Part shown: positions 1 through 64,000 of the stretch, one piece after another
Layout of the letters: every line of letters begins with the position of its first letter
Numbering within the stretch: the first letter of the stretch is position 1
DNA from: Actinacidiphila oryziradicis
GTDB taxonomy: Bacteria; Actinomycetota; Actinomycetes; Streptomycetales; Streptomycetaceae
Length of the DNA: 64,000 bases
Reading direction: 5' to 3'
NCBI RefSeq assembly: GCF_005047355.1
Contig: NZ_SUMC01000009.1
Span: forward strand, 62,001 to 126,000
Translations under genes and position numbers: made by a program
Notes under the pieces: generated by a model
Databases searched by the model: none
What the model was told of the DNA's origin: nothing
The model's input: the letters and a program-made list of their open reading frames with translations, nothing else

Positions 1-1094
1 GGGGCTGTCTGCATGGTGGTGAAGGTCATGCGCTTGGAGGGGACCTTGTTCAGGTCGGTGGCGAGTCCGATCAGTTTCTGGATGCTGCCCAGGCCGGTGT
101 CCACGGTGAGCGCCTTGGTGGCGGCGTCGGCCAGGGAGTAGACCTTGGTGGGGTCGGTGAGGGTGCCGGCGCTCTTGAACTTACGGATCATCGCGCTGAG
201 GAAGAGGTGCTGGGCATAGGTGCGGCCCAGGTCGCTGCCGTCGCCGAAGCCGTGCCGGGAGCGGACGAATTCCAGGGCCGCCACGCCCTTGAGGGTGTGG
301 GCGCCCTTGGCGAGCTTCAGGTGCGAGTACGTGTCGTACACGTTGTTGCTGACGCAGACCGACACTCCGCCGACCGCGTCGGACATCTGGACCACGCCGG
401 AGAAGTCGAGCATCACGAAGTGGTCGATGGGTATGCCGGTGAGCTGGTGGATGGTGGCCACCTGGCAGGCCGGGCCGTACTGCAGGGCGCTGTTGATCTG
501 GCCGTAGTAGCCGCTGGTCGAGGTGCCGGTCGCCGTGTTCTTGCAGGCGGGCACCTGGGTCATGGTGTCTCGGGGCACGCTCATCACGGTGGCGTTGGAG
601 CGGTCGGCGGAGATGTGGACCACCATCTCCACGTCCGCGTTGTGCCCGGCCGTCGAGCTTGCGGATCCGCAGCCGCCGCCCAGCTTGCAGTCGGTCTGGT
701 TGTTGCGGCCGTCGGAGCCGATCACCAGCATGTTGATCGGGGTCCGTCCGAAGGCGTCCGCCTTCTCCGTCCCCGCGTTGCCGTTGGTGCCGTCGGTGAG
801 CCCGAGGCTGTGGATGTTGCCGTTCAGATGCTGGTACAACCAGGCTCCGGCTCCGGCGGTCGCCAGCACCAGGACCGATACGGTGATCAGGGCGATGCGG
901 GCGATCCGCCGGCGGCGTGCCGCCGGTTTGGCCCGACGGCCCGACCGGCCGTCCCGGGAACGCGCGGCGGCCCGGCCCGCGGCCCGGCCGCCCGCAGGCC
1001 GCGGCCCGTGACTGTTACCGGTGCGCGGCTGAGAGGGCACGGGCCCACGGGTGCGCGTGGCCTGGCGGCCGGGGCTGTCCCCGGGGTCGGTCAT
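1..1094 (-). CDS. LytR-CpsA-Psr (LCP) family cell-wall glycopolymer ligase, 3' end beyond window
   Basis: LCP enzymes transfer lipid-linked glycopolymers onto peptidoglycan outside the membrane. Reading down from the ATG at 1092-1094 (preceded by a GAGGGAG ribosome site) gives an Arg/Pro-rich cytoplasmic tail of about 63 residues and one membrane helix (about 64-86). An extracellular LCP domain follows, with the family hallmarks: a strand ending in GSDGR, SVPRDT, and a late FVRSRHGFGDGSDLGR segment with the Arg/Asp set that binds the pyrophosphate. The C-terminus lies outside the window. It sits downstream of uppP in the same direction, and both act on undecaprenyl-phosphate carriers. An inverted-repeat operator-like site lies about 130-155 bp upstream of the start. 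Confidence 0.88.
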   Translation of the reverse strand, partial: MTDPGDSPGRQATRTRGPVPSQPRTGNSHGPRPAGGRAAGRAAARSRDGRSGRRAKPAARRRRIARIALITVSVLVLATAGAGAWLYQHLNGNIHSLGLTDGTNGNAGTEKADAFGRTPINMLVIGSDGRNNQTDCKLGGGCGSASSTAGHNADVEMVVHISADRSNATVMSVPRDTMTQVPACKNTATGTSTSGYYGQINSALQYGPACQVATIHQLTGIPIDHFVMLDFSGVVQMSDAVGGVSVCVSNNVYDTYSHLKLAKGAHTLKGVAALEFVRSRHGFGDGSDLGRTYAQHLFLSAMIRKFKSAGTLTDPTKVYSLADAATKALTVDTGLGSIQKLIGLATDLNKVPSKRMTFTTMQTA

Positions 1095-1225
1095 CTGCCA
1101 CTCCCTCGTACGGTGGAGCCGGGGGTCCTGCGGTCGGGCGGCAGGACACCGCCGCCGTGTTGAGGAACAGCGGCCTGGTTTTGGCTGTCCGTTTCCAAGA
1201 CGGAGAAGAGCTTCCTCATCTTGGA

Positions 1226-1249
1226 TTGCATACTTGCGCAATATAGCAA
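1226..1249. promoter_or_regulatory. Operator-like double inverted repeat, site A (LCP promoter)
   Basis: The site reads TTGC-ATAC-TTGCGCAA-TATA-GCAA. It is an outer TTGC/GCAA pair around a perfect TTGCGCAA palindrome, with exactly 4 bases on each side. The same architecture recurs at 2922-2945 and 4169-4192. It lies in the 317-bp gap between uppP and the LCP gene and is the only notable element there. It is probably bound by a dimeric regulator; the nearby ArsR protein is the obvious candidate (inference). Confidence 0.6.
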
Positions 1250-1411
1250 TAGGCAGGTGTGTTGCCGAGTGATCTCTCGGAACTCGCCGGTCGTCCGTAC
1301 TTCCTGGACGATTGAAGGCGCGGAATGGTTGCGCGGAAAGGGACCCGCGTACAGCGGGGGCGAGGTCGGCGGGTTCCCGGCCGCTCCCCGGTCCGCCGGG
1401 CCGCTGCACCC

Positions 1412-2332
1412 TCAGCCGAGCGTGAGATAGGCGAGACTGCCCAGCCCCGCCAGGGTGCAGTAGATGGCGAACGGGGTGAGGGTACGCGTCTCGAAGTACC
1501 GGGTCAGGAAGCGCACGGCTATGTATCCGGCGACAAAGGCGGCGACACCGCCGGCCAGCACCTGGCCGCGGATGCCGTCGCCGGCATGCCCGAGCAGTGA
1601 TGGCACCTTCAGTAGGGCGGCGGCGGCGATGACGGGGGTGGCCAGCATGAACGCGAAGCGCGCGGAGTCCTCGTGCGACAGCCCCCTGAAGATGCCGGCG
1701 CTGATGGTGACCCCGGAACGGCTGATACCGGGCAGCAGGGCCAGGATCTGGGCCGCACCGATCATCGTTCCCTGGCGGAAGGACAGCGCGGCGATACGGC
1801 GGTCGGAGAGCTCGTCCGGATGCAGATGCTCCTCCCCGGGGGCGGGGGAGTGCCCGGCCCGGCGGCGGCCGGTGCCGCCGCGCCGCAGCCGCTCGGCGAC
1901 ATACAGCACGATGCCGTTGAGCGCGAGGAAGGCCGCGGCGGGGATCGGCTTGCCCAGCGTGGTCCTGAAGAGATTGTCCAGGGCGAGTCCGGCGACCCCC
2001 ACGGGGATGGTCGCGATGATGAGCAGCCAGGCGAGTTTCTGGTCGACGGTCTCGATCCTGCGTCTGCGGATCGAGCTGAACAGTCCGCTGATCACTCGTC
2101 CCCAGTCCCGCCGGAAGTAGACGATCAATGCCAGGGCGGTGGCCAGGTGCAGGCCGATGAGGACGTTCAGGTAGGGCGAGTTCTCGGCCGAGACGTTCAG
2201 ATCCCGCGCCCAGTGCCCGCCGAGCAGGGCCGGCAGCAGGACGCTGTGGCCGAGGCTGGAGACCGGGAACAGCTCTGTGACGCCCTGGAGCAGGCCGACC
2301 CCCACGGCTTCGGTATAGGTCAAGGTCGCCAT
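1412..2332 (-). CDS. uppP: Undecaprenyl-diphosphatase UppP (BacA family)
   Basis: It dephosphorylates undecaprenyl pyrophosphate to recycle the lipid carrier for peptidoglycan and glycopolymer synthesis, and confers bacitracin tolerance. The 306-residue polytopic membrane protein carries both family signatures: GVTELFPVSSLGH near the N-terminus and LLPGISRSGVTIS in the C-terminal half. The ATG at 2332 is chosen because it begins MATLTYTEAVG, directly before the first signature, with AAAGG upstream. A longer in-frame start at 2419 would add about 29 uncharacteristic residues. It is upstream of and co-directional with the LCP gene, so both steps of carrier use are encoded together. Confidence 0.93.
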   Translation of the reverse strand: MATLTYTEAVGVGLLQGVTELFPVSSLGHSVLLPALLGGHWARDLNVSAENSPYLNVLIGLHLATALALIVYFRRDWGRVISGLFSSIRRRRIETVDQKLAWLLIIATIPVGVAGLALDNLFRTTLGKPIPAAAFLALNGIVLYVAERLRRGGTGRRRAGHSPAPGEEHLHPDELSDRRIAALSFRQGTMIGAAQILALLPGISRSGVTISAGIFRGLSHEDSARFAFMLATPVIAAAALLKVPSLLGHAGDGIRGQVLAGGVAAFVAGYIAVRFLTRYFETRTLTPFAIYCTLAGLGSLAYLTLG

Positions 2333-2387
2333 CTCGGGCCTTTGTTCGACGGACTGGTTCACGGCGGCAGCGCACCGCGCCGATGAA

Positions 2388-2408
2388 ACTACTACATCAT
2401 GTAGAAGT
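2388..2408. promoter_or_regulatory. Palindrome with CTACAT/ATGTAG arms upstream of uppP
   Basis: This is a 21-bp near-perfect palindrome (9 of 10 arm positions match) centred on base 2398, with inner arms CTACAT and ATGTAG. It lies 56-76 bp before the uppP start. The TACA...TGTA core resembles operators of BlaI/MecI-family repressors, which control beta-lactam and cell-wall stress genes in other Gram-positive bacteria. No such regulator is encoded in this window, so the assignment is inference from motif shape only. Confidence 0.4.
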
Positions 2409-2571
2409 TCTGTGATCATCGCGGACTTGTTCGCGGTCCGGACGCTCCACGTTCACCTCGGTGCCCGCAGGCGGCAGGGCGTCGTTCGGCAGCGCGCGCC
2501 GGTCCGACCGGTCCTTGACGGGCGCCCGCGTGTCCCGCCCGGGGCGGCCCGAGCGGGACACGCGGGGCGGC

Positions 2572-2862
2572 TCAGCGCATGGTTGATGAGGTCTCGCCCA
2601 CCGGCCGCGCTGTGGCGGTCTCCCCGGAGGCGGTCTGAATGGTGCGGGGCTCCGGCTGTCCGGCCGCGCCGGGCGTGGCCGACTCCGTTGTCTGTGCGGT
2701 CGGCGCGTCGTCGTCCTTCATCGCCCTGGTCTCGCTCTTGAGAATGCGCAGCGACTTGCCCAGTGCCCGGGCGGTGTCCGGCAGTCGCTTGGAGCCGAAC
2801 ATCAGGATCACCACCACCGCGACAACGAGCAGGTGCCAGGGCTCCAGACCGTTCCTGAGCAT
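2572..2862 (-). CDS. Sec-independent translocase protein, TatA-like
   Basis: This is a small membrane protein of the twin-arginine translocation pore family. The 96-residue product has a short N-terminal helix (LLVVAVVVILMFG) followed by the typical amphipathic segment, with KRLPDTARALGKSLRIL and KSETRAM. It ends in a Thr/Ala/Pro-rich tail. The ATG at 2862 has GGAGG about 8 bases upstream; a start at 2937 would add an atypical leader. It is divergent from a TatB-like gene, with an operator-like site between them. No tatC is present nearby, so it is probably an accessory paralogue rather than the main housekeeping copy. Confidence 0.85.
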   Translation of the reverse strand: MLRNGLEPWHLLVVAVVVILMFGSKRLPDTARALGKSLRILKSETRAMKDDDAPTAQTTESATPGAAGQPEPRTIQTASGETATARPVGETSSTMR

Positions 2863-2921
2863 GCGGGGTGCCTCCACCGTGGTTCGAATCCCCGTGGCGA
2901 TCTGCCGCGCGGGCGTAAAGC

Positions 2922-2945
2922 TTGCTACATTGCGCAATTATGCGA
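2922..2945. promoter_or_regulatory. Operator-like double inverted repeat, site B (tatA/tatB divergent promoter)
   Basis: The site reads TTGC-TACA-TTGCGCAA-TTAT-GCGA, the same 24-bp architecture as sites A and C with one mismatch in the last arm. It sits between the divergent tatA-like (start 2862) and tatB-like (start 3009) genes, placed to control both. Confidence 0.6.
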
Positions 2946-3008
2946 CCCTCCGCCGGAGGGGGCAACGCCCAAGGTCCGCGGCGCCCGATTCACCGAGGAG
3001 AGACGAAG

Positions 3009-3416
3009 GTGTTCTTCGACCTCAGTCCGCTCAAGCTGCTCGCGCTCGTCATCCTCGGCACCATCGTCCTCGGCCCCGACAAGCTGCCCGGGATGATCTC
3101 CCAGGCTGCGCGCGTCCTCCGCAAGGTGCGCGCGTTCGCCGAGGACGCCAAGCAGGAAATCCGCGCCGAGCTGGGGCCGGAGTTCCAGGACTTCGAGTTC
3201 GAGGACCTCAATCCGCGCACCTTCGTGGCCAAGAACCTGCTGGCCGACGACACCCTGGGACTGCGCCAGATCCGTGACGGCTTCCGGCTGGACGACGAGG
3301 CGGAAGCCGTACGCGAGGCGGTACGCACTGCCGGCGACAGCGTCGACCTCATCCAACAGGACCCCGGCCGGGCCCCGGATCGCCCGCCTGTCCCGTACGA
3401 CTCCGACGCCACCTGA
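3009..3416 (+). CDS. Sec-independent translocase protein, TatB-like
   Basis: The 135-residue protein has the TatA/B fold signature: a short hydrophobic helix (LLALVILGTIVLG), then PDKLPG and an amphipathic helix with RVLRKVRAF. A long acidic C-terminal region follows, which is typical of TatB rather than TatA. The GTG at 3009 is preferred because GAGGAG lies about 7 bases upstream and the protein then begins VFFDLSPLKLL. An upstream ATG at 2922 would lie inside the operator-like site. It is divergent from the tatA-like gene. TatB normally binds TatC-substrate complexes in the cytoplasmic membrane. Confidence 0.82.
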   Translation: MFFDLSPLKLLALVILGTIVLGPDKLPGMISQAARVLRKVRAFAEDAKQEIRAELGPEFQDFEFEDLNPRTFVAKNLLADDTLGLRQIRDGFRLDDEAEAVREAVRTAGDSVDLIQQDPGRAPDRPPVPYDSDAT

Positions 3417-3449
3417 CGACACCGTGGACGAGAGCCCGTGCCGATCGGA

Positions 3450-4103
3450 TCAGACCGACTCCCGGCCGGGCGGTTCTGACGTCGCGTCGCCTCCGCCTCC
3501 GCCACCGTCGCCCGGGGCCTGGTCGGCCAGTTGCCGCCTCAGGTACGGCAGGACTCCCCGGTCCCGCAGCGCGCTCCGCCAGGCGGCCCGTGCCTCGGCC
3601 ACCCGCCCGCCCCGGGAGGCGGAACCGCCTCGTACCGCCGTCAGCAGCAGACCGACGACGGCGACGACGAGGGCTGCGACGCACACTCCTGCCGCTATCA
3701 GCCCGGAGGCGATCAGCGGCCCGGCGATCGCGATACCGCCGCCGGCAGCCCTCAGCCCGTATCCGAGCGCCAGCAGGAGTAAGGCGGCGATGCCCGCCAG
3801 GAAGGGCACCAGGACCGCCAGCAGCGGTACCAGCCCCGCGCCCCGGGCCGCCGTACGATCGCCGTCCGCGCCGGATGCCGCATGTTCCCGGTCGAGCAGG
3901 GCGACGTAGGCGCCGTATTCGGGCGCGGCTGCCGTCGCGATCATTTCTGCGGCGCGCAGTGTGAGGGTGCGCAGTTGTTCGCTGTCCAGCCCGGTCCCGG
4001 AGCCGCGCAGGCGGCTTTGGATCTCCTCGCTGTGCAGGGCTTCGTCGAGGACACCCTCGAACTCGGGCCTGTCGTCGGCCCGCAGACGCGGCGTGCTGTC
4101 CAT
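3450..4103 (-). CDS. Hypothetical membrane protein with two central hydrophobic segments
   Basis: I do not recognise a named family. The 217-residue protein has an acidic N-terminal half predicted to be helical (including LDEALHSEEIQSRL and LTLRAAEMI). It then has a long hydrophobic stretch that would make two or more transmembrane helices (LVPLLAVLVPFLAG and LIASGLIAAGVCVAALVV regions). The basic/Gly-rich cytoplasmic tail contains six or seven consecutive glycines. The ATG at 4103 has GGGGGAA about 8 bases upstream. It is divergent from arsR-mgtA and shares the promoter region containing site C, so it may belong to the same regulon. Confidence 0.65.
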   Translation of the reverse strand: MDSTPRLRADDRPEFEGVLDEALHSEEIQSRLRGSGTGLDSEQLRTLTLRAAEMIATAAAPEYGAYVALLDREHAASGADGDRTAARGAGLVPLLAVLVPFLAGIAALLLLALGYGLRAAGGGIAIAGPLIASGLIAAGVCVAALVVAVVGLLLTAVRGGSASRGGRVAEARAAWRSALRDRGVLPYLRRQLADQAPGDGGGGGGDATSEPPGRESV

Positions 4104-4168
4104 CTGCCGGTTCCCCCGATGCACTCGTCATCTTCTTCCCGGATAGACCTCCAGGATAGCCATGAAGA

Positions 4169-4192
4169 TTGCCGCATTGCGTAATCATGCAA
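4169..4192. promoter_or_regulatory. Operator-like double inverted repeat, site C (arsR divergent promoter)
   Basis: The site reads TTGC-CGCA-TTGCGTAA-TCAT-GCAA, matching sites A and B in spacing and arms. It lies between the divergent membrane-protein gene (start 4103) and arsR (start 4290). This is the usual place for an autoregulated ArsR operator. Confidence 0.62.
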
Positions 4193-4289
4193 CCAGGTGT
4201 GGGCGGTGGCGGCGCGCCGGTTGCGTACGCTGGTGCCACGCATCACGCCGGAACACGGCCAGGAGATGTTCAGAACACGGGAGGTCCAT

Positions 4290-4658
4290 GTGACGAGCTC
4301 CGCCGCCGGGCCGACCGACCCCACCGCGGAGGTGCTGCAGAACGCGGCAGCCGCCTTCAGCCTGCTGTCCTCCACGATGCGGCTGCACATCGTGTGGGTC
4401 CTGGCCCAGGGCGATTGTGATGTGACCGGGCTGGCCGAGCGTGTCGGCGGAACGCTGCCGGCGGTCAGCCAGCACCTGGCGAAACTCAAGCTCGCCGGAC
4501 TGGTTCGCGCACGACGCGAAGGACGGCGGCAGGTCTACCTGGTGGACGACCCGGACGTGGTGACCGCGGTGCGGCTGATGGTCGGACAGCTGGCCCAACG
4601 CGCCGACCACGCCAACCGTCCCGCCCGGCTGCGCAGCGCCCGTGACCTGGGCGCCTGA
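4290..4658 (+). CDS. ArsR-family winged-helix transcriptional regulator
   Basis: The 122-residue regulator has a clear ArsR-type helix-turn-helix: LLSSTMRLHIVWVLAQG, CDVTGLAERVGG, and the recognition helix LPAVSQHLAKLKLAGLV, followed by the wing RARREGRRQVYLV. These proteins are dimeric repressors released by metal or another signal. Only one Cys is evident, near the HTH (DCDVTGL), so a classical multi-Cys metal site is not obvious. The GTG at 4290 has GGGAGG at optimal distance; an ATG at 4266 sits directly against its AGGAG. The stop overlaps the start of mgtA, so the two are probably co-translated. Confidence 0.88.
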   Translation: MTSSAAGPTDPTAEVLQNAAAAFSLLSSTMRLHIVWVLAQGDCDVTGLAERVGGTLPAVSQHLAKLKLAGLVRARREGRRQVYLVDDPDVVTAVRLMVGQLAQRADHANRPARLRSARDLGA

Positions 4659-7359
4659 AAGTCTCCCGGCCGCCGGCCGCCCGCCTGTCACCCCGGACCA
4701 GCGGGAGGCGTCGGCAGTCGGCGGCGCCCGCGATATGGCCGGGCTGACCGTCCTGGAAGTGCTGCGCCGCCTGGACAGCGGGCCGCGCGGACTACTGGAG
4801 ACACAGGCCGATCACCGGCTGGCCCATTACGGCGAGAACGCCCTCCCCGCCCGGCGCCCGGTCTCCTGGCCCGCACGTTTCGCACGCGGCCTGCGCGATC
4901 CGTTCACCGGCGTACTGCTGTGCCTGGGACTGGTGTCGGCCGCCGTCTCCTCGTGGGGCACGGCCTGCGTGATCACGGTTCTGGTCCTGGTCAGCTGCGC
5001 GCTGCGCTCCCGTGCGGAGTACCGGGCCGACCGCTCTGCCGCCGCGCTGCGCGAACTGATCACCACCACCGCCACCGTCCAGCGTCAGGCCGGTCCGGCC
5101 TCCGCGCCGCGCACCCGCGAGATCCCCGTCGACCAGCTGGTGCCCGGCGACGTGATCCGCCTCACCCCCGGCGACATGGTCCCCGCCGACCTGCGGCTGT
5201 TGCGCGCCAGCAGCCTGACGGTGCACCAGGCGGCCCTGACCGGCGAATCAAAGCCGGTCACCAAATTCCCACTCGACGCCCCCGGCAGAGATCCCCTTGC
5301 GGACGCGGCCCTGTTCGAGCAGCCGCACCTGTGCTTCCAGGGCAGCAGCGTGGCATCCGGCAGCGGCACCGCCGTCGTCATCGCCACCGGCGCCGGCACA
5401 CGGTTCGCCGGAGCGTACGGCAGCACCGCGCGGCGGCGCGGCGAGTCCGCCTTCGACCGCTCGGTCAACGGCATCTCCTGGATCCTCATCCGGTTCATGC
5501 TGCTGACCCCGCCGCTGGTCCTCATGGCCAACGCCGCGCTGCGCGGACGCGGACTGGAAACCCTGCCGTTCGCGGTCGCGGTGGCGGTCGGCCTCACTCC
5601 CGAGATGCTGCCCGTCGTCGTCACCGCGGTGCTGGCCCGGGGCGCCACCATCCTGGCCCGCCGCCACGAGGTGATCGTCAAACGGCTGCCCGCGCTGCAC
5701 GACCTCGGCGCTATCGATGTCCTGTGCACGGACAAGACCGGCACCCTCACCCAGGACCGGCCGGTCCTCCACTGTTCCCTGACCCCCGACGGCCGGCCCG
5801 GCCCCGAGCCGCTGCACTGGGCAGCCGTCAACAGCCTGTGGACACTCCAGCTCGCCGACCTCCCCGCCCCCGACCCCCTCGACGAAGCGATCCTGGACGC
5901 CGCCGAACCGGAAGGTTACGAGTACGAGGGCGTGGCCGCGCTGCCCTTCGACCCGGTACGCCGCCTCGCCGGCGCCCTGGTGCGCCGCCCAGGCCGGACC
6001 GGCCCGCACACCCTGGTCGTCAAGGGCGCGCCGGAGGACGTACTGGACCGGTGCACCCGGGTCCGTACCGCAGGCCATGATGCCGAAGACACCGAAATCG
6101 ACTCGGCCGCCCGGCAGCGCTTGCGTGAACTCGTCGAAGCGAAGGCCGCACAGGGACTGCGGCTGCTCGCCGTGGCCGTCACCGAACTCCCTGCCGGACT
6201 CCCCGCCGAACTCCCCGCCGAACTCCCCGCCGGACGGGGTCGTCTGACCTCCGCCGACGAGCACGGTCTGACTCTCACCGGCTTTGTCGCCCTGAGCGAC
6301 GCACTCGCGCCCACCGCCCCCGACGCCCTGACCGCGCTCGCCCGCAGCGGCGTCGCCGTCAAGGTCCTCACTGGCGATCACCCCGGCACCGCCGCCGCCG
6401 TCTGCCGCGACCTCGGCCTCGCCATCGACCCCGGCACTGTGGTCACCGGCGACCGGATCGCGGAACTCAGCGGTCCGGCGCTGGCCGAACTGGCCGCCCG
6501 GACCACGGTCTTCGCCCGCTGCACCCCCGAGGACAAGGCCCGCGTCGTAGCCGCCCTGCGCGAGAGCGGCTACACCACCGGCTTCCTCGGCGATGGCGTC
6601 AACGACCTGCCCGCCCTGCAGACCGCCGACATCGGACTCTGCCCCCGCGACGCCGTCCACGTCACCCGCGAGGCCGCCGACGTCGTCCTCGCCGCCAAAG
6701 ACCTCACCGCCATCGGCCACGCGATCGCCGCCGGACGCCATAGCACCGGAAACATCGTCACCTACTTGCGTATCACCCTGTCGTCCAACCTCGGCAACGT
6801 CATCGCCATGCTCGCCGCCGGGCTGCTCCTCCCCTTCCTGCCCATGCTCCCCGCACAGGTCCTGCTGCAGAACCTGTGCTTCGACGCCGCCCAGCTCACC
6901 TTCGCCCTCGACCGCCCCGCCCCCGCCGCCCTGCGCGGCCCCGCGACTCTGCGCCCCCATGCTTTTCTCCGCTACATCACCGGCTTCGGCCTGCTCAACG
7001 CCACCGCCGACCTCGCCACCTTCGCCATCCTCACCCTCACCGTCCCCGGGTCCGGCCACCCAGCCGGCCAGGCCGCCTTCCACGCCGGATGGTTCACCGA
7101 AAACCTCCTCACCCAGGCCCTCGTCATGCTCCTGCTCCGCGCCGGCCGGCCCGCCCCCGCACCCATCTGTCTGGCCGCCGCCGCCCTTGCAGCCATCGGC
7201 CTGCTGCTCCCGCTCTCTCCCCTCGCCCCCGCCCTGGGGATGATCACACTCCCGGGCCTTTACTACCTGCTGCTCGCCAGCGTCCTCACGCTCTACGGAG
7301 CAGGTCTGGCCCTCGCCAATGCCCGCCACCAACGACGCTATGGCGACGGCAGTAGTTAG
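4642..7359 (+). CDS. mgtA: P-type magnesium-transporting ATPase (MgtA/MgtB type)
   Basis: This 905-residue P3-type ATPase is predicted to import Mg2+ across the cytoplasmic membrane. In order, it shows an N-terminal cation-ATPase domain, an actuator loop with ALTGESKPV, and the segment FDRSVNGISWILIRFM typical of MgtA. It then has the phosphorylation site CTDKTGTLTQD, the hinge GDGVNDLPALQ, and C-terminal membrane helices. A 12-bp in-frame repeat near 6190-6235 gives a Leu-Pro-Ala-Glu stretch in a surface loop. The GTG at 4642 overlaps arsR by 17 bp and lacks a clear ribosome site; the ATG at 4735 is an alternative. ArsR control is likely from operon structure. Confidence 0.92.
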   Translation: MTWAPESLPAAGRPPVTPDQREASAVGGARDMAGLTVLEVLRRLDSGPRGLLETQADHRLAHYGENALPARRPVSWPARFARGLRDPFTGVLLCLGLVSAAVSSWGTACVITVLVLVSCALRSRAEYRADRSAAALRELITTTATVQRQAGPASAPRTREIPVDQLVPGDVIRLTPGDMVPADLRLLRASSLTVHQAALTGESKPVTKFPLDAPGRDPLADAALFEQPHLCFQGSSVASGSGTAVVIATGAGTRFAGAYGSTARRRGESAFDRSVNGISWILIRFMLLTPPLVLMANAALRGRGLETLPFAVAVAVGLTPEMLPVVVTAVLARGATILARRHEVIVKRLPALHDLGAIDVLCTDKTGTLTQDRPVLHCSLTPDGRPGPEPLHWAAVNSLWTLQLADLPAPDPLDEAILDAAEPEGYEYEGVAALPFDPVRRLAGALVRRPGRTGPHTLVVKGAPEDVLDRCTRVRTAGHDAEDTEIDSAARQRLRELVEAKAAQGLRLLAVAVTELPAGLPAELPAELPAGRGRLTSADEHGLTLTGFVALSDALAPTAPDALTALARSGVAVKVLTGDHPGTAAAVCRDLGLAIDPGTVVTGDRIAELSGPALAELAARTTVFARCTPEDKARVVAALRESGYTTGFLGDGVNDLPALQTADIGLCPRDAVHVTREAADVVLAAKDLTAIGHAIAAGRHSTGNIVTYLRITLSSNLGNVIAMLAAGLLLPFLPMLPAQVLLQNLCFDAAQLTFALDRPAPAALRGPATLRPHAFLRYITGFGLLNATADLATFAILTLTVPGSGHPAGQAAFHAGWFTENLLTQALVMLLLRAGRPAPAPICLAAAALAAIGLLLPLSPLAPALGMITLPGLYYLLLASVLTLYGAGLALANARHQRRYGDGSS

Positions 7360-7414
7360 GAAGCGCTCGGCCGGAGGCCGTCGTGCCTGAGGACGGGCGT
7401 CGGTTCTGCGGCGA

Positions 7415-7624
7415 TCACCCTCTCCGGCGCCAAGTACGCAGTGACTCGATCTTGAAGGCGAGGCTGACGAGTGTCTCGTCATCCGTGGCGGGGACCAGGT
7501 AATCCTCGAGACCCTGCGGGTAGGGCGTCCGCTCCCGCAATTCGCGCAACGCGGTCACGACCGCAGGCTTGGCGCTGTATAGAAGTCGGCAGTGCCACAT
7601 TTCCGGGGTTCGACTGTCGCCCAC
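7415..7624 (-). CDS. Small hypothetical protein, possibly a 5'-truncated gene
   Basis: This 69-codon reading frame (GTG start) has protein-like composition: an aromatic N-terminal part, ALRELRERTPYPQGLEDY, then ATDDETLVSLAFKIESL. The same frame stays open another 44 codons upstream without an ATG or GTG until a TGA near 7757. This suggests a lost N-terminus or a non-canonical start. No family is recognised. The rest of the gap between mgtA and the gene at 7872 shows nothing else convincing. Confidence 0.3.
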   Translation of the reverse strand: MGDSRTPEMWHCRLLYSAKPAVVTALRELRERTPYPQGLEDYLVPATDDETLVSLAFKIESLRTWRRRG

Positions 7625-7871
7625 CCGGAGCCGGTTGGCGGTCGGAGCCGAGCCGTCGAGGTTGGCCGGCCGGTTTCCGCCGAGTTCCAGGACGTCGGTG
7701 GGTCCCCGCGTGAACAGGTGGTTCGTCTGAGGCGTACGGGACGTGCGACACCCCTGTCACGGGCGTGAAACAGCTCTCGGTAGACCTTCACGGTGCGGAT
7801 AAGCTGCGAAGGTCAACAAGGCACCGCCGGGGGGAAATCTGGCGGGCCGCTCATTTCTTTGTGGGGATTCC

Positions 7872-8642
7872 ATGCTTATACGCGTCGCTGCGCCGTCCCT
7901 CGTCGGTGTCCTCGCTCTGGGCGGCCTCGCCGCCGCCCCGGCCGCCTTCGCCAGCACCGCCGTCAAGCCGACGATCGACAAGGCCTCGGCGACTTCGATG
8001 GTCTTCGGGACCACCGGCACCACGACGTTCACGTTCTCGACGACCGTGAGCGACGACTCGGGTATCAAGAACGTCAAGGTGACTCCGTGGCCGAAGGGTG
8101 TAACGGCCCCCACGGCCGGGGACGCGGGGGAGTTCGCCGTCGCCACCTGCAAGGCCTCCGCCTCCTCCGCGAAGACCTCGGTGTGCACATACACCGTCAA
8201 GACTGACGTGAGGAAGGACTTCGACAACACGGTGCCGGGCACCTGGTACGTGGCGGCCCTGGTCACGGGCAAGGACGGCGGCACGGCGTTCGCGGCCAAA
8301 GCGGCGACCTTCACCATCAAGCGTCAGGACAAGCTGACCGTCGCCGACGGCACCCCGGAGCCGGTGAAGAAGAACGCCACGCTCACGGTCGCCAGCAAGC
8401 TGACCCGGGCCAACTGGGACACCTACACCTGGCAGGGCTACGGCAAGCAGAGCGTCAAGTTGCAGTTCCTCAAGTCCGGCACCAAGACCTGGACGAACGT
8501 CAAGACGGTCAGCAGTTCCACCACCGGCGCCATCAAGACCACGGTCAAGGCCACCGCTTCCGGCAGCTGGCGCTTCGTGTTCGCCGGCAACAGCGTCTCC
8601 AGCGCGGCCACCTCTGCGGCGGACGCCGTCACCGTCAAGTAG
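7872..8642 (+). CDS. Secreted hypothetical protein with Ig-like repeats
   Basis: The 256-residue protein has a clean Sec signal peptide (hydrophobic core around residues 8-20, Ala-rich cleavage region AAPAAFAS). The mature part is rich in Thr, Ser, Lys and Val in alternating patterns. It has two probable beta-sandwich segments: one around residues 30-150 with a Cys pair (VATCKASA and SVCTYTV) that could form a disulfide, and one around 165-256 resembling bacterial Ig-like/fibronectin-type repeats. No catalytic motif is seen. Similar extracellular proteins of unknown role are common in Streptomyces. A strong terminator follows. Confidence 0.7.
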   Translation: MLIRVAAPSLVGVLALGGLAAAPAAFASTAVKPTIDKASATSMVFGTTGTTTFTFSTTVSDDSGIKNVKVTPWPKGVTAPTAGDAGEFAVATCKASASSAKTSVCTYTVKTDVRKDFDNTVPGTWYVAALVTGKDGGTAFAAKAATFTIKRQDKLTVADGTPEPVKKNATLTVASKLTRANWDTYTWQGYGKQSVKLQFLKSGTKTWTNVKTVSSSTTGAIKTTVKATASGSWRFVFAGNSVSSAATSAADAVTVK

Positions 8643-8662
8643 CACCAGCACCAGCACCAGTC

Positions 8663-8708
8663 GGAGGCCCCCGGCCGCAGGACGCTCAGTCCGCGGCCGG
8701 GGGCCTCC
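8663..8708 (+). terminator. Strong stem-loop terminator
   Basis: A perfect 16-bp GC-only inverted repeat (8663-8678 and 8693-8708, arms starting GGAGGCC) encloses a 14-base loop, 20 bases after the stop of the secreted protein. It lacks a U-tract, as is usual in Streptomyces. Confidence 0.8.
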
Positions 8709-8986
8709 GCGCAGCCACCGGGGTAGACCCCTGGCGGACACCCCTGGGGGGATACGGCGCTGCCGTGGCACGCCGGCCGGGGCGGCCGGTGCCGGTGGTG
8801 CCTCGGCATCGGCTGGGCTCGGTAAGACGTCCTGGTAGTAGGGCATGAGATCTTCGGTGACCAGGTGCGTGCCGGGGCGGCCCCGCGCCTAGCCAGCCGC
8901 CCGCTGTCGAAACCGTCCCGGATAAGGGTTCGCGCTCCGGGTAGGCGTATGCCGGGCGGATCGGACAGCCGGAAGCGAGGGAGACC

Positions 8987-10582
8987 GTGGAACTCACCGA
9001 CTGGCTGCTCGCGCCCGGCGAGCGAGGGAATCCGGCGACCCGCCTGGACCGCCGCCGCCCCGATGGGGGGTCCTGGTCGACCGGTAATCAGGTGCGGCCC
9101 CTGGTCCATGGCGCGGTGTACTTCGCCGAGCTGCTGGCAGCGGTCCGGGCGCAGCGGGCAGGCGACCTGTTGCTGTTCACCGACTGGCGCGGCGACCCCG
9201 ACGAGCCGCTCGGCGGCCCCGGCAGTGAGATCGGCCGGGTGCTGTGCGAGGCTGCGGCGCGCGACGTCATCGTCAAGGGCCTGGTCTGGCGCTCGCATCT
9301 GGACCGTTTCCAGTTCAGCGAACGCGAGAACCTCCATCTCGGCGAGGAGATCAATGCGGCGGGTGGGGAGTGCCTGCTCGACATGCGGGTGCGCCCGGGC
9401 GGCTCGCACCACCAGAAGTTCGTCGTACTGCGGCACCCAGGAAGACCCGAACGGGACATCGCCTTTGTCGGCGGGATCGACCTGTGCCACAGCCGCAACG
9501 ACGACGCGGCTCACGAAGGCGACCCGCTCACCCAGCCCTTCGCCGCCGCGTACGGATCCCGTCCGCCCTGGCACGATGTCCAGCTCGCGATCCATGGCCC
9601 CGCCGTCGGCGACGTCGAAGCCACTTTCCGGGAACGCTGGGAGGACCCGGCCCCGCTCAGCCGCAGCCCACTGGTCCGCCTGCGGGAACTGCTGCACCAC
9701 GAGGACACCACGGCGGACCCGCTGCCACCGCAGCTGCCCGACCCGGAGCCCCGCGGAACGCACACCGTCCAACTCCTGCGCACCTACCCGGCCCGCATCC
9801 ACGGGTACGATTTCGCCCCGGACGGGGAACGCAGCATCGCCCGCAGCTACCAGAAGGTGCTGCGGCGTGCCCGGTCGCTGGTCTACCTGGAGGACCAGTA
9901 CCTGTGGTCCACCGATGTCACGGCATGCTTCGCCGAGGCCCTGGCCGCCAACCCCGGACTGCGGCTGATCGCCGTCATCCCGTCCCAACCCGACCAGGAC
10001 GGCCGGATCTCGATGCCGATGAACCTCCTGGGGCGGATCAGCGCCCTGAACCTGCTGCACCGCGCGGGCGGCGACCGGGTCGCGGTCTACGGAGTGGAGA
10101 ACCACTCGGGGAACCCTGTGTACGTCCACGCCAAGGTATGCGTCATCGACGACGTATGGGCCTCGGTGGGCTCGGACAACTTCAACCGGCGTTCCTGGAC
10201 CCACGACTCCGAGCTGAGCTGCGCCGTCGTGGACGAGACGCAGGACTCCCGCGAGCCACTCGATCCCGGCGGCCTCGGCGACGGCGCCCGCACCTACGCC
10301 CGGGACCTGCGCCTCGAACTGGCCCGCGAGCATCTGGACCGAAGCGACCCGGAGGGCCTCTGCGACCCGACGGAAGCCTTCCGGGCCTTCGCCGAGTTGG
10401 CCGCCGCGTTGGACGCCTGGCACGCGGGCGGACGCCAGGGCCCCCGGCCCCCCGGCCGCCTGCGGGCCTACCGCACCCCGCAACTCTCACCTGTCACAAC
10501 GGCCCTGGTCACCCCGCTCTACCGACTCCTCGCCGACCCCGACGGCCGCCCCCTGCCCCTGCGCCGCCACAACACCTACTGA
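8987..10582 (+). CDS. Phospholipase D-like phosphodiesterase/transphosphatidylase
   Basis: The 531-residue protein has two PLD-type catalytic halves. The first is around residues 135-170 (HHQKFVVL followed by FVGGIDLCHSR) and the second around 378-400 (HAKVCVIDD, then SVGSDNFNRRSW). The second HKD motif is canonical. In the first, the Asp that normally ends HxKx4D is replaced by Arg, with the GGIDLC block following after a short insertion. PLD enzymes cleave or exchange phosphodiester head groups, for example in cardiolipin synthesis. No signal peptide is visible, so it is likely cytoplasmic. The GTG start has GAGGGAG upstream. It appears monocistronic. Confidence 0.85.
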   Translation: MELTDWLLAPGERGNPATRLDRRRPDGGSWSTGNQVRPLVHGAVYFAELLAAVRAQRAGDLLLFTDWRGDPDEPLGGPGSEIGRVLCEAAARDVIVKGLVWRSHLDRFQFSERENLHLGEEINAAGGECLLDMRVRPGGSHHQKFVVLRHPGRPERDIAFVGGIDLCHSRNDDAAHEGDPLTQPFAAAYGSRPPWHDVQLAIHGPAVGDVEATFRERWEDPAPLSRSPLVRLRELLHHEDTTADPLPPQLPDPEPRGTHTVQLLRTYPARIHGYDFAPDGERSIARSYQKVLRRARSLVYLEDQYLWSTDVTACFAEALAANPGLRLIAVIPSQPDQDGRISMPMNLLGRISALNLLHRAGGDRVAVYGVENHSGNPVYVHAKVCVIDDVWASVGSDNFNRRSWTHDSELSCAVVDETQDSREPLDPGGLGDGARTYARDLRLELAREHLDRSDPEGLCDPTEAFRAFAELAAALDAWHAGGRQGPRPPGRLRAYRTPQLSPVTTALVTPLYRLLADPDGRPLPLRRHNTY

Positions 10583-10796
10583 GCTGACTACCCGTCAGGG
10601 AGCGGCCGAGGTACGGGCTGTCGTCCTGCTCCTGCCCGGGGGCTCGGTCTCCAGCCACCGCAAGCCACTGAAGCTCGCCGTGTGGGGCCTGCGGGCGCTG
10701 GCCGGGCAGCTCACCGAGCGCGGCGAAGCGGGGGGCATCGCTGTGCACATGCTCAACTACCGCTTCCGCGGCTGGAACGGCGAGGAGGCCGGCACG
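10583..10796 (+). pseudogene. Truncated alpha/beta-hydrolase remnant
   Basis: The frame directly after the PLD stop encodes VVLLLPGG, then residues resembling the N-terminal strand-loop-helix of actinobacterial alpha/beta hydrolases, and MLNYRFRGWNG about 45 residues later. There is no nucleophile elbow and no catalytic triad: the frame runs into the 3' end of the convergent gene at 10800. This is the first ~65 residues of a hydrolase whose remainder has been lost. Confidence 0.55.
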
Positions 10797-10799
10797 TCG

Positions 10800-11108
10800 T
10801 CACCCGGCCCTGAGACGCAGCGCAGCCCGGATCATGAGGACGCCCAGGGCGATCGCCAGTAGAAGGCCCACGGTGTCGAAGACCATGACTGCCGCGTAAG
10901 GCGCGCCGAGAAGCCGTGGGAGCTTGCCGGACAGTAGACCGAGCCCGGTGAACAGCGGGTATATCCACCCTATGTAAGCGCCGAAGAGCCGCTTGGAAGC
11001 CGTGCTTGCCAGTCTCGCCTTGCCGCGGGGCGTCAAGCGGAGGGCAAGGCTCAAGACCACGAAACCCCCGCCGAGCCCAACAATGATCCAGTCCATGACC
11101 TGCAGCAT
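10800..11108 (-). CDS. Small integral membrane protein, unknown function
   Basis: The 102-residue protein has about three transmembrane helices: DWIIVGLGGGFVVLSLAL, a central LFGAYIGWIYPLFTGLGLL and AVMVFDTVGLLLAIALGVL. Short basic loops separate them. The ATG at 11108 has AAGGGGGG close upstream; a longer start at 11180 adds a basic leader. Its family is not recognised. It converges on the hydrolase remnant. Confidence 0.6.
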   Translation of the reverse strand: MLQVMDWIIVGLGGGFVVLSLALRLTPRGKARLASTASKRLFGAYIGWIYPLFTGLGLLSGKLPRLLGAPYAAVMVFDTVGLLLAIALGVLMIRAALRLRAG

Positions 11109-11275
11109 GGTGCCCCCCTTGCGTGCCGGGACGTCTCTGCGTAGGCCGCGGGCGTACAGCGCCGGCAGTGGAGTTGCCATGTCCCTGCGGTCGTGCCGGG
11201 GGCCAGGGCTGCCCTGCTCACAGTAGCCCTTCCTGTGTGACCTGAGCAGGTGTCACGGTCATGGATGACGGGCGC

Positions 11276-11992
11276 TCAGACGACCAGGCCGCTGAGGGGT
11301 TCGGTGCCGTCGATGAAGGCGCGGGCGAGGTCGGACAGGCGGCGGTTGTGTGCTCGGGCGTAGCCGCGTAGTGCGGTGAAGGCTGTTTCCATGTCGATGT
11401 TGAGGCGTTCGGCGAGTTTGCCCTTGGCCTGTTCGATCAGTACGCGGCTGTTCAGGGCGGTCTGGAGTTGTTCGTTGAGGACGGTGCTGCGATCGGTGGA
11501 GCGTTGTTGCAGGAGGCTGATGGTGGCGACGTCGGCCAGGGCCTGTGCGATGGGTGCGTCGACCGGGTCGAAGGGGCCGGGGCTGGTGCGGAAGAGGTTG
11601 AGTGCGCCGACGACCTCGTCCCGTAGCCGCATCGGATGGGCTTGGACGGCGGCGAATCCGCTCTGGTGGGCCTGCGCGACGAAGCGCGGCCAGCGGTGGG
11701 CCTCGGTGGCCAGGTCGGGGACGGTCACCGGGGTGCCATGGTGGAAGCATTCCAGGCAGGGTCCTTCGTCGTTCTGGAGCTGGAAGAGTTCCAGCAGGCG
11801 TACCTGCTCGTCGGAGGCGGCCATCACCCGCAGTTCGCCGTTGAGGTCGGCGAGGAGTACGCCGGCGGCACTGACGTCGAGCATGTCCACGCAGCGGTCG
11901 GTGAGCAGGCGCAGGAAATCGATCAGGTCGAAGTCGGCGACGAGATTGTCCGCCAGTTCGACGAACGTCCTGGAAAGGAGCTGTTGATCCAT
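11276..11992 (-). CDS. GAF-ANTAR RNA-binding antitermination regulator
   Basis: The 238-residue protein has an N-terminal GAF sensor domain (about residues 10-150, including ASDEQVRLLELFQLQNDEGPC) and a C-terminal ANTAR domain (about 165-225, with LIEQAKGKLAERLNI and ALRGYARAHNRRLSDLA). ANTAR domains bind tandem hairpins in nascent RNA to prevent termination. The ATG at 11992 is preferred: AGAGG lies about 9 bases upstream, whereas it abuts the ATG at 12001. A second GAF-ANTAR gene lies 54 bp upstream in the same direction, so the pair was probably produced by duplication and is co-transcribed. Confidence 0.87.
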   Translation of the reverse strand: MDQQLLSRTFVELADNLVADFDLIDFLRLLTDRCVDMLDVSAAGVLLADLNGELRVMAASDEQVRLLELFQLQNDEGPCLECFHHGTPVTVPDLATEAHRWPRFVAQAHQSGFAAVQAHPMRLRDEVVGALNLFRTSPGPFDPVDAPIAQALADVATISLLQQRSTDRSTVLNEQLQTALNSRVLIEQAKGKLAERLNIDMETAFTALRGYARAHNRRLSDLARAFIDGTEPLSGLVV

Positions 11993-12046
11993 CGTGCACA
12001 TCCTCTTGTTGAGACCGGTTGCGTCGGGTGCGAGCGGGACGTCCCG

Positions 12047-12787
12047 TCAGGTGTCATCGTCGGTCCGATCCGGGTCCGGGGGGAAGCGGAGACGGCGGGC
12101 GACCACGTCGGCTGCCACCTCGGCGAGTCGGCGGCCGTGGGCGTAGGCGTGGGCGCGTAGCCGGATGAAGGCCTCTTCGAGGCTGACGCCGAGTTGTTCG
12201 GTGAGCATGCCGGTGGCCTGGTCGATCTCGGCCCGGTACCCGCCCAGGTCCTCCAGGCCTCCGTTTTCCGGCCCGTCGGCTCCGGTGCCGAGCAGTACCA
12301 GGGTGGCGGTGTGGGCGTAGGCCATCGCGTCGGCCAGATCCTCCGTGTCCAGCCCGCCCGCCTCTGTGGCGTACATGTCGAGGACGCCGGGGCTGATCGC
12401 GCCGATCTGCAGGGGGAAGGCGAAGACCGCCCCCGCCCCGGCCTCTGCTGCGGCGGGGGCGAACACGGGCCAGCGGGAGAGGGCTTCATCGGTCCGCAGG
12501 TCGGGCGTCAGCACGGCGCCCCCGCGGGTGAAGGCGTCCACGCACGGTCCCTCGCCGAGCGTGAGCTGCAGTTCCTCCAGCCGCTCGCTGATGTCGTCGG
12601 TGCTGCACAGCGGATAGCCGGCCGAGCTCCGGGACATCGCCGACACCCCGGCCCCGCCGACCGGCAAGGCGGCCACCGCCGCGGCACACACATCCAGCAC
12701 GTTGACCCGGGCACCCCGCATAGCCGCTTGTTCGGCCACCAGCCCCTGGATCCGGGCAGACCGGCTACCAGACGTCACGGGGCACAC
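12047..12787 (-). CDS. GAF-ANTAR RNA-binding antitermination regulator
   Basis: The 246-residue protein has a GAF-like domain (residues about 25-165, with LQLTLGEGPCVDAF) and an ANTAR output domain (about 180-235, with AEIDQATGMLTEQLGV and RLRAHAYAHGRRLAEVA). It is related in layout to the downstream protein at 11276. The exact start is uncertain because several near-cognate codons lie at the N-terminus. Its ligand is unknown. Confidence 0.83.
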   Translation of the reverse strand: MCPVTSGSRSARIQGLVAEQAAMRGARVNVLDVCAAAVAALPVGGAGVSAMSRSSAGYPLCSTDDISERLEELQLTLGEGPCVDAFTRGGAVLTPDLRTDEALSRWPVFAPAAAEAGAGAVFAFPLQIGAISPGVLDMYATEAGGLDTEDLADAMAYAHTATLVLLGTGADGPENGGLEDLGGYRAEIDQATGMLTEQLGVSLEEAFIRLRAHAYAHGRRLAEVAADVVARRLRFPPDPDRTDDDT

Positions 12788-12829
12788 CTGCCGCCCCAGG
12801 GCTCATCCAGTGACTCTCATGCTCGTGCC

Positions 12830-13453
12830 TCACCTTTGGTTCTCCTTCAGCCGCTGAGTCCGTGCGTGGTGCGCGGGGCCACCCGCCTGCGCCGCCGTCC
12901 GCTCCGCGAGGGGAAGGACCAGCGCCCGCAGCACTGTCGGGCCCGGTGGCCGGTAGACCACGCCGATGTCCTGCCATCCCCAGGACCGGAACCCGGCGCA
13001 AGCCGCGCGATTGGCCCGGTCCACCAGGGTCGCGCCGAGCGTCGCCTGCCGGCCGGCGAACAGCCGCTCCTGCAGACGGCCGGCCAGGCCCCGGTTCCGC
13101 TCCGAGGGATGGACCACCATCCCGGTCATCGCGAAGACCTGCCCGGATGCGGTGAGCTGCCCGACCTCTCGCGGAAGCACTCCACGGAATCCGCTCCACC
13201 AGGAGCCGTCCCGCCGCACGGGGTATCCGAACGCGCACCCCACCAGACCCGGCGCCTCCGCGGCCAGCATGGCGAACCCCGGCTGCCGTATGCCACCCGC
13301 CAGCCGGCGCAGGAACTCCTCCCGGCCGCGGTGCTCCCAACCGGGTGCCGTGGCGCAGGACTCCACGTACAGGTCCGCCAGGTCCGCCCGCAGGTCCTCG
13401 GCCTGCCAGCGGTTCAGACTGCGCAGGCGCACCGTGTGTGTGGCGGGCGGCAC
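12830..13453 (-). CDS. GNAT-family N-acetyltransferase-like protein
   Basis: The 207-residue protein resembles actinobacterial GNAT proteins. An N-terminal strand-helix (RLRSLNRWQAEDLRADLADLY) is followed by a central strand before a motif-A-like acetyl-CoA loop, MVVHPSERNRGLAGRLQERL. Late residues continue the fold with the beta-bulge region GFRSWGWQDIG. The GTG at 13453 is chosen because GAAGG lies a few bases upstream and the fold starts there. The substrate is unknown. Confidence 0.72.
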   Translation of the reverse strand: MPPATHTVRLRSLNRWQAEDLRADLADLYVESCATAPGWEHRGREEFLRRLAGGIRQPGFAMLAAEAPGLVGCAFGYPVRRDGSWWSGFRGVLPREVGQLTASGQVFAMTGMVVHPSERNRGLAGRLQERLFAGRQATLGATLVDRANRAACAGFRSWGWQDIGVVYRPPGPTVLRALVLPLAERTAAQAGGPAHHARTQRLKENQR

Positions 13454-13497
13454 GTGGCCTTCGGGTTTCCGTGGTTGTCCGGGCCCGAGCCGGGCCG

Positions 13498-13923
13498 TCA
13501 CAGCACACGGCCCGAGCCGGCTGGCACGACGGGAGGGAGCGGGTGTGCTGCCTCGTAGAGGGGAGAAGGCTGCGGCTTGGGCGGGCTTCCGGCGAGGGCG
13601 TCCGGGAGGTTCAGGAAGAGGGAGCCGGAGCCGGTGAGGGCGACGAGCCGGGCCAGCGCCGGACTGGGGTAGTGCAGTTGGAGGGACCCTCCGACCGCGG
13701 CGGTGCTGAGCAGCGCGTGGAGGAAGGTGTTGAGGCCGCTGCAGTCGCAGAAGGTGACGGAGGTGACATCGACGTCGATGGTGCGGATGCCGTCGAGCAG
13801 GCACTGGCCCAGCGTTTCGCGCATCAGGGGAGCCGAGTCCAGGTCGATCTCACCGCTCAGGGTGATCAACGCTCGGTTGTTCATGTCGTGCCGGAAGACG
13901 TTCAGCAGGTGCGTGACGGTCAT
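13498..13923 (-). CDS. STAS-domain anti-sigma factor antagonist
   Basis: The 141-residue protein has a SpoIIAA-like STAS domain: RALITLSGEIDLDSAPLMRE, then TIDVDVTSVTFCDCSGLNTF containing the Ser that is normally the phosphorylation site. The tail beyond residue 110 is Pro-rich. Such proteins sequester anti-sigma kinases to release stress or developmental sigma factors. The ATG at 13923 has GAGG upstream. No kinase or sigma factor is adjacent. The 380-bp gap to the next gene (13924-14303) holds nothing I can support. Confidence 0.82.
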   Translation of the reverse strand: MTVTHLLNVFRHDMNNRALITLSGEIDLDSAPLMRETLGQCLLDGIRTIDVDVTSVTFCDCSGLNTFLHALLSTAAVGGSLQLHYPSPALARLVALTGSGSLFLNLPDALAGSPPKPQPSPLYEAAHPLPPVVPAGSGRVL

Positions 13924-14303
13924 GGCGCCTCGGTTCACAGGACCGGCCGGCTTCCGGTACGGTCCGTACTGTCGGGTGGCGGGTGAATGACCGATCCAGC
14001 AGCCGGTTTTCCGGGGCGTAGGACCCAGCCGGTTCCCTCGGGGATGCGCTGGGCGACCGGACGAATGATCCGCTCTCCGCAGGCATGTAGGCCAAAAGCA
14101 GCAAGGCCCGCCGGGGTCTGGGACGTCCGTATAGCAGCATAGCCCTCGGACCGGTCCCTCAGGCGGCCAGAAGTTGGGCCGCGCGGGATCTCCGTGCCCC
14201 GGCGGCAACGGCAGGCTGCCCGTCCCTTGTCGCGGTGCTGCGGGTGGTCCGCGCTCTCGGGGCGGCCGCCGGGAGGCGTCCGGCCGCGGTGGCGGAATGG
14301 CCA

Positions 14304-15317
14304 CTACTGCAGTGCGCGGACCACGGCCGAGAACACCGGGGGCATGCGGGACGCCGCAGGGACGATGAGGCGGGCGGTGTACGGACGGCGGCTCGCGGCC
14401 AGCAGGGCCCCGGTCAGCAGCCGGTGGCGCCGGGTCAGCCGGGCCCAGGCCCGCTCGTAGTCCTCCGGCCGCCCGGCGGCCAGGCAGCGGACGGCGGCCC
14501 CGGCGGTCGCCAGCGCGAGCGCGATGCCCTCACCGGTGAGGGCGTCCAGGTAGCCCGCGGCGTCACCGACGAGCAGGACGCGTCCGGCGACTCTGCGCCG
14601 CACCCGCTGCAGCAGCGGTCCGGCGCCGCGTACCTCGGTGGCGGCCGGGCCGCGCAGCGACGCGGTGAGGGCCGGGAAGCCGGCCAGGTGCTCGTCGTAC
14701 CCGCGACGGCTGCGGCTGAGGACCGCGACGCCCACCAGGTCGTCGCCGACCGGTGTCACGTAGGCCTCGCCGTGCGCGGACCAGTGGACCTCCACGAAGT
14801 CCGTCCACGGCTCGACGCGGTAGTGCCGGCGCAGTCCGTAGCGGCCGTGGGCGATGCCCGGCAGTTCCAGGCCCAGGCTGCGGCGCAGTGGGGAGTGCAG
14901 GCCATCGGCGGCGATCAGCCAACGCGCCGTGGTGCCCGCGGCGGTGACGGTGTCCGCGCTCTGGTGCACCTCGCCGATCTTGCCCGGCAGCATCCGCACG
15001 CCGAGGCCGAGAGCGCGCTGGTGGAGTGCGGCGTGCAGCGCGGTGCGGCGGACACCCAGCCCGCTACGGCCGCGGAAAGCCGCCTCGGCACGGGCGGCGC
15101 CGTCCAGGTAGCGGATGCCGCGCAGTTCGCGGCCGGTGACCTCGACACCGAGCGCTCGCAGTGCGGCGACGCCGCCGGGCATGACGCCTTCTCCGCAGGC
15201 CTTGTCCACGGGTGCGGCCCGGGGTTCGACGACGACGGCCTCCAGGCCGGCGAGCGCGGCGTGGATGGCGGCGGCCAGGCCGGCCGGCCCGCCGCCGGCC
15301 ACCAGTACGTCGATCAC
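14304..15317 (-). CDS. FAD-dependent oxidoreductase, geranylgeranyl-reductase-like, in type III PKS locus
   Basis: The 337-residue flavoprotein has a dinucleotide-binding N-terminus (VLVAGGGPAGLAAAIHA), a CGEGVMPGG segment, and the late FAD-ribityl motif VLLVGDAAGYLDALTGEGI. This pattern is shared by geranylgeranyl reductases and aromatic hydroxylases of the PHBH fold. It overlaps the upstream methyltransferase by 4 bp and lies in an operon with a type III PKS. It therefore probably hydroxylates or oxidises the polyketide or reduces an attached prenyl chain. The distinction cannot be made from sequence alone. Confidence 0.82.
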   Translation of the reverse strand: MIDVLVAGGGPAGLAAAIHAALAGLEAVVVEPRAAPVDKACGEGVMPGGVAALRALGVEVTGRELRGIRYLDGAARAEAAFRGRSGLGVRRTALHAALHQRALGLGVRMLPGKIGEVHQSADTVTAAGTTARWLIAADGLHSPLRRSLGLELPGIAHGRYGLRRHYRVEPWTDFVEVHWSAHGEAYVTPVGDDLVGVAVLSRSRRGYDEHLAGFPALTASLRGPAATEVRGAGPLLQRVRRRVAGRVLLVGDAAGYLDALTGEGIALALATAGAAVRCLAAGRPEDYERAWARLTRRHRLLTGALLAASRRPYTARLIVPAASRMPPVFSAVVRALQ

Positions 15318-15847
15318 GCCGGCGCGGGCGCGGTCGGGGTGGTCGCGGCGGCCAGCGCCCGGTTCTCACAGCGGATGCGCACGGTGAGCAGGGCGGCGTT
15401 GAGTACCGTGAACGCGGCCGCAGCGACCCAGGCGGTGTGGACCAGCGGCAGGGCCACGCCCTCCGCGACGACGGCCACATAGTTCGGATGCCGCAGCCAG
15501 CGGTAGGGACCGCCCGTCACCAGCGGCAGACCGGGTACGACGATCACCCGGGTGTTCCAGCGGGGTCCCAAGGTGCCGATGCACCACCACCGCAACGCCT
15601 GGGCGGCCGCCAGCACGGCCAGCATCGGCCAGGCCAGGGCGGGTACGAAGGGCCGCCCGGCCAGCCACACCTCGGCCGGGCAGGCGACCAGCAGGCCGGT
15701 GTGGAGGGCGACCATCGCCGGGTAGTGGCCCTGCCCGGTCACGGTCCCGCCGCGGGCAGTGCTCCACCGCTCGTTACGGCGGGCGATGACGAGTTCGGCG
15801 ACGCGCTCGGCGGCGACGGCGGCCACCAGTAGTCCGTACCAGATCAT
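15314..15847 (-). CDS. Isoprenylcysteine carboxyl methyltransferase (ICMT)-family protein
   Basis: The 177-residue integral membrane protein has 4-5 hydrophobic helices. It carries the ICMT/PEMT C-terminal signature GGPYRWLRHPNYVAVVAEG, which forms the S-adenosylmethionine site. In bacteria, members next to type III PKS genes are thought to methylate lipophilic phenolic or pyrone products. It is translationally coupled to the FAD gene by an ATGA-type overlap and follows the PKS gene after a 44-bp gap. Confidence 0.85.
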   Translation of the reverse strand: MIWYGLLVAAVAAERVAELVIARRNERWSTARGGTVTGQGHYPAMVALHTGLLVACPAEVWLAGRPFVPALAWPMLAVLAAAQALRWWCIGTLGPRWNTRVIVVPGLPLVTGGPYRWLRHPNYVAVVAEGVALPLVHTAWVAAAAFTVLNAALLTVRIRCENRALAAATTPTAPAPA

Positions 15848-15891
15848 GTTTCCTATGTCCTATGCCCTATGTCCTTCGGCGGTCCGGTGAT

Positions 15892-16950
15892 CTACCAGCG
15901 CAGCAGGACCAGTTCGCAAGCGAAGCCGGGCCCCATCGCCAGCAGCAGACCCGGCGTGCCCGGCGGCGGGCGGCGATCAGCCAGGGTGTCGCGCAGTACA
16001 TGGAGCACCGATGACGAGGACAGGTTGCCTACGTCGGCCAGGTGCCGCCAGGTGACATCGAGCGCCTCCTCGGGCAGGTCGAGAGCCTCGGTGACGGCCT
16101 CCAGGACCTTGGGGCCGCCGGGGTGGCACACCCACGCGGTCACGTCCCCCGGTTTCAGCCCGTGGTCGCCGAGGAACCCCTCGACGTCGTCGGCGAGGTA
16201 ACGGCGCACCACATCGGGGACCTTCGGGTCGAGGACGACCTGAAAGCCGGAGTCCTTGATGTCCCAGCCCATGACGCGCCCGGTGTCCGGATACAGGTGG
16301 CTGCGGGTGTCCACGATCGTCGGGCCGGCGGTCTCCTCCGGGCGGTTCGCGCCGCAGGCGACAACCGCGGCGGCGCCGTCGCCGAACAGCCCGGTGGCAA
16401 CCAAGTTGGCCATGGAGGCGTCGTTGCGCTGGAAGGTGAGCGAGCACAGTTCCACCGACAGCAGCACCGCCACCTGGTCGGGCCGGCCCAGCAGGTAGTC
16501 GTGCATACGGGCCAGGCCGGCGGCGCCGCCGGCACAGCCCAGGCCGAACAGGGGCAGCCGTTTGACGTCCGGCCGCAGTCCGAGGCGGCCGGCCAGCCGT
16601 GCGTCGATCGAGGGGGTGGCGATGCCGGTGACGGAGGTGAATATCAGCAGATCCACGTCGGCGGCGGACAGACCGGCGGTGTGCAGCGCGCCGCGGACGG
16701 CCTTGGCGCCCAGTTCGGTGGCGGCGCCGATGAAGACGTCGTTGACGGCGCCGAATCCGTCCAGTTCCCCGTACCGTTCGAGCGGCAGCGTCATGTGGCG
16801 CGCGCGGACCTTCGCGCTGCGGTGCAGCCGGTCCAGGACCCGGCGGTCGGTGCCCTCGGGGAGGCAGGTGCGGGCCACCATGTCCGTGATCTCGGACTGG
16901 GCGTGACGGTACGGCGCGAGGGCACCGTGAACGGCTGCGATCCGGGTCAT
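15892..16950 (-). CDS. Type III polyketide synthase (chalcone/stilbene synthase family)
   Basis: The 352-residue homodimeric ketosynthase extends a CoA starter with malonyl-CoA without an ACP. The catalytic Cys is in LFGLGCAGGAAGLARM, the His in WVCHPGGPKVLEAV, and the Asn in VGNLSSSSVLHVL. The C-terminus has the GPGFACELVLL motif. The ATG at 16950 is chosen because MTRIAAVHG begins the fold. Its operon partners (ICMT, FAD enzyme) and the divergent UbiA prenyltransferase point to a methylated, oxidised and perhaps prenylated alkylpyrone or alkylresorcinol. The exact product is unknown. Confidence 0.92.
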   Translation of the reverse strand: MTRIAAVHGALAPYRHAQSEITDMVARTCLPEGTDRRVLDRLHRSAKVRARHMTLPLERYGELDGFGAVNDVFIGAATELGAKAVRGALHTAGLSAADVDLLIFTSVTGIATPSIDARLAGRLGLRPDVKRLPLFGLGCAGGAAGLARMHDYLLGRPDQVAVLLSVELCSLTFQRNDASMANLVATGLFGDGAAAVVACGANRPEETAGPTIVDTRSHLYPDTGRVMGWDIKDSGFQVVLDPKVPDVVRRYLADDVEGFLGDHGLKPGDVTAWVCHPGGPKVLEAVTEALDLPEEALDVTWRHLADVGNLSSSSVLHVLRDTLADRRPPPGTPGLLLAMGPGFACELVLLRW

Positions 16951-17091
16951 ACGGTTCCCGTCGTGGGGGGTGGCTTGCTCCGCACGTCTTCCCCGGACCG
17001 GGGCTTCGACACCCTTGATCCCCACCCGGCACCGTTCGTCCCGGGCGCAGTGCTCCAGCCGGGTGGGGCCGGGGCGCCTACGATCGGCCGG

Positions 17092-17961
17092 GTGAGCACT
17101 CCCGAGCAGTCAACGACCGGCGGCGCGGCCGCGCGGTGGGCCGGCAGGGTGGGCGGCCTGGCCGGGTCGTGCCACCCCGGACCCGTCGTGGCGGTCACCG
17201 CCCTGATGGCCGCGCTCGCCGTGACCGCCGGCCAGAGCGCCGCGCGCTGTGTTCTGACCGCTGCCGCCGTTCTGACCGGGCAGTTGTCCGTCGGCTGGTG
17301 CAACGACGCGTTTGACGCACGCCGGGACATCGCCGCCGGCCGCCGCGGCAAACCCGTCGTCGACGGCGTGGTCGGTGTGACGGAGGTGTGGGTGGCCGCG
17401 TACGCCGCACTGGCGCTGTGCGTGCCGCTGTCACTCGCCTGCGGCGCGCGGGCCGGCGCCGTTCATCTGGCCGGGGTGGCGGCGGCGTGGGCGTACGACC
17501 TGCGGCTCAAGGCGACAGCATGGTCCTGGGCGCCCTACGCGGTGGGCTTCGCCGCGCTCCCGGCGTTCGTGGCGCTGGGTCTGCCGGGGCATCCGTGGCC
17601 GGCCTGGTGGGTCGTCACCGCGGGGGCGCTACTGGGGGTCGGCGCCCATCTGGGCGATGTGCTGCCGGATATCAGCGGGGATCTGGCGACGGGCGTACGG
17701 GGATGGCCGCACCGGCTGGGGCCGCACCGCGCGCGGTTGCTGCTGCCGGTGCCGCTGGTGGCGGCGTCCGCAGTCCTGGCGCTGGGACCCGCCGGGCCGC
17801 CCGGCAGGTGGGGAGTGGCGGCGCTCGTGGTGGCCGGACTGGTCGCGGTGGCGGGGACGGTCCTGGGCCGCCGCCGGGAGCGGGCGGCGTTCGCGGCAGC
17901 GGTCGTCGTGGCAGTGGTGGACGTGGCGTTGTTGCTGCTGCGCGGCACCGGGATCGCCTGA
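17092..17961 (+). CDS. UbiA-family prenyltransferase
   Basis: The 289-residue polytopic membrane protein has the two Asp-rich prenyl-diphosphate motifs: NDAFDARRD and, in the second half, GDVLPDISGD. About eight hydrophobic helices surround them. The GTG at 17092 gives an N-terminus just before the first helix; the ribosome site is weak. It is divergent from the type III PKS (141 bp between starts), and the two probably act in one pathway, with this enzyme attaching an isoprenoid to the aromatic ring. Confidence 0.86.
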   Translation: MSTPEQSTTGGAAARWAGRVGGLAGSCHPGPVVAVTALMAALAVTAGQSAARCVLTAAAVLTGQLSVGWCNDAFDARRDIAAGRRGKPVVDGVVGVTEVWVAAYAALALCVPLSLACGARAGAVHLAGVAAAWAYDLRLKATAWSWAPYAVGFAALPAFVALGLPGHPWPAWWVVTAGALLGVGAHLGDVLPDISGDLATGVRGWPHRLGPHRARLLLPVPLVAASAVLALGPAGPPGRWGVAALVVAGLVAVAGTVLGRRRERAAFAAAVVVAVVDVALLLLRGTGIA

Positions 17962-17969
17962 CCGGCGAG

Positions 17970-18062
17970 ACCCTCGGCCGCCTGCTCGAACAGCGGGAGT
18001 GCCCCGCGGTAGTCGCCACCGCGCATCAGGTTGTCGCCGAGATTGTTGGTGGCCATCGTCAA
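17970..18062 (-). pseudogene. Tetratricopeptide-repeat remnant
   Basis: On the minus strand a short segment encodes a single TPR-like unit (TNNLGDNLMRGGDYRGALPLF then EQAAEGLAG). It resembles the repeats of large actinobacterial TPR regulators. It has no complete repeat array or promoter, and is followed in frame by the UbiA antisense. I read it as a fragment left by deletion. Confidence 0.4.
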
Positions 18063-18253
18063 GCGGCCCCGAGACGGCCCGGGAGGGCGCTCTCTTGCGA
18101 CCGCCGGGCGGGTCACGTTCGGAGCAGTCCGGCTGGCAGAGCACTGCGGCGGACCAAAGGATGTGCATTGACCGAGGGCCGAGCGCTCATTGCTGCACAG
18201 CCGTCGCGACTCATCCTTTACGGCTCTGAAGAGCCAGCCATTCTGGAGGCACG

Positions 18254-19351
18254 ATGTCCCCGAATCCGCCTGAGTTCATATCAGCCGACGTCCTCGCATA
18301 CCGACACCGCCGGGCACGACACCAGCGGCACGCCCGGTTGACCGTCGTCCTGGCAGCACTCTGCACCGCCCTACTACCCGCCGCTGCTCCTCACGCCTCG
18401 GCAGCGACGCACAAGGATCTGTTCGGCAATCGCCTCTATGTGGTCAACTCCGGCTCGGGCACCGTTTCGGTGATCGACACCAACACCAACACGGTCGTCG
18501 GCACCCCGATCCCCGTCGGCACCACCCCCGCCCAGGTGGCCACCGACACCCTCCGCGGCCGCGCCTACGTGACCAACTTCGACTCGAAAAGCGTTTCGGT
18601 GATCGACACCAACACCAACACGGTCGTCGGTTCCCCGGTCACCGTCGGCAACTTCCCCGTCGGGGTGGCCACCGACACCCTCCGCAGCCGCGCCTACGTG
18701 GCCAGCGGCGGCTCGAACAGCGTTTCGGTGATCAACACCAACACCAACGCGGTCGTCGGCTCCCCGGTCACCGTCGGCGGCAACTTCCCCTACGGGGTGG
18801 CCACCGACACCCTCCGCGGCCGCGCCTACGTGACCAACCGCGACTCGGGCACCGTTTCGGTGATCAACACCAACACCAACACGGTCGTCGGCTCCCCGAT
18901 CCCCGTCGGCAACCTTCCTCACGGGGTGGCCACCGACACCCTCCGCGGCCGCGCCTACGTGACCAACCGCGGCTCGGGCACCGTTTCGGTGATCAACACC
19001 AACACCAACACGGTCGTCGGCTCCCCGATCACCGTCGGCACCGAACCCGTCGGAGTGGCCACCGACACCCTCCGCGGCCGCGCCTACGTGACCAACGGCG
19101 GCTCGAACACCGTTTCGGTGATCGACACCAATACCAACAACGTCGTCGGCTCCCCGATCCCCGTCGGCAACTTCCCCCTTGGGGTGGCCACCGACACCCT
19201 CCGCGGCCGCGTCTACGTGACCAACCGCAACTCGAACACCGTTTCGGTGATCGACAGCAACACCAACACGGTCGTCGGCACCCCGATCCCCGTCGGCAAC
19301 AACCCCTGGGGGGTGGCACTGGGGAAGCCGCTCCAGAGCGCGAACCACTAA
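18254..19351 (+). CDS. Secreted YVTN-type seven-bladed beta-propeller protein
   Basis: The 365-residue product has an Arg/His-rich N-terminus, a signal peptide (residues about 28-52, ending SAAT), then seven consecutive repeats of about 43 residues. Each repeat follows [32 protein letters not shown]. Seven such units form one YVTN/NHL beta-propeller, a scaffold for extracellular binding. Repeat three has one extra Gly, and repeat seven lacks the closing ATDTLRGR block. The repeats are nearly identical at DNA level, implying recent tandem amplification or gene conversion. The ATG has GGAGG upstream. Confidence 0.87.
18436..19318 (+). repeat. Seven tandem 129-bp coding repeats
   Basis: The propeller-coding DNA consists of seven units of 129 bp (one of 132 bp). 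Long stretches such as ACCGACACCCTCCGCGGCCG and AACACCAACAC recur with few changes. This homogeneity makes the region prone to recombination and to assembly collapse. Confidence 0.85.
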
Positions 19352-19511
19352 CCCTGTCACCGCCGGGGGCCACAGCAACAGCTCAGTCGCTTCGAGCTGC
19401 ACGCCGCCGGCGCCCGGCCGGTCTTGCAGGCATCCAGCTGCTGCTGCATGCAACGTTCGCAGCAGCAGCGCCGCTGTACCGCAGTCGGCCTGATCGCCCC
19501 ACACTAACCGC

Positions 19512-19701
19512 CACTTTCTCCGCCTCCTCTACCCACCGCGTTCCGGGTCTGGGACCTGGACGAGATCACGCCTCCGCGTGTGCTGCCGCTGCTTTCCCGG
19601 CTCGCCCAGGCGATGAAATCCGACCTGGACATCCACCTCGCTCCTGAGCTCGGCGTGGTCACCGTCCGGTTCACGCCACACCGGGCCAAAGCGGCTGCCT
19701 G
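19512..19701 (+). pseudogene. 3' remnant of an unidentified gene
   Basis: A frame ending at 19701 encodes FRVWDLDEITPPRVLPLLSR followed by LAQAMKSDLDIHLAPELGVV and TVRFTPHRAKAAA. This looks like the C-terminal end of a real protein but has no start codon or ribosome site: an in-frame TAA lies just upstream. On the opposite strand, 19740-19870 encodes another short Ala-rich TPR-like fragment. The region 19352-20003 appears to be decayed DNA. Confidence 0.35.
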
Positions 19702-20003
19702 AACGATCCTCGCGTTCTGGCACGTGACGTTCAAAGAGTGGTCCAGTGCTTGGCGGGCCTTGTCCTCGCGGCCGTCGGCGGCGTATGCCCGTGCGGCTAC
19801 GTCGGCCGCGTATGCCCGTGCGGCGATCGCGTGGTCGATGCCGACGCGGGGTTTGTCCTGCCAGGTCGCTGGCTGACTGGCGACCGCGCGGCGGCCCACG
19901 TGACCGCTGCTGGCCTCGGTTGCCTGTGGGATACCGCCCGTACTGGTGCGCGAGTGGTACGGCGGCGCCGAAGTGACCCCTTGTCGGTGCTCAGCGGGCT
20001 TAG

Positions 20004-20275
20004 AGGCCGCGCGAATAGGTGGGGCGGCGTCGCGGGCCGATGGCTCTCGCCTGGAAGTGTTGTCGTCGGTGTCGGTCGACGACTCTCCCCCAGACTCCGT
20101 CCGGGAGGTGCCCCCAACAAGCTCTCGGCTCCGCTCGAGCAGGGGGCACCCCCATCGCGTCGCCTCGCCCCCAGCCTTCGGCCGGGAGGTGCCCCCAGGA
20201 GGTGCCCCCACCTCCGCATTGCCAGACTCGGCCCTCGCCCCGCTCCTTAACCCGCCCCACCTATTCGCGCGGCCT
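20004..20275. mobile_element. MITE-like element with 24-bp perfect terminal inverted repeats
   Basis: Bases 20004-20027 (beginning AGGCCGCGCGAATAGG) are the exact reverse complement of 20252-20275. Both ends are flanked by the 5-bp direct repeat CTTAG (19999-20003 and 20276-20280), a typical target-site duplication. The 272-bp interior has no transposase and no meaningful reading frame. It carries two or three copies of a GGGAGGTGCCCCC-type repeat that is common in Streptomyces intergenic DNA. This is the structure of a non-autonomous transposable element mobilised in trans. Confidence 0.75.
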
Positions 20276-20331
20276 CTTAGCCTGGGACAAGGCCCAGATG
20301 CTGGGCTGTACGCCCAGCGAAGGGGATGATC

Positions 20332-20563
20332 ATGAACGCTGTATCCGGTGGCGCCCCGCGCACGTCCACTTCCGCCACACAGCCCAACGGCGTCGAGACG
20401 GTGCTCGGCGTGATCGGCGATCTGCCGATCGGCGCGCCGGTCGCCTTCGAGGCCGCTTACGGCCAAGATGGACCAGCTCAAACAGCTCGGTGAACTGAAA
20501 TTCCAAGGGGTCCTCACCGAGGCCGAGTTCGAAGACCAGAAGCGCAAGATCCTCGGCTCCTGA
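20332..20563 (+). pseudogene. Small SHOCT-domain gene split by a frameshift
   Basis: An ATG at 20332 opens a 53-codon frame (MNAVSGGAPRTSTSATQ...) that ends at 20493. In another frame, 20468-20563 encodes MDQLKQLGELKFQGVLTEAE then FEDQKRKILGS. This is a textbook SHOCT motif (short C-terminal domain, L-x-x-L-x-x-G-x-I/L-T-x-x-E-F). One small indel near 20465 would join them. It is either a broken gene or a sequencing error. It starts about 50 bp downstream of the MITE-like element. Confidence 0.5.
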
Positions 20564-20974
20564 CAGGCTGACTCCTGGTGTCTCCCGGGCCGTTGGGAAC
20601 CTCTCCATGACCCCGTGCCACCCGCCGAACCGGCCTCCAGTCTTGCGGCAGCACCCGGCCCGGCCCCCCGCCACCGGCCACTGACCTCACCGGTACCTCC
20701 GCTTCCAGGCCACCGCGTACGCCGGCGCGTGGGGAAGCCATGCCCGGCGGCCGGCCCTGGCGCGCAGGCCGTACGAACCACAGGTACAGGTACAGGTACT
20801 TCGGTTCCGCTGCTGAGGCGCGTCGGGCGTGGCGTCTCCCGTCCATTCCTGCGGCGCGTCGTCCCTACGGGGGCAGGTCTGTCCTATGGATCGTCACGAT
20901 CCAGTGATCAGGGTGTCCACGATCAAGCGTGAAGTCCCCTTTGCCGATGACAATGCTGATGACGGCCGGGGGCG

Positions 20975-21631
20975 TCAGTCCAGCGTCGCGTAAACGATGA
21001 GGTTGTTCACCGGGTGGCCCTGGGCGTCGAAGTCGCCGTCGCAGGTGATCAGCCGCAGGGCGTGGTCCTTGGTCGGGCCGTAGACCTTCTCGGTGGGGAA
21101 GGACTTCTTGCTGACGCTCTCGGTGCTCGTGACGGTGAAGTGCGCCGACTCTCCCCGGGCGTTGGTGACGGTGATGTCCGCGCCCCTGGCGATCTTCTTG
21201 AGGTCGTGGAAGACGGCCTTGCCGAAGCGGGTGTCGTTGTGGCCGATGATGACGGCGGCACCGGCTGCACCGGGCACGGAACCGCCGGTGTACCAGCCGG
21301 CGGTCATGCCCTTGTCGGCCGGCGGGACTTCGACGGTTCCGTCCGTGTTGAGACCGAGCTTCATCAGGGAACTGGTGATCCCGATCGAGGGGATGGCGAC
21401 CTTGGTGGGAGCCGCGGGCTGCTTGACCCCCGGAGCCTCGGGCGAGGTGGTGTCGGGCGAGGTGGTGCGGGCGGCGGGAGCGGCGGCAGGAGTCGTCGAG
21501 GCCGTGTCGGGGGCGGACGAGCAGCCGGCGAGCACGGTGAGGACCGCGGGTGCCACGAGAGCGAGGCGGCCGAGGCGGACGAGGGTCGGCAGGGTGCCGA
21601 AACGCCGTACCGGATGGTGCGCAGGGGACAC
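20975..21631 (-). CDS. Class F-type sortase, putative lipoprotein
   Basis: Sortases cleave a C-terminal sorting signal and link the protein to the cell envelope. The 218-residue protein has a lipobox-like N-terminus (VLTVLAGCSS), an Ala/Thr/Pro spacer, then the sortase barrel. The barrel has RVAIPSIGI-like first strand KVAIPSIGIT, the catalytic His in AAVIIGHNDTRFG and the catalytic Cys in LRLITCDGDFD. The usual catalytic Arg near the last strand is not evident (HPVNNLIVYATLD). The gene follows a secreted protein with a sorting-signal-like C-terminus, its probable substrate. The gap 20564-20974 downstream shows nothing notable. Confidence 0.85.
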   Translation of the reverse strand: MSPAHHPVRRFGTLPTLVRLGRLALVAPAVLTVLAGCSSAPDTASTTPAAAPAARTTSPDTTSPEAPGVKQPAAPTKVAIPSIGITSSLMKLGLNTDGTVEVPPADKGMTAGWYTGGSVPGAAGAAVIIGHNDTRFGKAVFHDLKKIARGADITVTNARGESAHFTVTSTESVSKKSFPTEKVYGPTKDHALRLITCDGDFDAQGHPVNNLIVYATLD

Positions 21632-21724
21632 AACGGGCTCCAGAGCAGGACTGGGCGGATATGCGGTGGCGCCGCCCGGCGGCGGGCGGCGCCACGGTTG
21701 TGCTGGGTCAGATGTCGTGCCGGG

Positions 21725-22141
21725 TCAGCCGTTGCGCCGCTCGGCCGAGCGGCGGCGCAGTACGAAGGTGCCGGCGCCCGCGAGCAGCAGAGCGCCGGTG
21801 GCCGAACCGGCGAGGGTAGTGATGCCGGTGCCGGCGTTTGCGACCGGGGCTTCGCCCGCGGCGACGCCGCCCCGCGGGGCCTTCTGGGCGGCGTCGGCCG
21901 CGGCCTTGGCCTTCCTGGCCTTCGCGAAGTCCGCGAGCCTGGCCTTCTTGGCGGCTTCGGCCTTCGCGTCTTCGGCCTTCTTCCGGGCTACGGCCTTGTC
22001 GGCCGCGGTCGGCGCTTTGGTCGCTGTCGCGCTCGGCGCCGGGGTCGTGCCGGAGGCGACGGCCGCGGAGGCCGGGACGAGCATCGCGCCGGCCATGACG
22101 GCCGTCAGGACGGCGAAACGCAGGTGGAGATGGCGGGACAT
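21725..22141 (-). CDS. Secreted protein with sortase-type C-terminal anchor, likely sortase substrate
   Basis: The 138-residue protein has a signal peptide (residues about 10-32), then a Lys/Ala-rich helical region (about 45-90, KKAEDAKAEAAKKARLADFA) resembling a coiled or wall-binding segment. The C-terminus has the sorting-signal layout: a short polar motif in VANAGTGITT, a hydrophobic run GALLLAGAGTFVL, and a basic tail RRRSAERRNG. No standard LPxTG or LAxTG is seen; NAGTG is the nearest match. The ATG at 22141 has GGAG upstream. It lies between the two-component genes and the sortase on the same strand. Confidence 0.75.
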   Translation of the reverse strand: MSRHLHLRFAVLTAVMAGAMLVPASAAVASGTTPAPSATATKAPTAADKAVARKKAEDAKAEAAKKARLADFAKARKAKAAADAAQKAPRGGVAAGEAPVANAGTGITTLAGSATGALLLAGAGTFVLRRRSAERRNG

Positions 22142-22264
22142 GTATGGCTCCAGTTCCAGCCCGGCCTTGGTGATACCTGGATGCCGAGTCGCACCAGGTT
22201 CCGGGCATGGCCCCAGACTGTCGACCACATATGAAGAAGTGGTCAGGACGCCATGGTCATCGCA

Positions 22265-24424
22265 TCAGGGCCGGGCGGTGGTCTCCTCGGTCTCCTCGGT
22301 CTCTTCCGGTCCGGTGGAGGCTGCCGGGTCCGTGCCGTCCTCCGCTTCACCGGTCCGGCCCTGCGTCGCGCCACCGCCGGGGCTTTCCGCAGCACCACCG
22401 CTCGCCTCCCGCTCCGTACCACCGCCCGGCGCGGCCGGCAGCCGCAAGGTGAAGACAGAGCCCTGCCCCTCGGTGCTCACCACGGCCGCCGTGCCACCGT
22501 GGGCTTCGGCGAGTCTGAGGACGATCGCCAGGCCGAGGCCGGTGCCGCCGGTGCTCCGGCTGCGGGACTTCTCCGCCCGCCAGAAGCGGTCGAATACGCG
22601 GGGGACGTCGTCCGCCGGGATACCGCTGCCGGTGTCGGACACCTCCACGGCGACCTCGTTCCCGGAATCGGTGACGTACGAGCGCAGCGTCACCCTGCCA
22701 CCGGGCGGTGTGTGGCGTACCGCGTTGGAGACCAGGTTGCTGACGGCCTGGCGCAGCCGGACCGGGTCGGCGTCGAGCAGCGGTGGCCGGAGGGTGCCGG
22801 GCGTCGCCGGGGAGACCACCAGTGTGACGCCCGCGGTCTCGGCCAGGCCCTGGTGTGCCGCGGCGACCTGGCCGAGGAGGTCGTCGACGCGTACCGGCTG
22901 CAGGTGCAGACGCAGCGCGCCCGCGTCGGCCGCCGCCAGATCCTGCAGATCGTTGATGACGTGTTGAAGCTGCACCGCCTCCTCCAGCAGCGAGGAGACG
23001 AACGCAGGATCCAACTCGGCCAGTCCGTCCTGTGCCGCCTCCAGCCAGCCACGGATATTGCTCAGCGGGGTGCGCAGTTCGTGGGCGACGTCGCTGACCA
23101 TCACTTTGCGCTGTTCCTCGAGCCGGGCGCGGTGTGCGGCCATGTCGTTGAAGGTCGCGGCCAGCCGTCCGATCTCGTTGTCGGAGCCGACCGGCACGGG
23201 CGCCGAGTCCAGGCCGTCCCGCATTCGCTGAGCGGCGCTGGTGAGCGCGTGCAAAGGGCGTACGAGCCGGGTTCCGGCGAGCACCGAGGCGCCGACGGTG
23301 AGGGCGAGGACGAGGGCGGTGACCCCGGCGATGCGTGCCGTGTTCGCCGGTGAGAGATCGAAACCGGGCACGCTGACGGCACCGGGGTCGTCGATGAACA
23401 GCAGTGCGGGCGCGGCGACATAGGCCGTGAGTTGTTCGCGGCGGGCGCTGCCGACGCAGGACGCGATGGCCCGGTCGTACGCGCTGTCGCGGGCCTCGGG
23501 CAGGCCGTCGGTCAGCCCGCGGGCAGCGGCGGCACCCTCCTTGGCCGCTTTTGCCGCAAGGTCCGCCGTCTCCTTGGCGATGAGGGCCTTGGACGCGGGG
23601 CTGGCGGCCGGTTGGCCGATCTTCGTCGCGCCCTGCCCGTACGACCGGTCCCAGGACAGGTCCAGGTTCAGTCTCACGCCCGTGCGGCCCTGGCGTTCCA
23701 GACAGGCGTCAGCAAGTTGATTGAGGGAGCGGAGGGCCTTCTTCTCGGTCGCGGTGGGAGCGGACGACTCGCTTGTCAGGCACTTCTGTTCCAGAAAACT
23801 GTCGGTGTTCTTGCTCACGAGCTGGATACGGGGCCGCCCGCTCGGGCTCTCGCCGACGTCCGCCGCTACGCCCACCTTGTTGAGGCACTGCACACTCCTG
23901 GCCGTGGCCTGCCGCAGGGCCGCACGTTCCTTCGCGGGCAGCAGGAACGGTCCGACGGCTCGTGGATCGATGCGGTCCGCGCCGGCGGAGGCGGCATCGG
24001 GCACCAGCACGGTGTCGACGGACAGTGGGTCGACGACCGCCGAGGCCTGTGGTGGCAGCGGGGCGGCGGACGAGGTGCCGTCGGAGCCGGAGGAGGAGCC
24101 TGCGGAGGAGTCGAAGAGGGGACGCCGGTCCTGGGTGGTCAGCGCGATCCGGCGTTGGGACTGCCGGGCCAGTTCCCGCACGGTGTCGTCAACGCCCTCC
24201 CATCCGGGGTGGGTGGCCGCGTAGCCCAGCAGGGTGTTGTAGATCTTGGCATCGGCGCTGAGGTTCTGTCCCTGCTCCTGGCGGATCGCGCCGGAGGTCG
24301 TCTGTACGGCGAGCCAGGCGGTGGCGGCGACCGAGCACGAGGCCACCAGCGCCGACACGGTCAGCAGCCGGCCGAGCAGGCTCTTACGGAGCGGCAGCCG
24401 CGCCCGCTCGTCACGACGACGCAT
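22265..24424 (-). CDS. Sensor histidine kinase (membrane, HAMP-HisKA-HATPase)
   Basis: This 719-residue kinase has an N-terminal helix (about 17-40) and an extracellular sensor of roughly 300 residues with several Cys. A second helix (about 355-378) leads to a HAMP linker, a HisKA domain with VAHELRTPLSNIRGWLEA, and a HATPase with the N-box (NLVSNAVRHTPPGG), DTGSGIP and GTGLGLAIV. It overlaps the response-regulator gene upstream by 14 bp. The sortase substrate and sortase lie downstream on the same strand, so this pair may respond to envelope conditions. Confidence 0.92.
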   Translation of the reverse strand: MRRRDERARLPLRKSLLGRLLTVSALVASCSVAATAWLAVQTTSGAIRQEQGQNLSADAKIYNTLLGYAATHPGWEGVDDTVRELARQSQRRIALTTQDRRPLFDSSAGSSSGSDGTSSAAPLPPQASAVVDPLSVDTVLVPDAASAGADRIDPRAVGPFLLPAKERAALRQATARSVQCLNKVGVAADVGESPSGRPRIQLVSKNTDSFLEQKCLTSESSAPTATEKKALRSLNQLADACLERQGRTGVRLNLDLSWDRSYGQGATKIGQPAASPASKALIAKETADLAAKAAKEGAAAARGLTDGLPEARDSAYDRAIASCVGSARREQLTAYVAAPALLFIDDPGAVSVPGFDLSPANTARIAGVTALVLALTVGASVLAGTRLVRPLHALTSAAQRMRDGLDSAPVPVGSDNEIGRLAATFNDMAAHRARLEEQRKVMVSDVAHELRTPLSNIRGWLEAAQDGLAELDPAFVSSLLEEAVQLQHVINDLQDLAAADAGALRLHLQPVRVDDLLGQVAAAHQGLAETAGVTLVVSPATPGTLRPPLLDADPVRLRQAVSNLVSNAVRHTPPGGRVTLRSYVTDSGNEVAVEVSDTGSGIPADDVPRVFDRFWRAEKSRSRSTGGTGLGLAIVLRLAEAHGGTAAVVSTEGQGSVFTLRLPAAPGGGTEREASGGAAESPGGGATQGRTGEAEDGTDPAASTGPEETEETEETTARP

Positions 24425-25154
24425 GGCGTCCGTTCCTCGCGGGGTCCGTCAGCTTGTAGCCGACGCCGAAAACGGTGAGCAGCCGGGCCGGCCGCCGTGG
24501 GGCGCGCTCGATCTTCTTGCGCAGATGCATGATGTGCACATCGACGGTGCGGTCGCTGATGTACTTGTCGAAGCCGTGCAGCTCCTCCAGGAGCCGCTGT
24601 CTGGTGAAGACCCGGTCGGGCTCCGTCGCCATCGCGGCGAGGATACGGAACTCGCCGGGCGTGCACACGACCGGCGTCCCCCCGACCGACACCTCGTGCC
24701 GGGCCGGATCGACCCTGAGCGTGCCCACCGAAAGCGCCCGGTCCTCGACGGCGGCAGGTGTGGGGCCAGGGGCGGGGCCGGCGGAACGCTGGTTGCGGCG
24801 CAGCAATGTGCGTACCCGGGCCATCAGCTCACGAGGGCTGAACGGCTTGGTCATGTAGTCGTCAGCGCCGAGATCCAGGCCGAGCAGCAGATCGTCCTCG
24901 GTACTACGGGCCGTCAGCATCAGCACCGGCACCTCCCGGTGCTCGGCGCGCAGAATACGCACCACGTCGAGGCCGTCGGCCCGGGGCATCATCACATCGA
25001 GAATGAGCAGGTCGGGTTCCCTGTGCCGAACTTCCTCAAGAGCGGCACGGCCGTCCCCGACGACCGTGACCGTGTGCCCCTCGTGCTCCAAATAGCGGCG
25101 CACCAGTTCGGCCTGCTTCGCATCGTCTTCGGCGACCATTATGTTTGCGGACAC
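24411..25154 (-). CDS. OmpR/PhoB-family response regulator
   Basis: The 247-residue regulator has a receiver domain (residues about 5-118, phosphoacceptor Asp in LLILDVMMPRADG, Lys in YMTKPFSPREL). A winged-helix DNA-binding domain follows (about 150-240, with TPGEFRILAAM, YISDRTVDVHIMHLRKKIE and VFGVGYKL). The GTG at 25154 begins VSANIMVAEDD. An in-frame extension to 25340 would run into the tRNA fragment and is rejected. It is paired with the overlapping histidine kinase. Confidence 0.92.
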   Translation of the reverse strand: MSANIMVAEDDAKQAELVRRYLEHEGHTVTVVGDGRAALEEVRHREPDLLILDVMMPRADGLDVVRILRAEHREVPVLMLTARSTEDDLLLGLDLGADDYMTKPFSPRELMARVRTLLRRNQRSAGPAPGPTPAAVEDRALSVGTLRVDPARHEVSVGGTPVVCTPGEFRILAAMATEPDRVFTRQRLLEELHGFDKYISDRTVDVHIMHLRKKIERAPRRPARLLTVFGVGYKLTDPARNGRHASS

Positions 25155-25292
25155 GCCGCTGATCGTAGCCAGGATGGGACGCGGGCCGACGGTAACTGGG
25201 TTTTCACAAACGGGAGGTCGGTGCTGGGGGCGGTCCTGCTCGGGGACGACAGCCGGGCGGGCGGGGCTGATCCATCGGCACTCGGCTTTCTT

Positions 25293-25336
25293 TGGAGCGG
25301 ATGACGGGAATCGAACCCGCGCTCTGACCTTGGGAA
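25293..25336 (-). other. 3' half of a tRNA-Gly(CCC), putative att scar
   Basis: On the minus strand this 44-base segment begins TTCCCAA (an anticodon loop with CCC) and continues through a complete T-arm (GCGGG-TTCGATT-CCCGT). It ends in an acceptor strand CATCCGC-T and encoded CCA. No 5' half (D-arm or matching acceptor strand) precedes it, so it is not a functional tRNA. Integrating elements that use tRNA genes duplicate exactly this 3' portion, so this is likely an attL/attR remnant. Confidence 0.65.
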
Positions 25337-25745
25337 TCACGGGCGCCCCGGGCGTATATGGGCAGGTCAGCCGGTTTCTGCGCCTGATCGGCTGGTGGAG
25401 GGCCTGTTACCGCTGTGGACCTTGTCGCCTGTGGGACACCGCCCTGACGGGTGCGGAAGTGGTGCGGCTGGACGCGAGCGGCGCCGAGGTTTGTGGGATC
25501 CCGACAACGCCGGCGGGTTGGCCCGGACCGACAGGCCGCTCGAGGTCTGCCTTCGACGCTGCCTCGACCGCTGTGCCGGCCGCGGTCGTCACCTGCTCTG
25601 CGGCGCCGTTACCGGGACAGGCTGCGGGCGGACGCACCGGATGTGTTCTTCTGAACGGCGGTACGGCCCGGCTGTTCTGGATAGAACGGTCGCGGTGGTG
25701 GGGGTATGTGGTTGAACATGGGGTGTGCGATTCGACTCCGTTCCC

Positions 25746-26333
25746 ATGCCGCCGACCATCGAGGTCAGGCCCCGTGACAGCCGTGGTTATCCCGTGCCCG
25801 CCATCACCCCGTGGGAGGGCGGCGAGCCGCGGTTCGCGCTCACCGACTACGGGCGCAGCGCCGAGTGCGCGCGAAAGCGGCTGTGTTCCGTCTGCAACAC
25901 TCTGATACCCAGGGGCCCGGTGTGGCGGGTGGCCGGCGCTGCGGAGAGTTCCGCGATCGGCGAGGCGATGGCTGCTGGGCGGCCGTACCGCAATCTGGCA
26001 GCGACGCTGGAGGCTCCGGGGCACCGCGCGTGCATGCTCTACGCCTCGATGGTCTGCCCGTATCTGGCTCGCCCCAACGCCCGGCGGGGGCTTACCGCGG
26101 ACAGCCCGGACGACATGACCGCGCATGTCGTCCGGGGGGCCGTGCGGGGTGAGATGGGTGCCGTGGTGGGGTTCGGCGACTACGAGTTCGCCGTCACCTC
26201 GGCCCAGGTTCTGTTCCGCTTTCTCGACGTGGTCGAGTTCCTGCCGCATGACACGGCGGACCAGCACCTGGATGAGCTGCGGGCGGAACTCGCCCGCTCC
26301 GGCAGCCGGTTGGGCGGGGGTCAGCCGCGGTAG
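25746..26333 (+). CDS. Cysteine-containing hypothetical protein
   Basis: The 195-residue cytoplasmic protein is unrecognised. It contains a possible metal-binding set: CARKRLCSVC around residues 40-50, then HRACMLYASMVCPYLA around 95-110. The C-terminal half looks helical (HLDELRAELARSG). The ATG at 25746 lacks a good ribosome site; a GTG at 25725 would add seven residues. It lies next to the tRNA fragment and could be cargo of a former integrated element. The 400 bp before it (25340-25745) show no intact gene. Confidence 0.55.
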   Translation: MPPTIEVRPRDSRGYPVPAITPWEGGEPRFALTDYGRSAECARKRLCSVCNTLIPRGPVWRVAGAAESSAIGEAMAAGRPYRNLAATLEAPGHRACMLYASMVCPYLARPNARRGLTADSPDDMTAHVVRGAVRGEMGAVVGFGDYEFAVTSAQVLFRFLDVVEFLPHDTADQHLDELRAELARSGSRLGGGQPR

Positions 26334-27295
26334 GCGGGCAGGCCGGTGTGCTTGGAGACCTTGACTGGCTTACCGAAGCCGTGGGAGGTCTTGGTGATGG
26401 TGTACGTGCCGGTGGGGGCGCGGAAGGCGATGGTCTTGCTGTTGGGCGACCAGGTGGGCTCGGTGTAGTCGGTGGTGGCGTGGGGGGTGACGTCCTTGAT
26501 GACGTTGGTGCTGCTGCTGAAGTCCTCGACGAAGAGGTGGTCGTGCCCGTGGACGGAGCGGACGAAGACGACCTCCTCCTCGTTGGGGGCGAGCGCGGGC
26601 TCGGAGCCCTTGGTCAGCGCGCCGCCCATCTGACGGAGGTAGTCGTCACGGATGTAGACCTCGCCGGTGTGGGTGTTCTCGTAGACGGCGGTGCCGTAGT
26701 TCCCGCCGACGTTGGGCCAGGTGTTGTTGGTCTTCGGAAGGGCGGTGTCGCTGTCGGTGTTCAGGCTGATCCGGGTCGGCGTGCCGTGGTCGCTGGTGGC
26801 CTTGATGCCTTCCAGAACGGTCTTGCCGCTGACCTTGGCGGAGAAGATGAGGTTGTTCTTCGCGGGGATCCCGTTCGTCGTGTCGGCGGCGGCGACCTGC
26901 CAGGTGGGGTGGGACCAGGTCTGCCCGCCGGGGTTGGCGGCGACGGTGACGCGATGGCTGCCGTCGGGGTTGGCGATGTCGAGGTTGCCGTGGCCGTCGA
27001 TGAAGGCGGCCTTGGTGCCCTTGGGGTTCCAGGCGAGGTCGCGGACGATGGTGCCGAAGTCGATCGACTTGCCGTTGACCAGGACGTGGCGGGTGCCATC
27101 GCTGATGGTCAGCCCCCTGGGCACGGTGACTGTCTGTGCGGATGCGCCCGCGGCGACCATCGCGGCGCTGCCCTTGGTACCGCTGGTCGCGGCTGGAGCG
27201 GCCATCGCGGTGGCGCCCAGGCCGCACACGGTGAGCAGTGCTGCGGTACCCGCGGTGATGGCGATTGCGGTGCTCCGACGGTTACGAGCGGACAT
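26321..27295 (-). CDS. Secreted TolB/PD40-like beta-propeller protein
   Basis: The 324-residue protein has a Sec signal peptide (about residues 10-32, ending AMAAPA). WD40-like PD40 repeats follow: RDLAWNPKGTKAAFIDGHGN, WSHPTW..., and near the end YTEPTWSPNSKTIAFRAPTG. These repeats form propellers that bind other proteins or sugars. The ATG at 27295 has GGGGGG about 6 bases upstream. It overlaps the 3' end of the convergent hypothetical gene by 13 bp. It has no catalytic motif. Confidence 0.78.
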   Translation of the reverse strand: MSARNRRSTAIAITAGTAALLTVCGLGATAMAAPAATSGTKGSAAMVAAGASAQTVTVPRGLTISDGTRHVLVNGKSIDFGTIVRDLAWNPKGTKAAFIDGHGNLDIANPDGSHRVTVAANPGGQTWSHPTWQVAAADTTNGIPAKNNLIFSAKVSGKTVLEGIKATSDHGTPTRISLNTDSDTALPKTNNTWPNVGGNYGTAVYENTHTGEVYIRDDYLRQMGGALTKGSEPALAPNEEEVVFVRSVHGHDHLFVEDFSSSTNVIKDVTPHATTDYTEPTWSPNSKTIAFRAPTGTYTITKTSHGFGKPVKVSKHTGLPAYRG

Positions 27296-27561
27296 CGAGT
27301 TCCCCCCAGGGATGTGAATGACGGTGCGACAGGTGTTTGCGGGAGCCTGCGGCCGTACCCGGCTTGCTGCCCTTCGCGATGAGAGAAGTCTGTCAACGGC
27401 GGGTGACGGAGCTGTGCGCTCGCTGTCACAGACGTGCAATAACCGCGCAGACCATGTGATGCAACGTCAGAAATGGGTCGTCCATGGCGTGGGCCGTGGA
27501 GATCGAACCGGGTCAGTCCGGACCGCGTCAGGTCAGCGCCCTGTAAGCGCGGCTGGCGTGA

Positions 27562-28275
27562 GATCTGGAGGCCCTCGGCGGCAGCGCGCCGGAGTACGGC
27601 CCGCGGACGAACTTCGGCACGCCGTTCGCGGCGAGCAACTGCGACGCCGTGGCCACCTGCGACCCGCCGATCGGCACCGGTGACGGTCGTATATCGCAGC
27701 TGTGGACCGGTTCCGCCGCGGGTTCCGGGGGCGACAAGGTGACCATCCAGCACGGCTCGTCGGCCTACCTCGTCGTGCCTGGCGCGACCGGCGGCTCGCT
27801 GGTTGACTCGGACGGGCGGTACGTCGTCTACGACGGCGGCTCGCCGTACAAGCAGTACATCGGAAGCCCGGACGCGCCCAACAACGCCCGCGTGTTGTAC
27901 TCCCGGCCGGTCAGCGCGGCGGCGCTGTCCGGCTCGACACTGTGGACGGCCGGCACGACGGCCGGCTCCCTCGGCCAGACCGACCTGACCACGCGGAAAA
28001 CCGTGCAGACCGTCGCGACCGGCGCCACCTGCGTGCCGAGCGAACTGCAGGCTGCGGCCGGCCGCTGGGTGTACTGGTCCTGCGGGAACAGCGGCCCGGC
28101 CGGTGTCTGGGGCGGCGCCGGCAAGCGCGCACTGTGGTCGACCAGGACCTCCGGCAACTCCGGTGCGCACGCGGTCATGCAGAATGACGGCAACCTGGTC
28201 GTCTACCGGCGGACCGGCGGGACCGGCAAGGGCGGCTCGCTATGGGCCAGCAACACCAGCCACGACGTTCCCTGA
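27562..28275 (+). pseudogene. 5'-truncated secreted lectin-type protein
   Basis: An open frame starts directly after a TGA with no ATG, GTG with ribosome site, or signal peptide, yet reads as a well-formed extracellular protein. It has paired Cys (SNCDAVATCDPP; ATCVPSELQ; YWSCGNSG) and ends with a bulb-type lectin segment (HAVMQNDGNLVVYRR and SLWASNTSH). An in-frame GTG at 27649 could serve as a start but would still lack an export signal. The N-terminal domain and leader seem to have been deleted. The 266 bp upstream to the TolB-like gene carry nothing recognisable. Confidence 0.55.
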
Positions 28276-28296
28276 CCTGTGTGCCCCTGCGGCGAT

Positions 28297-28986
28297 CTAC
28301 TCGCCCGCCGAGATCAGCCCCGACTCGTAGGCCGCGATCACCAGTTGGGCCCGGTCGCGGACGGCCAACTTGCCCATGATGCGGCTGACGTGCGTCTTCG
28401 CGGTGAGCGGGCTGAGGCCCAGGGCTTCGGCGATCTCGATGTTGTTCAAGCCGCGCGCGACCAGGATGAGCACCTGCCGCTCGCGGGCCGAGAGCGGGGC
28501 CAGCCCTTCGGGAGCCGGGGCGTCAGCGGGCGGCCGGTCAGGCATTCGCAGCACGCGGGCGATCAGCCGTGCGGTCGGCCCGGGCGAGAGCAGTGCCTCG
28601 CCGGCCGCAACGATCCGGATCGCGTCCAGCAGTTCGGCGGGGCGCGTGTCCTTCACCAGGAAGCCGCTCGCGCCCGCGCGTAGTGCCGGGACGACATGCT
28701 CCTCGGTGTCGTACGTCGTCAGCATCAGCACCCGGACCCCGGCGAGGTCCTCGTCCGCCGCGATCAGCCGGGTCGCCTCGATCCCGTCCAGATCCGGCAT
28801 CCGGATGTCCATCACGATCACGTCCGCGCGGGCCGTCCGCGCCAGCTCGGTGGCCTCCCGTCCGGTACTGGCCTGCCCCACGACCTCCATGTCCCGTGCC
28901 GAATCGACCAGCATCGCGAACGCCGCCCGCACCAGGGTCTGGTCGTCGGCGAGGAGGACCCGGATCGGCTGCCGCTCCGTGCTCAT
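28297..28986 (-). CDS. NarL/LuxR-family response regulator
   Basis: The 229-residue protein has a receiver domain (Asp in VIVMDIRMPDLDG; Lys in GFLVKDTRPAEL) and a C-terminal LuxR HTH (LSARERQVLILVARGLNNIE then IAEALGLSPLTAKTHVSRIM). It is the partner of the overlapping histidine kinase; their genes share 4 bp. The MMPL transporter upstream is a likely target (inference from position). Confidence 0.93.
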   Translation of the reverse strand: MSTERQPIRVLLADDQTLVRAAFAMLVDSARDMEVVGQASTGREATELARTARADVIVMDIRMPDLDGIEATRLIAADEDLAGVRVLMLTTYDTEEHVVPALRAGASGFLVKDTRPAELLDAIRIVAAGEALLSPGPTARLIARVLRMPDRPPADAPAPEGLAPLSARERQVLILVARGLNNIEIAEALGLSPLTAKTHVSRIMGKLAVRDRAQLVIAAYESGLISAGE

Positions 28987-30275
28987 CGGTGATCTCCCAT
29001 GCCGGGTCCGGACGCGGGCCCGGCCAGCGACCCGGTGTCGCCTTTCAGGGGGTAGGCGGGTACGGGCACGTCCGGCGCCGGGACCCGTGTGCCCAGCGGC
29101 AGGTGCACGCAGACCGCGAAGCCGCCTTCCGGGCGCGGCCCTGTGGCGAGTGTGCCGCCAACGCTACGGACGCGCTCACGCATGCCGATCAGGCCGTAGC
29201 CCCGGGGGTCCACCGGGCCGACGGGGCCCGTCGCCGCTGGGGAGTCGTCGTTCACAACCTTCACCTGCAACGTTTCCGCCGCGTCGTCGACCGTGACGTC
29301 CACTCGCACTCGTACCGTCGGACCGGCATGTTTGACCGCGTTGGTCAGGGCCTCCTGGACGATGCGGTAGGCGGCCGCGCCCACGGCGGGCGGCGCCGCG
29401 TCGGTGCCGGCGCCGGCACGGAACGTGAGTTCCACGCGGGCACCGCTGGCCTCGGCGGCACGTACCAGGTCGGGCAGGCCCGACAGGGAGGGCGGCGGGC
29501 TCACGCCGGAGCCGTCGGCCGGGCTGCCGTCGGCACGCAGCACCTCCAGCGTGGTGCGCAGCTCTGCCCGTGCGTCCCGGCAGGTGTCGGCGATGGCGTC
29601 GAGCGAGGCGACGAGCGCCGTACGGTCCAGCCGTGCCGGGTCCTCGACCAGCACATGCGCGGCGACCGACGACTGCACGCCTATGAGCGTGATGGTGTGT
29701 GCCAGCAGATCGTGCAGATCCCGGGCGATCCGCATCCGCTCCTCCGCGACTCGTCGGGCCGCCTCCTCCTCCCGGGTGCGTTCGGCGCGGTCCGCGCGCT
29801 CCACGATCGCGGCCACGTACTTGCGGTGGATCCGGACCGCCTCCCCGACCAGCACCACCGCGACTATCCAGCCGGCGTTGCGCAGTAGGTCCATGCCCTC
29901 GTCCGGGTACGGGCGCGACTCCATCACCAGGGCCATGACCCCGATCGCGGCCGGCAGGGCGAGGAACGACCGCAGTGGCGGGCCCGCCACCGCCAGGCTG
30001 TACAGCGCGACTCCGCTGGCCGGGATCGTGGCCGGGTGAACGTATTCCATTTTCTGGTAGGCCGCCACCACCAGGACCATGGCCGCTGCCACGCCCGCCG
30101 GCCACCGCCGCCGCCCGGCCAGAATGGCCGCGCTGGCGGCGAGCAGCGCCCAACCGGCCGCGTCCGGCCACCGTCCGGTCGTCTCCGGCAGAGCAGCGGC
30201 CAGTGCGCACTGCAGTAAGAGAACGGCCGCAGCGAGCAGGGTGTCGCTGCGAAGGGCGCGCAGGGTCGCCGTCAT
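28983..30275 (-). CDS. Sensor histidine kinase (HisKA_3, DesK/NarX-like)
   Basis: The 430-residue kinase has about six hydrophobic helices in the N-terminal 170 residues, a short coiled linker (RADRAERTREEEAARRVAEE), and a HisKA_3 dimerisation domain with RIARDLHDLLAHTITLIGVQ. Its HATPase has EALTNAVKHAG, NDDSPA and GYGLIGMRERV. The ATG at 30275 gives MTATLRALRSD. It follows the MMPL gene on the same strand with a 130-bp gap and precedes its response regulator. Confidence 0.92.
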   Translation of the reverse strand: MTATLRALRSDTLLAAAVLLLQCALAAALPETTGRWPDAAGWALLAASAAILAGRRRWPAGVAAAMVLVVAAYQKMEYVHPATIPASGVALYSLAVAGPPLRSFLALPAAIGVMALVMESRPYPDEGMDLLRNAGWIVAVVLVGEAVRIHRKYVAAIVERADRAERTREEEAARRVAEERMRIARDLHDLLAHTITLIGVQSSVAAHVLVEDPARLDRTALVASLDAIADTCRDARAELRTTLEVLRADGSPADGSGVSPPPSLSGLPDLVRAAEASGARVELTFRAGAGTDAAPPAVGAAAYRIVQEALTNAVKHAGPTVRVRVDVTVDDAAETLQVKVVNDDSPAATGPVGPVDPRGYGLIGMRERVRSVGGTLATGPRPEGGFAVCVHLPLGTRVPAPDVPVPAYPLKGDTGSLAGPASGPGMGDHR

Positions 30276-30405
30276 GGAGGGCACCTCTTCATTCTCCGGG
30301 ATCGGCCGGTCCGCGGCCATGCCCCGATGGTTCCGCCTCCGTCGTGCGCGTCGCACAACCGGATGGCCTCGCCGGGGCATGGCCGCGGACCGGCCGCGTG
30401 CCGGT

Positions 30406-32484
30406 TCAGGTGGTGGGTTCCGGAACGACGCCGAGGGGCGCCGGGGCGGCAGGTACCGGGCCCGTGAGGCGGCTCGGCCACCAGATACGGTGACCGAGGA
30501 GCACCGAGGCGGCCGGGACCAGGAAGGTCCGCACGACAAAGGTGTCGAGGAGTACACCGGCGGCGATGACAGAGCCCAGCTCGACCATCATCACCAGGGG
30601 CAGCACGGTGAGCACGCTGAAGGTCGCGGCCAGGACGATGCCCGCCGAGGCGATGACCCCGCCGGTGGCCTTCAGCGCCCGCACGGTCGCCTCCCGGTCC
30701 GGGGTGCCGCCCAGGACCTCCTCGCGCATGCGGTGCATCAGGAAGATGCCGTAGTCGACGCCGAGGGCGACGAGGAAGACAAAACTGAGCTGCGGCAGTG
30801 CGGGGTCGTTGCCCGCGAAGCCGAAGACCGGACCGAATACCAGGCCGCCCAGGCCCAGCGCCGCCGCCCACACCCCCGCCATGGCAGTGACCAGCACCAG
30901 CGGGGCCACCAGGCTCCGCAGCAGCATCGCGAGCAGGATGAAGACCACGGTCAGCACCATCGGAACGACCAGACTCTGGTCGCGCGAGACGGTGTGGGCG
31001 ATATCGAGCGTTTGGGCACTCTCACCGCCGACCAGTGCGCCGTCTTCGCTCAGCCCGGTCCGCAGCCGGTTGATGGTCGCGGTCTCGCCGGGGCTCTCCG
31101 GTTGGGCGGTCGCCGTGACGCTGATCTCGGTCCAGCCCTTCGCGCTGCGGCCCGTCGAGGCGGCCGAGACGCCCTTGGTGTTCGTTACGTCGGCGAGTGT
31201 CGCATTCGTGCGGCTGGTGCGCGCCAGCACGGTGATCGGCTGGCTGCCGCGCTCGGGGAAGCTGTCGGCGAGGATCCGCATCGCCGACACCGACTCCGGC
31301 TTCTTGACGAAGGAATCCTCCTGCCGCAATTCACCGGTGAGGTTCAGGGCACCGAAGGCCAGTGCTCCGACAGCCACGGTCCCGGTCACCAGCACCATCA
31401 CCGGGCGCCGGACGACGGCCGCGCCCACCCGGTCGTAGAAGCCGCGTCGCCGCTTCGGCTCGCTGCCGTACGCCGGGATCAGCGGCCAGAACACCCGGCG
31501 GCCGAGCAGCACCAGCACCGCGGGAAGCAAGGTCATCATCGCGGCGAGCGCGCACAGGACGCCGACCGCACCGGTCGGGCCGAGCGCACTGCTGCTGTTG
31601 AGGTCGGCGGCCAGCAGGCACAGAAGCCCCGCCACGACCGTCCCGGCGGAAGTCAGCACGGCGGGGCCGCTGCGGCGCAGCGCCGCGCGCATGGCGTCGT
31701 ACGGGAGTTGGGCGTGGTGCAGTTCGTCCCGGTAGCGGGCGACCAGCAGCAGCGCGTAGTCGGTGCCCGCGCCGAAGACGAGGATCGTCATGACGGAGCT
31801 GCTCATGCTGTTGACGGAGAGGCCGAACCCCTGGACCAGTCCGTAGACGACGGCCATCGCCGCCACCGCCGCCATCGCGACCGCGACCAGCGGCACCAGC
31901 CACAGGAACGGGCTGCGGTAGGTGACCACCAGCAGCACGGCCACGACCGACACGGTCGCCAGGAGCAGCGTCCCGTCGATCGAGTTGTACACCTTGTCCA
32001 TGTCGGCGGCCAGCCCGCTCTCGCCGCCCACCAGCACGGTCAGCCCCTGCGGCCGTCCCTCGGCGGCGATCACGCGGACCGCCGTGGCGACTGTCTTCGC
32101 GTCCCCCGCGCTCTGCGCGACGGCCACCGGCACCATCAGCGTCGTCCCGTCGGCCGACAACACGGCCTGCGGCGTCGCGTTGCGGTTCGCCGGCTCGAAC
32201 TTCTTCAGCACCGCTGTCACTTGCCGCTGCTCGGCCTTCCGATCGGCGGCTGTCACTCCGCCGCCGCGGTGATACACCAGCACCAGATTGGTCGACCCGC
32301 CACCCGGCATCGACTTCTGGACTTTGGCGACCTGCGTCGACTGCGCGCTCGCGGGCAGATAGCTGACCTGATCGTCCTTGGTCACACCGGACAGCTTCCC
32401 GGCGAACGGCAGCACCACTGCGACGACCGCGATCCAGAATCCCACCACTGCCCAAGGCAGCAGCAGCCTGCGTTTGATTTCCAT
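30406..32484 (-). CDS. MMPL/RND-family membrane transporter
   Basis: The 692-residue transporter exports lipophilic compounds or lipids. It has the expected two-fold layout: helix, a large periplasmic-type loop (about 35-170), then six helices including FGAGTDYALLLVARYRDEL. The second half repeats this with GVDYGIFLMHRMREEVL. The ATG at 32484 gives MEIKRRLLLPW. Its position directly upstream of the polyketide cluster (divergent, 265-bp gap) makes a role in export or self-protection possible but unproven. Confidence 0.9.
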   Translation of the reverse strand: MEIKRRLLLPWAVVGFWIAVVAVVLPFAGKLSGVTKDDQVSYLPASAQSTQVAKVQKSMPGGGSTNLVLVYHRGGGVTAADRKAEQRQVTAVLKKFEPANRNATPQAVLSADGTTLMVPVAVAQSAGDAKTVATAVRVIAAEGRPQGLTVLVGGESGLAADMDKVYNSIDGTLLLATVSVVAVLLVVTYRSPFLWLVPLVAVAMAAVAAMAVVYGLVQGFGLSVNSMSSSVMTILVFGAGTDYALLLVARYRDELHHAQLPYDAMRAALRRSGPAVLTSAGTVVAGLLCLLAADLNSSSALGPTGAVGVLCALAAMMTLLPAVLVLLGRRVFWPLIPAYGSEPKRRRGFYDRVGAAVVRRPVMVLVTGTVAVGALAFGALNLTGELRQEDSFVKKPESVSAMRILADSFPERGSQPITVLARTSRTNATLADVTNTKGVSAASTGRSAKGWTEISVTATAQPESPGETATINRLRTGLSEDGALVGGESAQTLDIAHTVSRDQSLVVPMVLTVVFILLAMLLRSLVAPLVLVTAMAGVWAAALGLGGLVFGPVFGFAGNDPALPQLSFVFLVALGVDYGIFLMHRMREEVLGGTPDREATVRALKATGGVIASAGIVLAATFSVLTVLPLVMMVELGSVIAAGVLLDTFVVRTFLVPAASVLLGHRIWWPSRLTGPVPAAPAPLGVVPEPTT

Positions 32485-32594
32485 GGGTTCCAGAATCCCG
32501 GCCCGCCGTGGCCATTTCGTCCCGCTGACGTCGGAGAGCGCCGTTACTGCGCAGGGAGCGGCGCGGGCCTCGTTACTCCCGCGGGAGTACTTCA

Positions 32595-32621
32595 CCGGTC
32601 GGCGGCGAGGAGGCCGACCGG
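32595..32621. promoter_or_regulatory. Inverted repeat in the divergent MMPL/polyketide-cluster promoter
   Basis: There is a perfect 9-bp inverted repeat (CCGGTCGGC and GCCGACCGG) around a 9-base spacer. It lies 111 bp upstream of the MMPL start and about 130 bp upstream of the first acyltransferase gene. It could be an operator or an attenuator hairpin. Nothing else in 32485-32749 is clear. Confidence 0.35.
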
Positions 32622-32749
32622 AGAGCCACCGTGCGGGCGAGCCGCGGGGAAACCGGGCCTGCGGTAGGGTAGTTCCTCCTCGCGGCGGAGGCGGAGATCG
32701 GTCCGCCGGCAGGACGACCGCACCCCAGCGGGCCGCCTACGGTTCAGGG

Positions 32750-33652
32750 GTGAGCCGAAGAGTCATACAGACACCACCGGGGGTCGCCTTCCCCGGCCAA
32801 GCTGTCGACCGGCGCGCGGTCGACATCCTCCTCGATGCGCACAGGCACACGCCACTCGTGACGGAGCTGTTCGGCAGGCTGGGTGTCACCGGCGCCGGCC
32901 AGATCGACTTCGCCGACACGCGGGCAGGCCAGCCGTGCACCTACGCCGCCGGGCTGCTCTCGGCCTGGCAGCAGTTCGGCACCGGCGCGGACCATCCGGT
33001 GACGCTGGGGCACAGCCTCGGTGAGATGACCTCGCTGGTCTACGCCGGTGCCCTTGATCCCTTGCAGGGTCTGGATCTGCTGTTCGAACTGGGCGAGGTC
33101 GGGCACGAGCAGGATCTGCGGCGCCCCAGCAGGCTGGTCGTGCTGATGGGACTGGATCTCAGCGAGGTCGACCGGGTGTGCCGGCTCGCGGTCGTGGAGA
33201 CCGGCGCCGTGCTCGAACCGTCCGGGTTCAACGGGCCCACGCAGACGATCCTGTGCGGTGACGCCAAGGCCGCGCAGGTCGCGGCGGACTTGGCCAGAGC
33301 GCGCGGCGCGACCGTCCGATTGCTGCCGATCCGCGGTGCCTACCACTGCTCGCTCATGACAGAACTCCTGCCCCGTTGGCAGTTCGCGGTCGGGCGGATG
33401 GAGTTTCGGACTCCTCGAATCCCTGTCGTATCCAGCGTGGACGGCCGTTGCCGGGTGACCGCGGACGGGCTCATGGAGCTGCTGACCCGATGGCTGCTGT
33501 TGCCCGTTCGGTGGAGTGACGCGGTCACGGCCGCGCGGGATGCCGGCGCCACCGCGCTCGTCGACGCCGGGCCGGGAGAGATCCTGCGCGACATCTCCCG
33601 CAGGGGATCGGCGCTGGCCTTCGTCCGTACCAGCGAGATGGAGACGTCATGA
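32750..33652 (+). CDS. Acyltransferase (malonyl-CoA:ACP transacylase type), first of two
   Basis: The 300-residue acyltransferase transfers acyl groups from CoA to ACP. It has GVAFPGQ at the N-terminus, the nucleophile elbow TLGHSLGEM, an Arg-containing core, and the catalytic His in IRGAYHCSLM. Late residues GATALVDAGPGEILRDI complete the fold. The start GTG at 32750 is set by homology, since the ribosome site is weak. It opens a tightly packed operon running to 43432 and overlaps the second acyltransferase by 4 bp. Its likely job is to load malonyl or a starter unit on the cluster ACP. Confidence 0.83.
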   Translation: MSRRVIQTPPGVAFPGQAVDRRAVDILLDAHRHTPLVTELFGRLGVTGAGQIDFADTRAGQPCTYAAGLLSAWQQFGTGADHPVTLGHSLGEMTSLVYAGALDPLQGLDLLFELGEVGHEQDLRRPSRLVVLMGLDLSEVDRVCRLAVVETGAVLEPSGFNGPTQTILCGDAKAAQVAADLARARGATVRLLPIRGAYHCSLMTELLPRWQFAVGRMEFRTPRIPVVSSVDGRCRVTADGLMELLTRWLLLPVRWSDAVTAARDAGATALVDAGPGEILRDISRRGSALAFVRTSEMETS

Positions 33653-35421
33653 GTGAACCCTGTTTACTCGCCTGGTCCGCGCCCGACGAACGCGCGGAAA
33701 CGCGATTACGGCAATGGATCTGCGACCATCTCGCGCGGCATCCCGGTGATCCGGACGGGCTGGTGGCGCTGGTCGAACAGCACCAGGACACCGGCCACGC
33801 GTTCCGGGCCGCCGTGGTGCTGGCCGGTGCCGGCGCGGTGGCCGACGCGGTCGCCGCGGTGCGCGGCGCGCCGGTCCGCCGTCTGCCGGAGCACCGTCCA
33901 CCCCGCCCGGTCGCGCTGCTGCTCGACGGGCACGGTGCGCAGCACGTCCGGATGGGCGCGCAGCTCTACGGCGTGGAGCCGGTCTTCACCGACTGGATGG
34001 ACGACATGTTCGGCCTGCTCGGTGCCGAGGGGGACGCGCTGCGCGCGGACTGGCTCGCCGAGCAGCCGGTAGTACCCCTCGACGCCGCGGAACGCGGCCA
34101 GCCACTGCTGTTCGCGCTCGGCCACGCGCTGGGCCGCACGGTGCTGAGCTGGGGTGTGCGGCCGACCGCGCTGCTGGGCCACAGCGTTGGCGAACTGGCC
34201 GCTGCGGCACTGTCCGGAGTGTTCGGCCTGCCGGATGCCGCCTCGCTCATGACCGCCCGCACCGCGTCCTACCGCGATGCCGCGCCGGGTGGGCTGCTCG
34301 CCGTCGCCGCGTCCTTGGAACAGGTGGCGGAGTTCCTCGGCGATGGGGTGTGCGTCGGCGTCGTCAACGGTCCGAACCAGACCATGCTGGCCGGGTCCGA
34401 GTCCGCGCTCGAGATCGCCGCGCGACGCCTGCGGGAGGCCGGGTACACCGCGCTCCGGGCCCGCATCCCGCTGCCGTTCCACTCGCCGGTACTCGCCCCG
34501 TTGGCCGCGGTCTCCGAGGCCGTGCTGGCCCGGATTCAGCTGAGGCCTCCGCGGATCGACGTCTTCTCCACGATCACGGCACGGCGGCTGCGGCCGGAGG
34601 AGGCGGTCGACCCCGCCTTCTGGGCTTCGCAGGTGTGCCGGCCGGTGCTGTTCGGCCCGGCGCTCGACGAGTTGCTGGCCGAGCAGGATGTGCTGCTCGT
34701 GGAGGCGGGCCCGGCACGGGCGCTGGCCAATCTCGCACGGCGGCACCCTGCGGTTGTCGCGGGCCGTAGCGCGGTGACCGCCATGCTGCCGCCACGGCTG
34801 GGCGTGCCGGGTGCGGACCGCCGTGCGGTCCTGGAGACCGTAGCGGCCGTCTGGCTGGAGGGGCATCGGCTCGACTGGACCGCGGTGTCCGTTCGGGGAG
34901 CGGCATCCTCCGTACGGGGGAACCGGAGAACCATTCGATCGGTGGGCGACACGTTCACCGCACGCAAATATTCTTTGAGCAGAAGTCCGGAATTGAATTC
35001 CCGGAATTCTGCTCCATGTTTTTCCGTCACTTCACCTGGAGGGGTAATGCAGCGCTATGCCGTGACTTTTCGAGTTCGTCCGGGTACCGAGGAGGATGTG
35101 GCCAATCTCCTGGCGACCTACGACCCGCCGAATCCGGAAATTGACGATGAGACCCGCCTGCTCAGCACCTCGGTGTTCATGAAGGACCAGCAGATTGTCC
35201 GTATGATCGAATTTGAGGGTGATTTTGTCAAGATCATGGCGCACCTTTCGCAGGACCCGAACATCCAGTACGTCGAACACGAACTGGACAAGTACCTGAT
35301 CGAGGAAGACCGGCGCGACATGTCCAATCCGCAGGGCGCCAAGGAGTTCTTCATGCGCGCGATGATGCGGACCGTCACGACTCGCGTCCCCGAGGGTTAC
35401 GGAGCGGTGAAGAAGTCATGA
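33649..35421 (+). CDS. Acyltransferase continuous in frame with a SchA/CurD-like cyclase domain
   Basis: The open frame is 590 codons. Residues about 80-385 form a PKS-type acyltransferase: LLLDGHGAQ, nucleophile ALLGHSVGELAAAAL, and LPFHSPVLAPL with the catalytic His. Residues 467-590 form a SchA/CurD-like domain. The linker (about 425-466) is AT-rich with rare codons and contains a cis motif and a GGAGGGG ribosome site before an internal ATG at 35047. It reads like intergenic DNA that happens to lack a stop. TTA codons occur at residues 6 and 20, making translation dependent on the bldA tRNA. It is either a true fusion or a frameshifted acyltransferase end. Confidence 0.75.
   Translation: MSEPCLLAWSAPDERAETRLRQWICDHLARHPGDPDGLVALVEQHQDTGHAFRAAVVLAGAGAVADAVAAVRGAPVRRLPEHRPPRPVALLLDGHGAQHVRMGAQLYGVEPVFTDWMDDMFGLLGAEGDALRADWLAEQPVVPLDAAERGQPLLFALGHALGRTVLSWGVRPTALLGHSVGELAAAALSGVFGLPDAASLMTARTASYRDAAPGGLLAVAASLEQVAEFLGDGVCVGVVNGPNQTMLAGSESALEIAARRLREAGYTALRARIPLPFHSPVLAPLAAVSEAVLARIQLRPPRIDVFSTITARRLRPEEAVDPAFWASQVCRPVLFGPALDELLAEQDVLLVEAGPARALANLARRHPAVVAGRSAVTAMLPPRLGVPGADRRAVLETVAAVWLEGHRLDWTAVSVRGAASSVRGNRRTIRSVGDTFTARKYSLSRSPELNSRNSAPCFSVTSPGGVMQRYAVTFRVRPGTEEDVANLLATYDPPNPEIDDETRLLSTSVFMKDQQIVRMIEFEGDFVKIMAHLSQDPNIQYVEHELDKYLIEEDRRDMSNPQGAKEFFMRAMMRTVTTRVPEGYGAVKKS
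34952..34969 (+). promoter_or_regulatory. Cluster cis motif, copy 1 (before the SchA/CurD segment)
   Basis: CGTTCACCGCA is followed directly by CGCAAAT, 78 bp before the internal ATG at 35047. The same two blocks occur at 45438-45457 before the TcmI-like cyclase gene, there separated by 2 bases. It may be a regulator site for an internal promoter of the cluster. Confidence 0.4.
35047..35421 (+). CDS. SchA/CurD-like polyketide cyclase (internal start)
   Basis: From the internal ATG (ribosome site CTGGAGGGG 4 bases before) the frame encodes 124 residues with the SchA/CurD signature: RYAVTFRVRPGTEEDVANLL, an FEGDFVKIMAHLSQDP core, YVEHELDKYL, and FFMRAMMRTVTTR. Members occur in Streptomyces spore-pigment and pentangular polyketide clusters and are implicated in late ring closure or chain folding. 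It is probably expressed as a separate protein despite being in frame with the acyltransferase. It overlaps the next SDR gene by 4 bp. Confidence 0.78.
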   Translation: MQRYAVTFRVRPGTEEDVANLLATYDPPNPEIDDETRLLSTSVFMKDQQIVRMIEFEGDFVKIMAHLSQDPNIQYVEHELDKYLIEEDRRDMSNPQGAKEFFMRAMMRTVTTRVPEGYGAVKKS

Positions 35422-36173
35422 GCGACGCACAGGTATTCCTCGTCACCGGCCCGACCGGAGCCATGGGCGAGGCCGTGGTCGGCAAGCTCGCCGCGTCGGG
35501 TCACCGGCTGATGCTGGCCGCCCGCAACGAGTCCCGGCTCAAGGAGATCGCCGATTCGGCGGCCGCGCCGGACCAGATCGCCACCGTCGTCGCCGACACC
35601 ACCAAGCCGCTGCTCGCACGGCGCGCGGTGTCGGAGACGATCGACCGGTTCGGCCGGATCGACGGACTGATCCACCTGGTCGGCGGATTCCACGTCGGAC
35701 CGGTCATGCTGTCCGACCTCGACGCGTACACCCGTATGTTCCAGGCCAACCTGCTGTCCGCGGTCTCCGCCACCCAGGCGGTGCTGCCGCAACTCGCCGA
35801 CGGCGGCCACCTCGTCTACCTCAGCTCGGTACTGGCCAGAGAGCCGTTCCCCGGGTTCGGTGCCTACGCCGCGAGCAAGGCCGCGCTCCAGGCATGGGTG
35901 AAGTCCTTGGCGCACGAGGTGAAGCACCGGGGTGTGCACGCGAACGTCGTGGTGATGACGATGGCCGACACCGAGGAGGCCCGCGCACAGCGGCCGCATA
36001 TGGACTTCGAGCAGGCGACCAAGCCCGCGGCCGTCGCCGACGTGGTGGACTTCCTGGTCAGCCCGGCCGCCGGCGGCCTGTTCGGTGTGATGGTGCCGGT
36101 GCTCGGGAAGTTCGAGTTCAGCACCGGCCTGATGGCGGGTCCGCCCGGTGCGCCGCAGCTGAACCGGCTGTGA
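35418..36173 (+). CDS. Short-chain dehydrogenase/reductase
   Basis: The 251-residue SDR has the cofactor loop VTGPTGAMGEAV, catalytic Ser in YLSSVLA, and the YxxxK motif YAASKAAL. The usual NNAG structural motif is replaced by HLVGG, so it is a divergent member. In this cluster it is a candidate ketoreductase or dehydrogenase acting on the nascent or cyclised polyketide. It is translationally coupled to the SchA/CurD gene. Confidence 0.87.
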   Translation: MSDAQVFLVTGPTGAMGEAVVGKLAASGHRLMLAARNESRLKEIADSAAAPDQIATVVADTTKPLLARRAVSETIDRFGRIDGLIHLVGGFHVGPVMLSDLDAYTRMFQANLLSAVSATQAVLPQLADGGHLVYLSSVLAREPFPGFGAYAASKAALQAWVKSLAHEVKHRGVHANVVVMTMADTEEARAQRPHMDFEQATKPAAVADVVDFLVSPAAGGLFGVMVPVLGKFEFSTGLMAGPPGAPQLNRL

Positions 36174-36179
36174 GCCGCG

Positions 36180-37112
36180 ATGTTCATCGACATCCATGGA
36201 CATCTCAGCCCACCGGGGGAGAAGGGCGGCGGACCGCCGAGCCTGCGTGACCCCGAGGCCGTGATCGATCACAAGCGGGCGCTCGGCATCGGCCTCACCG
36301 TGATCGGCAGCCCGGTCGGCGCGGGCGTCATGCTGCCGCTGCCGGACATCGACAACTACCGGCAGAGCGCGGACGCGGTACGGGCGCACAACGAGCTGAT
36401 GGCCGGTCTCGTCGACCAGTACCCGGACTCGTTGCGCACCTACGCCTATCTCGACCCGTTCGGCGATGAGCGGATGCTTTCCCAGGCCCGTGATCTCGTC
36501 GGGGACTGGCGCTTCGTCGGCCTGGTCGTCAACTCCAGCATCAACGGCGAGTACCTGAGCTCGCCGCGGGCCGAGCAGTTCTTCGCGATGGCCGACGAGA
36601 TGGCCGTGCCGGTGCTGATGCATCCGCCGGCCCGCCCGGTCGGCGCGGACAGCCTCGGCGAGTTCGGCATGGTCGAGCACATCGGGCGGTTCAACGACGT
36701 GACCGCGGGACTGGCCGCGATCCTCCGGGGCGGCGTACTGGACCGGTACCCGAACCTGGCGCTGGTGGCGGCCGCCGGCGGCGGGGCGATCGCGCAGCTC
36801 GCGGAGAAGCTCGACCTCGCGGCCGCGCCACGGGACGGCGGCGAGCCGTCGTCGCGGCCGAGCGAGGCCCTGCGCCGTATCCATGTCGATACCTCGTGCC
36901 CCAGCGCGCACAACATCGCGGCGAACATCGCGGTGCTGGGCGCCGACCATGTGCTCTTCGGCACCGACGCGCCGCCGTTGATGGCCGCGCTGGAACCGAT
37001 CGTGGGCCTGGTGTCCGGAGCCGGCCTCACCCCGGCCGAACTCGAACGCGTCGCCTGTCGCAATGCCACCGAGCTCTACGGCCTGGAGCCGACGTTCGCA
37101 CCGGCACCGTGA
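36180..37112 (+). CDS. Amidohydrolase-2 (ACMSD-like) family protein
   Basis: The 310-residue TIM-barrel hydrolase has the N-terminal metal motif in FIDIHGHLSPPG, a central VPVLMHPPARP strand and the late FGTDAPPLM Asp. This is the pattern of 2-amino-3-carboxymuconate semialdehyde decarboxylase and related aromatic-acid decarboxylases. In a polyketide operon it may decarboxylate or hydrate an aromatic intermediate. Such an enzyme is not a standard type II PKS component. The gap to the preceding gene is only 6 bp. Confidence 0.8.
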   Translation: MFIDIHGHLSPPGEKGGGPPSLRDPEAVIDHKRALGIGLTVIGSPVGAGVMLPLPDIDNYRQSADAVRAHNELMAGLVDQYPDSLRTYAYLDPFGDERMLSQARDLVGDWRFVGLVVNSSINGEYLSSPRAEQFFAMADEMAVPVLMHPPARPVGADSLGEFGMVEHIGRFNDVTAGLAAILRGGVLDRYPNLALVAAAGGGAIAQLAEKLDLAAAPRDGGEPSSRPSEALRRIHVDTSCPSAHNIAANIAVLGADHVLFGTDAPPLMAALEPIVGLVSGAGLTPAELERVACRNATELYGLEPTFAPAP

Positions 37113-37148
37113 CCCGACCCGACCTGACCCTGGACTGGGAGAACAGCA

Positions 37149-37886
37149 ATGAGCACTGAGCTGAAGGGCAAACGCGTGCTCGTCACGGGCGGCACGCGCG
37201 GAATCGGCCGGGCGATCGTGCTGGCATTCGCCGCCGCAGGCGCGACCGTGCACACCTGCGGCCGCACCGACGGTGAGGCGGCCGCCGCGCTGCGGTCCGA
37301 ACTCGCCGAGTTCGGCGGCGAACACACGGTGCACGCCGCCGACGTAGCCGACCCGGCCCGGTGCCGGGCGCTGGTCAAGGCCACCACCGCGGTCCTCGGT
37401 GGCATTGACGTCCTCGTCAACAACGCGGGCGTGGTCAGCCACCGCACCCTGGACGAGCTCGATGGCGACGAGTGGAGCCGGGTCATCGACACCAACCTGC
37501 GCGGCACCTTCGAGGTCACCAAGGCGGCACTGCCGTCGATGGGCGAGGGCGGGGCGATCGTCAACATCTCCTCGGCCGTCGCTTCGGTGGGCATGGTGGC
37601 GCGCACGCACTACACCGCGTCCAAGGCGGCGATCTACGGCTTCACCCGGTCTCTGTGCAAGGAGGCCGGACCGCGCGGGATACGGGCCAACGTGGTCGCG
37701 CCGGGGATCATCGAGACCGATCAGGCGATCGGCCTGACCGGTGAGGTGCGCAAGCGCTACGAGGCGCTCGCGGCGCTGGGCAGGCTCGGCACGCCGGAGG
37801 ACGTCGCGGACGTCGTCCTGTTCCTGTCCGGCAACGCCGCCCGCTTCGTGTCCGGCCAGACGATCGTGGTCGACGGGGGCATCTGA
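37149..37886 (+). CDS. 3-oxoacyl-ACP reductase-like SDR (ketoreductase)
   Basis: The 245-residue classical SDR has VTGGTRGIGRAIV, VNNAGVV, catalytic IVNISSAVAS, YTASKAAIYG and the C-terminal QTIVVDGGI. This closely matches FabG-type and aromatic-PKS ketoreductases that use NADPH to reduce one carbonyl of the poly-beta-ketone. It overlaps the next gene by one base (TGATG). Confidence 0.9.
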   Translation: MSTELKGKRVLVTGGTRGIGRAIVLAFAAAGATVHTCGRTDGEAAAALRSELAEFGGEHTVHAADVADPARCRALVKATTAVLGGIDVLVNNAGVVSHRTLDELDGDEWSRVIDTNLRGTFEVTKAALPSMGEGGAIVNISSAVASVGMVARTHYTASKAAIYGFTRSLCKEAGPRGIRANVVAPGIIETDQAIGLTGEVRKRYEALAALGRLGTPEDVADVVLFLSGNAARFVSGQTIVVDGGI

Positions 37887-38203
37887 TGGCAGCCGAGCGC
37901 GCGGTGCGCGCCGTGCTGACGATGACCGTGCCCCCGCAGGCCGCCGCCGAGTTCGAGCGGGAATGGGCCGCGGTCGCCGAGTGGGTGCAGGGGCAGGCCG
38001 GCTGCCTGCGCCAGACCCTGAGCCGGGTCGCCGGCGAGGAGGAGACCACCTACGTGATCACCTCGGACTGGACCGACCGCGGCACGTACCACCACTTCGA
38101 GACGAGCTCACGGCAGGACGGCGCCACCGCGGGGCTGCGCGGACTCCGCACCAGCGTCCATATGGAAGTCCTGGAGATCATCGACCACAGGGGAGACTCA
38201 TGA
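37886..38203 (+). CDS. Antibiotic biosynthesis monooxygenase (ABM) domain protein, first of tandem pair
   Basis: The 105-residue ferredoxin-like protein has TMTVPPQAAAEFEREWAAVA, a central GQAGCLRQTLSRV and YVITSDWTDRGTYHHFETS. ABM proteins are cofactor-free oxygenases (ActVA-Orf6/TcmH type) that turn anthrones or naphthacenones into quinones, or are non-catalytic partners. It is coupled to both neighbours. Confidence 0.83.
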   Translation: MAAERAVRAVLTMTVPPQAAAEFEREWAAVAEWVQGQAGCLRQTLSRVAGEEETTYVITSDWTDRGTYHHFETSSRQDGATAGLRGLRTSVHMEVLEIIDHRGDS

Positions 38204-38517
38204 GCATCTATGTCATGGTTTCGGCGCAGATCAAGCCCGGTACCTCGGCGGAGTTCGAGCGTGCCTTCGAGGTGGTCCGCAAGCGGGTCAGCGGCACGCC
38301 GGGACATCTCGGCGAGCAGTTGCTGCGGGACCAGAAGGAGAGCGACCGGTACACCCTGCTCGGCCACTGGGAGAGCGCCGAGAAGTTCCTTGCCTGGGAG
38401 GACGCACCGGTGCACCGTGAGATGACGGTTCCGCTGCGCCCGTACTGGGCGGGCCCGGTCGACCGGGTGATCCACGAGATCGCCGTCGACCGTGTGACGG
38501 CGGAGGCGCGGCAGTGA
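38200..38517 (+). CDS. ABM-domain monooxygenase, second of tandem pair
   Basis: The 105-residue protein has MVSAQIKPGTSAEFERAFEV, GHLGEQLLRDQKESDRYTLL and GHWESAEKFLAWEDAP. It resembles the preceding gene and probably arose by duplication. It overlaps both neighbours by 4 bp (ATGA and GTGA). The two may form a heterodimer or act on successive ring oxidations. Confidence 0.83.
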   Translation: MSIYVMVSAQIKPGTSAEFERAFEVVRKRVSGTPGHLGEQLLRDQKESDRYTLLGHWESAEKFLAWEDAPVHREMTVPLRPYWAGPVDRVIHEIAVDRVTAEARQ

Positions 38518-39521
38518 CCTCGGCCACAACCGGGGCGCCGGCCTATCGGCGGGCCGTTGTCACAGGTGCGGCCGGATTCATCGGCTCGCACCTGTGTGAG
38601 GCCCTGCTGGACGAGGGGTGGCTGGTGACCGGCATCGATCACCTGCGTGGCCATCCCGAGGAGGTGACCGCACGCAACCTCCGGTCGCTGCGTGCGGATC
38701 CCCGGTTCCTGCTGGTGACCGCCGACATCGCGGTCGCCGACCTGGACTCGCTACTGTACGGCGCAGACACGGTGTTCCATCTCGCGGCGCGACCCGGGGT
38801 GCGGGCCTCGTGGGGCGAGCGGTTCAGTGAATACGTGGACAGCAATGTCCTCGGCACCCACCGGCTGCTGGACGCGGCCGGCCGGGGCGGGGTGCGGCGC
38901 GTCGTGGTCTCGTCCTCCTCCAGTGTGTACGGCGGCGCCGAGGACGGTCCGACCGCGGAGACCAGCCTGCCGACGCCGTTGTCGCCCTACGGCGTGACGA
39001 AACTGCTGACCGAGCAGCTCAGCCTGGTGCACGCCAAGCGGCCCGGATCACGGACCAGCGTCGTGGCACTGCGCTATTTCACCGTCTACGGCCCGCGGCA
39101 ACGCGCGGACATGGCCATCACCCGCATGATCGACTCGGCGCTCACAGGCCGGCCGATCACCGTGTTCGGGGACGGCCTGCAGCGCCGCGACTTCACCTTC
39201 GTGTCCGACGCTGTGCAGGCGAATCTGCTCGCGGCGCAGGCGCGGGCGCAGGCCGTCGCGGTCAATGTCGGCACCGGCAGCACGATCACCGTGCTGGAGC
39301 TCATCGAGTTGGTGGGCGAGGTGGTGGGACAGCCCGTGGCGTTCGAACACGGGCCGCCGGGCGACGGCGACGCGCGCTCCACCCACGCGGACCTGGCCGG
39401 CGCGGCCGAAGTGCTCGGCTACTGGCCGACGGTCGACCTGCGCACCGGGATCAAGCACCAGGTCGAATGGATCCGCTCGCTCTCCGCCGGCGCGCGGGAA
39501 CCCCAACTGGCCCGGGGGTGA
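38514..39521 (+). CDS. NAD-dependent nucleotide-sugar epimerase/dehydratase
   Basis: The 335-residue extended SDR has VVTGAAGFIGSHLCEALL, an HLAARPGVRASWG block, catalytic SSSSSVYGG and YGVTKLLTEQL. The TVYGPRQRADMAI and FGDGLQRRDFTFVSDAV segments bind the nucleotide sugar. The HLAA-x-GVR pattern is shared with UDP-glucuronate 4-epimerases. With the UDP-glucose 6-dehydrogenase at 57115 it could make UDP-galacturonate from UDP-glucuronate (inference). It overlaps the next gene by GTGA. Confidence 0.86.
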   Translation: MTSATTGAPAYRRAVVTGAAGFIGSHLCEALLDEGWLVTGIDHLRGHPEEVTARNLRSLRADPRFLLVTADIAVADLDSLLYGADTVFHLAARPGVRASWGERFSEYVDSNVLGTHRLLDAAGRGGVRRVVVSSSSSVYGGAEDGPTAETSLPTPLSPYGVTKLLTEQLSLVHAKRPGSRTSVVALRYFTVYGPRQRADMAITRMIDSALTGRPITVFGDGLQRRDFTFVSDAVQANLLAAQARAQAVAVNVGTGSTITVLELIELVGEVVGQPVAFEHGPPGDGDARSTHADLAGAAEVLGYWPTVDLRTGIKHQVEWIRSLSAGAREPQLARG

Positions 39522-40759
39522 AGGCCGTGCTTCCCGCATTGCGCAACCGGAACTACCGGCTGTGGTTGCTCGGTCTGTCGGTCGCCAACGTAGGCACCTG
39601 GATGCAGCGCATCGCCCAGGACTGGCTGGTGCTGGAACTGACCGGCCGGTCGGGCACCGCGCTCGGGCTCGTCACCGGTGTGCAGTTCCTGCCGATCCTG
39701 CTGTTCGGGCCGGTCGGCGGCATGCTCGCCGACCGGTTCCCCCGGCGCGCCCTGCTGCTGTGGACACAGGCGGCGGTCGGCCTGTGCGGACTCGCACTGG
39801 GCACACTGGTGCTCAGCGGCGGGGTCCAGACCTGGCATGTCTACCTGATCGCGCTGATGCTCGGCGTGGCGAACGCGGTGTTCCAGCCGACCGTGCAGGC
39901 GTTCGTGCTGGAACTGGTCACTCGTGAGGAAGTGCCCAGCGTGGTCGGGCTGTCCGGCGGTTCCTTCCACGCCGCCCGGCTGATCGGCCCCGGAGTGGCC
40001 GGGGCACTGATCGCCGTCAGCGACACCGGGCCGGTGTTCCTCATCGCCGCGGCCACGGCGATCGCCCCGATCGTGGCTCTGGTACGGATGGATCCGGCAC
40101 GACTGCACGAGGTCCCGGCCGACCGGGGCGGCAGCCTGTCCATGCTGGTGGCCGGGGTCCGTTACGCGATGCGGGAACCGGAGATCCGGGTGATCCTCGG
40201 TGTGACGGCGTTCGTCGGTACTTTCTCGGCCAACTCGCCGATCACCAACGCGCTCATGGCTACCCATGAGTTCGGCCGTGGCGCACGCGAGTTCGGTCTC
40301 CTCGGTTCGGTGACCGCGATCGGATCACTGGTCGGCGCGGCGCTGGCCGCCCGGCGGAAATCGGTGTCCTGGAGGTTTGTGACGGCGAGTGCTACCGCCT
40401 TCGCCACGGTGAACCTGCTGTCCGCCTTCATGCCCGGCTACACGGCCTTCGCGATCGCCCTCGTGCCGGTCGGACTCACTCAGCTGACCTTCATCACCGC
40501 GGCCAACTCCAGTCTGCAGCTCGGCTCCGCGCCTGAGATGCGGGGCCGGGTGATGGCGCTGTTCATGGTGCTCACGATGGGTACCACCCCGGTCGGCGCG
40601 CCACTGATCGGCTGGATCGCACAACAGGCGGGCGCGCGGACCGCGCTCGTCGTGAGCAACCTCGTTGCCCTGCTGGGCATCGTTGTCGTGCTGACTCTGC
40701 ACCTGGTCGCAGCGCCCTCCCGGCGGGCACCCGTAGCGGAACCCGTGGAGGCCAAGTGA
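39518..40759 (+). CDS. Major facilitator superfamily exporter
   Basis: The 413-residue transporter has about 12 helices. The N-terminus LRNRNYRLWLLGLSVANVG and the loop MLADRFPRRALLL (motif A) are typical of the enterobactin-exporter/macrolide-efflux branch. A second motif-like loop is at ALAARRKSVSW. The GTG at 39518 is coupled to the epimerase stop. It probably exports the final polyketide and contributes to self-resistance. Confidence 0.9.
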   Translation: MKAVLPALRNRNYRLWLLGLSVANVGTWMQRIAQDWLVLELTGRSGTALGLVTGVQFLPILLFGPVGGMLADRFPRRALLLWTQAAVGLCGLALGTLVLSGGVQTWHVYLIALMLGVANAVFQPTVQAFVLELVTREEVPSVVGLSGGSFHAARLIGPGVAGALIAVSDTGPVFLIAAATAIAPIVALVRMDPARLHEVPADRGGSLSMLVAGVRYAMREPEIRVILGVTAFVGTFSANSPITNALMATHEFGRGAREFGLLGSVTAIGSLVGAALAARRKSVSWRFVTASATAFATVNLLSAFMPGYTAFAIALVPVGLTQLTFITAANSSLQLGSAPEMRGRVMALFMVLTMGTTPVGAPLIGWIAQQAGARTALVVSNLVALLGIVVVLTLHLVAAPSRRAPVAEPVEAK

Positions 40760-42036
40760 AGGTGAACGAACCCCAGGACACCCAGGACACCCAGGACACC
40801 CAGGACACCGCGCAGTGCGTGATCGCCGGGGGCGGCCCGGCCGGGGCTGTGCTCGGCTGGCTGCTGGCCCGCGCTGGTGTGTCGGTGGTGGTGCTGGAGA
40901 AGCACGGTGACTTCCGGCGTGACTTCAGGGGCGACACGGTGCACTCGTCGACCATCCAGATCATGGACGACCTCGGGGTCGGCGAGGAATTCCTCGCCAT
41001 CCCGCATCAGCGCGAGTCGTCGGTGCTGGCGGTGACCGACGACGGTGAGATGAGCCTGGCCGACTTCGGCTCGCTGCGGATCACGTACCCGTTCATCGCG
41101 TACATGCCGCAGTGGGACCTCCTCGACTTTGTCGCGTCGCAGGCCCGCCAGTACCCCGGGTTCCGCATGGAGCTGAACGCGCGGGCGACCGGACTGATCG
41201 AGGAGAACGGCCGTGTTGTGGGCGTGCGTTATGTCCAGGACGGTCAGGAGCACGAGCTGCGCGCCGCACTGACGGTCGCGGCCGACGGGCGGCATTCCGT
41301 GCTGCGCCAGGCGGCCGGGATTCCGGTGCGCACCTTCGGCACCCCGATGGATCTGCTGTGGTTCCGGCTGACCCGGAAGGACACGGATCCTGGACGGACG
41401 TTCGCGAGGCTCAGCCGGGGCAGCATGGTCGCGATGATCCACCGCGAAGACTACTGGCAGGCCGCCTACGTCATTCCCAAGGGAACCGCGCACAACTGGT
41501 CCGACGCCGCCGGCCTCGACCAGTTCCGGCAGACGCTGGAGCGGCTGATCCCGTGGCTCGACGGCCGTACCCAAGAGATCCGGACCTGGGAGGACGTGCA
41601 CGAACTCGACGTGCGGCTGGACCGCGCCGAACGGTGGTACCGGGAAGGTTTCCTGGCGATCGGTGACGCGGCGCACGCGATGTCCGTGGTGGGAGGGGTC
41701 GGTATCAATCTGGCGGTCCAGGACGCCGTGGCCGCGGCGCGGATCCTCACCCCGGCACTGTTGAACGGCCGGGTCGGCGGGCGGCTGCTCGCCAAGGTCC
41801 AAAAGCGCCGTTCGCTGCCGACCGCCATGACGCAACGCCTGCAACGCACCATACAGGACCGCTTCCTGACCCCGTTGCTCGCGGGCGAGGTGGCGGGCAG
41901 GCCACCGGCACTACTGCGGGCGGTCTTCCGGTTCGGTCCCCTGCAGCGGGCCAAGGCCCGCATTGTCGCGGTCGGGTTCCGGCCGGAGCGGGCGACCGGT
42001 CTCCCCGTTGTGGAAAGGATTCCCGGGAATGGCTGA
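40756..42036 (+). CDS. FAD-dependent aromatic hydroxylase (PHBH fold)
   Basis: The 426-residue flavoprotein monooxygenase has a GxGxxG-type VIAGGGPAGAVLGWLLARAG, a substrate-side DG motif (VAADGRHSVLRQAAG), and the late GD motif FLAIGDAAHAMSVVGGVGIN. The N-terminus is unusual: a Gln-Asp-Thr stretch encoded by four tandem CAGGACACC units precedes the FAD domain. It probably hydroxylates the aromatic core or performs an oxidative rearrangement. It overlaps the MFS gene by 4 bp and the antiporter by 8 bp. Confidence 0.9.
   Translation: MKVNEPQDTQDTQDTQDTAQCVIAGGGPAGAVLGWLLARAGVSVVVLEKHGDFRRDFRGDTVHSSTIQIMDDLGVGEEFLAIPHQRESSVLAVTDDGEMSLADFGSLRITYPFIAYMPQWDLLDFVASQARQYPGFRMELNARATGLIEENGRVVGVRYVQDGQEHELRAALTVAADGRHSVLRQAAGIPVRTFGTPMDLLWFRLTRKDTDPGRTFARLSRGSMVAMIHREDYWQAAYVIPKGTAHNWSDAAGLDQFRQTLERLIPWLDGRTQEIRTWEDVHELDVRLDRAERWYREGFLAIGDAAHAMSVVGGVGINLAVQDAVAAARILTPALLNGRVGGRLLAKVQKRRSLPTAMTQRLQRTIQDRFLTPLLAGEVAGRPPALLRAVFRFGPLQRAKARIVAVGFRPERATGLPVVERIPGNG
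40774..40809 (+). repeat. Four tandem CAGGACACC units
   Basis: There are four exact 9-bp units in frame at codons 7-18 of the FAD hydroxylase, encoding Gln-Asp-Thr repeats. Slippage here would change length without breaking the frame. Confidence 0.9.
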
Positions 42037-43432
42037 GACACGTGTGGAGCTGCGCCCGCCGGCGACGGTCCGGCTGCGCCGCTCCATGTTCCTCTACGTG
42101 GGGCTGGTGATCGTGCCGGTGGCCGGTGCGGTTCTGGTGCTGCGCGCCCACTCCGGCGGTCCGGCGCCCGGCGCTCACGCGCCGTCCGCGGTCGCCACGG
42201 CCGACCCGTTCCCCAAGCTGCTGATCGCGCTGCCGGTGATCCTGCTGGTCTGCCGGCTGTGCGCGGGCTTGTTCGGCAGGATGTCGCAGCCCCGGGTGAT
42301 CGGCGAGATCTTCGCCGGGGTGCTGCTGGGGCCGTCGCTGTTGGGACTGCTCTGGCCGGCCGGCTACGAGTGGCTCTTCCCGCCATATCTGGCACCGACG
42401 CTGAACATCCTCGCGCAGGTCGGGCTCGTACTGTTCATGTTCCTGGTCGGCTACGAGCTCGATGTCGGACTGATCCGCGGCCGTGGTGCTGCGGCGGTGA
42501 CGGTGAGCCAGGTGAGTATCGCCCTGCCCTTCGCCAGTGGCGTCATCCTGGCGATCGCGATGTACCGGTCGCTGTCTCTTCCCGGCGTGTCCTTCGCGAC
42601 CTTCGCGCTCTTTCTCGCCGTGTCCATGAGCGTCACCGCGTTCCCGGTGTTGGCACGGCTGTTGGTCGACCGGGGACTGGACCGTACGCCGCTCGGTTCG
42701 CTGTCGCTGGCGTGTGCCGCGATGGACGACATCGCCGCGTGGTGCCTGCTGGCCGTTGTCGTCGCGACCGCGACGAACTCGTCGCTCGCCGGCGTGGCGG
42801 TGACCCTGGCGGAACTCGTCGCGTTCGTCGCGCTGATGTTCCTGGTTGTACGACCGCTGCTGGCGAAGCTGGTGAAGAGCGAAGCCGGGCAGCAGGTCCT
42901 GTTGCCGGTGATGGTCTCGGCTGTGCTGCTGTCGGCGCTGGGCACCCAGAAGATCGGGGTGCACGCGATCTTCGGAGCCTTCCTGCTCGGGGTGGTGTCC
43001 CCGCGCGGCGACGGGAACGTGGACCGGGTGATTGAGCCGGTCCGTACCTTCACCATGACCGTGCTGCTGCCGTTGTTCTTCGTCTACACCGGGCTGCGCA
43101 CCAAATTTGCCCTGCTGGGCACGGATTTGCGGCTGTGGGGCTGGTGTCTGCTGGTCATCGTGGTGGCGGTGCTCGGCAAGGGGGTGGGCAGCACGGTCGC
43201 GGCGCACACGGCGGGTATCGACTGGCGGGAGTCGCTGTCGCTCGGGGCGTTGATGAACTGCCGTGGGCTGACCGAACTGGTCGTGCTCAACGTCGGTCTC
43301 GACCTGGGGATGATCAGTCCGACGGTGTTCGCGATCCTGGTGATGATGACGCTGGTGTCCACGGTGATGACCGCGCCCGCGCTCAGCCTGATCCAACGGA
43401 TCCGGCCGGGCGGTCCGCGAAAGGCACTCTGA
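42029..43432 (+). CDS. Cation/proton antiporter (CPA2 family)
   Basis: The 467-residue membrane protein has about 12-13 helices. The signature segments are VIGEIFAGVLLGPSLLG, VGLVLFMFLVGYELDV and a CAAMDDIAAWCLLA helix with the conserved Asp-Asp. The N-terminal 30 residues before the first helix are Pro/Arg-rich. Antiporters of this type recur in polyketide clusters, where they may help with pH or ionic homeostasis during export. It is the last gene of the first cluster operon. Confidence 0.88.
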   Translation: MAETRVELRPPATVRLRRSMFLYVGLVIVPVAGAVLVLRAHSGGPAPGAHAPSAVATADPFPKLLIALPVILLVCRLCAGLFGRMSQPRVIGEIFAGVLLGPSLLGLLWPAGYEWLFPPYLAPTLNILAQVGLVLFMFLVGYELDVGLIRGRGAAAVTVSQVSIALPFASGVILAIAMYRSLSLPGVSFATFALFLAVSMSVTAFPVLARLLVDRGLDRTPLGSLSLACAAMDDIAAWCLLAVVVATATNSSLAGVAVTLAELVAFVALMFLVVRPLLAKLVKSEAGQQVLLPVMVSAVLLSALGTQKIGVHAIFGAFLLGVVSPRGDGNVDRVIEPVRTFTMTVLLPLFFVYTGLRTKFALLGTDLRLWGWCLLVIVVAVLGKGVGSTVAAHTAGIDWRESLSLGALMNCRGLTELVVLNVGLDLGMISPTVFAILVMMTLVSTVMTAPALSLIQRIRPGGPRKAL

Positions 43433-43462
43433 GGTATTCCCGCCAACCTACCCGCCCACCAC

Positions 43463-43513
43463 GCGGCTACCGGGGACTGCAGGCGAAGGGTCAGGCCAGT
43501 CCCCGGTAGCCGC
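43463..43513. terminator. Bidirectional terminator between convergent genes
   Basis: A perfect 17-bp inverted repeat (43463-43479 and 43497-43513, arm GCGGCTACCGGGGACTG) surrounds a 17-base loop. The right arm lies inside the last codons of the convergent flavin reductase gene, so it can terminate transcripts from both sides. Confidence 0.75.
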
Positions 43514-43991
43514 CTGAGTGGAACAGCAACGGCTGCCCGGGAGCGAGCGGGTGGGCGGCGACGACCCGGCCCAGCACGATGTCGTGGTCACCGGCCGTGA
43601 ACAGCCCGTTGGTGAGGCACTCCAGGACCGCGTGTGCTCCGCCGAGCACCGGGGAGCGGGTGACGCCGGGGCGCCAGCGCACCGAGCCGAAGCGGTCGAA
43701 GCCCGGGCTGGCGAACTGCTGGGAAAGGGCCTCCTGGCCCTCGGCCAGTACGTTCACGGAGAAGGTGGTGGCCGAGGAGAACGCCTCGTGCAGCTGCGAC
43801 TGGTGACGGACGCAGAACAGCACGACCGGCGGGCTCAGCGAGACCGAGCAGAACGAGTTGACGGTCATGCCGACCGGACCGCGTGCGGTGCTCGTGGCGA
43901 CCACCGCGACGCCCGTGGCGAACTTGCCGAGCACCTGCCGGAGATGGTTGCCGTCCACTTCGGAATCGAGCGCGAAAACGTCTGAGGTCAT
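43491..43991 (-). CDS. Flavin reductase (NADH:FMN oxidoreductase-like)
   Basis: The 166-residue flavin-binding split-barrel protein has LGKFATGVAVVATSTARGPV, GMTVNSFCSVSLSPPVVLFC and the late GDHDIVLGRVVAAH. These proteins supply reduced flavin to partner monooxygenases or halogenases. The flavin-dependent halogenase at 50036 needs FADH2 from such an enzyme, so this is its likely partner. It is the only reverse-strand gene in the cluster and shares a 180-bp divergent promoter with the glycosyltransferase. Confidence 0.88.
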   Translation of the reverse strand: MTSDVFALDSEVDGNHLRQVLGKFATGVAVVATSTARGPVGMTVNSFCSVSLSPPVVLFCVRHQSQLHEAFSSATTFSVNVLAEGQEALSQQFASPGFDRFGSVRWRPGVTRSPVLGGAHAVLECLTNGLFTAGDHDIVLGRVVAAHPLAPGQPLLFHSGGYRGLA

Positions 43992-44171
43992 AACCCGAGG
44001 CTAGCGGGAAAGAACTCTTCAGTCGTCGCCCCGAAATGGGATTTCGATCCTTCGTCCTCCTGGTGGAAGAGCTCCTCCCGGAGTACTGGCCGATGCGGGT
44101 GCCGCAGATGGATGTGACCGGTTTGCGGCATGCCTAGGATCGATATCAAGAATCGAGCTGATGGGGGCGAC

Positions 44172-45362
44172 ATGCGCATTCTTTTCACCTGTGTGCCGGG
44201 TACCGCTCATTTTCACGCGATGGTTCCCCTGGTCCGGGCCGCCGAGGCGGCGGGGCACGAGGTCGCGGTGGCGACCGCCGAGACGTTCGGCGCGGCGTTC
44301 ACCCGGGAGGGTTTCCGGCTGCTGCCGTGCGGGGCGGACTGGTCCCAGTCCGATGCGTCATCCCTGCCGCAGTTCCACCAGCGCAAGGGGCCGCAGATCG
44401 GTGCCTTCGCCGAAGTCGCCGGCATGGGCATGGTCGACGGACTGCTCGCGCACGCAAGCCGGTTCGAGCCCGAACTGATCGTGTGGGACGCCATGGAGTT
44501 CGGCGGGTGGGTCGCGGCCGAACTCCTCGGTGTCCCGCAGGCCGCCGCGGCGTCGGCGATGGGTACCCCGCGGCCGATCATGCAGGCGATGGCGAGCGCC
44601 GAGCTCGCCGAACTGACCGCGAGGTACGGCCTGGCACCCGATCCGGAACTGCGCCGGATGTTCAGCCATCTCTACCTGCACCGCAAGCCCCGTACGCTGG
44701 ACCTGCCGTACGGAGAGCCGCTGGAACAGGAGTTCCGCTACCGGCCGGCGATGTTCGACGAGCCGACGCCCCCGCCCCCGGACGGACTGTCGGAGCTGCT
44801 GGGGTCGCGGGAACAGCCGCTGGTGCATCTGTCGCTGGGTACGACATTCGTCGGCACCCCGGCGGCCCGTGCGGTGAACCGGGCCGTGTTCACGGCGCTC
44901 GCGGACGAGCCCGTTCGGCTTGTGGCCTCCATCGGCCGGTCCGCCGACCCCGAGGACTACGGGACCCTGCCGCCCAACGTGCGGCTGGTCCGCTACGTCG
45001 ACCACCGCGCGTTGCTCCCGCACTGCGCGGCCTTCATCAGCCACGGCAGTTTCAGCTCGATCCTGGTCGCGATCGCGAGCGGGGTACCGCTGTGCCTTCT
45101 GCCGATGGGCGCCGACCAGCCAGTGGTGAGCATGCACCTGGCCAATCTCGGGCTCGGCGTCAACCTCGCGAACGTACACCGTCCGCCCGCGCCGTCACTG
45201 GACGCGCAGGCCCTGAACCCCGATGACGTGCGCAGCGCGGTTCGTACGGTGCTCGACGAGTCCAAGTACGCCGACGCGGTCTCCTACGTCCAGGACGACT
45301 TCCGTCGGCTGCCCGCGCTGCCGGCGGTGATTGATCGGCTGGAGCGGCTCACCGACCGGTGA
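44172..45362 (+). CDS. Glycosyltransferase, GT1/MGT type
   Basis: The 396-residue GT-B enzyme has an N-terminal MRILFTCVPGTAHFHAMVPL acceptor domain. The donor-binding C-terminus has VHLSLGTTFVGTPAARAV, RYVDHRALLPHCAAFISHGS and GVPLCLLPMGADQPVVS, the nucleotide-sugar loop. The ATG at 44172 has GGGGGCG upstream; an ATG at 44130 would add 14 residues. It is predicted to attach a sugar to the aglycone. The epimerase and UDP-glucose dehydrogenase in the cluster suggest a uronic-acid donor. Confidence 0.9.
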   Translation: MRILFTCVPGTAHFHAMVPLVRAAEAAGHEVAVATAETFGAAFTREGFRLLPCGADWSQSDASSLPQFHQRKGPQIGAFAEVAGMGMVDGLLAHASRFEPELIVWDAMEFGGWVAAELLGVPQAAAASAMGTPRPIMQAMASAELAELTARYGLAPDPELRRMFSHLYLHRKPRTLDLPYGEPLEQEFRYRPAMFDEPTPPPPDGLSELLGSREQPLVHLSLGTTFVGTPAARAVNRAVFTALADEPVRLVASIGRSADPEDYGTLPPNVRLVRYVDHRALLPHCAAFISHGSFSSILVAIASGVPLCLLPMGADQPVVSMHLANLGLGVNLANVHRPPAPSLDAQALNPDDVRSAVRTVLDESKYADAVSYVQDDFRRLPALPAVIDRLERLTDR

Positions 45363-45437
45363 CGGTCTTTTCTCCACCGAACGACGGAGACCGTTCTCCG
45401 GCGGTGGGAGAGAACTTTTCATCAGCGGTGCGGGTGA

Positions 45438-45457
45438 CGTTCACCGCATTCGCAAAT
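45438..45457 (+). promoter_or_regulatory. Cluster cis motif, copy 2 (before the TcmI-like cyclase)
   Basis: CGTTCACCGCA-TT-CGCAAAT lies 48 bp before the start at 45505 and overlaps a GGTGA-CGT-TCACC palindrome. It matches the blocks at 34952-34969. It lies in the 142-bp gap after the glycosyltransferase and probably marks the promoter of the acetyl-CoA carboxylase operon. Confidence 0.42.
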
Positions 45458-45504
45458 TACCGTTCCAACACCGTGAAAACGCGACCCTGCCTGGGGGAAA
45501 CCTG

Positions 45505-45846
45505 ATGTCAGATCGTGCTCTAATCGTCGCTCGGATGAATCCGGAGAACGCGCCGAACATTGCTGGGCTGTTCGCCGATTCGGATACCGGTGAGCTTCCC
45601 GGCCTGCTCGGTGTCCGGCGCAGGCACCTGTTCGCTTACCGGGACCTGTACTTCCACTACGTCGAGTTCGAGGGCGACCACCGGTCCGCGCTGCGCGCCG
45701 CGGCCGGTCGGGAGGACTTCGTGGACCTCAGCCGGAAGCTGCGGCCGTACGTCGACCCCTACGACCCCGACGCCTGGACCAGCCCCGCCGACGCGCTGGC
45801 CGCCGAGTTCTACTGCTGGACCCCGGACGGCGGGGTGCGGCGATGA
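45505..45846 (+). CDS. TcmI-family polyketide cyclase
   Basis: The 113-residue ferredoxin-like cyclase has ALIVARMNPENAPNIAGLF, a GLLGVRRRHLFAYRDLYFHY core with VEFEGD, and SRKLRPYVDPYDPDAWTSPA near the C-terminus. The family closes the later rings of aromatic polyketides. The ATG at 45505 has GGGGGAA upstream. It overlaps the carboxylase gene by ATGA. Confidence 0.87.
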   Translation: MSDRALIVARMNPENAPNIAGLFADSDTGELPGLLGVRRRHLFAYRDLYFHYVEFEGDHRSALRAAAGREDFVDLSRKLRPYVDPYDPDAWTSPADALAAEFYCWTPDGGVRR

Positions 45847-47546
45847 CCACGACGGTCGAACCCGCTGTCGCGGTCCACTCCGCCGACGAGCCGAAATGGG
45901 CCAAGTGCCCTGGCTGCGCGGGCCTGACCTATCTGCCGCGGCTGCGCCGTGACCTCGGTGTGTGCCGCGAGTGCGGGCACCACGGCAGGCTCAGCGCCTC
46001 GCAGCGGCTGGGCACCCTGCTCGATCCGGGCTCGTTCACCCCCGCCACGACCCGCTACCGCAGCGTGGACGTTCTCGGCTTCTCCGATTCACGGACCTAC
46101 ACCGAACGGCTGCGGACGGCCAGGGAGCGGACCGGCCTCGATGACGCGGTGGTCCACGGCACCGGTGAGATCGCGGGCCGTCCCGTCGTGGTCGCCGTCA
46201 TGGACTTCAGCTTCATGGGCGGCAGCATGGGTGCCGCCGTCGGCGAGGCCGTGACCGCCGCGGCCGAGATCGCCCTCGCGTCCCGGATCCCGCTGCTGGT
46301 CGTCACCGCCTCCGGTGGCGCACGTATGCAGGAAGGCGCCATCTCCTTGATGCAGATGGCGAAGACCGGCCAGGCCTTCGCGCGGCTGCGACGCGAGGGG
46401 GTGCCCAGCATCTGCCTGCTGACCGATCCCACGTACGGTGGGGTCACGGCGTCGTTCGCCACGCTCGGTGACATCCTGATCGCCGAGTCCGGGGCCGCGA
46501 TCGGTTTCGCCGGCCCCGAGGTGATCGCCAAGGCGACGGGGAAGCGCCTGCCGGACGGCTTCCAGCGTGCGGAGTACCTGCTGGAGCACGGCATGCTCGA
46601 CCGCGTCGAGTCGCGCGCCGGGTTGCGCGGTCTGCTCGGCCGGGTGCTGGCGCTGCTGGCCGGTGGCGGTGCGGTGGCCGACAGCGGCGAAGGCAGTGAC
46701 CCGGTGACGGATCCGGCGGTCTGTGGCGCGAAGCCGGCGTGGGATGCCGTCCGGTGCGCCCGCGACCTCACACGGCCGACCACGATGGACTACATCGGGC
46801 TGATGTGCGGCGATTTCGTAGAGCTGCACGGTGACCGCCTGCACGCTGACGATCCGTCCATCGTGGGCGGTCTGGCCAGTATCGGCGGCTCGACGGTGAT
46901 GCTGATGGGGCACCAGAAGGGACACGACACCCGGGAGCTGGTCAGGCGCAACTTCGGCATGCCGCAGCCGGAGGGCTATCGCAAGGCGCTGCGGCTGATG
47001 CGGCTGGCCGAACGGCTCGGCATCCCGGTGGTGACCTTGGTCGACACCCAGGGCGCGTACCCGGGGCTCGGCGCGGAAGAGCGCGGCCAGGCCTGGGCGA
47101 TCGCCGAGTCGATCACTGGTATGTCCGAGCTCGGCGTGCCGGTCGTGTCGGTGATCATCGGCGAAGGCGGCAGCGGTGGAGCGCTCGCGCTGGCCGCCGC
47201 GGAGCGGGTGCTCATGCTGGAGAACGCCTGCTACTCCGTGATCAGCCCCGAGAGCTGCTCGACGATCCTGTTCGGCGACCCCTCCCACGCCGAGCCGGTC
47301 GCGGAGGCGCTGCGGCTGACCGCGCCCGCGTTGCTGCGGCTGGGTGTGGTGGACGCCGTACTGCCCGAGCCGGCCGGTGGGGCACAGGCCGCACCGGCTG
47401 AGATGGCCGCGACCCTGTACCGCGGGATCAAGCTGGCGCTGGACGAGCAGTGGCATGTCGGGCCGGACAAGCGCCGGGAGCAGCGGTTCGAGCGGTTCCG
47501 TCAGATCGGCAGGCCGTGGGCGAGCGAAGGTGATCAGGATGGCTGA
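45843..47546 (+). CDS. Acetyl-CoA carboxylase carboxyltransferase, fused beta and alpha subunits
   Basis: The 567-residue protein joins an AccD-type beta domain to an AccA-type alpha domain. The beta domain (about 1-275) has a four-Cys zinc ribbon CPGCAGL...CRECGHHGRLS, then GGSMGAAVGEAV and TASGGARMQEGA. The alpha domain (about 300-560) has GHQKGHDTRELVRRNFG, TLVDTQGAYPGLGAEERGQA and ISPESCSTILFGD. It moves the carboxyl group from biotin to acetyl-CoA to make malonyl-CoA. Most actinobacterial carboxylases instead use an AccA3/AccD layout, so this bacterial four-part type with fused CT is notable here. Confidence 0.92.
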   Translation: MTTTVEPAVAVHSADEPKWAKCPGCAGLTYLPRLRRDLGVCRECGHHGRLSASQRLGTLLDPGSFTPATTRYRSVDVLGFSDSRTYTERLRTARERTGLDDAVVHGTGEIAGRPVVVAVMDFSFMGGSMGAAVGEAVTAAAEIALASRIPLLVVTASGGARMQEGAISLMQMAKTGQAFARLRREGVPSICLLTDPTYGGVTASFATLGDILIAESGAAIGFAGPEVIAKATGKRLPDGFQRAEYLLEHGMLDRVESRAGLRGLLGRVLALLAGGGAVADSGEGSDPVTDPAVCGAKPAWDAVRCARDLTRPTTMDYIGLMCGDFVELHGDRLHADDPSIVGGLASIGGSTVMLMGHQKGHDTRELVRRNFGMPQPEGYRKALRLMRLAERLGIPVVTLVDTQGAYPGLGAEERGQAWAIAESITGMSELGVPVVSVIIGEGGSGGALALAAAERVLMLENACYSVISPESCSTILFGDPSHAEPVAEALRLTAPALLRLGVVDAVLPEPAGGAQAAPAEMAATLYRGIKLALDEQWHVGPDKRREQRFERFRQIGRPWASEGDQDG

Positions 47547-48054
47547 GCGGACCGTCGCCAACGGCATCACGTCCGCGCAGATCGTGCTGACCGACGGTGA
47601 TGACCAGCCGCTGCGCCTGCTGCGCGAGGAGGTCGGCAAGCTCGTCCGTGACCTCCCCGGCACGCTCACCGCGGTGACCGCGCGGATCGGGGATGCGCAG
47701 CTGGAGGTGACCTGGGCCGTGGCCGGCATCGCGGCGGCGGCACCGGTGGTGGACCCGCCCGGGGCCCAACCCGCGCCCGTGGAACCCGCCGCACCGCAGG
47801 CGGCACCGGGGAAGGCGATCACGGCACCGCTGGTCGGCACCTTCTACCGGGCTCCGGAACCTGGTGCCCGCACCTTCGTCGAGGTCGGAGACCGGGTCGT
47901 CGCCGGGCAGCCGATCGGAATCGTCGAGGCGATGAAGCTGATGAACCACGTCGAGTCCGAATGGAGCGGTGTCGTGACCGAGATCCTGGTCGGCGACGCC
48001 ACCGCGGTCGAGTTCGGCCAAGGCCTGGTCCGGGTCGAACCGGACGAGACCTGA
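47539..48054 (+). CDS. Biotin carboxyl carrier protein (BCCP)
   Basis: The 171-residue carrier has an Ala/Pro-rich linker (about 75-100) and a C-terminal biotinyl domain with ITAPLVGTFYRAPEPGA and the biotinylation motif VEAMKLMNHVES (Lys). The N-terminal 70 residues resemble the standard BCCP N-domain. The start overlaps the carboxyltransferase stop by 8 bp; the biotin carboxylase follows after 18 bp. Confidence 0.93.
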   Translation: MAERTVANGITSAQIVLTDGDDQPLRLLREEVGKLVRDLPGTLTAVTARIGDAQLEVTWAVAGIAAAAPVVDPPGAQPAPVEPAAPQAAPGKAITAPLVGTFYRAPEPGARTFVEVGDRVVAGQPIGIVEAMKLMNHVESEWSGVVTEILVGDATAVEFGQGLVRVEPDET

Positions 48055-48072
48055 GCCGGGAGCGGAGGCAGC

Positions 48073-49440
48073 ATGTTCCGCAAGATCCTGATCGCCAACC
48101 GGGGAGAGATCGCGCTCCGCGTCGCGCGCGCCTGCCGGGAACTGGGGGTGTGCAGCGCGGCCGTCTACTCCACCGCCGACTCGCGGTCCGCGGTCGTGCG
48201 TTATGCGGACGAGGCCGTCCACATCGGACCGCCTCCGGCCAAACGCAGCTATCTCAGTGTGCCCAATGTCATCGAGGCCGCGCTGAAATGCGGGGCGGAC
48301 GCGATCCACCCTGGGTACGGGTTTCTGTCCGAGGACGCCGACTTCGCCGAGATCTGCCAGGACAACGGCATCACCTTCATCGGCCCGACGCCCACGGTGA
48401 TGGACCGTATCGCCGACAAGGCGCTCGTGCGCGGCCTGATGGCCGACGCGGGACTGCCGGTGCTGCCGGGATCCGACGGCGCGGTCGGCACCCTCGCCGA
48501 GGCCCAGGAGATCGCCGGGGCGATCGGCTACCCGCTGGTGGTCAAGGCGGCGGCGGGCGGTGGCGGCCGGGGTATCGCGGTGGTGCGAAAAGCGGGCGAG
48601 CTGCCCTCGATCTTCCGTGAGACACGCGCTACGGCACAGGCGCTATTCGGCGACCCGAGTGTCTACCTGGAGCGGTATTTGCCCTTCGCCGCCCATGTGG
48701 AGGGGCAGGTTCTGTGCGACGGGCACGGCACGGTGCTGCACCTGGGCGAGCGGGACTGTTCGCTGCAGCGACGCAAGCAGAAGCTGGTCGAGGAGACGCC
48801 GTCGCCGAGACTGTCCGGGGAGCAGCGGGCGCAGCTCGGGGAGTATGCCGTCGCCGCCGCCCGCGCCGTCGGCTACCTCGGTGCCGGGACGGTGGAGTTC
48901 CTGGTCGACGGGGCGGGCCGGCTGACCTTCATGGAGATCAACGGCCGGATCCAGGTCGAGCACCCGGTCACCGAGATGGCCACTGGTGTGGACATCGTGG
49001 CCGAGCAGATTCGGATCGCCGCCGGGCAGAAACTGACCTGGACGCAGCGCGATGTCGCTGTGCGCGGTGTGGCGATCGAGTGCCGGGTGAACGCGGAGGA
49101 CCCGGAACGCGGCTTCCGCCCGACCCCAGGGGTGCTGAAGGTGTTCCGGCCGCCGGCCGGACCGTTCACCCGGGTCGACTCCGGTTTCGCCGAGGGGGAC
49201 GCAGTGGTCGCCTACTACGACTCCCTGCTGGCCAAGCTGATCGTGTGGGCGCCGACGCGGAACGAGGCGATCGCGCGCCTCACCCGTGCCCTGGAGGAGT
49301 TCCAGGTGGACAGCGACGAGGTGGCCACCACGATCCCGCTGGCCCGCGAACTGATCGCCCAGCCCGCCTTCGTGGCCGGCACCCATTCGACGGTGTTCGT
49401 GGACGAGTTCCTGGCTGAGCGCACGGAGCCGCTGCGGTGA
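48073..49440 (+). CDS. Biotin carboxylase subunit of acetyl-CoA carboxylase
   Basis: The 455-residue ATP-grasp enzyme carboxylates biotin on BCCP using bicarbonate and ATP. It begins FRKILIANRGEIALRVARAC. It has the glycine-rich ATP loop VKAAAGGGGRGIAVV and the catalytic segment EINGRIQVEHPVTEMATG (the usual Met-Asn-Thr is Ile-Asn-Gly here), and ends with a C-terminal domain. The GGAGG ribosome site is clear. With its two neighbours it forms a complete malonyl-CoA-producing complex dedicated to the cluster. Confidence 0.94.
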   Translation: MFRKILIANRGEIALRVARACRELGVCSAAVYSTADSRSAVVRYADEAVHIGPPPAKRSYLSVPNVIEAALKCGADAIHPGYGFLSEDADFAEICQDNGITFIGPTPTVMDRIADKALVRGLMADAGLPVLPGSDGAVGTLAEAQEIAGAIGYPLVVKAAAGGGGRGIAVVRKAGELPSIFRETRATAQALFGDPSVYLERYLPFAAHVEGQVLCDGHGTVLHLGERDCSLQRRKQKLVEETPSPRLSGEQRAQLGEYAVAAARAVGYLGAGTVEFLVDGAGRLTFMEINGRIQVEHPVTEMATGVDIVAEQIRIAAGQKLTWTQRDVAVRGVAIECRVNAEDPERGFRPTPGVLKVFRPPAGPFTRVDSGFAEGDAVVAYYDSLLAKLIVWAPTRNEAIARLTRALEEFQVDSDEVATTIPLARELIAQPAFVAGTHSTVFVDEFLAERTEPLR

Positions 49441-49946
49441 GCGCTCCGGAGCGTACCTGGCCGACCGAAGTCCACCGCAGGGGTGGCGGCGTCTTTGTCG
49501 TGCTGCCGCCGCACGGTTACTGCCCCGGCACGGTGCGGGCTGCCGCGGCGTACGCCTCGGCCGCGGAATCCACGCTGACGGTCGCGGTGCTGCTGCCATG
49601 GCCGGATCCGTTCAATGGCTTTGCGGTGAGCCTGCCGTACACCGATTTCCTGTTCGATTACGAGCTGCAGATTACGTCCGAACTGACGCAGCTGCTGCAC
49701 ACCGGCGAAGTGCACTGGAATCTGGTGCTGCTGCACTACCCGAAACAGGAGTTGCTGTCGGTGGTGCGGGCCGTCGATGCCGCTGTCGTACTGGTCCACG
49801 AATGCCGTCGGGCGTGGCGGTTCTCGCTCCTGCGGTGGAAGGCCAGGCGGTTGGCGGCAGTGGTGGCCGACCGGACCGACGCACGGGTGCATGTGATTTG
49901 CGCACCTTGGAACGAATTTCTCGTACGCGAGGACAGGCCGCTCTAG
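49437..49946 (+). CDS. Hypothetical protein in carboxylase operon
   Basis: The 169-residue protein is unrecognised. It is translationally coupled to the biotin carboxylase by a GTGA overlap. It has alternating strands and helices (GGGVFVVLPPHGYCPG, STLTVAVLLPWPD, WNLVLLHYPKQELLSVVRAV, AAVVLVHECRRAW) that suggest an alpha/beta Rossmann-like or universal-stress-like fold. It has no metal or nucleotide motif I can name. Its place between malonyl-CoA supply and the halogenase suggests a cluster role. The next 89 bp contain the probable promoter of the halogenase-PKS operon. Confidence 0.6.
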   Translation: MSAPERTWPTEVHRRGGGVFVVLPPHGYCPGTVRAAAAYASAAESTLTVAVLLPWPDPFNGFAVSLPYTDFLFDYELQITSELTQLLHTGEVHWNLVLLHYPKQELLSVVRAVDAAVVLVHECRRAWRFSLLRWKARRLAAVVADRTDARVHVICAPWNEFLVREDRPL

Positions 49947-50035
49947 TCCTTAAGTCCACCTCGTTCTTCGGACTGGCGGTGGATGAAAATGCGGCGGCCG
50001 AGCCGTAGATTTTTCCTTATGAGCAGGGAGAGCTG

Positions 50036-51682
50036 ATGTCCAACGAATCCGGAACGAACGGCACAGAATTCGATGTGATCATCCTGGGATCGGGAATCGC
50101 CGGATCCACACTCGGCGCGATTCTCGCCCGCAACGGAGCGTCGGTACTGCTGATCGACGCCGCCAACCACCCGCGGTTCGCGGTCGGCGAGTCGACCACT
50201 CCGCACACTCTGGTGCTTTTCAAGCTCCTGGCCCGCAGGTATGGAGTGCCGGAGCTCGAGGTGCTCACCTCGTACGAGAGTTGCATCGAGGAGATCGGCA
50301 CAACCAACGGCATCAAGCGGCACTTCGGGTTCATGGTGCACCACGAGGGGCAGGAGCCGGATCCGCTTGAGGTGAACCAGTTCAACGCGCCCGCCAAGCT
50401 CAACCAGTCGAGCCATCTGTTCCGGCAGGACAGCGACGCCTACCTGTACTACGCCGCAGTGCGCTACGGCTGCGTCGCCAAGCAGGGCTACCGGGTGGCG
50501 GACGTCGAGCTGGGCGATGACCACGTGACCGTCGTCGGGCAGGACGGCACCCGGCACACCGCCCGGTATCTCGTCGACGCCAGCGGTTTCCGCTCGCCGC
50601 TGGCGCAGAAGCTCGCCCTGCGGGAACAGCCCGCGAGGTTCAAGCACCACTCGCGGTCGCTGTTCACCCACATGGTCGGGGTCAAGACCACCGATGAATG
50701 CCTGCGCATGCCGCTGACGGAAATGCCCCCGGTGCCGTGGTTCCACGGGACCATGCACCACATGTTCCCCAGGGGATGGTTCTGGGTGATCCCCTTCAAC
50801 AACGAGCCGCGTTCACGCAACCAGCTCGTCAGCGTGGGACTCACCCTCGATGAACGGCTCTATCCCAAATCGGCGGACCTTACACCGGGTGAGGAATTCG
50901 CCCACTACGCCGCCAAGTTCCCGGCTGTCGAACGGATATTCACCGATGCCCGGGCGGTCCGGGAATGGGTGTCCACCGACCGGCTGCAGTACTCGTCCTC
51001 ACGGACGATCGGGCACCGTTGGTGCCTTATGTCGCACGCCGCCGGATTCCTCGACCCGCTGTTCTCGCGCGGAATATCCAATACGGCCGAGGTCATCAAC
51101 GCGCTTTCCTGGCGGCTACTGGCCGCGCTGAAGGATGACGACTTCTCGGAAGAGCGGTTCGGTTTCGTTGAAAAGCTGGAGCAGGGCCTGCTCGACTTCA
51201 ACGACAATATGGTGAACAGCTCGTTCGTGTCCTTCGAGAACTACGAGCTGTGGAACGCGGTCTTCCGGGTGTGGGCCTACGGCGGAGTGCCGGGCAACCT
51301 GCGCGTCGAACGGCTCATTGACAGGTTCGAGAAGACCCGTGACGACGACGTGTTCGACGCGCTGGAGGATGTGCCGAACATCGGTCTGTGGTGGCCGGAC
51401 CAGCCGGCGTACCGTGCGTTGTTCGACCACATGGTCAAGCTGTGCGACCAGGTCGACGCCGGCACCCTCGACGCCACGGTGGCGGGGCGTGAGCTCATGG
51501 CACGCATCGGCTCCTCCGAGTTCGTCGCTCCGAACTTCGGCTTCCGGGAGCGGGACGTCCGGTTCATCACGCCGACCAAGCAGATGCTCAAGGACATGAT
51601 GCGGTGGATCGCCACCGAAGCCCCCGAGGACATGCGCTTCCTGGCCGAGGGCATGACCTTCGGCGCGCCCGCGACCGTCTGA
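50036..51682 (+). CDS. Flavin-dependent halogenase
   Basis: The 548-residue enzyme has the FAD loop VIILGSGIAGSTLGAILARNG, the GEST segment (FAVGESTTPHTLVLFK), and the halogenase hallmark WxWxIP as GWFWVIPF. Late residues HAAGFLDPLFSRGISNT are typical of phenol- and tetracycline-type halogenases rather than plain hydroxylases. It chlorinates or brominates an electron-rich aromatic ring using FADH2 and O2. The flavin reductase at 43491 could supply FADH2. The ribosome site is GGGAGAG. Confidence 0.87.
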   Translation: MSNESGTNGTEFDVIILGSGIAGSTLGAILARNGASVLLIDAANHPRFAVGESTTPHTLVLFKLLARRYGVPELEVLTSYESCIEEIGTTNGIKRHFGFMVHHEGQEPDPLEVNQFNAPAKLNQSSHLFRQDSDAYLYYAAVRYGCVAKQGYRVADVELGDDHVTVVGQDGTRHTARYLVDASGFRSPLAQKLALREQPARFKHHSRSLFTHMVGVKTTDECLRMPLTEMPPVPWFHGTMHHMFPRGWFWVIPFNNEPRSRNQLVSVGLTLDERLYPKSADLTPGEEFAHYAAKFPAVERIFTDARAVREWVSTDRLQYSSSRTIGHRWCLMSHAAGFLDPLFSRGISNTAEVINALSWRLLAALKDDDFSEERFGFVEKLEQGLLDFNDNMVNSSFVSFENYELWNAVFRVWAYGGVPGNLRVERLIDRFEKTRDDDVFDALEDVPNIGLWWPDQPAYRALFDHMVKLCDQVDAGTLDATVAGRELMARIGSSEFVAPNFGFRERDVRFITPTKQMLKDMMRWIATEAPEDMRFLAEGMTFGAPATV

Positions 51683-51718
51683 ACCACCGTTTTCCCCACC
51701 GGACAAGGAGAGGCATCC

Positions 51719-51973
51719 ATGAGTGACACCGTTTCCGACCGCGATCTGCTCGACCTGCTGCTGGCCGTCGGCGCCGACCGCGGTATATCCGCCGCCGACT
51801 TCGACCGGACCTTCGAGGAACTGGATCTGGACTCGCTGGCGCGTGCCGAGTTCGCCGCGAAGCTGCACACCCACAGTGGTGTGGACACCGAGGAGCGGAC
51901 CACCCCCGACGCGACGCCCAACCAGATCCGCTGGATCGTAGCGGATGAGCAGCCCGCTCGTACCGGGCGGTGA
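51719..51973 (+). CDS. Acyl carrier protein of the type II PKS
   Basis: The 84-residue ACP carries the growing chain on a phosphopantetheine arm at the Ser of LDLDSLARAEFAA. Helix 1 is DRDLLDLLLAVGADRG. It is the only obvious carrier protein in the window. The ribosome site AAGGAGAGG is strong; it overlaps the cyclase gene by GTGA. Confidence 0.92.
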   Translation: MSDTVSDRDLLDLLLAVGADRGISAADFDRTFEELDLDSLARAEFAAKLHTHSGVDTEERTTPDATPNQIRWIVADEQPARTGR

Positions 51974-52851
51974 GCGCACCGATGACAGGTCACACCGACA
52001 ATGAGATCGTCGTTGACGCCCCGATCGACTTCGTCTGGACCGTCACCAACGACATCCGGGCCTGGCCGGAGCTGTTCACCGAGTACTCCAGCACCGAGGT
52101 GCTGGAGGAGTCGGCGGAATCGGTCACCTTCCGGCTGACGATGCACCCCGACGAGAACGGCAACGAGTGGTCGTGGGTCTCGCGGCGCGAGTCCGACCGC
52201 GCCAGCTGGACGGTGCGGTCCCAGCGGGTCGAGACCGGGTTCTTCGAGTACATGCACCTGAGGTGGGACTACCAGCCGGTGGGGGAGGACCGCACCAAGA
52301 TGCGCTGGCAGCAGGACTTCACCATGAAACCGGAGGCGCCCATCGGCGACGAGGCCATGCGGGAGCGGCTCGACCGCAACACCCCGGTCCAGATGAAGGC
52401 CGTCAAGGCCGCAGTGGAGGCCCGGCGGGCCCGCGTCGTCGGTGTCGGCGATGTGCCGTCCAACCGCAGGCGCGGCGCGGACCTGCGCACTCTGTTGTCG
52501 CCGGCCACGGTGGGCACCACGTGCGGATTCTCCGGAACCGTCGTGCTGGAGCCGGGCGAGGTGATCACCGAGCACTACCACCCGTACTCCGAGGAGTACA
52601 TCCACGTGGTTGAGGGCGAGCTGCGGGTCGATCTCGGCGAGCAGCGGCGGACGGTATCCGCCGATCAGGCGGTGTTCGTGCCCAAGAACCTCCGGCACCG
52701 CATCTTCAACGACTCGACCGCACCGGTACGGGTCGTGTTCTTCCTCAGCCCGCTGGCGCCGAGGCCCGATCTCGGGCACGTCGACACCGAGACGCTGGCC
52801 GAGTGGGCAGCGAACCACCAGCCGTCCTCCGCGGACGCTGCACACGGATGA
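51970..52851 (+). CDS. Aromatase/cyclase fused to a cupin domain
   Basis: The 293-residue protein has two domains. Residues about 8-155 form a TcmN/SRPBCC-like aromatase-cyclase (NEIVVDAPIDFVWTVTNDIR, FFEYMHLRWDYQP, RTKMRWQQDF), which closes the first rings in a deep pocket. Residues about 165-285 form a cupin with EHYHPYSEEYIHVVEG and a later NLRHRIFND, which together supply the His/Glu metal ligands. In spore-pigment clusters the cupin and the cyclase are usually separate genes; their fusion here is less usual. Confidence 0.85.
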   Translation: MSAPMTGHTDNEIVVDAPIDFVWTVTNDIRAWPELFTEYSSTEVLEESAESVTFRLTMHPDENGNEWSWVSRRESDRASWTVRSQRVETGFFEYMHLRWDYQPVGEDRTKMRWQQDFTMKPEAPIGDEAMRERLDRNTPVQMKAVKAAVEARRARVVGVGDVPSNRRRGADLRTLLSPATVGTTCGFSGTVVLEPGEVITEHYHPYSEEYIHVVEGELRVDLGEQRRTVSADQAVFVPKNLRHRIFNDSTAPVRVVFFLSPLAPRPDLGHVDTETLAEWAANHQPSSADAAHG

Positions 52852-52870
52852 GTTCAGGAGGGGCTGGGAT

Positions 52871-54130
52871 ATGAGGCGAGTCGTCGTGACCGGCATCGGT
52901 GCGGTCGCGCCAGGAGGCACCACCAGGGAGCAGTTCTGGGACCGGATTGTCAGCGGGAAGCCCGCGACGAGGCGGGTGACGTTCTTCGACGCCACGCAGT
53001 ACCGCTCCCAGGTGGCGGCCGAAGCCGACTTCGACCCGGTCGCCGCAGGGCTGACTCCGCAGGAGATCCGGCGCAACGACCGGTACGGGCAGTTCGCGCT
53101 CGTGGCGAGCGTGGAAGCGGTCACCGACGCGGAACTGGACGCCGGCACATGGGACGGCGACCGCGCCGGGGTGGCGCTCGGCAGCGCGGTCGGCGCCACC
53201 ATGCGGCTTGAGGAAGAGTACGTCGTGCTCAGCGACCACGGCCGGAAGTGGGAGGTCGACGGGCATTACGCGATGCCGTTCATGTACTCCGTCTTCGTGC
53301 CCTCGGCCGTCGCCACCGAGGTCGCGGTGAAGCACGGGGCGCACGGCCCGGCGGCGGTGGTGTCGACCGGCTGTACCTCGGGGATCGACGCGATCGGGCT
53401 CGCCGCACAGCAGATCGAGCAGGGCGACGTCGATGTGATGATCTGCGGCGGCACCGAATCACCCATCTCGCCGATCTCGTTCGCCTGCTTCGACGCGATC
53501 CGCGCGACGAGCCCGCGCAACGACGATCCCGAGGGCGCTTCCCGGCCGTTCGACGCGGAACGGCAGGGGTTCGTGATGGGTGAGGGCTGCGCCGTGCTCG
53601 TGCTGGAGGAACTGGAGCACGCCCGGCGGCGAGGTGCGCGGATCTACTGCGAGGTCACCGGATACGCCAACCACGCCAACGCCTTTCACATGACCGGCCT
53701 GCATCCCGACGGCATGGAGCTGAGCAGGGCCGTCGACGAGGCGATGGCCCAAGCCCGGTGCAATCCGGAGGACATCGGGTACATCAACGCGCACGGCTCG
53801 GGGACCAAGCAGAACGACCGGCACGAGACGGGCGCGTTCAAGCGAAGCCTGAACGGGGCCGCTTACCGGATCCCGATCAGCTCGATCAAGTCGGTGATCG
53901 GTCATTCGCTCGGCGCCATCGGTGCGCTGGAAATGGCCGCCTGCGCGCTGGTGATCGACCGCGGGGCGATCCCGCCAACGGCGAACCTCACCACCCGCGA
54001 CCCCGAATGCGACCTCGACTACACGCCGCTGGTCGCGCGCGAAGCGCACGTGGACAACGTCCTGTCTGTCGGCAGCGGCTTCGGCGGATTCCAGTCGGCG
54101 ATGATCTTTTCCCGGCTGAAGGAGTTGTGA
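52871..54130 (+). CDS. Type II PKS ketosynthase alpha (KS-alpha)
   Basis: The 419-residue condensing enzyme begins MRRVVVTGIGAVAPGG. It has the catalytic Cys in VVSTGCTSGIDAIG and His residues in NAHGSGTKQNDRHE and VIGHSLGAIGALEMA. The AFHMTGLHPDGMELSRAV region resembles spore-pigment/pentangular KS-alphas. It pairs with the adjacent CLF (stop and start overlap by one base) to build the poly-beta-ketone chain on the ACP. Confidence 0.95.
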   Translation: MRRVVVTGIGAVAPGGTTREQFWDRIVSGKPATRRVTFFDATQYRSQVAAEADFDPVAAGLTPQEIRRNDRYGQFALVASVEAVTDAELDAGTWDGDRAGVALGSAVGATMRLEEEYVVLSDHGRKWEVDGHYAMPFMYSVFVPSAVATEVAVKHGAHGPAAVVSTGCTSGIDAIGLAAQQIEQGDVDVMICGGTESPISPISFACFDAIRATSPRNDDPEGASRPFDAERQGFVMGEGCAVLVLEELEHARRRGARIYCEVTGYANHANAFHMTGLHPDGMELSRAVDEAMAQARCNPEDIGYINAHGSGTKQNDRHETGAFKRSLNGAAYRIPISSIKSVIGHSLGAIGALEMAACALVIDRGAIPPTANLTTRDPECDLDYTPLVAREAHVDNVLSVGSGFGGFQSAMIFSRLKEL

Positions 54131-55398
54131 TGTCGATCAGCAACAGTCGGCGCCGTGCGGTCATCACCGGTATCGGTGTCGTGGCGCCGACCGGTATCGG
54201 TGTCGGCGAGCACTGGAAGACCAGTCTCGCCGGCCAATGCCGGATCTCGGCGTTCACCCGGTATCCGGAGACGTCGCCGATCAGGCTCGCCGGCCAGGTC
54301 GAGGATTTCGACGCGGCCGAGCACCTCAGCAACAAGCTGCTCGTGCAGACCGACCGCTGGACCTGGTTCGCGCTCGCTGCGGCGAACCTCGCGCTGGCGG
54401 ACGCGGAGCTGGACCTGGGGACGATGGACCCGTATTCGGTGTCTGTGCTGACCGCCAGCGCGTCGGGCGGCAACGAGTTCGGTCAACGGGAGATCGAGGC
54501 GCTGTGGTCGCGGCATCCTTCGGCGGTCAGCGCGTATCAGTCCATCGCCTGGTTCTACGCGGCCAGCACCGGGCAGATCTCCATCCGGCACGGGCTGAAG
54601 GGCAGCTCCGGAGTACTGGTCGCGGATACCGCGGGTGCGCTGGACGTGGTCGCCCAGGCCCGCCGGAACATCGAGCGCGGCGGTGCCGCCGTCGTGGTCG
54701 GCGGTACCGAGGCACCGCTGACCCCGTACGCGCTGGTGTGCCAGGAGAGTCTCGGCAGGTTCAACCGGACGGCCGACCCGTCCATGGCGTACCGGCCGTT
54801 CGACGCGGCCGCGGCCGGCTACGTGCCCGGCGAGGGCGGTGCGGTGTTCGTGGTCGAGGAACTCTCCGCGGCCAAGGACCGCTCGGCTTCCATCTACGCC
54901 GAGGTGCTCGGGCATGCCGCCACCCACGACGCGCACCATCACCACGAGGCCGCCCCGGACGGCCGCCGGCTCATCAGGGCCCTGTCCCTCGCGATAGAGC
55001 GATCGGGGCTGACCCCGGACGATATCGACGTGATCTTCGCCGACGCCGCGGCCGACCCGGCGGCGGACGCCATCGAGGCGAACGCCGTGCGCGCCGTGTT
55101 CGGCGACCGCGCGGGCGAGGTGCTGGTCACCGCGCCCAAGACGATGGTCGGCAGGCTCTACTCCGGGGGACCGTCGCTGGATGTCGCGTGGGCCGCGCTG
55201 GCGCTGGCACATGGGGTCGTGCCGCAGACGGTGAACCTCGACCCCGGGTCCGCCGACTACGGCCTCAACTTCGTGATCGAGCCGGTGCGGCCCGCCCGGT
55301 TGCGCACGGCGCTGATCGTCGCGCGTGGCGTCGGCGGCTTCAACAGCGCGGTCGTACTGGGCGGGCCGAGGCGCAACGACGATTTTGTCAGCTTCTGA
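54130..55398 (+). CDS. Type II PKS chain-length factor (KS-beta) with atypical active-site residue
   Basis: The 422-residue KS-beta begins MSISNSRRRAVITGIGVVAP and shares the KS fold but lacks catalytic Cys. Where most CLFs have Gln (usual pattern VAEQAGGLD), this one has VADTAGALD, so Thr replaces Gln. The catalytic His motifs are also altered (KTMVGRLYSGGPSLDV). The insert HDAHHHHEAAPDG is uncommon. CLF determines chain length and may assist decarboxylation through that Gln, so the substitution could matter. Confidence 0.93.
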   Translation: MSISNSRRRAVITGIGVVAPTGIGVGEHWKTSLAGQCRISAFTRYPETSPIRLAGQVEDFDAAEHLSNKLLVQTDRWTWFALAAANLALADAELDLGTMDPYSVSVLTASASGGNEFGQREIEALWSRHPSAVSAYQSIAWFYAASTGQISIRHGLKGSSGVLVADTAGALDVVAQARRNIERGGAAVVVGGTEAPLTPYALVCQESLGRFNRTADPSMAYRPFDAAAAGYVPGEGGAVFVVEELSAAKDRSASIYAEVLGHAATHDAHHHHEAAPDGRRLIRALSLAIERSGLTPDDIDVIFADAAADPAADAIEANAVRAVFGDRAGEVLVTAPKTMVGRLYSGGPSLDVAWAALALAHGVVPQTVNLDPGSADYGLNFVIEPVRPARLRTALIVARGVGGFNSAVVLGGPRRNDDFVSF

Positions 55399-55430
55399 CG
55401 GAATGTCATGTTCTCCGAGGGGAATGATCC

Positions 55431-56543
55431 ATGACCGAAATGATCACGGCAGCGCGGCCGGAGCTCGACCCGGACGGTGTCTTCGACCGGCGGACCGGCC
55501 ACGAACAGGTGGTCTTCTGCCAGGACAAGGGCAGCGGGCTGCGCGCCATCATCGCGATCTATTCGACCGCACTCGGTCCCGCGCTGGGCGGGACCCGGTT
55601 CTATCCCTATCAGGACGAGCAGGCCGCGCTCACCGATGTGCTCCGGTTGTCCCGGGCGATGGCGTACAAGTCCGCCGCCGCCGGCCTGGACCTCGGTGGT
55701 GGCAAGGCCGTCATCATCGGTGACCCGGCCCGGGTGAAGTCGGAGTCCCTGCTGCGTGCGTACGGCCGGTTCGTGGAGTCTCTGGCCGGTCGATACCTGA
55801 CCGCGTGCGACATTGGCACCACCGAGCGGGACATGGACGTTGTCGCGCGTGAATCCCGTTATGTGACCGGGCGCAGCCGGGCCGGGGGCGGCGCGGGCGA
55901 TTCCTCGGAGCTCACTTCCTTCGGGGTGACGCAGGCGATGCTGGCCGCGGCCGAGCATGTCTGGGGTGTCGCGGACCTGGAAGGCAGGCGGGTCGGCGTC
56001 GAGGGCGTCGGCAAGGTGGGCAGGCGGCTTGTCGGCCACCTTGTCGAAGCCGGCGCCTCGGTCGTCGTGTGCGATCCGGACCGCGCCGCGGTCGCCGCGC
56101 TCCTGACCAAGTACCCGCACGTGGATGTCGTGTCCGATGAGCACGCACTGCGCCGGGCGGAGATCGACATCTACGCGCCGTGCGCGCTGGGCGGGTGCGT
56201 CGACGAGACGACCGCTTCCGTGCTGTCCGCCGAAATCGTCTGCGGCGGCGCCAACAACCAGCTGGCCGCGGAACGGGTGCAGAAACGGCTTTCGGACCGC
56301 AGGATTCTGTACGTCCCGGACTATGTGGCCAATGCCGGGGGACTCATCCAGGTCGCCGACGAGATCGACGGCTTCCAGTTCGCCAGGGCGAAGGCCCGCG
56401 CGGCGGGCATCTTCGACACCACCAGGTCGATCCTCGCCGAGGCCTTGGCCCGCGGTGACACCCCGGTCGTCGCGGCGGACCGGCTCGCCGAGAGGCGGAT
56501 GTCCGAGATCGGCGCCCTCCGCTCGATCCATCTCAACTCCTGA
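55431..56543 (+). CDS. Glu/Leu/Phe/Val dehydrogenase, valine-dehydrogenase type
   Basis: The 370-residue enzyme deaminates branched-chain amino acids with NAD. The substrate half has the [20 protein letters not shown] segment and catalytic Lys in [18 protein letters not shown]. The Rossmann half has [17 protein letters not shown] and later [11 protein letters not shown] and [13 protein letters not shown]. In this setting it might supply 2-ketoisovalerate, hence an isobutyryl-type starter, but no KSIII is present. The start has GAGGGG upstream. Confidence 0.9.
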
Positions 56544-56555
56544 GGGGAACCGACG

Positions 56556-57080
56556 ATGTGGTCCTCGCTGCTCGCCGCGACAGGTCTGCTCGGCAGCGGA
56601 ATCCAGGCCGGCGCGTTGCTGATGGTGCTCTACGGCGTGTGCCCGACCTTCCGGCAGGTGCTCGTTCCGGAATGGATGCGGCTGCATGTCTCGCTCGATC
56701 GCAGCATCGAGCGGTACATGCCCGCGATCAATATCTCCACCGGTGGCGCGACGCTTGTCCTGCTGTTCTTCGCCCAGGCACCCGAGGTGCGTGTGCTGCG
56801 CGCGCTCGCGCTGGTGTGCAACGTGGCGCTGGCGCTGATGTCCGAGCTGGTCAACGTTCGTATCAACAAGTCCATCGCGCGGAAGGTCGCCGTCCTCGCG
56901 GGCGGAGTGCTGTCCGGCGGTCCCGACGATCCAACATTTCTGACCGAAACCGGCGACTGGGAAAGAGATCGGATGGTCGCCGTCCGTGAGCGCTGGATCC
57001 GCTGGCACCAGTGGCGGACGCTCGACATCGTGCTCGGCTTCGGGCTGTCCGTGGCCGCTGTGCTGGTGGCCGGTCGCTGA
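56556..57080 (+). CDS. DUF1772 anthrone-oxygenase-like membrane protein
   Basis: The 174-residue protein has about four transmembrane helices and the family C-terminal motif RERWIRWHQWRTLD. DUF1772 proteins accompany aromatic polyketide pathways and are proposed to oxidise anthrones to anthraquinones. The first 20 residues are hydrophobic and act as a membrane anchor. It lies 12 bp after the dehydrogenase and 34 bp before the UDP-glucose dehydrogenase. Confidence 0.8.
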   Translation: MWSSLLAATGLLGSGIQAGALLMVLYGVCPTFRQVLVPEWMRLHVSLDRSIERYMPAINISTGGATLVLLFFAQAPEVRVLRALALVCNVALALMSELVNVRINKSIARKVAVLAGGVLSGGPDDPTFLTETGDWERDRMVAVRERWIRWHQWRTLDIVLGFGLSVAAVLVAGR

Positions 57081-57114
57081 ACCCGCGCACACCGCGAACT
57101 GAGGAGACGTCCGA

Positions 57115-58479
57115 GTGAGAATCACCGTCATCGGGTGCGGTTATCTGGGCGCCACCCACGCCACCTGCATGGCCGAGCTCGGGCACGAGGTGCTCGGCCT
57201 GGACACCGATCCGGAGAAGACCGCGGCGCTGGCCGAGGGAAGGCCGCCGTTCTACGAGCCGGACCTCGCGGAGATGCTGGATCGCAACACCCGGTCGGGG
57301 CGGTTGCGGTTCACGAGCTCGTACGCGGAGGCGGCCGAGTTCGGACAGCTGCACTTCCTGGCCGTCGGCACCCCACAGCGGCCCGACGGCGCGGCCGACC
57401 TCCGGCAACTGGAGTCCGCCGTGTCCCTCCTCGCGCCCCATCTGCGGCGGCCGTGCGTGCTGGTCGGGAAGTCGACGGTGCCGGTCGGCACCGCCGCGCT
57501 GCTGACCACCACACTGCGCGGACTGGCCCCCGTCGGGGCGCGGGCCTCCCTCGCGTGGAGCCCCGAATTCCTCCGGGAGGGCCACGCGGTCGAGGACACC
57601 CTTCGGCCGGACCGCCTGGTGTTCGGGCGGTCCGACGGTGACGGGCGGTCGCTGGCCGCGCTGCGTGAGGTGTACGTAGCGCTCATCACCGCCGGAATCC
57701 CGGTGGTGGAAACCGACCTGGCTACCGCGGAGCTCATCAAAACCGCGGCGAACTCCTTCCTGGCGACCAAGATCTCCTTCATCAATGCCATGGCGGAGGT
57801 CTGCGAGGCCGCGGGGGGCGACGTCTGGCAGCTGGCCGAGGCGCTCGCCTACGACTCCCGTATCGGGGGCCAGTTCCTCCGTCCCGGCCTCGGTTTCGGC
57901 GGGGGCTGTCTGCCCAAGGACATCCGCGGCTTCGTCGCCCGTGCGCATGAGCTCGGTGCCGGGCGGGCGCTGGGTTTCCTGCGCGAGGTGGACGGGGTCA
58001 ACGACCGGCGCCGCGTGCGCATGGTCGAGCTCGCCGAACGGGCGTGCGGCGGGGCGCTGGCCGGCCGCCGGATCGGCGTATGGGGTGCGGCGTTCAAGCC
58101 CGGTACCGACGACATCAGGGACTCACCGGCGCTGGCCGTCGCGGTGGCCCTGCGCGAGCGCGGAGCCGACGTTGTCGTGTATGACCCCCGCGCCATGGAC
58201 AACGCCCGCAAGGCGTTCCCGTATCTGGAGTACGCGGATTCGGCGGCGGCCGCTGCGGGTGGCACGGACGCGTTGCTGCACCTGACCGAGTGGCAGGAGT
58301 TCGGTGAGGTCGACCCCGCCGGCCTGGCCGACCGGGTGCGGGCGCCTCGTCTGATCGACGGGCGGTCCGGTCTTGATCTCGACCGCTGGCGCCGGGCCGG
58401 CTGGACCTGCGACGTGCTGGGGCACGGCCCGGTGGAGGTTGATCGAAGCGAATCCAGGATTCCCGATGCGACTTCGTGA
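57115..58479 (+). CDS. UDP-glucose 6-dehydrogenase
   Basis: The 454-residue NAD enzyme oxidises UDP-glucose to UDP-glucuronate. It has VIGCGYLGATHATCMAELG, the central ETDLATAELIKTAANSFLAT helix, the catalytic Cys loop GLGFGGGCLPKDIRGF, and C-terminal WGAAFKPGTDDIRDSPAL. The GTG start has GAGGAG upstream. It likely feeds a uronic-acid sugar donor to the cluster glycosyltransferase, possibly through the epimerase at 38514. It is the last gene of the forward polyketide operon. Confidence 0.93.
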   Translation: MRITVIGCGYLGATHATCMAELGHEVLGLDTDPEKTAALAEGRPPFYEPDLAEMLDRNTRSGRLRFTSSYAEAAEFGQLHFLAVGTPQRPDGAADLRQLESAVSLLAPHLRRPCVLVGKSTVPVGTAALLTTTLRGLAPVGARASLAWSPEFLREGHAVEDTLRPDRLVFGRSDGDGRSLAALREVYVALITAGIPVVETDLATAELIKTAANSFLATKISFINAMAEVCEAAGGDVWQLAEALAYDSRIGGQFLRPGLGFGGGCLPKDIRGFVARAHELGAGRALGFLREVDGVNDRRRVRMVELAERACGGALAGRRIGVWGAAFKPGTDDIRDSPALAVAVALRERGADVVVYDPRAMDNARKAFPYLEYADSAAAAAGGTDALLHLTEWQEFGEVDPAGLADRVRAPRLIDGRSGLDLDRWRRAGWTCDVLGHGPVEVDRSESRIPDATS

Positions 58480-58539
58480 CCTTCCGCTGATGCGTGGCAC
58501 AATGCGCCGCTCAGGCCGGCACCAGTGTGTGGGAGGACT

Positions 58540-58680
58540 GTGACAGCAGGTCGCGAGGTCGATGGGCCGCAGCCGATCGGCGCGTACATGCGCCAACTCG
58601 ACGTGGCTCTGTCCGTGCCCAGTGCCTGGAGGCGCCGGGTCCTGCGGCTGATGCGCGGTCGTGGCGGGGTCGGTGCAGCC
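58540..58680 (+). pseudogene. HAAS/DUF1700-like N-terminal remnant
   Basis: A frame starting with GTG near 58540 encodes PQPIGAYMRQLDVALSVPSA then WRRRVLR. This is the start of the small HAAS-type signalling domain usually encoded beside PadR regulators. The rest of the domain is missing or shifted. Its PadR partner remnant lies about 500 bp away, supporting decay of a former PadR-HAAS pair. The surrounding DNA from 58480 to 59165 shows no other gene. Confidence 0.4.
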
Positions 58681-58935
58681 GATCCGGCGCGCCGCTTCCG
58701 GACGCCTCGGGCTGACGGGCGTCGTCTCGATCTGTGCCGGCACTGGCGTTGGGTTCCGTGTCTTGTTGTGCTGCTGAGGTATCGCCTGGATGTGCCCCTT
58801 GGCACCTCTTCCGGCCCGGCGCCTGCCTGTTCATCATTTCGATGATCGGTCTCCTTGCCACCAGGATCGCGAATGTGAGGCACCTGCTCAGGCCGGCCCC
58901 GGGGCTGGCCCAGCCCGTGGGTATGTGACCGTAGC

Positions 58936-58965
58936 TTGACGGAGCGCGATTATTTTCTTTGATGT
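58936..58965 (+). promoter_or_regulatory. Promoter-like TTGACG-N18-TGATGT
   Basis: A -35-like TTGACG (58936-58941) and a weak -10-like TGATGT (58960-58965) are 18 bp apart, in an unusually T-rich stretch. No intact gene lies downstream until 59902, so this may be a relic promoter or drive a noncoding RNA. Confidence 0.3.
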
Positions 58966-59018
58966 ACGCTGCCGCGGCGGTCGATTCCGCCGGGGGGAAC
59001 ACGGCCAGGCGGGGATGG

Positions 59019-59045
59019 TGAATTTAAATTAACGAATAGTTTACT
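59019..59045. other. AT-rich island
   Basis: The sequence contains AATTTAAATTAACG and AATAGTTTAC, extreme for this genome. It could be a regulator or nucleoid-protein binding region or foreign DNA. It has no coding content. Confidence 0.4.
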
Positions 59046-59171
59046 TGGGGTCGTCCGGGGGTGAATTCCTGTGGCCGGGCCGCTCTAACCCGCGCACGGA
59101 CTTGCCGTCGTGGTACGGACTTGTCATCAGCCACCGGCAACCGCCGGACCTCAGAACGGGGAAAGCGAGAT

Positions 59172-59390
59172 TCAGTAGAGGGGTTCCTCGTTCAACACGA
59201 CGGAGCGCATGGTTGCGATGATGTCGCGCCAATTCGCCCTCGTGTCACTCAGTGAATGCTCACCGGCTCGTGCGATCTCATAGACGCGCCGGCGGCGCCA
59301 TGTCGTCTCGCCCCAGACGCTGCTGACCAGCCCGGCTGTCTCCAGCCGGTGCAAAGCCGGATACACGGTCCCGGAAAGCGGATCAACCGG
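59172..59390 (-). pseudogene. PadR-family regulator, N-terminally truncated
   Basis: On the minus strand the frame encodes SGTVYPALHRLETAGLVSSV, WRRRRVYEIARAGEHSLSD and RANWRDIIATMRSVV. This is the second half of a PadR winged helix. The first helices are absent: upstream in frame is a stop, then a 9-bp minisatellite. A GTG at 59366 could start a 64-residue product but without a complete HTH. A disabled regulator is the simplest reading. Confidence 0.55.
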
Positions 59391-59400
59391 TCAACCTTGT

Positions 59401-59477
59401 CCTCACTGTCCTCACTGTCCTCACTGCCCTCACTGCCCTCACTGCCCTCACAGCCCTCACAGCCCTCACAGCCCTCA
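59401..59477. repeat. 9-bp minisatellite (CCTCACTGT/CCTCACTGC/CCTCACAGC)
   Basis: There are eight full units plus a partial one, arranged in blocks: two CCTCACTGT, three CCTCACTGC, three CCTCACAGC. It is followed at 59499-59520 by short GTGTCC repeats. It sits exactly where the N-terminal part of the PadR gene should be. The rest of 59391-59901 has no supported gene. Confidence 0.85.
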
Positions 59478-59901
59478 CGCAGTACCACGATGATGGCGGG
59501 TCCGTGTCCGTGTCCGTGTCCCGGTCTTCGGTCGAGGACGCAAGCAACCTCCCGTCCAGGTTGCCCCAGAGTTCCTCCGGCTGCATACTTGGCGGCTATA
59601 GATGTTGGCAGGGGGGTGTCGACGCTGATATAAGCGGAATCCGTCGTACCGCCGTTGTGCTGTGGAGGCAAGCGGTGTACGGTGAAGGGTTTGCGAAGCA
59701 TCTAAAGGATGTCAGCATGCCCAGGCTCGCTATCCAGATCCTTCCCTCGGAGGAGACGCTATGCGTCCTTCCGGTGGATGGTGTCCGATAGCTCAAAGAG
59801 TCTACAGTGGCCACCGAGGGCGCCCATCCCAATGCACGCTAGAAATTGACTGATTACTGAGGTCACATCGCTTCAACGACCAAGGTGAATCACGTTTCTC
59901 G

Positions 59902-60948
59902 GTGACCAATGATGACATTGGCTGGCTTAACTCTGGGGGAGCTTTGGCTGCCATGCTCGTTCGTCTTACGATGCTCTTACCGTTGGCGCTCGGTGTACCC
60001 GGCGGCAGGCTGCTTGCACGGCGCTGGCCGCAGCACCGCTTGCTGCTCTGGTGCAGCAGCTCGTGCCTGGGGCTGACCGTGTATCTCATGCTAGCGGACT
60101 TGATCCCCGTCGGCCCGTACGCGTCACTCCGCTGGTCGGGGAAACTCATGACCATACTGCCGTTCTTCGTCCTGCTGTACGTTCCTGCCTGGTCGGCTGC
60201 TTGGTTCCGGCCAAGGAGCGAGGCCGCGAAGCCGGAGCAGGCCGTGCCTGTGGCGCCGTTGACCGAACATGCGGAGCTCGCGAGCCTGTTGCACGACACC
60301 GTGGGGCAGGGCCTGACAGCCATCGCCCTGCAGGTGCGGAACGCGTCCAAGGGCGAGGACGGCCGGCAGCTGCAGGTGATCGATCAGGTCACTATGCACA
60401 CGATGACCGAGTTGCGCAGTGTCATCACCCAACTGCGCCATGGATCACGCGAGTCGAGTGCGGTTGTCGAAGAAGGCCTCATCGACGTGGTGAATCGTTT
60501 CCGCGGTATCGGCCTCGCGGTCGAGTTCCTTGCCTCGGGCTCCGAGGAGCAGCTGCCGCCGTCGCTGCGAAAGGTGATCGTCCGGGTCGCCAGGGAAGCG
60601 TTGAGCAATTCGATGAAGTACGCACCGAACGCCGCCGTTTCGGTCGACTTCGAGGTCTCGACGCGGACCAGGCTCCGGGTGCGGTCGAGCTGCGAAGTGC
60701 CTCTGCTCAGCGGTTTCGCCGGCCGGGCCGGTCCGCAGCGCTGGCTGCCGTGGGCCGGCGGGGGTCATGGCACCCGCATGATGCAACGGCTCGTGACCCA
60801 GCAGGGGGGGCTTTTGTACATCGGCTCCGATCAGCAGGATTTCACCGTGGCGATCACATTTCCGCGCGACGACCTCGGTGAAGAGCAAGCGGCATCCGCA
60901 CCGGTCAGCGGCACGGCGTGCGCTGGCGACCTTCGGTCAGCAGGCTGA
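59902..60948 (+). CDS. Sensor histidine kinase (HisKA_3) next to LuxR regulator, degenerate ATP site
   Basis: The 348-residue kinase has three or more N-terminal helices, then HisKA_3 with LASLLHDTVGQGLTAIALQV (His). Its HATPase has VAREALSNSMKYAPNAAVSV and a late GGGHGTRMMQRLV. The Asp-Gly box that binds adenine is not recognisable (VRSSCEVPLL in its place), so catalytic competence is doubtful. A TTA codon is present at 59977. The GTG at 59902 is tentative; ATG at 59953 is an alternative. It is paired with the response regulator downstream and is probably a cluster-linked signalling system. Confidence 0.8.
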   Translation: MTNDDIGWLNSGGALAAMLVRLTMLLPLALGVPGGRLLARRWPQHRLLLWCSSSCLGLTVYLMLADLIPVGPYASLRWSGKLMTILPFFVLLYVPAWSAAWFRPRSEAAKPEQAVPVAPLTEHAELASLLHDTVGQGLTAIALQVRNASKGEDGRQLQVIDQVTMHTMTELRSVITQLRHGSRESSAVVEEGLIDVVNRFRGIGLAVEFLASGSEEQLPPSLRKVIVRVAREALSNSMKYAPNAAVSVDFEVSTRTRLRVRSSCEVPLLSGFAGRAGPQRWLPWAGGGHGTRMMQRLVTQQGGLLYIGSDQQDFTVAITFPRDDLGEEQAASAPVSGTACAGDLRSAG

Positions 60949-60969
60949 GCCATGATGGGGGACAGGACG

Positions 60970-61686
60970 ATGGATCAGATCGACGTACTTATTGTGGACG
61001 ATCATCCGCTTGTGCGCAGCGGCGTGCGCTCGGCCATCGCGGACGAATTAGACATCAATGTCGTCGGAGAGGCCGACAGTGGTTTACTCGCCATCCAGAT
61101 GGTGCGCGTGCTCAAGCCTGATGTGGTGCTCATGGACGTGTCGCTGCCGCCGGGGATCAACGGTCTTGTGGCCAGCCAGTCGATATCGAACGACGACACT
61201 GTGCCGGACACGAAGATTGTGATGCTCAGTGTGGACGCCGACGACGACACGCTGTTCGAGGCTCTACGGTGCGGGGTGAGTGGATTCCTGCTGAAGGACA
61301 CGCCCCCCGAGAAGATCGTTGACGCGGTCCGCACCGTGGCACGCGGCGGTTCCGTGCTGTCCCCCAGCCTCACGGCGACGGTCATCACCGAGTTCGCCAG
61401 GCGGCCGACGGTCAACCGCTCGCACGAGGTGGGGTTGGAGCAGCTCACCTCACGGGAGTTCGACGTGTTCAAGCTGCTCGTGTGCGGATACCACAACGAG
61501 GAGATCGCCAAGATCCTCGTAGTTGCGGAGAGCACCGTGAAGTCCCATGTGCAGCGGCTCTACGACAAGCTCGGTGTGCGCGACCGGGTGCAGGTCGTGA
61601 TCTACGCCTACGAGCACGGGCTGATCGTGATGGGCCAGTCCGGGTGGCAGCAGGTGGAGTCGGCCTGCTGGCCCGATCGGGTCTGA
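60970..61686 (+). CDS. LuxR/NarL-family response regulator, bldA-dependent (TTA codons)
   Basis: The 238-residue regulator has a receiver domain (VLIVDDHPLVRSGVRSAI, Asp in VVLMDVSLPPG, Lys in GFLLKDTPPEK) and a LuxR HTH (LTSREFDVFKLLVCGYHNEE then IAKILVVAESTVKSHVQRLY). Two TTA codons lie at residues 27 and 39 of the ATG at 60970, so full expression should need the bldA tRNA. GGGGGACAGG precedes this ATG; another ATG at 60952 is possible. It is the likely pathway activator for the adjacent polyketide cluster (inference from position). Confidence 0.88.
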   Translation: MDQIDVLIVDDHPLVRSGVRSAIADELDINVVGEADSGLLAIQMVRVLKPDVVLMDVSLPPGINGLVASQSISNDDTVPDTKIVMLSVDADDDTLFEALRCGVSGFLLKDTPPEKIVDAVRTVARGGSVLSPSLTATVITEFARRPTVNRSHEVGLEQLTSREFDVFKLLVCGYHNEEIAKILVVAESTVKSHVQRLYDKLGVRDRVQVVIYAYEHGLIVMGQSGWQQVESACWPDRV

Positions 61687-61709
61687 GCGGCGCGATGTGT
61701 GGCCGTGCC

Positions 61710-62165
61710 TCATGTGGTGTCTGCGGTGACGAAGCGTTCCAGGAGTGCACAGAAGGTGGACTGCTCGTCCTCGCTCAGGCAGTCCAGCAGCCGGGCGGCC
61801 ACGCTGTCCGCGATACGTCCTGCCTCGGCGTGCAGAGCTCTGCCCGTCTCGGTGAGTTCGACGGCGTAGGCGCGGCGGTCGGCGGGCGACGGGCGGCGTA
61901 CGGCCAAGCCGCGCGCCTCCAGGTCGTCCACGGTGCGGACCATCCCGGACTTGTCGCTGCCGGTGCGGTCGATGAGTTCGCGCTGGCTGAGGGAGCCATG
62001 CAGGCCGAGGCTGAGCAGCACGCCGTAGTGGCGTCCCTCGATGGCCAGCGGGCGCAGTGCCTCGGTGAATTCGCGGCTGGCGCGCCGGTGGGCGAAACGA
62101 AGCAGCGGGCCGATGCGGGTGGCCTGCGCTCCGCCGGCTCCGTGGGGGGCAGCGTCTGGAGTCAT
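61710..62165 (-). CDS. MarR-family transcriptional regulator
   Basis: The 151-residue winged-helix regulator has GRHYGVLLSLGLHGSLSQREL, IDRTGSDKSGMVRTVDDLEA and the wing RRPSPADRRAYAVELTETGR. It is divergent from a small membrane protein and multicopper oxidase, which it may control. MarR proteins usually respond to phenolic ligands, so a link to the aromatic polyketide is conceivable. It converges on the response regulator with a 23-bp gap. Confidence 0.9.
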   Translation of the reverse strand: MTPDAAPHGAGGAQATRIGPLLRFAHRRASREFTEALRPLAIEGRHYGVLLSLGLHGSLSQRELIDRTGSDKSGMVRTVDDLEARGLAVRRPSPADRRAYAVELTETGRALHAEAGRIADSVAARLLDCLSEDEQSTFCALLERFVTADTT

Positions 62166-62261
62166 CGATATCCAGCGTAACGTAATCGCAAGATGGTTTC
62201 AGTTGGTACTGTCTCATTCATTCCTAATGGGAATCTGCGCATGACTGACGGGGAGCTGTTG

Positions 62262-62684
62262 ATGAACGAGGAACGACCGCAGATACGGCGATGGGCCCGC
62301 CTGCTCTTCCGGACCGTGGTGACCTGCGAGGCCGTCCTCGCCCTGGGCCAGGCGGTGCTGGCGGGCAGTCTCCTGTCCGGGCACTACGGGGCGCTCGACC
62401 TGCATGCCGCCAACGCGACGGCGACCGGTGTCACCGCGATCGTTCAGACGATCACGGCAGTTCTGCTGTGGCGGCCCGGCGGGGGGCCCGGCTGGCCCGC
62501 CGTGGCGAGCGCCTCGCTCTTCGCCGCCGAGGGTGGGCAGATCGTGATGGGGTACGGGCGGGTGCTGGCCGTCCATGTGCCGCTGGGCGTGATCATCATC
62601 GCCTGCACTCTGCTGATGCTGGTCTGGGCCTGGCGCCCGGCAGCGGACTCCTCCTCCGCTGAGCCCGTCAAGGCGGCGGCATGA
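62262..62684 (+). CDS. Small integral membrane protein
   Basis: The 140-residue protein has about four helices: LLFRTVVTCEAVLALGQAVL, TGVTAIVQTITAVLLW, AVASASLFAAEGGQIVM and VHVPLGVIIIACTLLMLVWA. The ATG at 62262 has GGGGAG upstream; an ATG at 62241 would add seven residues. Its stop overlaps the multicopper oxidase start, so the two are co-translated. Its family is not recognised; it could aid the exported oxidase. Confidence 0.72.
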   Translation: MNEERPQIRRWARLLFRTVVTCEAVLALGQAVLAGSLLSGHYGALDLHAANATATGVTAIVQTITAVLLWRPGGGPGWPAVASASLFAAEGGQIVMGYGRVLAVHVPLGVIIIACTLLMLVWAWRPAADSSSAEPVKAAA

Positions 62685-64000
62685 AGCGGGGGATCGACCG
62701 GCGCCTTTTCCTCAGCGGGGCGCTTCTGGGAGGCGGCGCGATAGCCGCCGGGGGCTGGGCCTGGGCAGGGCAATCGTTGACGCCGGGCCACCCCGGTCTG
62801 CTGCTGCGCAGCGAGGCTCCACTGCCGCGGCCGTACCAGGCGCTCCTTCCCGTGCCCGCTGTGCTCAAGCCCACGCGCACCGACGGCACGACCGACTACT
62901 ACGAGATCACCCAGCGGTCGGCGTCGCTGCGAATCCTTCCTGGTCTGAACACTCCGGCCTGGACCTACGAGGGCTCCTTTCCGGGGCCGACCCTCGTGTC
63001 CCGCTCCGGGCGACGGACGGTGGTGCGGCACCACAACGAACTGCCGCACCCGACGGTGGTCCATCTGCACGGCGGTCACACGCCGTATGACAGTGACGGC
63101 TACCCCACAGCCCTGATCCTGCCCACCGGTGCCCACGCCTCCAGCAGCGGCACTCCTGGGATGGCGGACATGCCGGGCATGGCCCAGGCGCCCCGGCCGG
63201 CCGCCGGGGCACGGACGTACACCTATCCCATGGATCAGCGTGCCGCCACCCTTTGGTACCACGACCACCGCATGGGCTTCACCGGTCCGAACGTCTGGCG
63301 CGGCCTCGCCGGGTTCCATCTGGTCCACGACGACGAGGAGCTGGCCTTGTCGCTGCCGAGCGGCGAACGTGATCTCCCGCTGATGATCGCCGACCGCTCG
63401 TTCGCCGCCGACGGCACCTTCCGCTACCCCGCCCTGGACGCGGCCCAGGGCACCCCCGGAGTCACCGACCCGTATATGGACGGCGTGCTGGGCGACGTCA
63501 TCCTGGTCAACGGCGCGCCCTGGCCGGTGCTGGAGACCCAGCGGCTGCGCTACCGCCTGCGGTTGCTCAACGCTTCCAACGCCCGCCGCTACCGCCTGGC
63601 GCTGGACCCGCAGCCGCCGGGCGGCGGCGGTCTGGTGCAGATCGGCGGCGACGGTGGGCTGCTGGAACGGCCGCTGGCGCACGATGAGTTGGGCATCGCC
63701 CCGGCCGAGCGCTTCGACGTGGTCGTCGACTTCTCCCGTTACCGCCCCGGCACCCGCGTCCGGCTGGTCAACCGGCTCGGCAGCGGCCGTACGGCCGAGG
63801 TCATGCGCTTCGACGTCTCCTCATCCGCCCGGCCCCCGGCCGACGACTCCGCAGTACCGGCACGGCTCTCCACCGTCGCCGCGCTCGACCCGACCCACGC
63901 CGTGGCGACCCGCACCTTCCTCTTCCAACGGTCGTCGGGCGGCACCGGATGGACCATCAACGGCCAGCCCTACCGCCCCGGCCACTCCCTGGCCACCCCC
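62681..64000 (+). CDS. Tat-exported multicopper oxidase, 3' end beyond window
   Basis: The visible 440 residues begin with a Tat-type leader (RGIDRRLFLSGALLGGGAIA). Cupredoxin domain 1 has copper ligands in VVHLHGGHTP and TLWYHDHRMGF; domain 2 follows. The third domain with the remaining copper ligands lies past the window end. The layout matches CotA/phenoxazinone-synthase-like oxidases, which oxidise phenols with O2. A Met-rich insert (GMADMPGMAQ) resembles copper-binding loops of cuprous oxidases. It is coupled to the upstream membrane protein. Confidence 0.9.
   Translation, partial: MKRGIDRRLFLSGALLGGGAIAAGGWAWAGQSLTPGHPGLLLRSEAPLPRPYQALLPVPAVLKPTRTDGTTDYYEITQRSASLRILPGLNTPAWTYEGSFPGPTLVSRSGRRTVVRHHNELPHPTVVHLHGGHTPYDSDGYPTALILPTGAHASSSGTPGMADMPGMAQAPRPAAGARTYTYPMDQRAATLWYHDHRMGFTGPNVWRGLAGFHLVHDDEELALSLPSGERDLPLMIADRSFAADGTFRYPALDAAQGTPGVTDPYMDGVLGDVILVNGAPWPVLETQRLRYRLRLLNASNARRYRLALDPQPPGGGGLVQIGGDGGLLERPLAHDELGIAPAERFDVVVDFSRYRPGTRVRLVNRLGSGRTAEVMRFDVSSSARPPADDSAVPARLSTVAALDPTHAVATRTFLFQRSSGGTGWTINGQPYRPGHSLATP

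Follow-up and report, generated by a model that had tools for sequence, protein, structure and literature searches.

The window, a stretch of 64,000 nucleotides corresponding to C379:62001-126000 in the genome of Actinacidiphila oryziradicis (11.53 Mb, 389 contigs), contains a MITE-like element of 274 bp at positions 20003-20276. The neighbouring genes encode, according to Pfam, a chalcone/stilbene-synthase-type polyketide synthase (15892-17025, minus strand), an NHL-repeat protein (18254-19351, plus strand) and a sortase (20975-21631, minus strand), and a histidine kinase/response regulator pair was recognized by eye at 22265-25340 (minus strand). Five open frames of 127-425 aa overlap the element; all of them extend past its limits, and none has a Pfam match, to a transposase or to any other family. 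The element is made up as follows.

20000..20002, no strand: left target duplication, TTA (flanks compared with other copies)
20003..20027, plus: left TIR, 25 bp (inverted match, shuffle control)
20028..20083, minus: left part of the common interior, holding GTTGTCGTCGGT...GTCGACGAC (38-copy alignment and family alignments)
20084..20156, plus: module B, a GGGAGGTGCCCCC-type double hairpin located where the core has its apical hairpin (38-copy alignment)
20157..20166, minus: short common-core piece GCGTCGCCTC, flanked by both inserted modules (38-copy alignment)
20167..20210, plus: module C and a partial further copy, GGGAGGTGCCCCCAGGAGGTGCCCCCA (38-copy alignment)
20211..20251, minus: right part of the common interior (38-copy alignment)
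20252..20276, minus: right TIR, 25 bp (inverted match, shuffle control)
20277..20279, no strand: right target duplication, TTA (flanks compared with other copies)

The inverted repeats (GAGGCCGCGCGAATAGGTGGGGCGG at the left end and its reverse complement at the right) are perfect, as an earlier note on this DNA had stated, but measure 25 bp and not 24. Their first 22 bases, with up to 3 mismatches allowed, occur at two places in the window, both of them ends of the element, and nowhere in 100 dinucleotide shuffles. The same note had read a 5-bp duplication, CTTAG. This reading has to be corrected to the 3-bp TTA, because the outer C and G coincide by chance with the terminal TIR bases; at other copies of the window MITE the flanks are TTA, TAA or CTA. 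On the family's RNA-like strand, the left part of the interior (20028..20083) reads along the minus strand of the window.

The 38-copy alignment, built from A. oryziradicis, resolves the family into a 159-bp core and added units of about 25-75 bp that occur at few positions, most of them of the form CCCCCAG-hairpin-GGGAGGTGCCCCCA; module B, for example, is missing from the 159-bp copies. The GGGAGGTGCCCCC repeats that the earlier note saw in the element are indeed there, exact at 20103 and 20184 and with one mismatch at 20197; when the window was shuffled 100 times, 3 of the shuffles gave at least three such matches. The further proposal that the element spreads these repeats is weakly supported: exact GGGAGGTGCCCCCA occurs 222 times in the A. 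oryziradicis genome (control, 0), and among the first 30 of these places 8 lie near the window-MITE TIR, 7 are close to an end of CTAG type (matched by a loose pattern) and 6 to the core, with overlap among these sets. GGGAGGTGCCCCCA units form a dispersed repeat, often arranged in arrays and found in several other repeat contexts. The modules, which in the window copy occupy 20084-20156 and 20167-20210, seem to belong to a repeat family of their own that inserts into the MITE.

Copies, movement and shortened forms

A search of the A. oryziradicis genome with up to 3 mismatches returned 145 TIR matches, against 0 for the reversed-pattern control, and from the fetched loci 39 complete copies of 159-344 bp were recovered, each with flanks of its own. 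Identical 3-bp flanks border 30 of the 39, the remaining 9 being without them; the flank is TTA or TAA in 29 and CTA in one. Since several contigs stop within about 130 bp of a TIR, the assembly may miss copies. Identical 3-bp flanks were also found in A. soli (18/25) and S. corynorhini (6/7), and at none of three copies in genome G029. Exact ends are rare: a scan of one genome per species over 84,980 species, from which the record of the window genome is possibly absent, gave 47 stretches, from Actinacidiphila soli LAM7114, Streptomyces corynorhini AC230 and one Marmoricola MAG contig. Within the window's GTDB genus, end matches (up to 3 mismatches) are present in 4 of 35 genomes, A. oryziradicis counted. 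The Marmoricola match is a single MITE end at the end of a nocardioid MAG contig (JAOPYE010000038.1), and reflects either horizontal transfer or a binning/assembly error.

An empty orthologous site is provided by the copy at A. oryziradicis C18:13490, which sits (by eye) between an SDR-like and an oxidoreductase-like gene. The corresponding gene pair is uninterrupted in G029, where it aligns with 75% identity over 315 bp without the insertion; the gene stop at this site is TGA in G029 and TAA in A. oryziradicis. The window's own site was one of six queried, and among the matches listed no relative matched across its junction; the empty site is that at the orthologue of C18:13490 and not one at the window locus itself.

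High copy number, 3-bp duplications, the empty orthologous site and the existence of IS5-family elements with similar ends (see below) bear out the view of a mobile non-autonomous element. The copies are short and non-coding (159-344 bp in the 38 aligned), have TIRs and a target duplication, and are numerous, with an empty site, as is characteristic of MITEs; the duplication is of the 3-bp TNA type, IS5-family target duplications being TNA or YTAR according to subgroup. That movement was recent, as had been claimed, is suggested by the near identity of copies together with their duplications. The element is a confirmed IS5-type MITE, apparently active in the recent past, and as a copy the 274-bp window sequence is ordinary. 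A chance inverted repeat or a conserved host regulatory element in place of a transposon is scarcely conceivable, being contradicted by the copy number, the duplications, the empty site and the copies with distinct flanks; no point in its favour was found. Stop-codon targeting was considered as a mechanism and rejected: 11 of 72 complete copies from several genomes abut a frame stop, against 34 of 539 control TAA sites (counting high-GC3 open frames that span 100 codons or more), which is a weak difference (Fisher p = 0.013).

A 29-bp form, GAGGCCGCGCGAATAGGTGGGGCGGCCTC, was found at 19 places, 13 in A. oryziradicis, 5 in S. corynorhini and 1 in A. soli, by a search that tolerated up to 3 changes, held the end GGCCTC fixed and was tied to one junction. 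Its 3-bp flanks are identical at 5/13, 5/5 (one of them GTA/GTA) and 1/1 of these places, respectively. It is possible, though I lean somewhat against it, that this form is itself mobile, a minimal element of one binding site and two 6-bp ends, and not a recurrent deletion product. Its occurrence at 19 places across three species and its identical flanks argue for mobility, as does the fact that the other shortened forms met in passing were each single. On the other hand, the two TIRs share a 4-bp GCGG microhomology, across which a deletion would give precisely this form and would keep the TSDs too, and no orthologous pair of a full and a 29-mer site was found. Recurrent GCGG deletion and 29-mer transposition both fit. 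Near-palindromes comprising barely more than two TIRs were also observed, of 72 bp (A. soli C16:67139-67210) and 58 bp (A. soli C232:27416-27473) and of 65 bp (G029 C1:1077533). A composite transposon around the carboxypeptidase-like gene at C339:37790-39590 was rejected, its sides being a 29-mer and a truncated left end.

A candidate helper transposase and the ends of the family

Ends resembling those of the MITE were found on IS5-type elements of two genomes. In G020, an IS5-type transposase frame begins 101 bp downstream of TTA followed by GAGGCCGCGCGGATAGGCGCGGTGG; the frame is truncated, and its N-terminus is left. In A. soli, an element of 2017 bp with the ends GAGCTCGCGCAGATAGGCGCGGTGG and GAGGCCGCGCAGATAGGCGCGGTGG is flanked at either side by TAA and carries a frameshifted transposase and a metallo-beta-lactamase-superfamily gene. 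Compared with the MITE TIR, the IS ends show 4/25 mismatches in G020 and 5/25 and 7/25 in A. soli, and one A. soli MITE (L277) has ends that carry the IS-like GCGCAGATAGG. The A. soli element (L247, an IS5-family element at G010:C214, 1399-3415, whose passenger gene adjoins the frameshifted transposase) has its insertion point precisely at the TAA stop codon of a gene of UvrD/PcrA type. A Streptomyces plasmid carries a complete relative, 984 bp long, with TAA at both sides; of eight plasmid transposase loci only one (L244) showed a convincing TIR pair with a TSD. The transposases of S. atratus and NBC_01527 match NF033580 (transpos_IS5_3), PF13340, PF01609 and PF13586, and the A. soli fragment scores 107.4 bits against NF033580, for which the cut-off is 110.

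An intact helper IS was not found in the 389-contig assembly of A. oryziradicis, where the C47 transposase is N-terminally truncated and those of C29, C142 and C323 are fragments. The A. oryziradicis transposases with PF13359 (8 places) or PF01609 (48 places, 30 loci fetched) were rejected as helpers, 0 of 38 loci being bounded by a TIR pair; a single TIR copy lies near the transposase of one of these loci (L123). The search for a transposase with matching ends, which the earlier note had recommended, has yielded similar ends on truncated or frameshifted IS5 elements in G020 and A. soli and none that is intact in A. oryziradicis. S. corynorhini has copies, yet its transposase homologues are distant (26% and 33% identity); the right ends of its copies differ from the left ends at 2-3 positions. 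Because the ends are similar, the duplication (TAA) is alike and the transposases are akin, I infer from sequence comparison that the MITE is probably moved in trans by an IS5-family transposase of the NCBIfam transpos_IS5_3 group.

The interior has a far wider distribution. When 113 bp of a 159-bp copy, spanning the interior and 2 bp of either end, served as blastn query against 297 Streptomycetaceae genomes and two candidates were scored per genome, 170 genomes, belonging to 6 of 17 genera, gave a match at E ≤0.001. At most of the fetched loci the interior is enclosed by inverted repeats of other sequence. Sorted by flank, with TSD boundaries chosen with a bonus for a TSD and no shuffle control, 59 distinct places comprise 19 with exact CTAG, 6 with exact TNA, 13 near-matches, 17 with no TSD call and 4 that are cut or lack the core. 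The exact-flank places have 22 different 16-base end starts, the ends seen including GACCGACCGGCAATTGG with TAA and GGTCTGTCGTTTGGATC, GGCGTGTCTTGTGGATC and GGTCCGTCTTCAAACCC with CTAG. CTAG being self-complementary, sequence alone cannot separate a CTAG flank from four extra TIR bases. Lengths are mostly 157-188 bp, falling chiefly at 157-162, 166-170 and 181-188 bp.

Both types of end coexist in A. oryziradicis: its CTAG family (CTAG followed by GGCCTGTCCGGCCGATCTCCG) has the same interior, even module B, and two elements (L028 and L036) seem, by eye, to have one end from each family. The same genome contains two IS with CTAG flanks and GGCCTGTC ends, L127 and L136. L136 (C359, 930-3012) is a CTAG-flanked IS5_3 element of 2083 bp in which a 254-aa reverse frame, perhaps a passenger gene, adjoins the transposase. 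Two further A. oryziradicis elements of about 1.8 kb, L119 and L120 (C71 and C80), have GAGCGTGGTGGTGAA ends and TGA at both sides, and the L119 transposase matches NF033580. On an interior tree of 42 rows the class of end and flank changes 4 times by parsimony, and supported branches force at least 2 changes; L335, the same place as L289, stands on this tree alongside it and was kept out of the 59 places and of the 28 further rows described below, and two doubtful TSD calls (L338, L353) were dropped from the labels, other near-match flank labels being kept. The element is shown to belong to a large Streptomycetaceae set of MITEs that have one interior and differing ends, with TNA duplications or CTAG. 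In the open-access literature no description of such a superfamily with a hairpin core and exchangeable ends was found, which is weak evidence, most subscription journals being outside the coverage. In PMC10969869, 'Streptomyces' occurs 0 times.

The hairpin core

The consensus fold of 25 sequences of the 98-nt core, computed with RNA parameters, has 34 pairs and -53.9 kcal/mol on the purine-rich strand, and 20 pairs and -17.1 kcal/mol on the other strand. This alignment holds 25 of 30 loci, L279, L282, L286, L293 and L302 having been left out for a poor match, a contig-end cut or an odd insertion. In the 34 pairs, a rod-like hairpin structure derived from the same alignment on which the pairs were counted, 94.3% of cells are paired, compared with 77.6% in shuffles and 25-50% with slid partners. 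Cells changed at both sides number 131 vs 46.9 in shuffles, 21 of the 34 pairs being changed at both sides, and the covariation score is 0.439 vs 0.150; in none of 500 shuffles were the observed paired, double-change or score values reached. On the purine-rich strand G-U accounts for 118 cells and A-C for 4. When the pairs are picked from the opposite strand the count is 37 vs 5, a balance equalled in 0 of 2000 shuffles, and 28 further core sequences, held-out rows that the covariance model itself found and aligned, give 138 vs 2. In principle, a mutation process biased by strand might also produce more G-U than A-C.

All 25 core sequences have three tandem G-A/A-G motifs (GAGGAGGGAG against GACCGACGA) without variation; of the six G-A columns, five are likewise invariant across the 28 further rows, and the sixth is kept in 24 of them. 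The reading as RNA is suggested because the helices change while the G-A loops hardly do, as in structured RNA. Kink-turn RNAs have, on one strand, a 3-nt bulge followed in the 3' direction by tandem sheared G-A; the core has tandem G-A and a CAA bulge, but departs from this arrangement in that the bulge lies 3' of the G-A pair. Rfam gave 0 matches at the gathering score for the window and five core loci, and the sub-threshold matches of one core were mostly to long-hairpin miRNA models.

With the covariance model, 80 of 121 genomes gave matches, spread over 11 of 17 genera (E ≤0.001, up to 34 candidates scored per genome). The best match is below 1e-12 in 46 genomes of 5 genera and above it in 34 of the 80, which include all matches in 6 of the 11 genera; the E-values of this model are approximate, and hairpin repeats of other kinds may account for the weaker matches. 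The core model does not match the window copy, which is interrupted by modules, one chance-level match lying elsewhere in the window, and the RNA reading therefore concerns the family and not the window copy. No bias in gene orientation was seen: among the 28 elements (of 75 located) whose two neighbouring genes run in the same direction, 13 are in sense and 15 in antisense orientation. By subset, sense vs antisense is 2 vs 11 in the loci up to L180 and L228-L236 (mostly A. oryziradicis) and 8 vs 3 in L275-L304.

Competing explanations and known systems

I consider it likely that the family is a trans-moved IS5-type MITE whose common hairpin interior has been kept by selection on RNA and whose ends have been exchanged. 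An IS5-family transposase (transpos_IS5_3 group) would mobilize the MITE in trans; RNA made from one strand would be selected, whereby the interior would be retained; and the availability of a different transposase would lead to replacement of the ends. The window copy is a decorated member, its core being interrupted by GGGAGGTGCCCCC modules. As far as alignments and predicted folds can tell, the core appears to be under selection as an RNA hairpin inside an end-exchanging MITE. A more specific proposal, to be held tentatively, is that the interior codes a functional small RNA, a mobile riboregulator or a ribozyme with a triple tandem G-A core, on a MITE chassis of near-constant length that swaps TNA-type and CTAG-type IS5 ends to change transposase, the RNA, and not the ends, being the lineage that persists across Streptomycetaceae.

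Two other explanations have to be set against selection on RNA. The family might be an ordinary IS5-derived MITE family, with an interior that is non-functional and common by ancestry only, and ends that diverged gradually with their transposases. The end classes do cluster on the interior tree (4 changes vs 11.8 in shuffles, some labels being near-match flanks), and both end groups fall under one transposase model, NF033580. This account is nevertheless unlikely: loop columns are fixed though helix pairs change at both sides in 131 cells, the G-A columns would not have escaped neutral decay (25/25, and 24-28 of 28 further rows), and the supported branches force at least 2 class switches. The interior might also be selected as folded single-stranded DNA or as a cruciform, for instance a replication or recombination hairpin with a GCGGAGC cap. 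The apical GCGGAGC is invariant in 25/25 core sequences and fits d(GCGNAGC), a stable DNA mini-hairpin, and the unbiased gene orientation points the same way; but the excess of G-U over A-C in all three counts, and the difference in consensus energy between the strands, computed with RNA parameters, speak against a DNA fold and make it improbable. Selection on RNA, combined with movement in trans and exchange of ends, remains the explanation that I prefer.

A usual MITE keeps its ends while its interior decays; in this family the interior is kept and the ends change, with strong covariation on one strand. If this is confirmed, the family would represent a widespread, transposon-carried candidate structured RNA of streptomycetes, and transposase switching by a non-autonomous element would become testable. 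The 29-bp form bears on the minimum size of a transposable unit. The window MITE is the doorway to this superfamily with its conserved hairpin core and exchangeable ends.

Several known systems share some of these features. Tn3-derived miniature elements (TIMEs) are, like the present family, miniature and non-autonomous and are mobilized in trans, according to the available parts of PMC4133298 and PMC13367494; they have Tn3-type ends and a Tn3-type mechanism, and those parts make no mention of a common RNA-like core. The IS5-family transposons of the NF033580 group have the same TAA duplication and ends identical to the MITE at 21/25 (G020) and 20/25 and 18/25 (A. soli) positions, but they encode a transposase (the A. 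soli element also a metallo-beta-lactamase-superfamily protein), and no likeness to the MITE interior was noticed in them. REP and BIME sequences are palindromic repeats, and the GGGAGGTGCCCCC modules are likewise short, palindromic, dispersed and partly arrayed; unlike these, the modules are separate units that occur inside and outside the window MITE. A further parallel is with the IS5-family MITEs of bacteria, which are short and non-coding, have long TIRs resembling those of IS5-family IS and a TWA duplication, and reach high copy number; the present family differs in having a conserved interior that is found within ends belonging to different IS groups and shows the covariation of an RNA-type hairpin.
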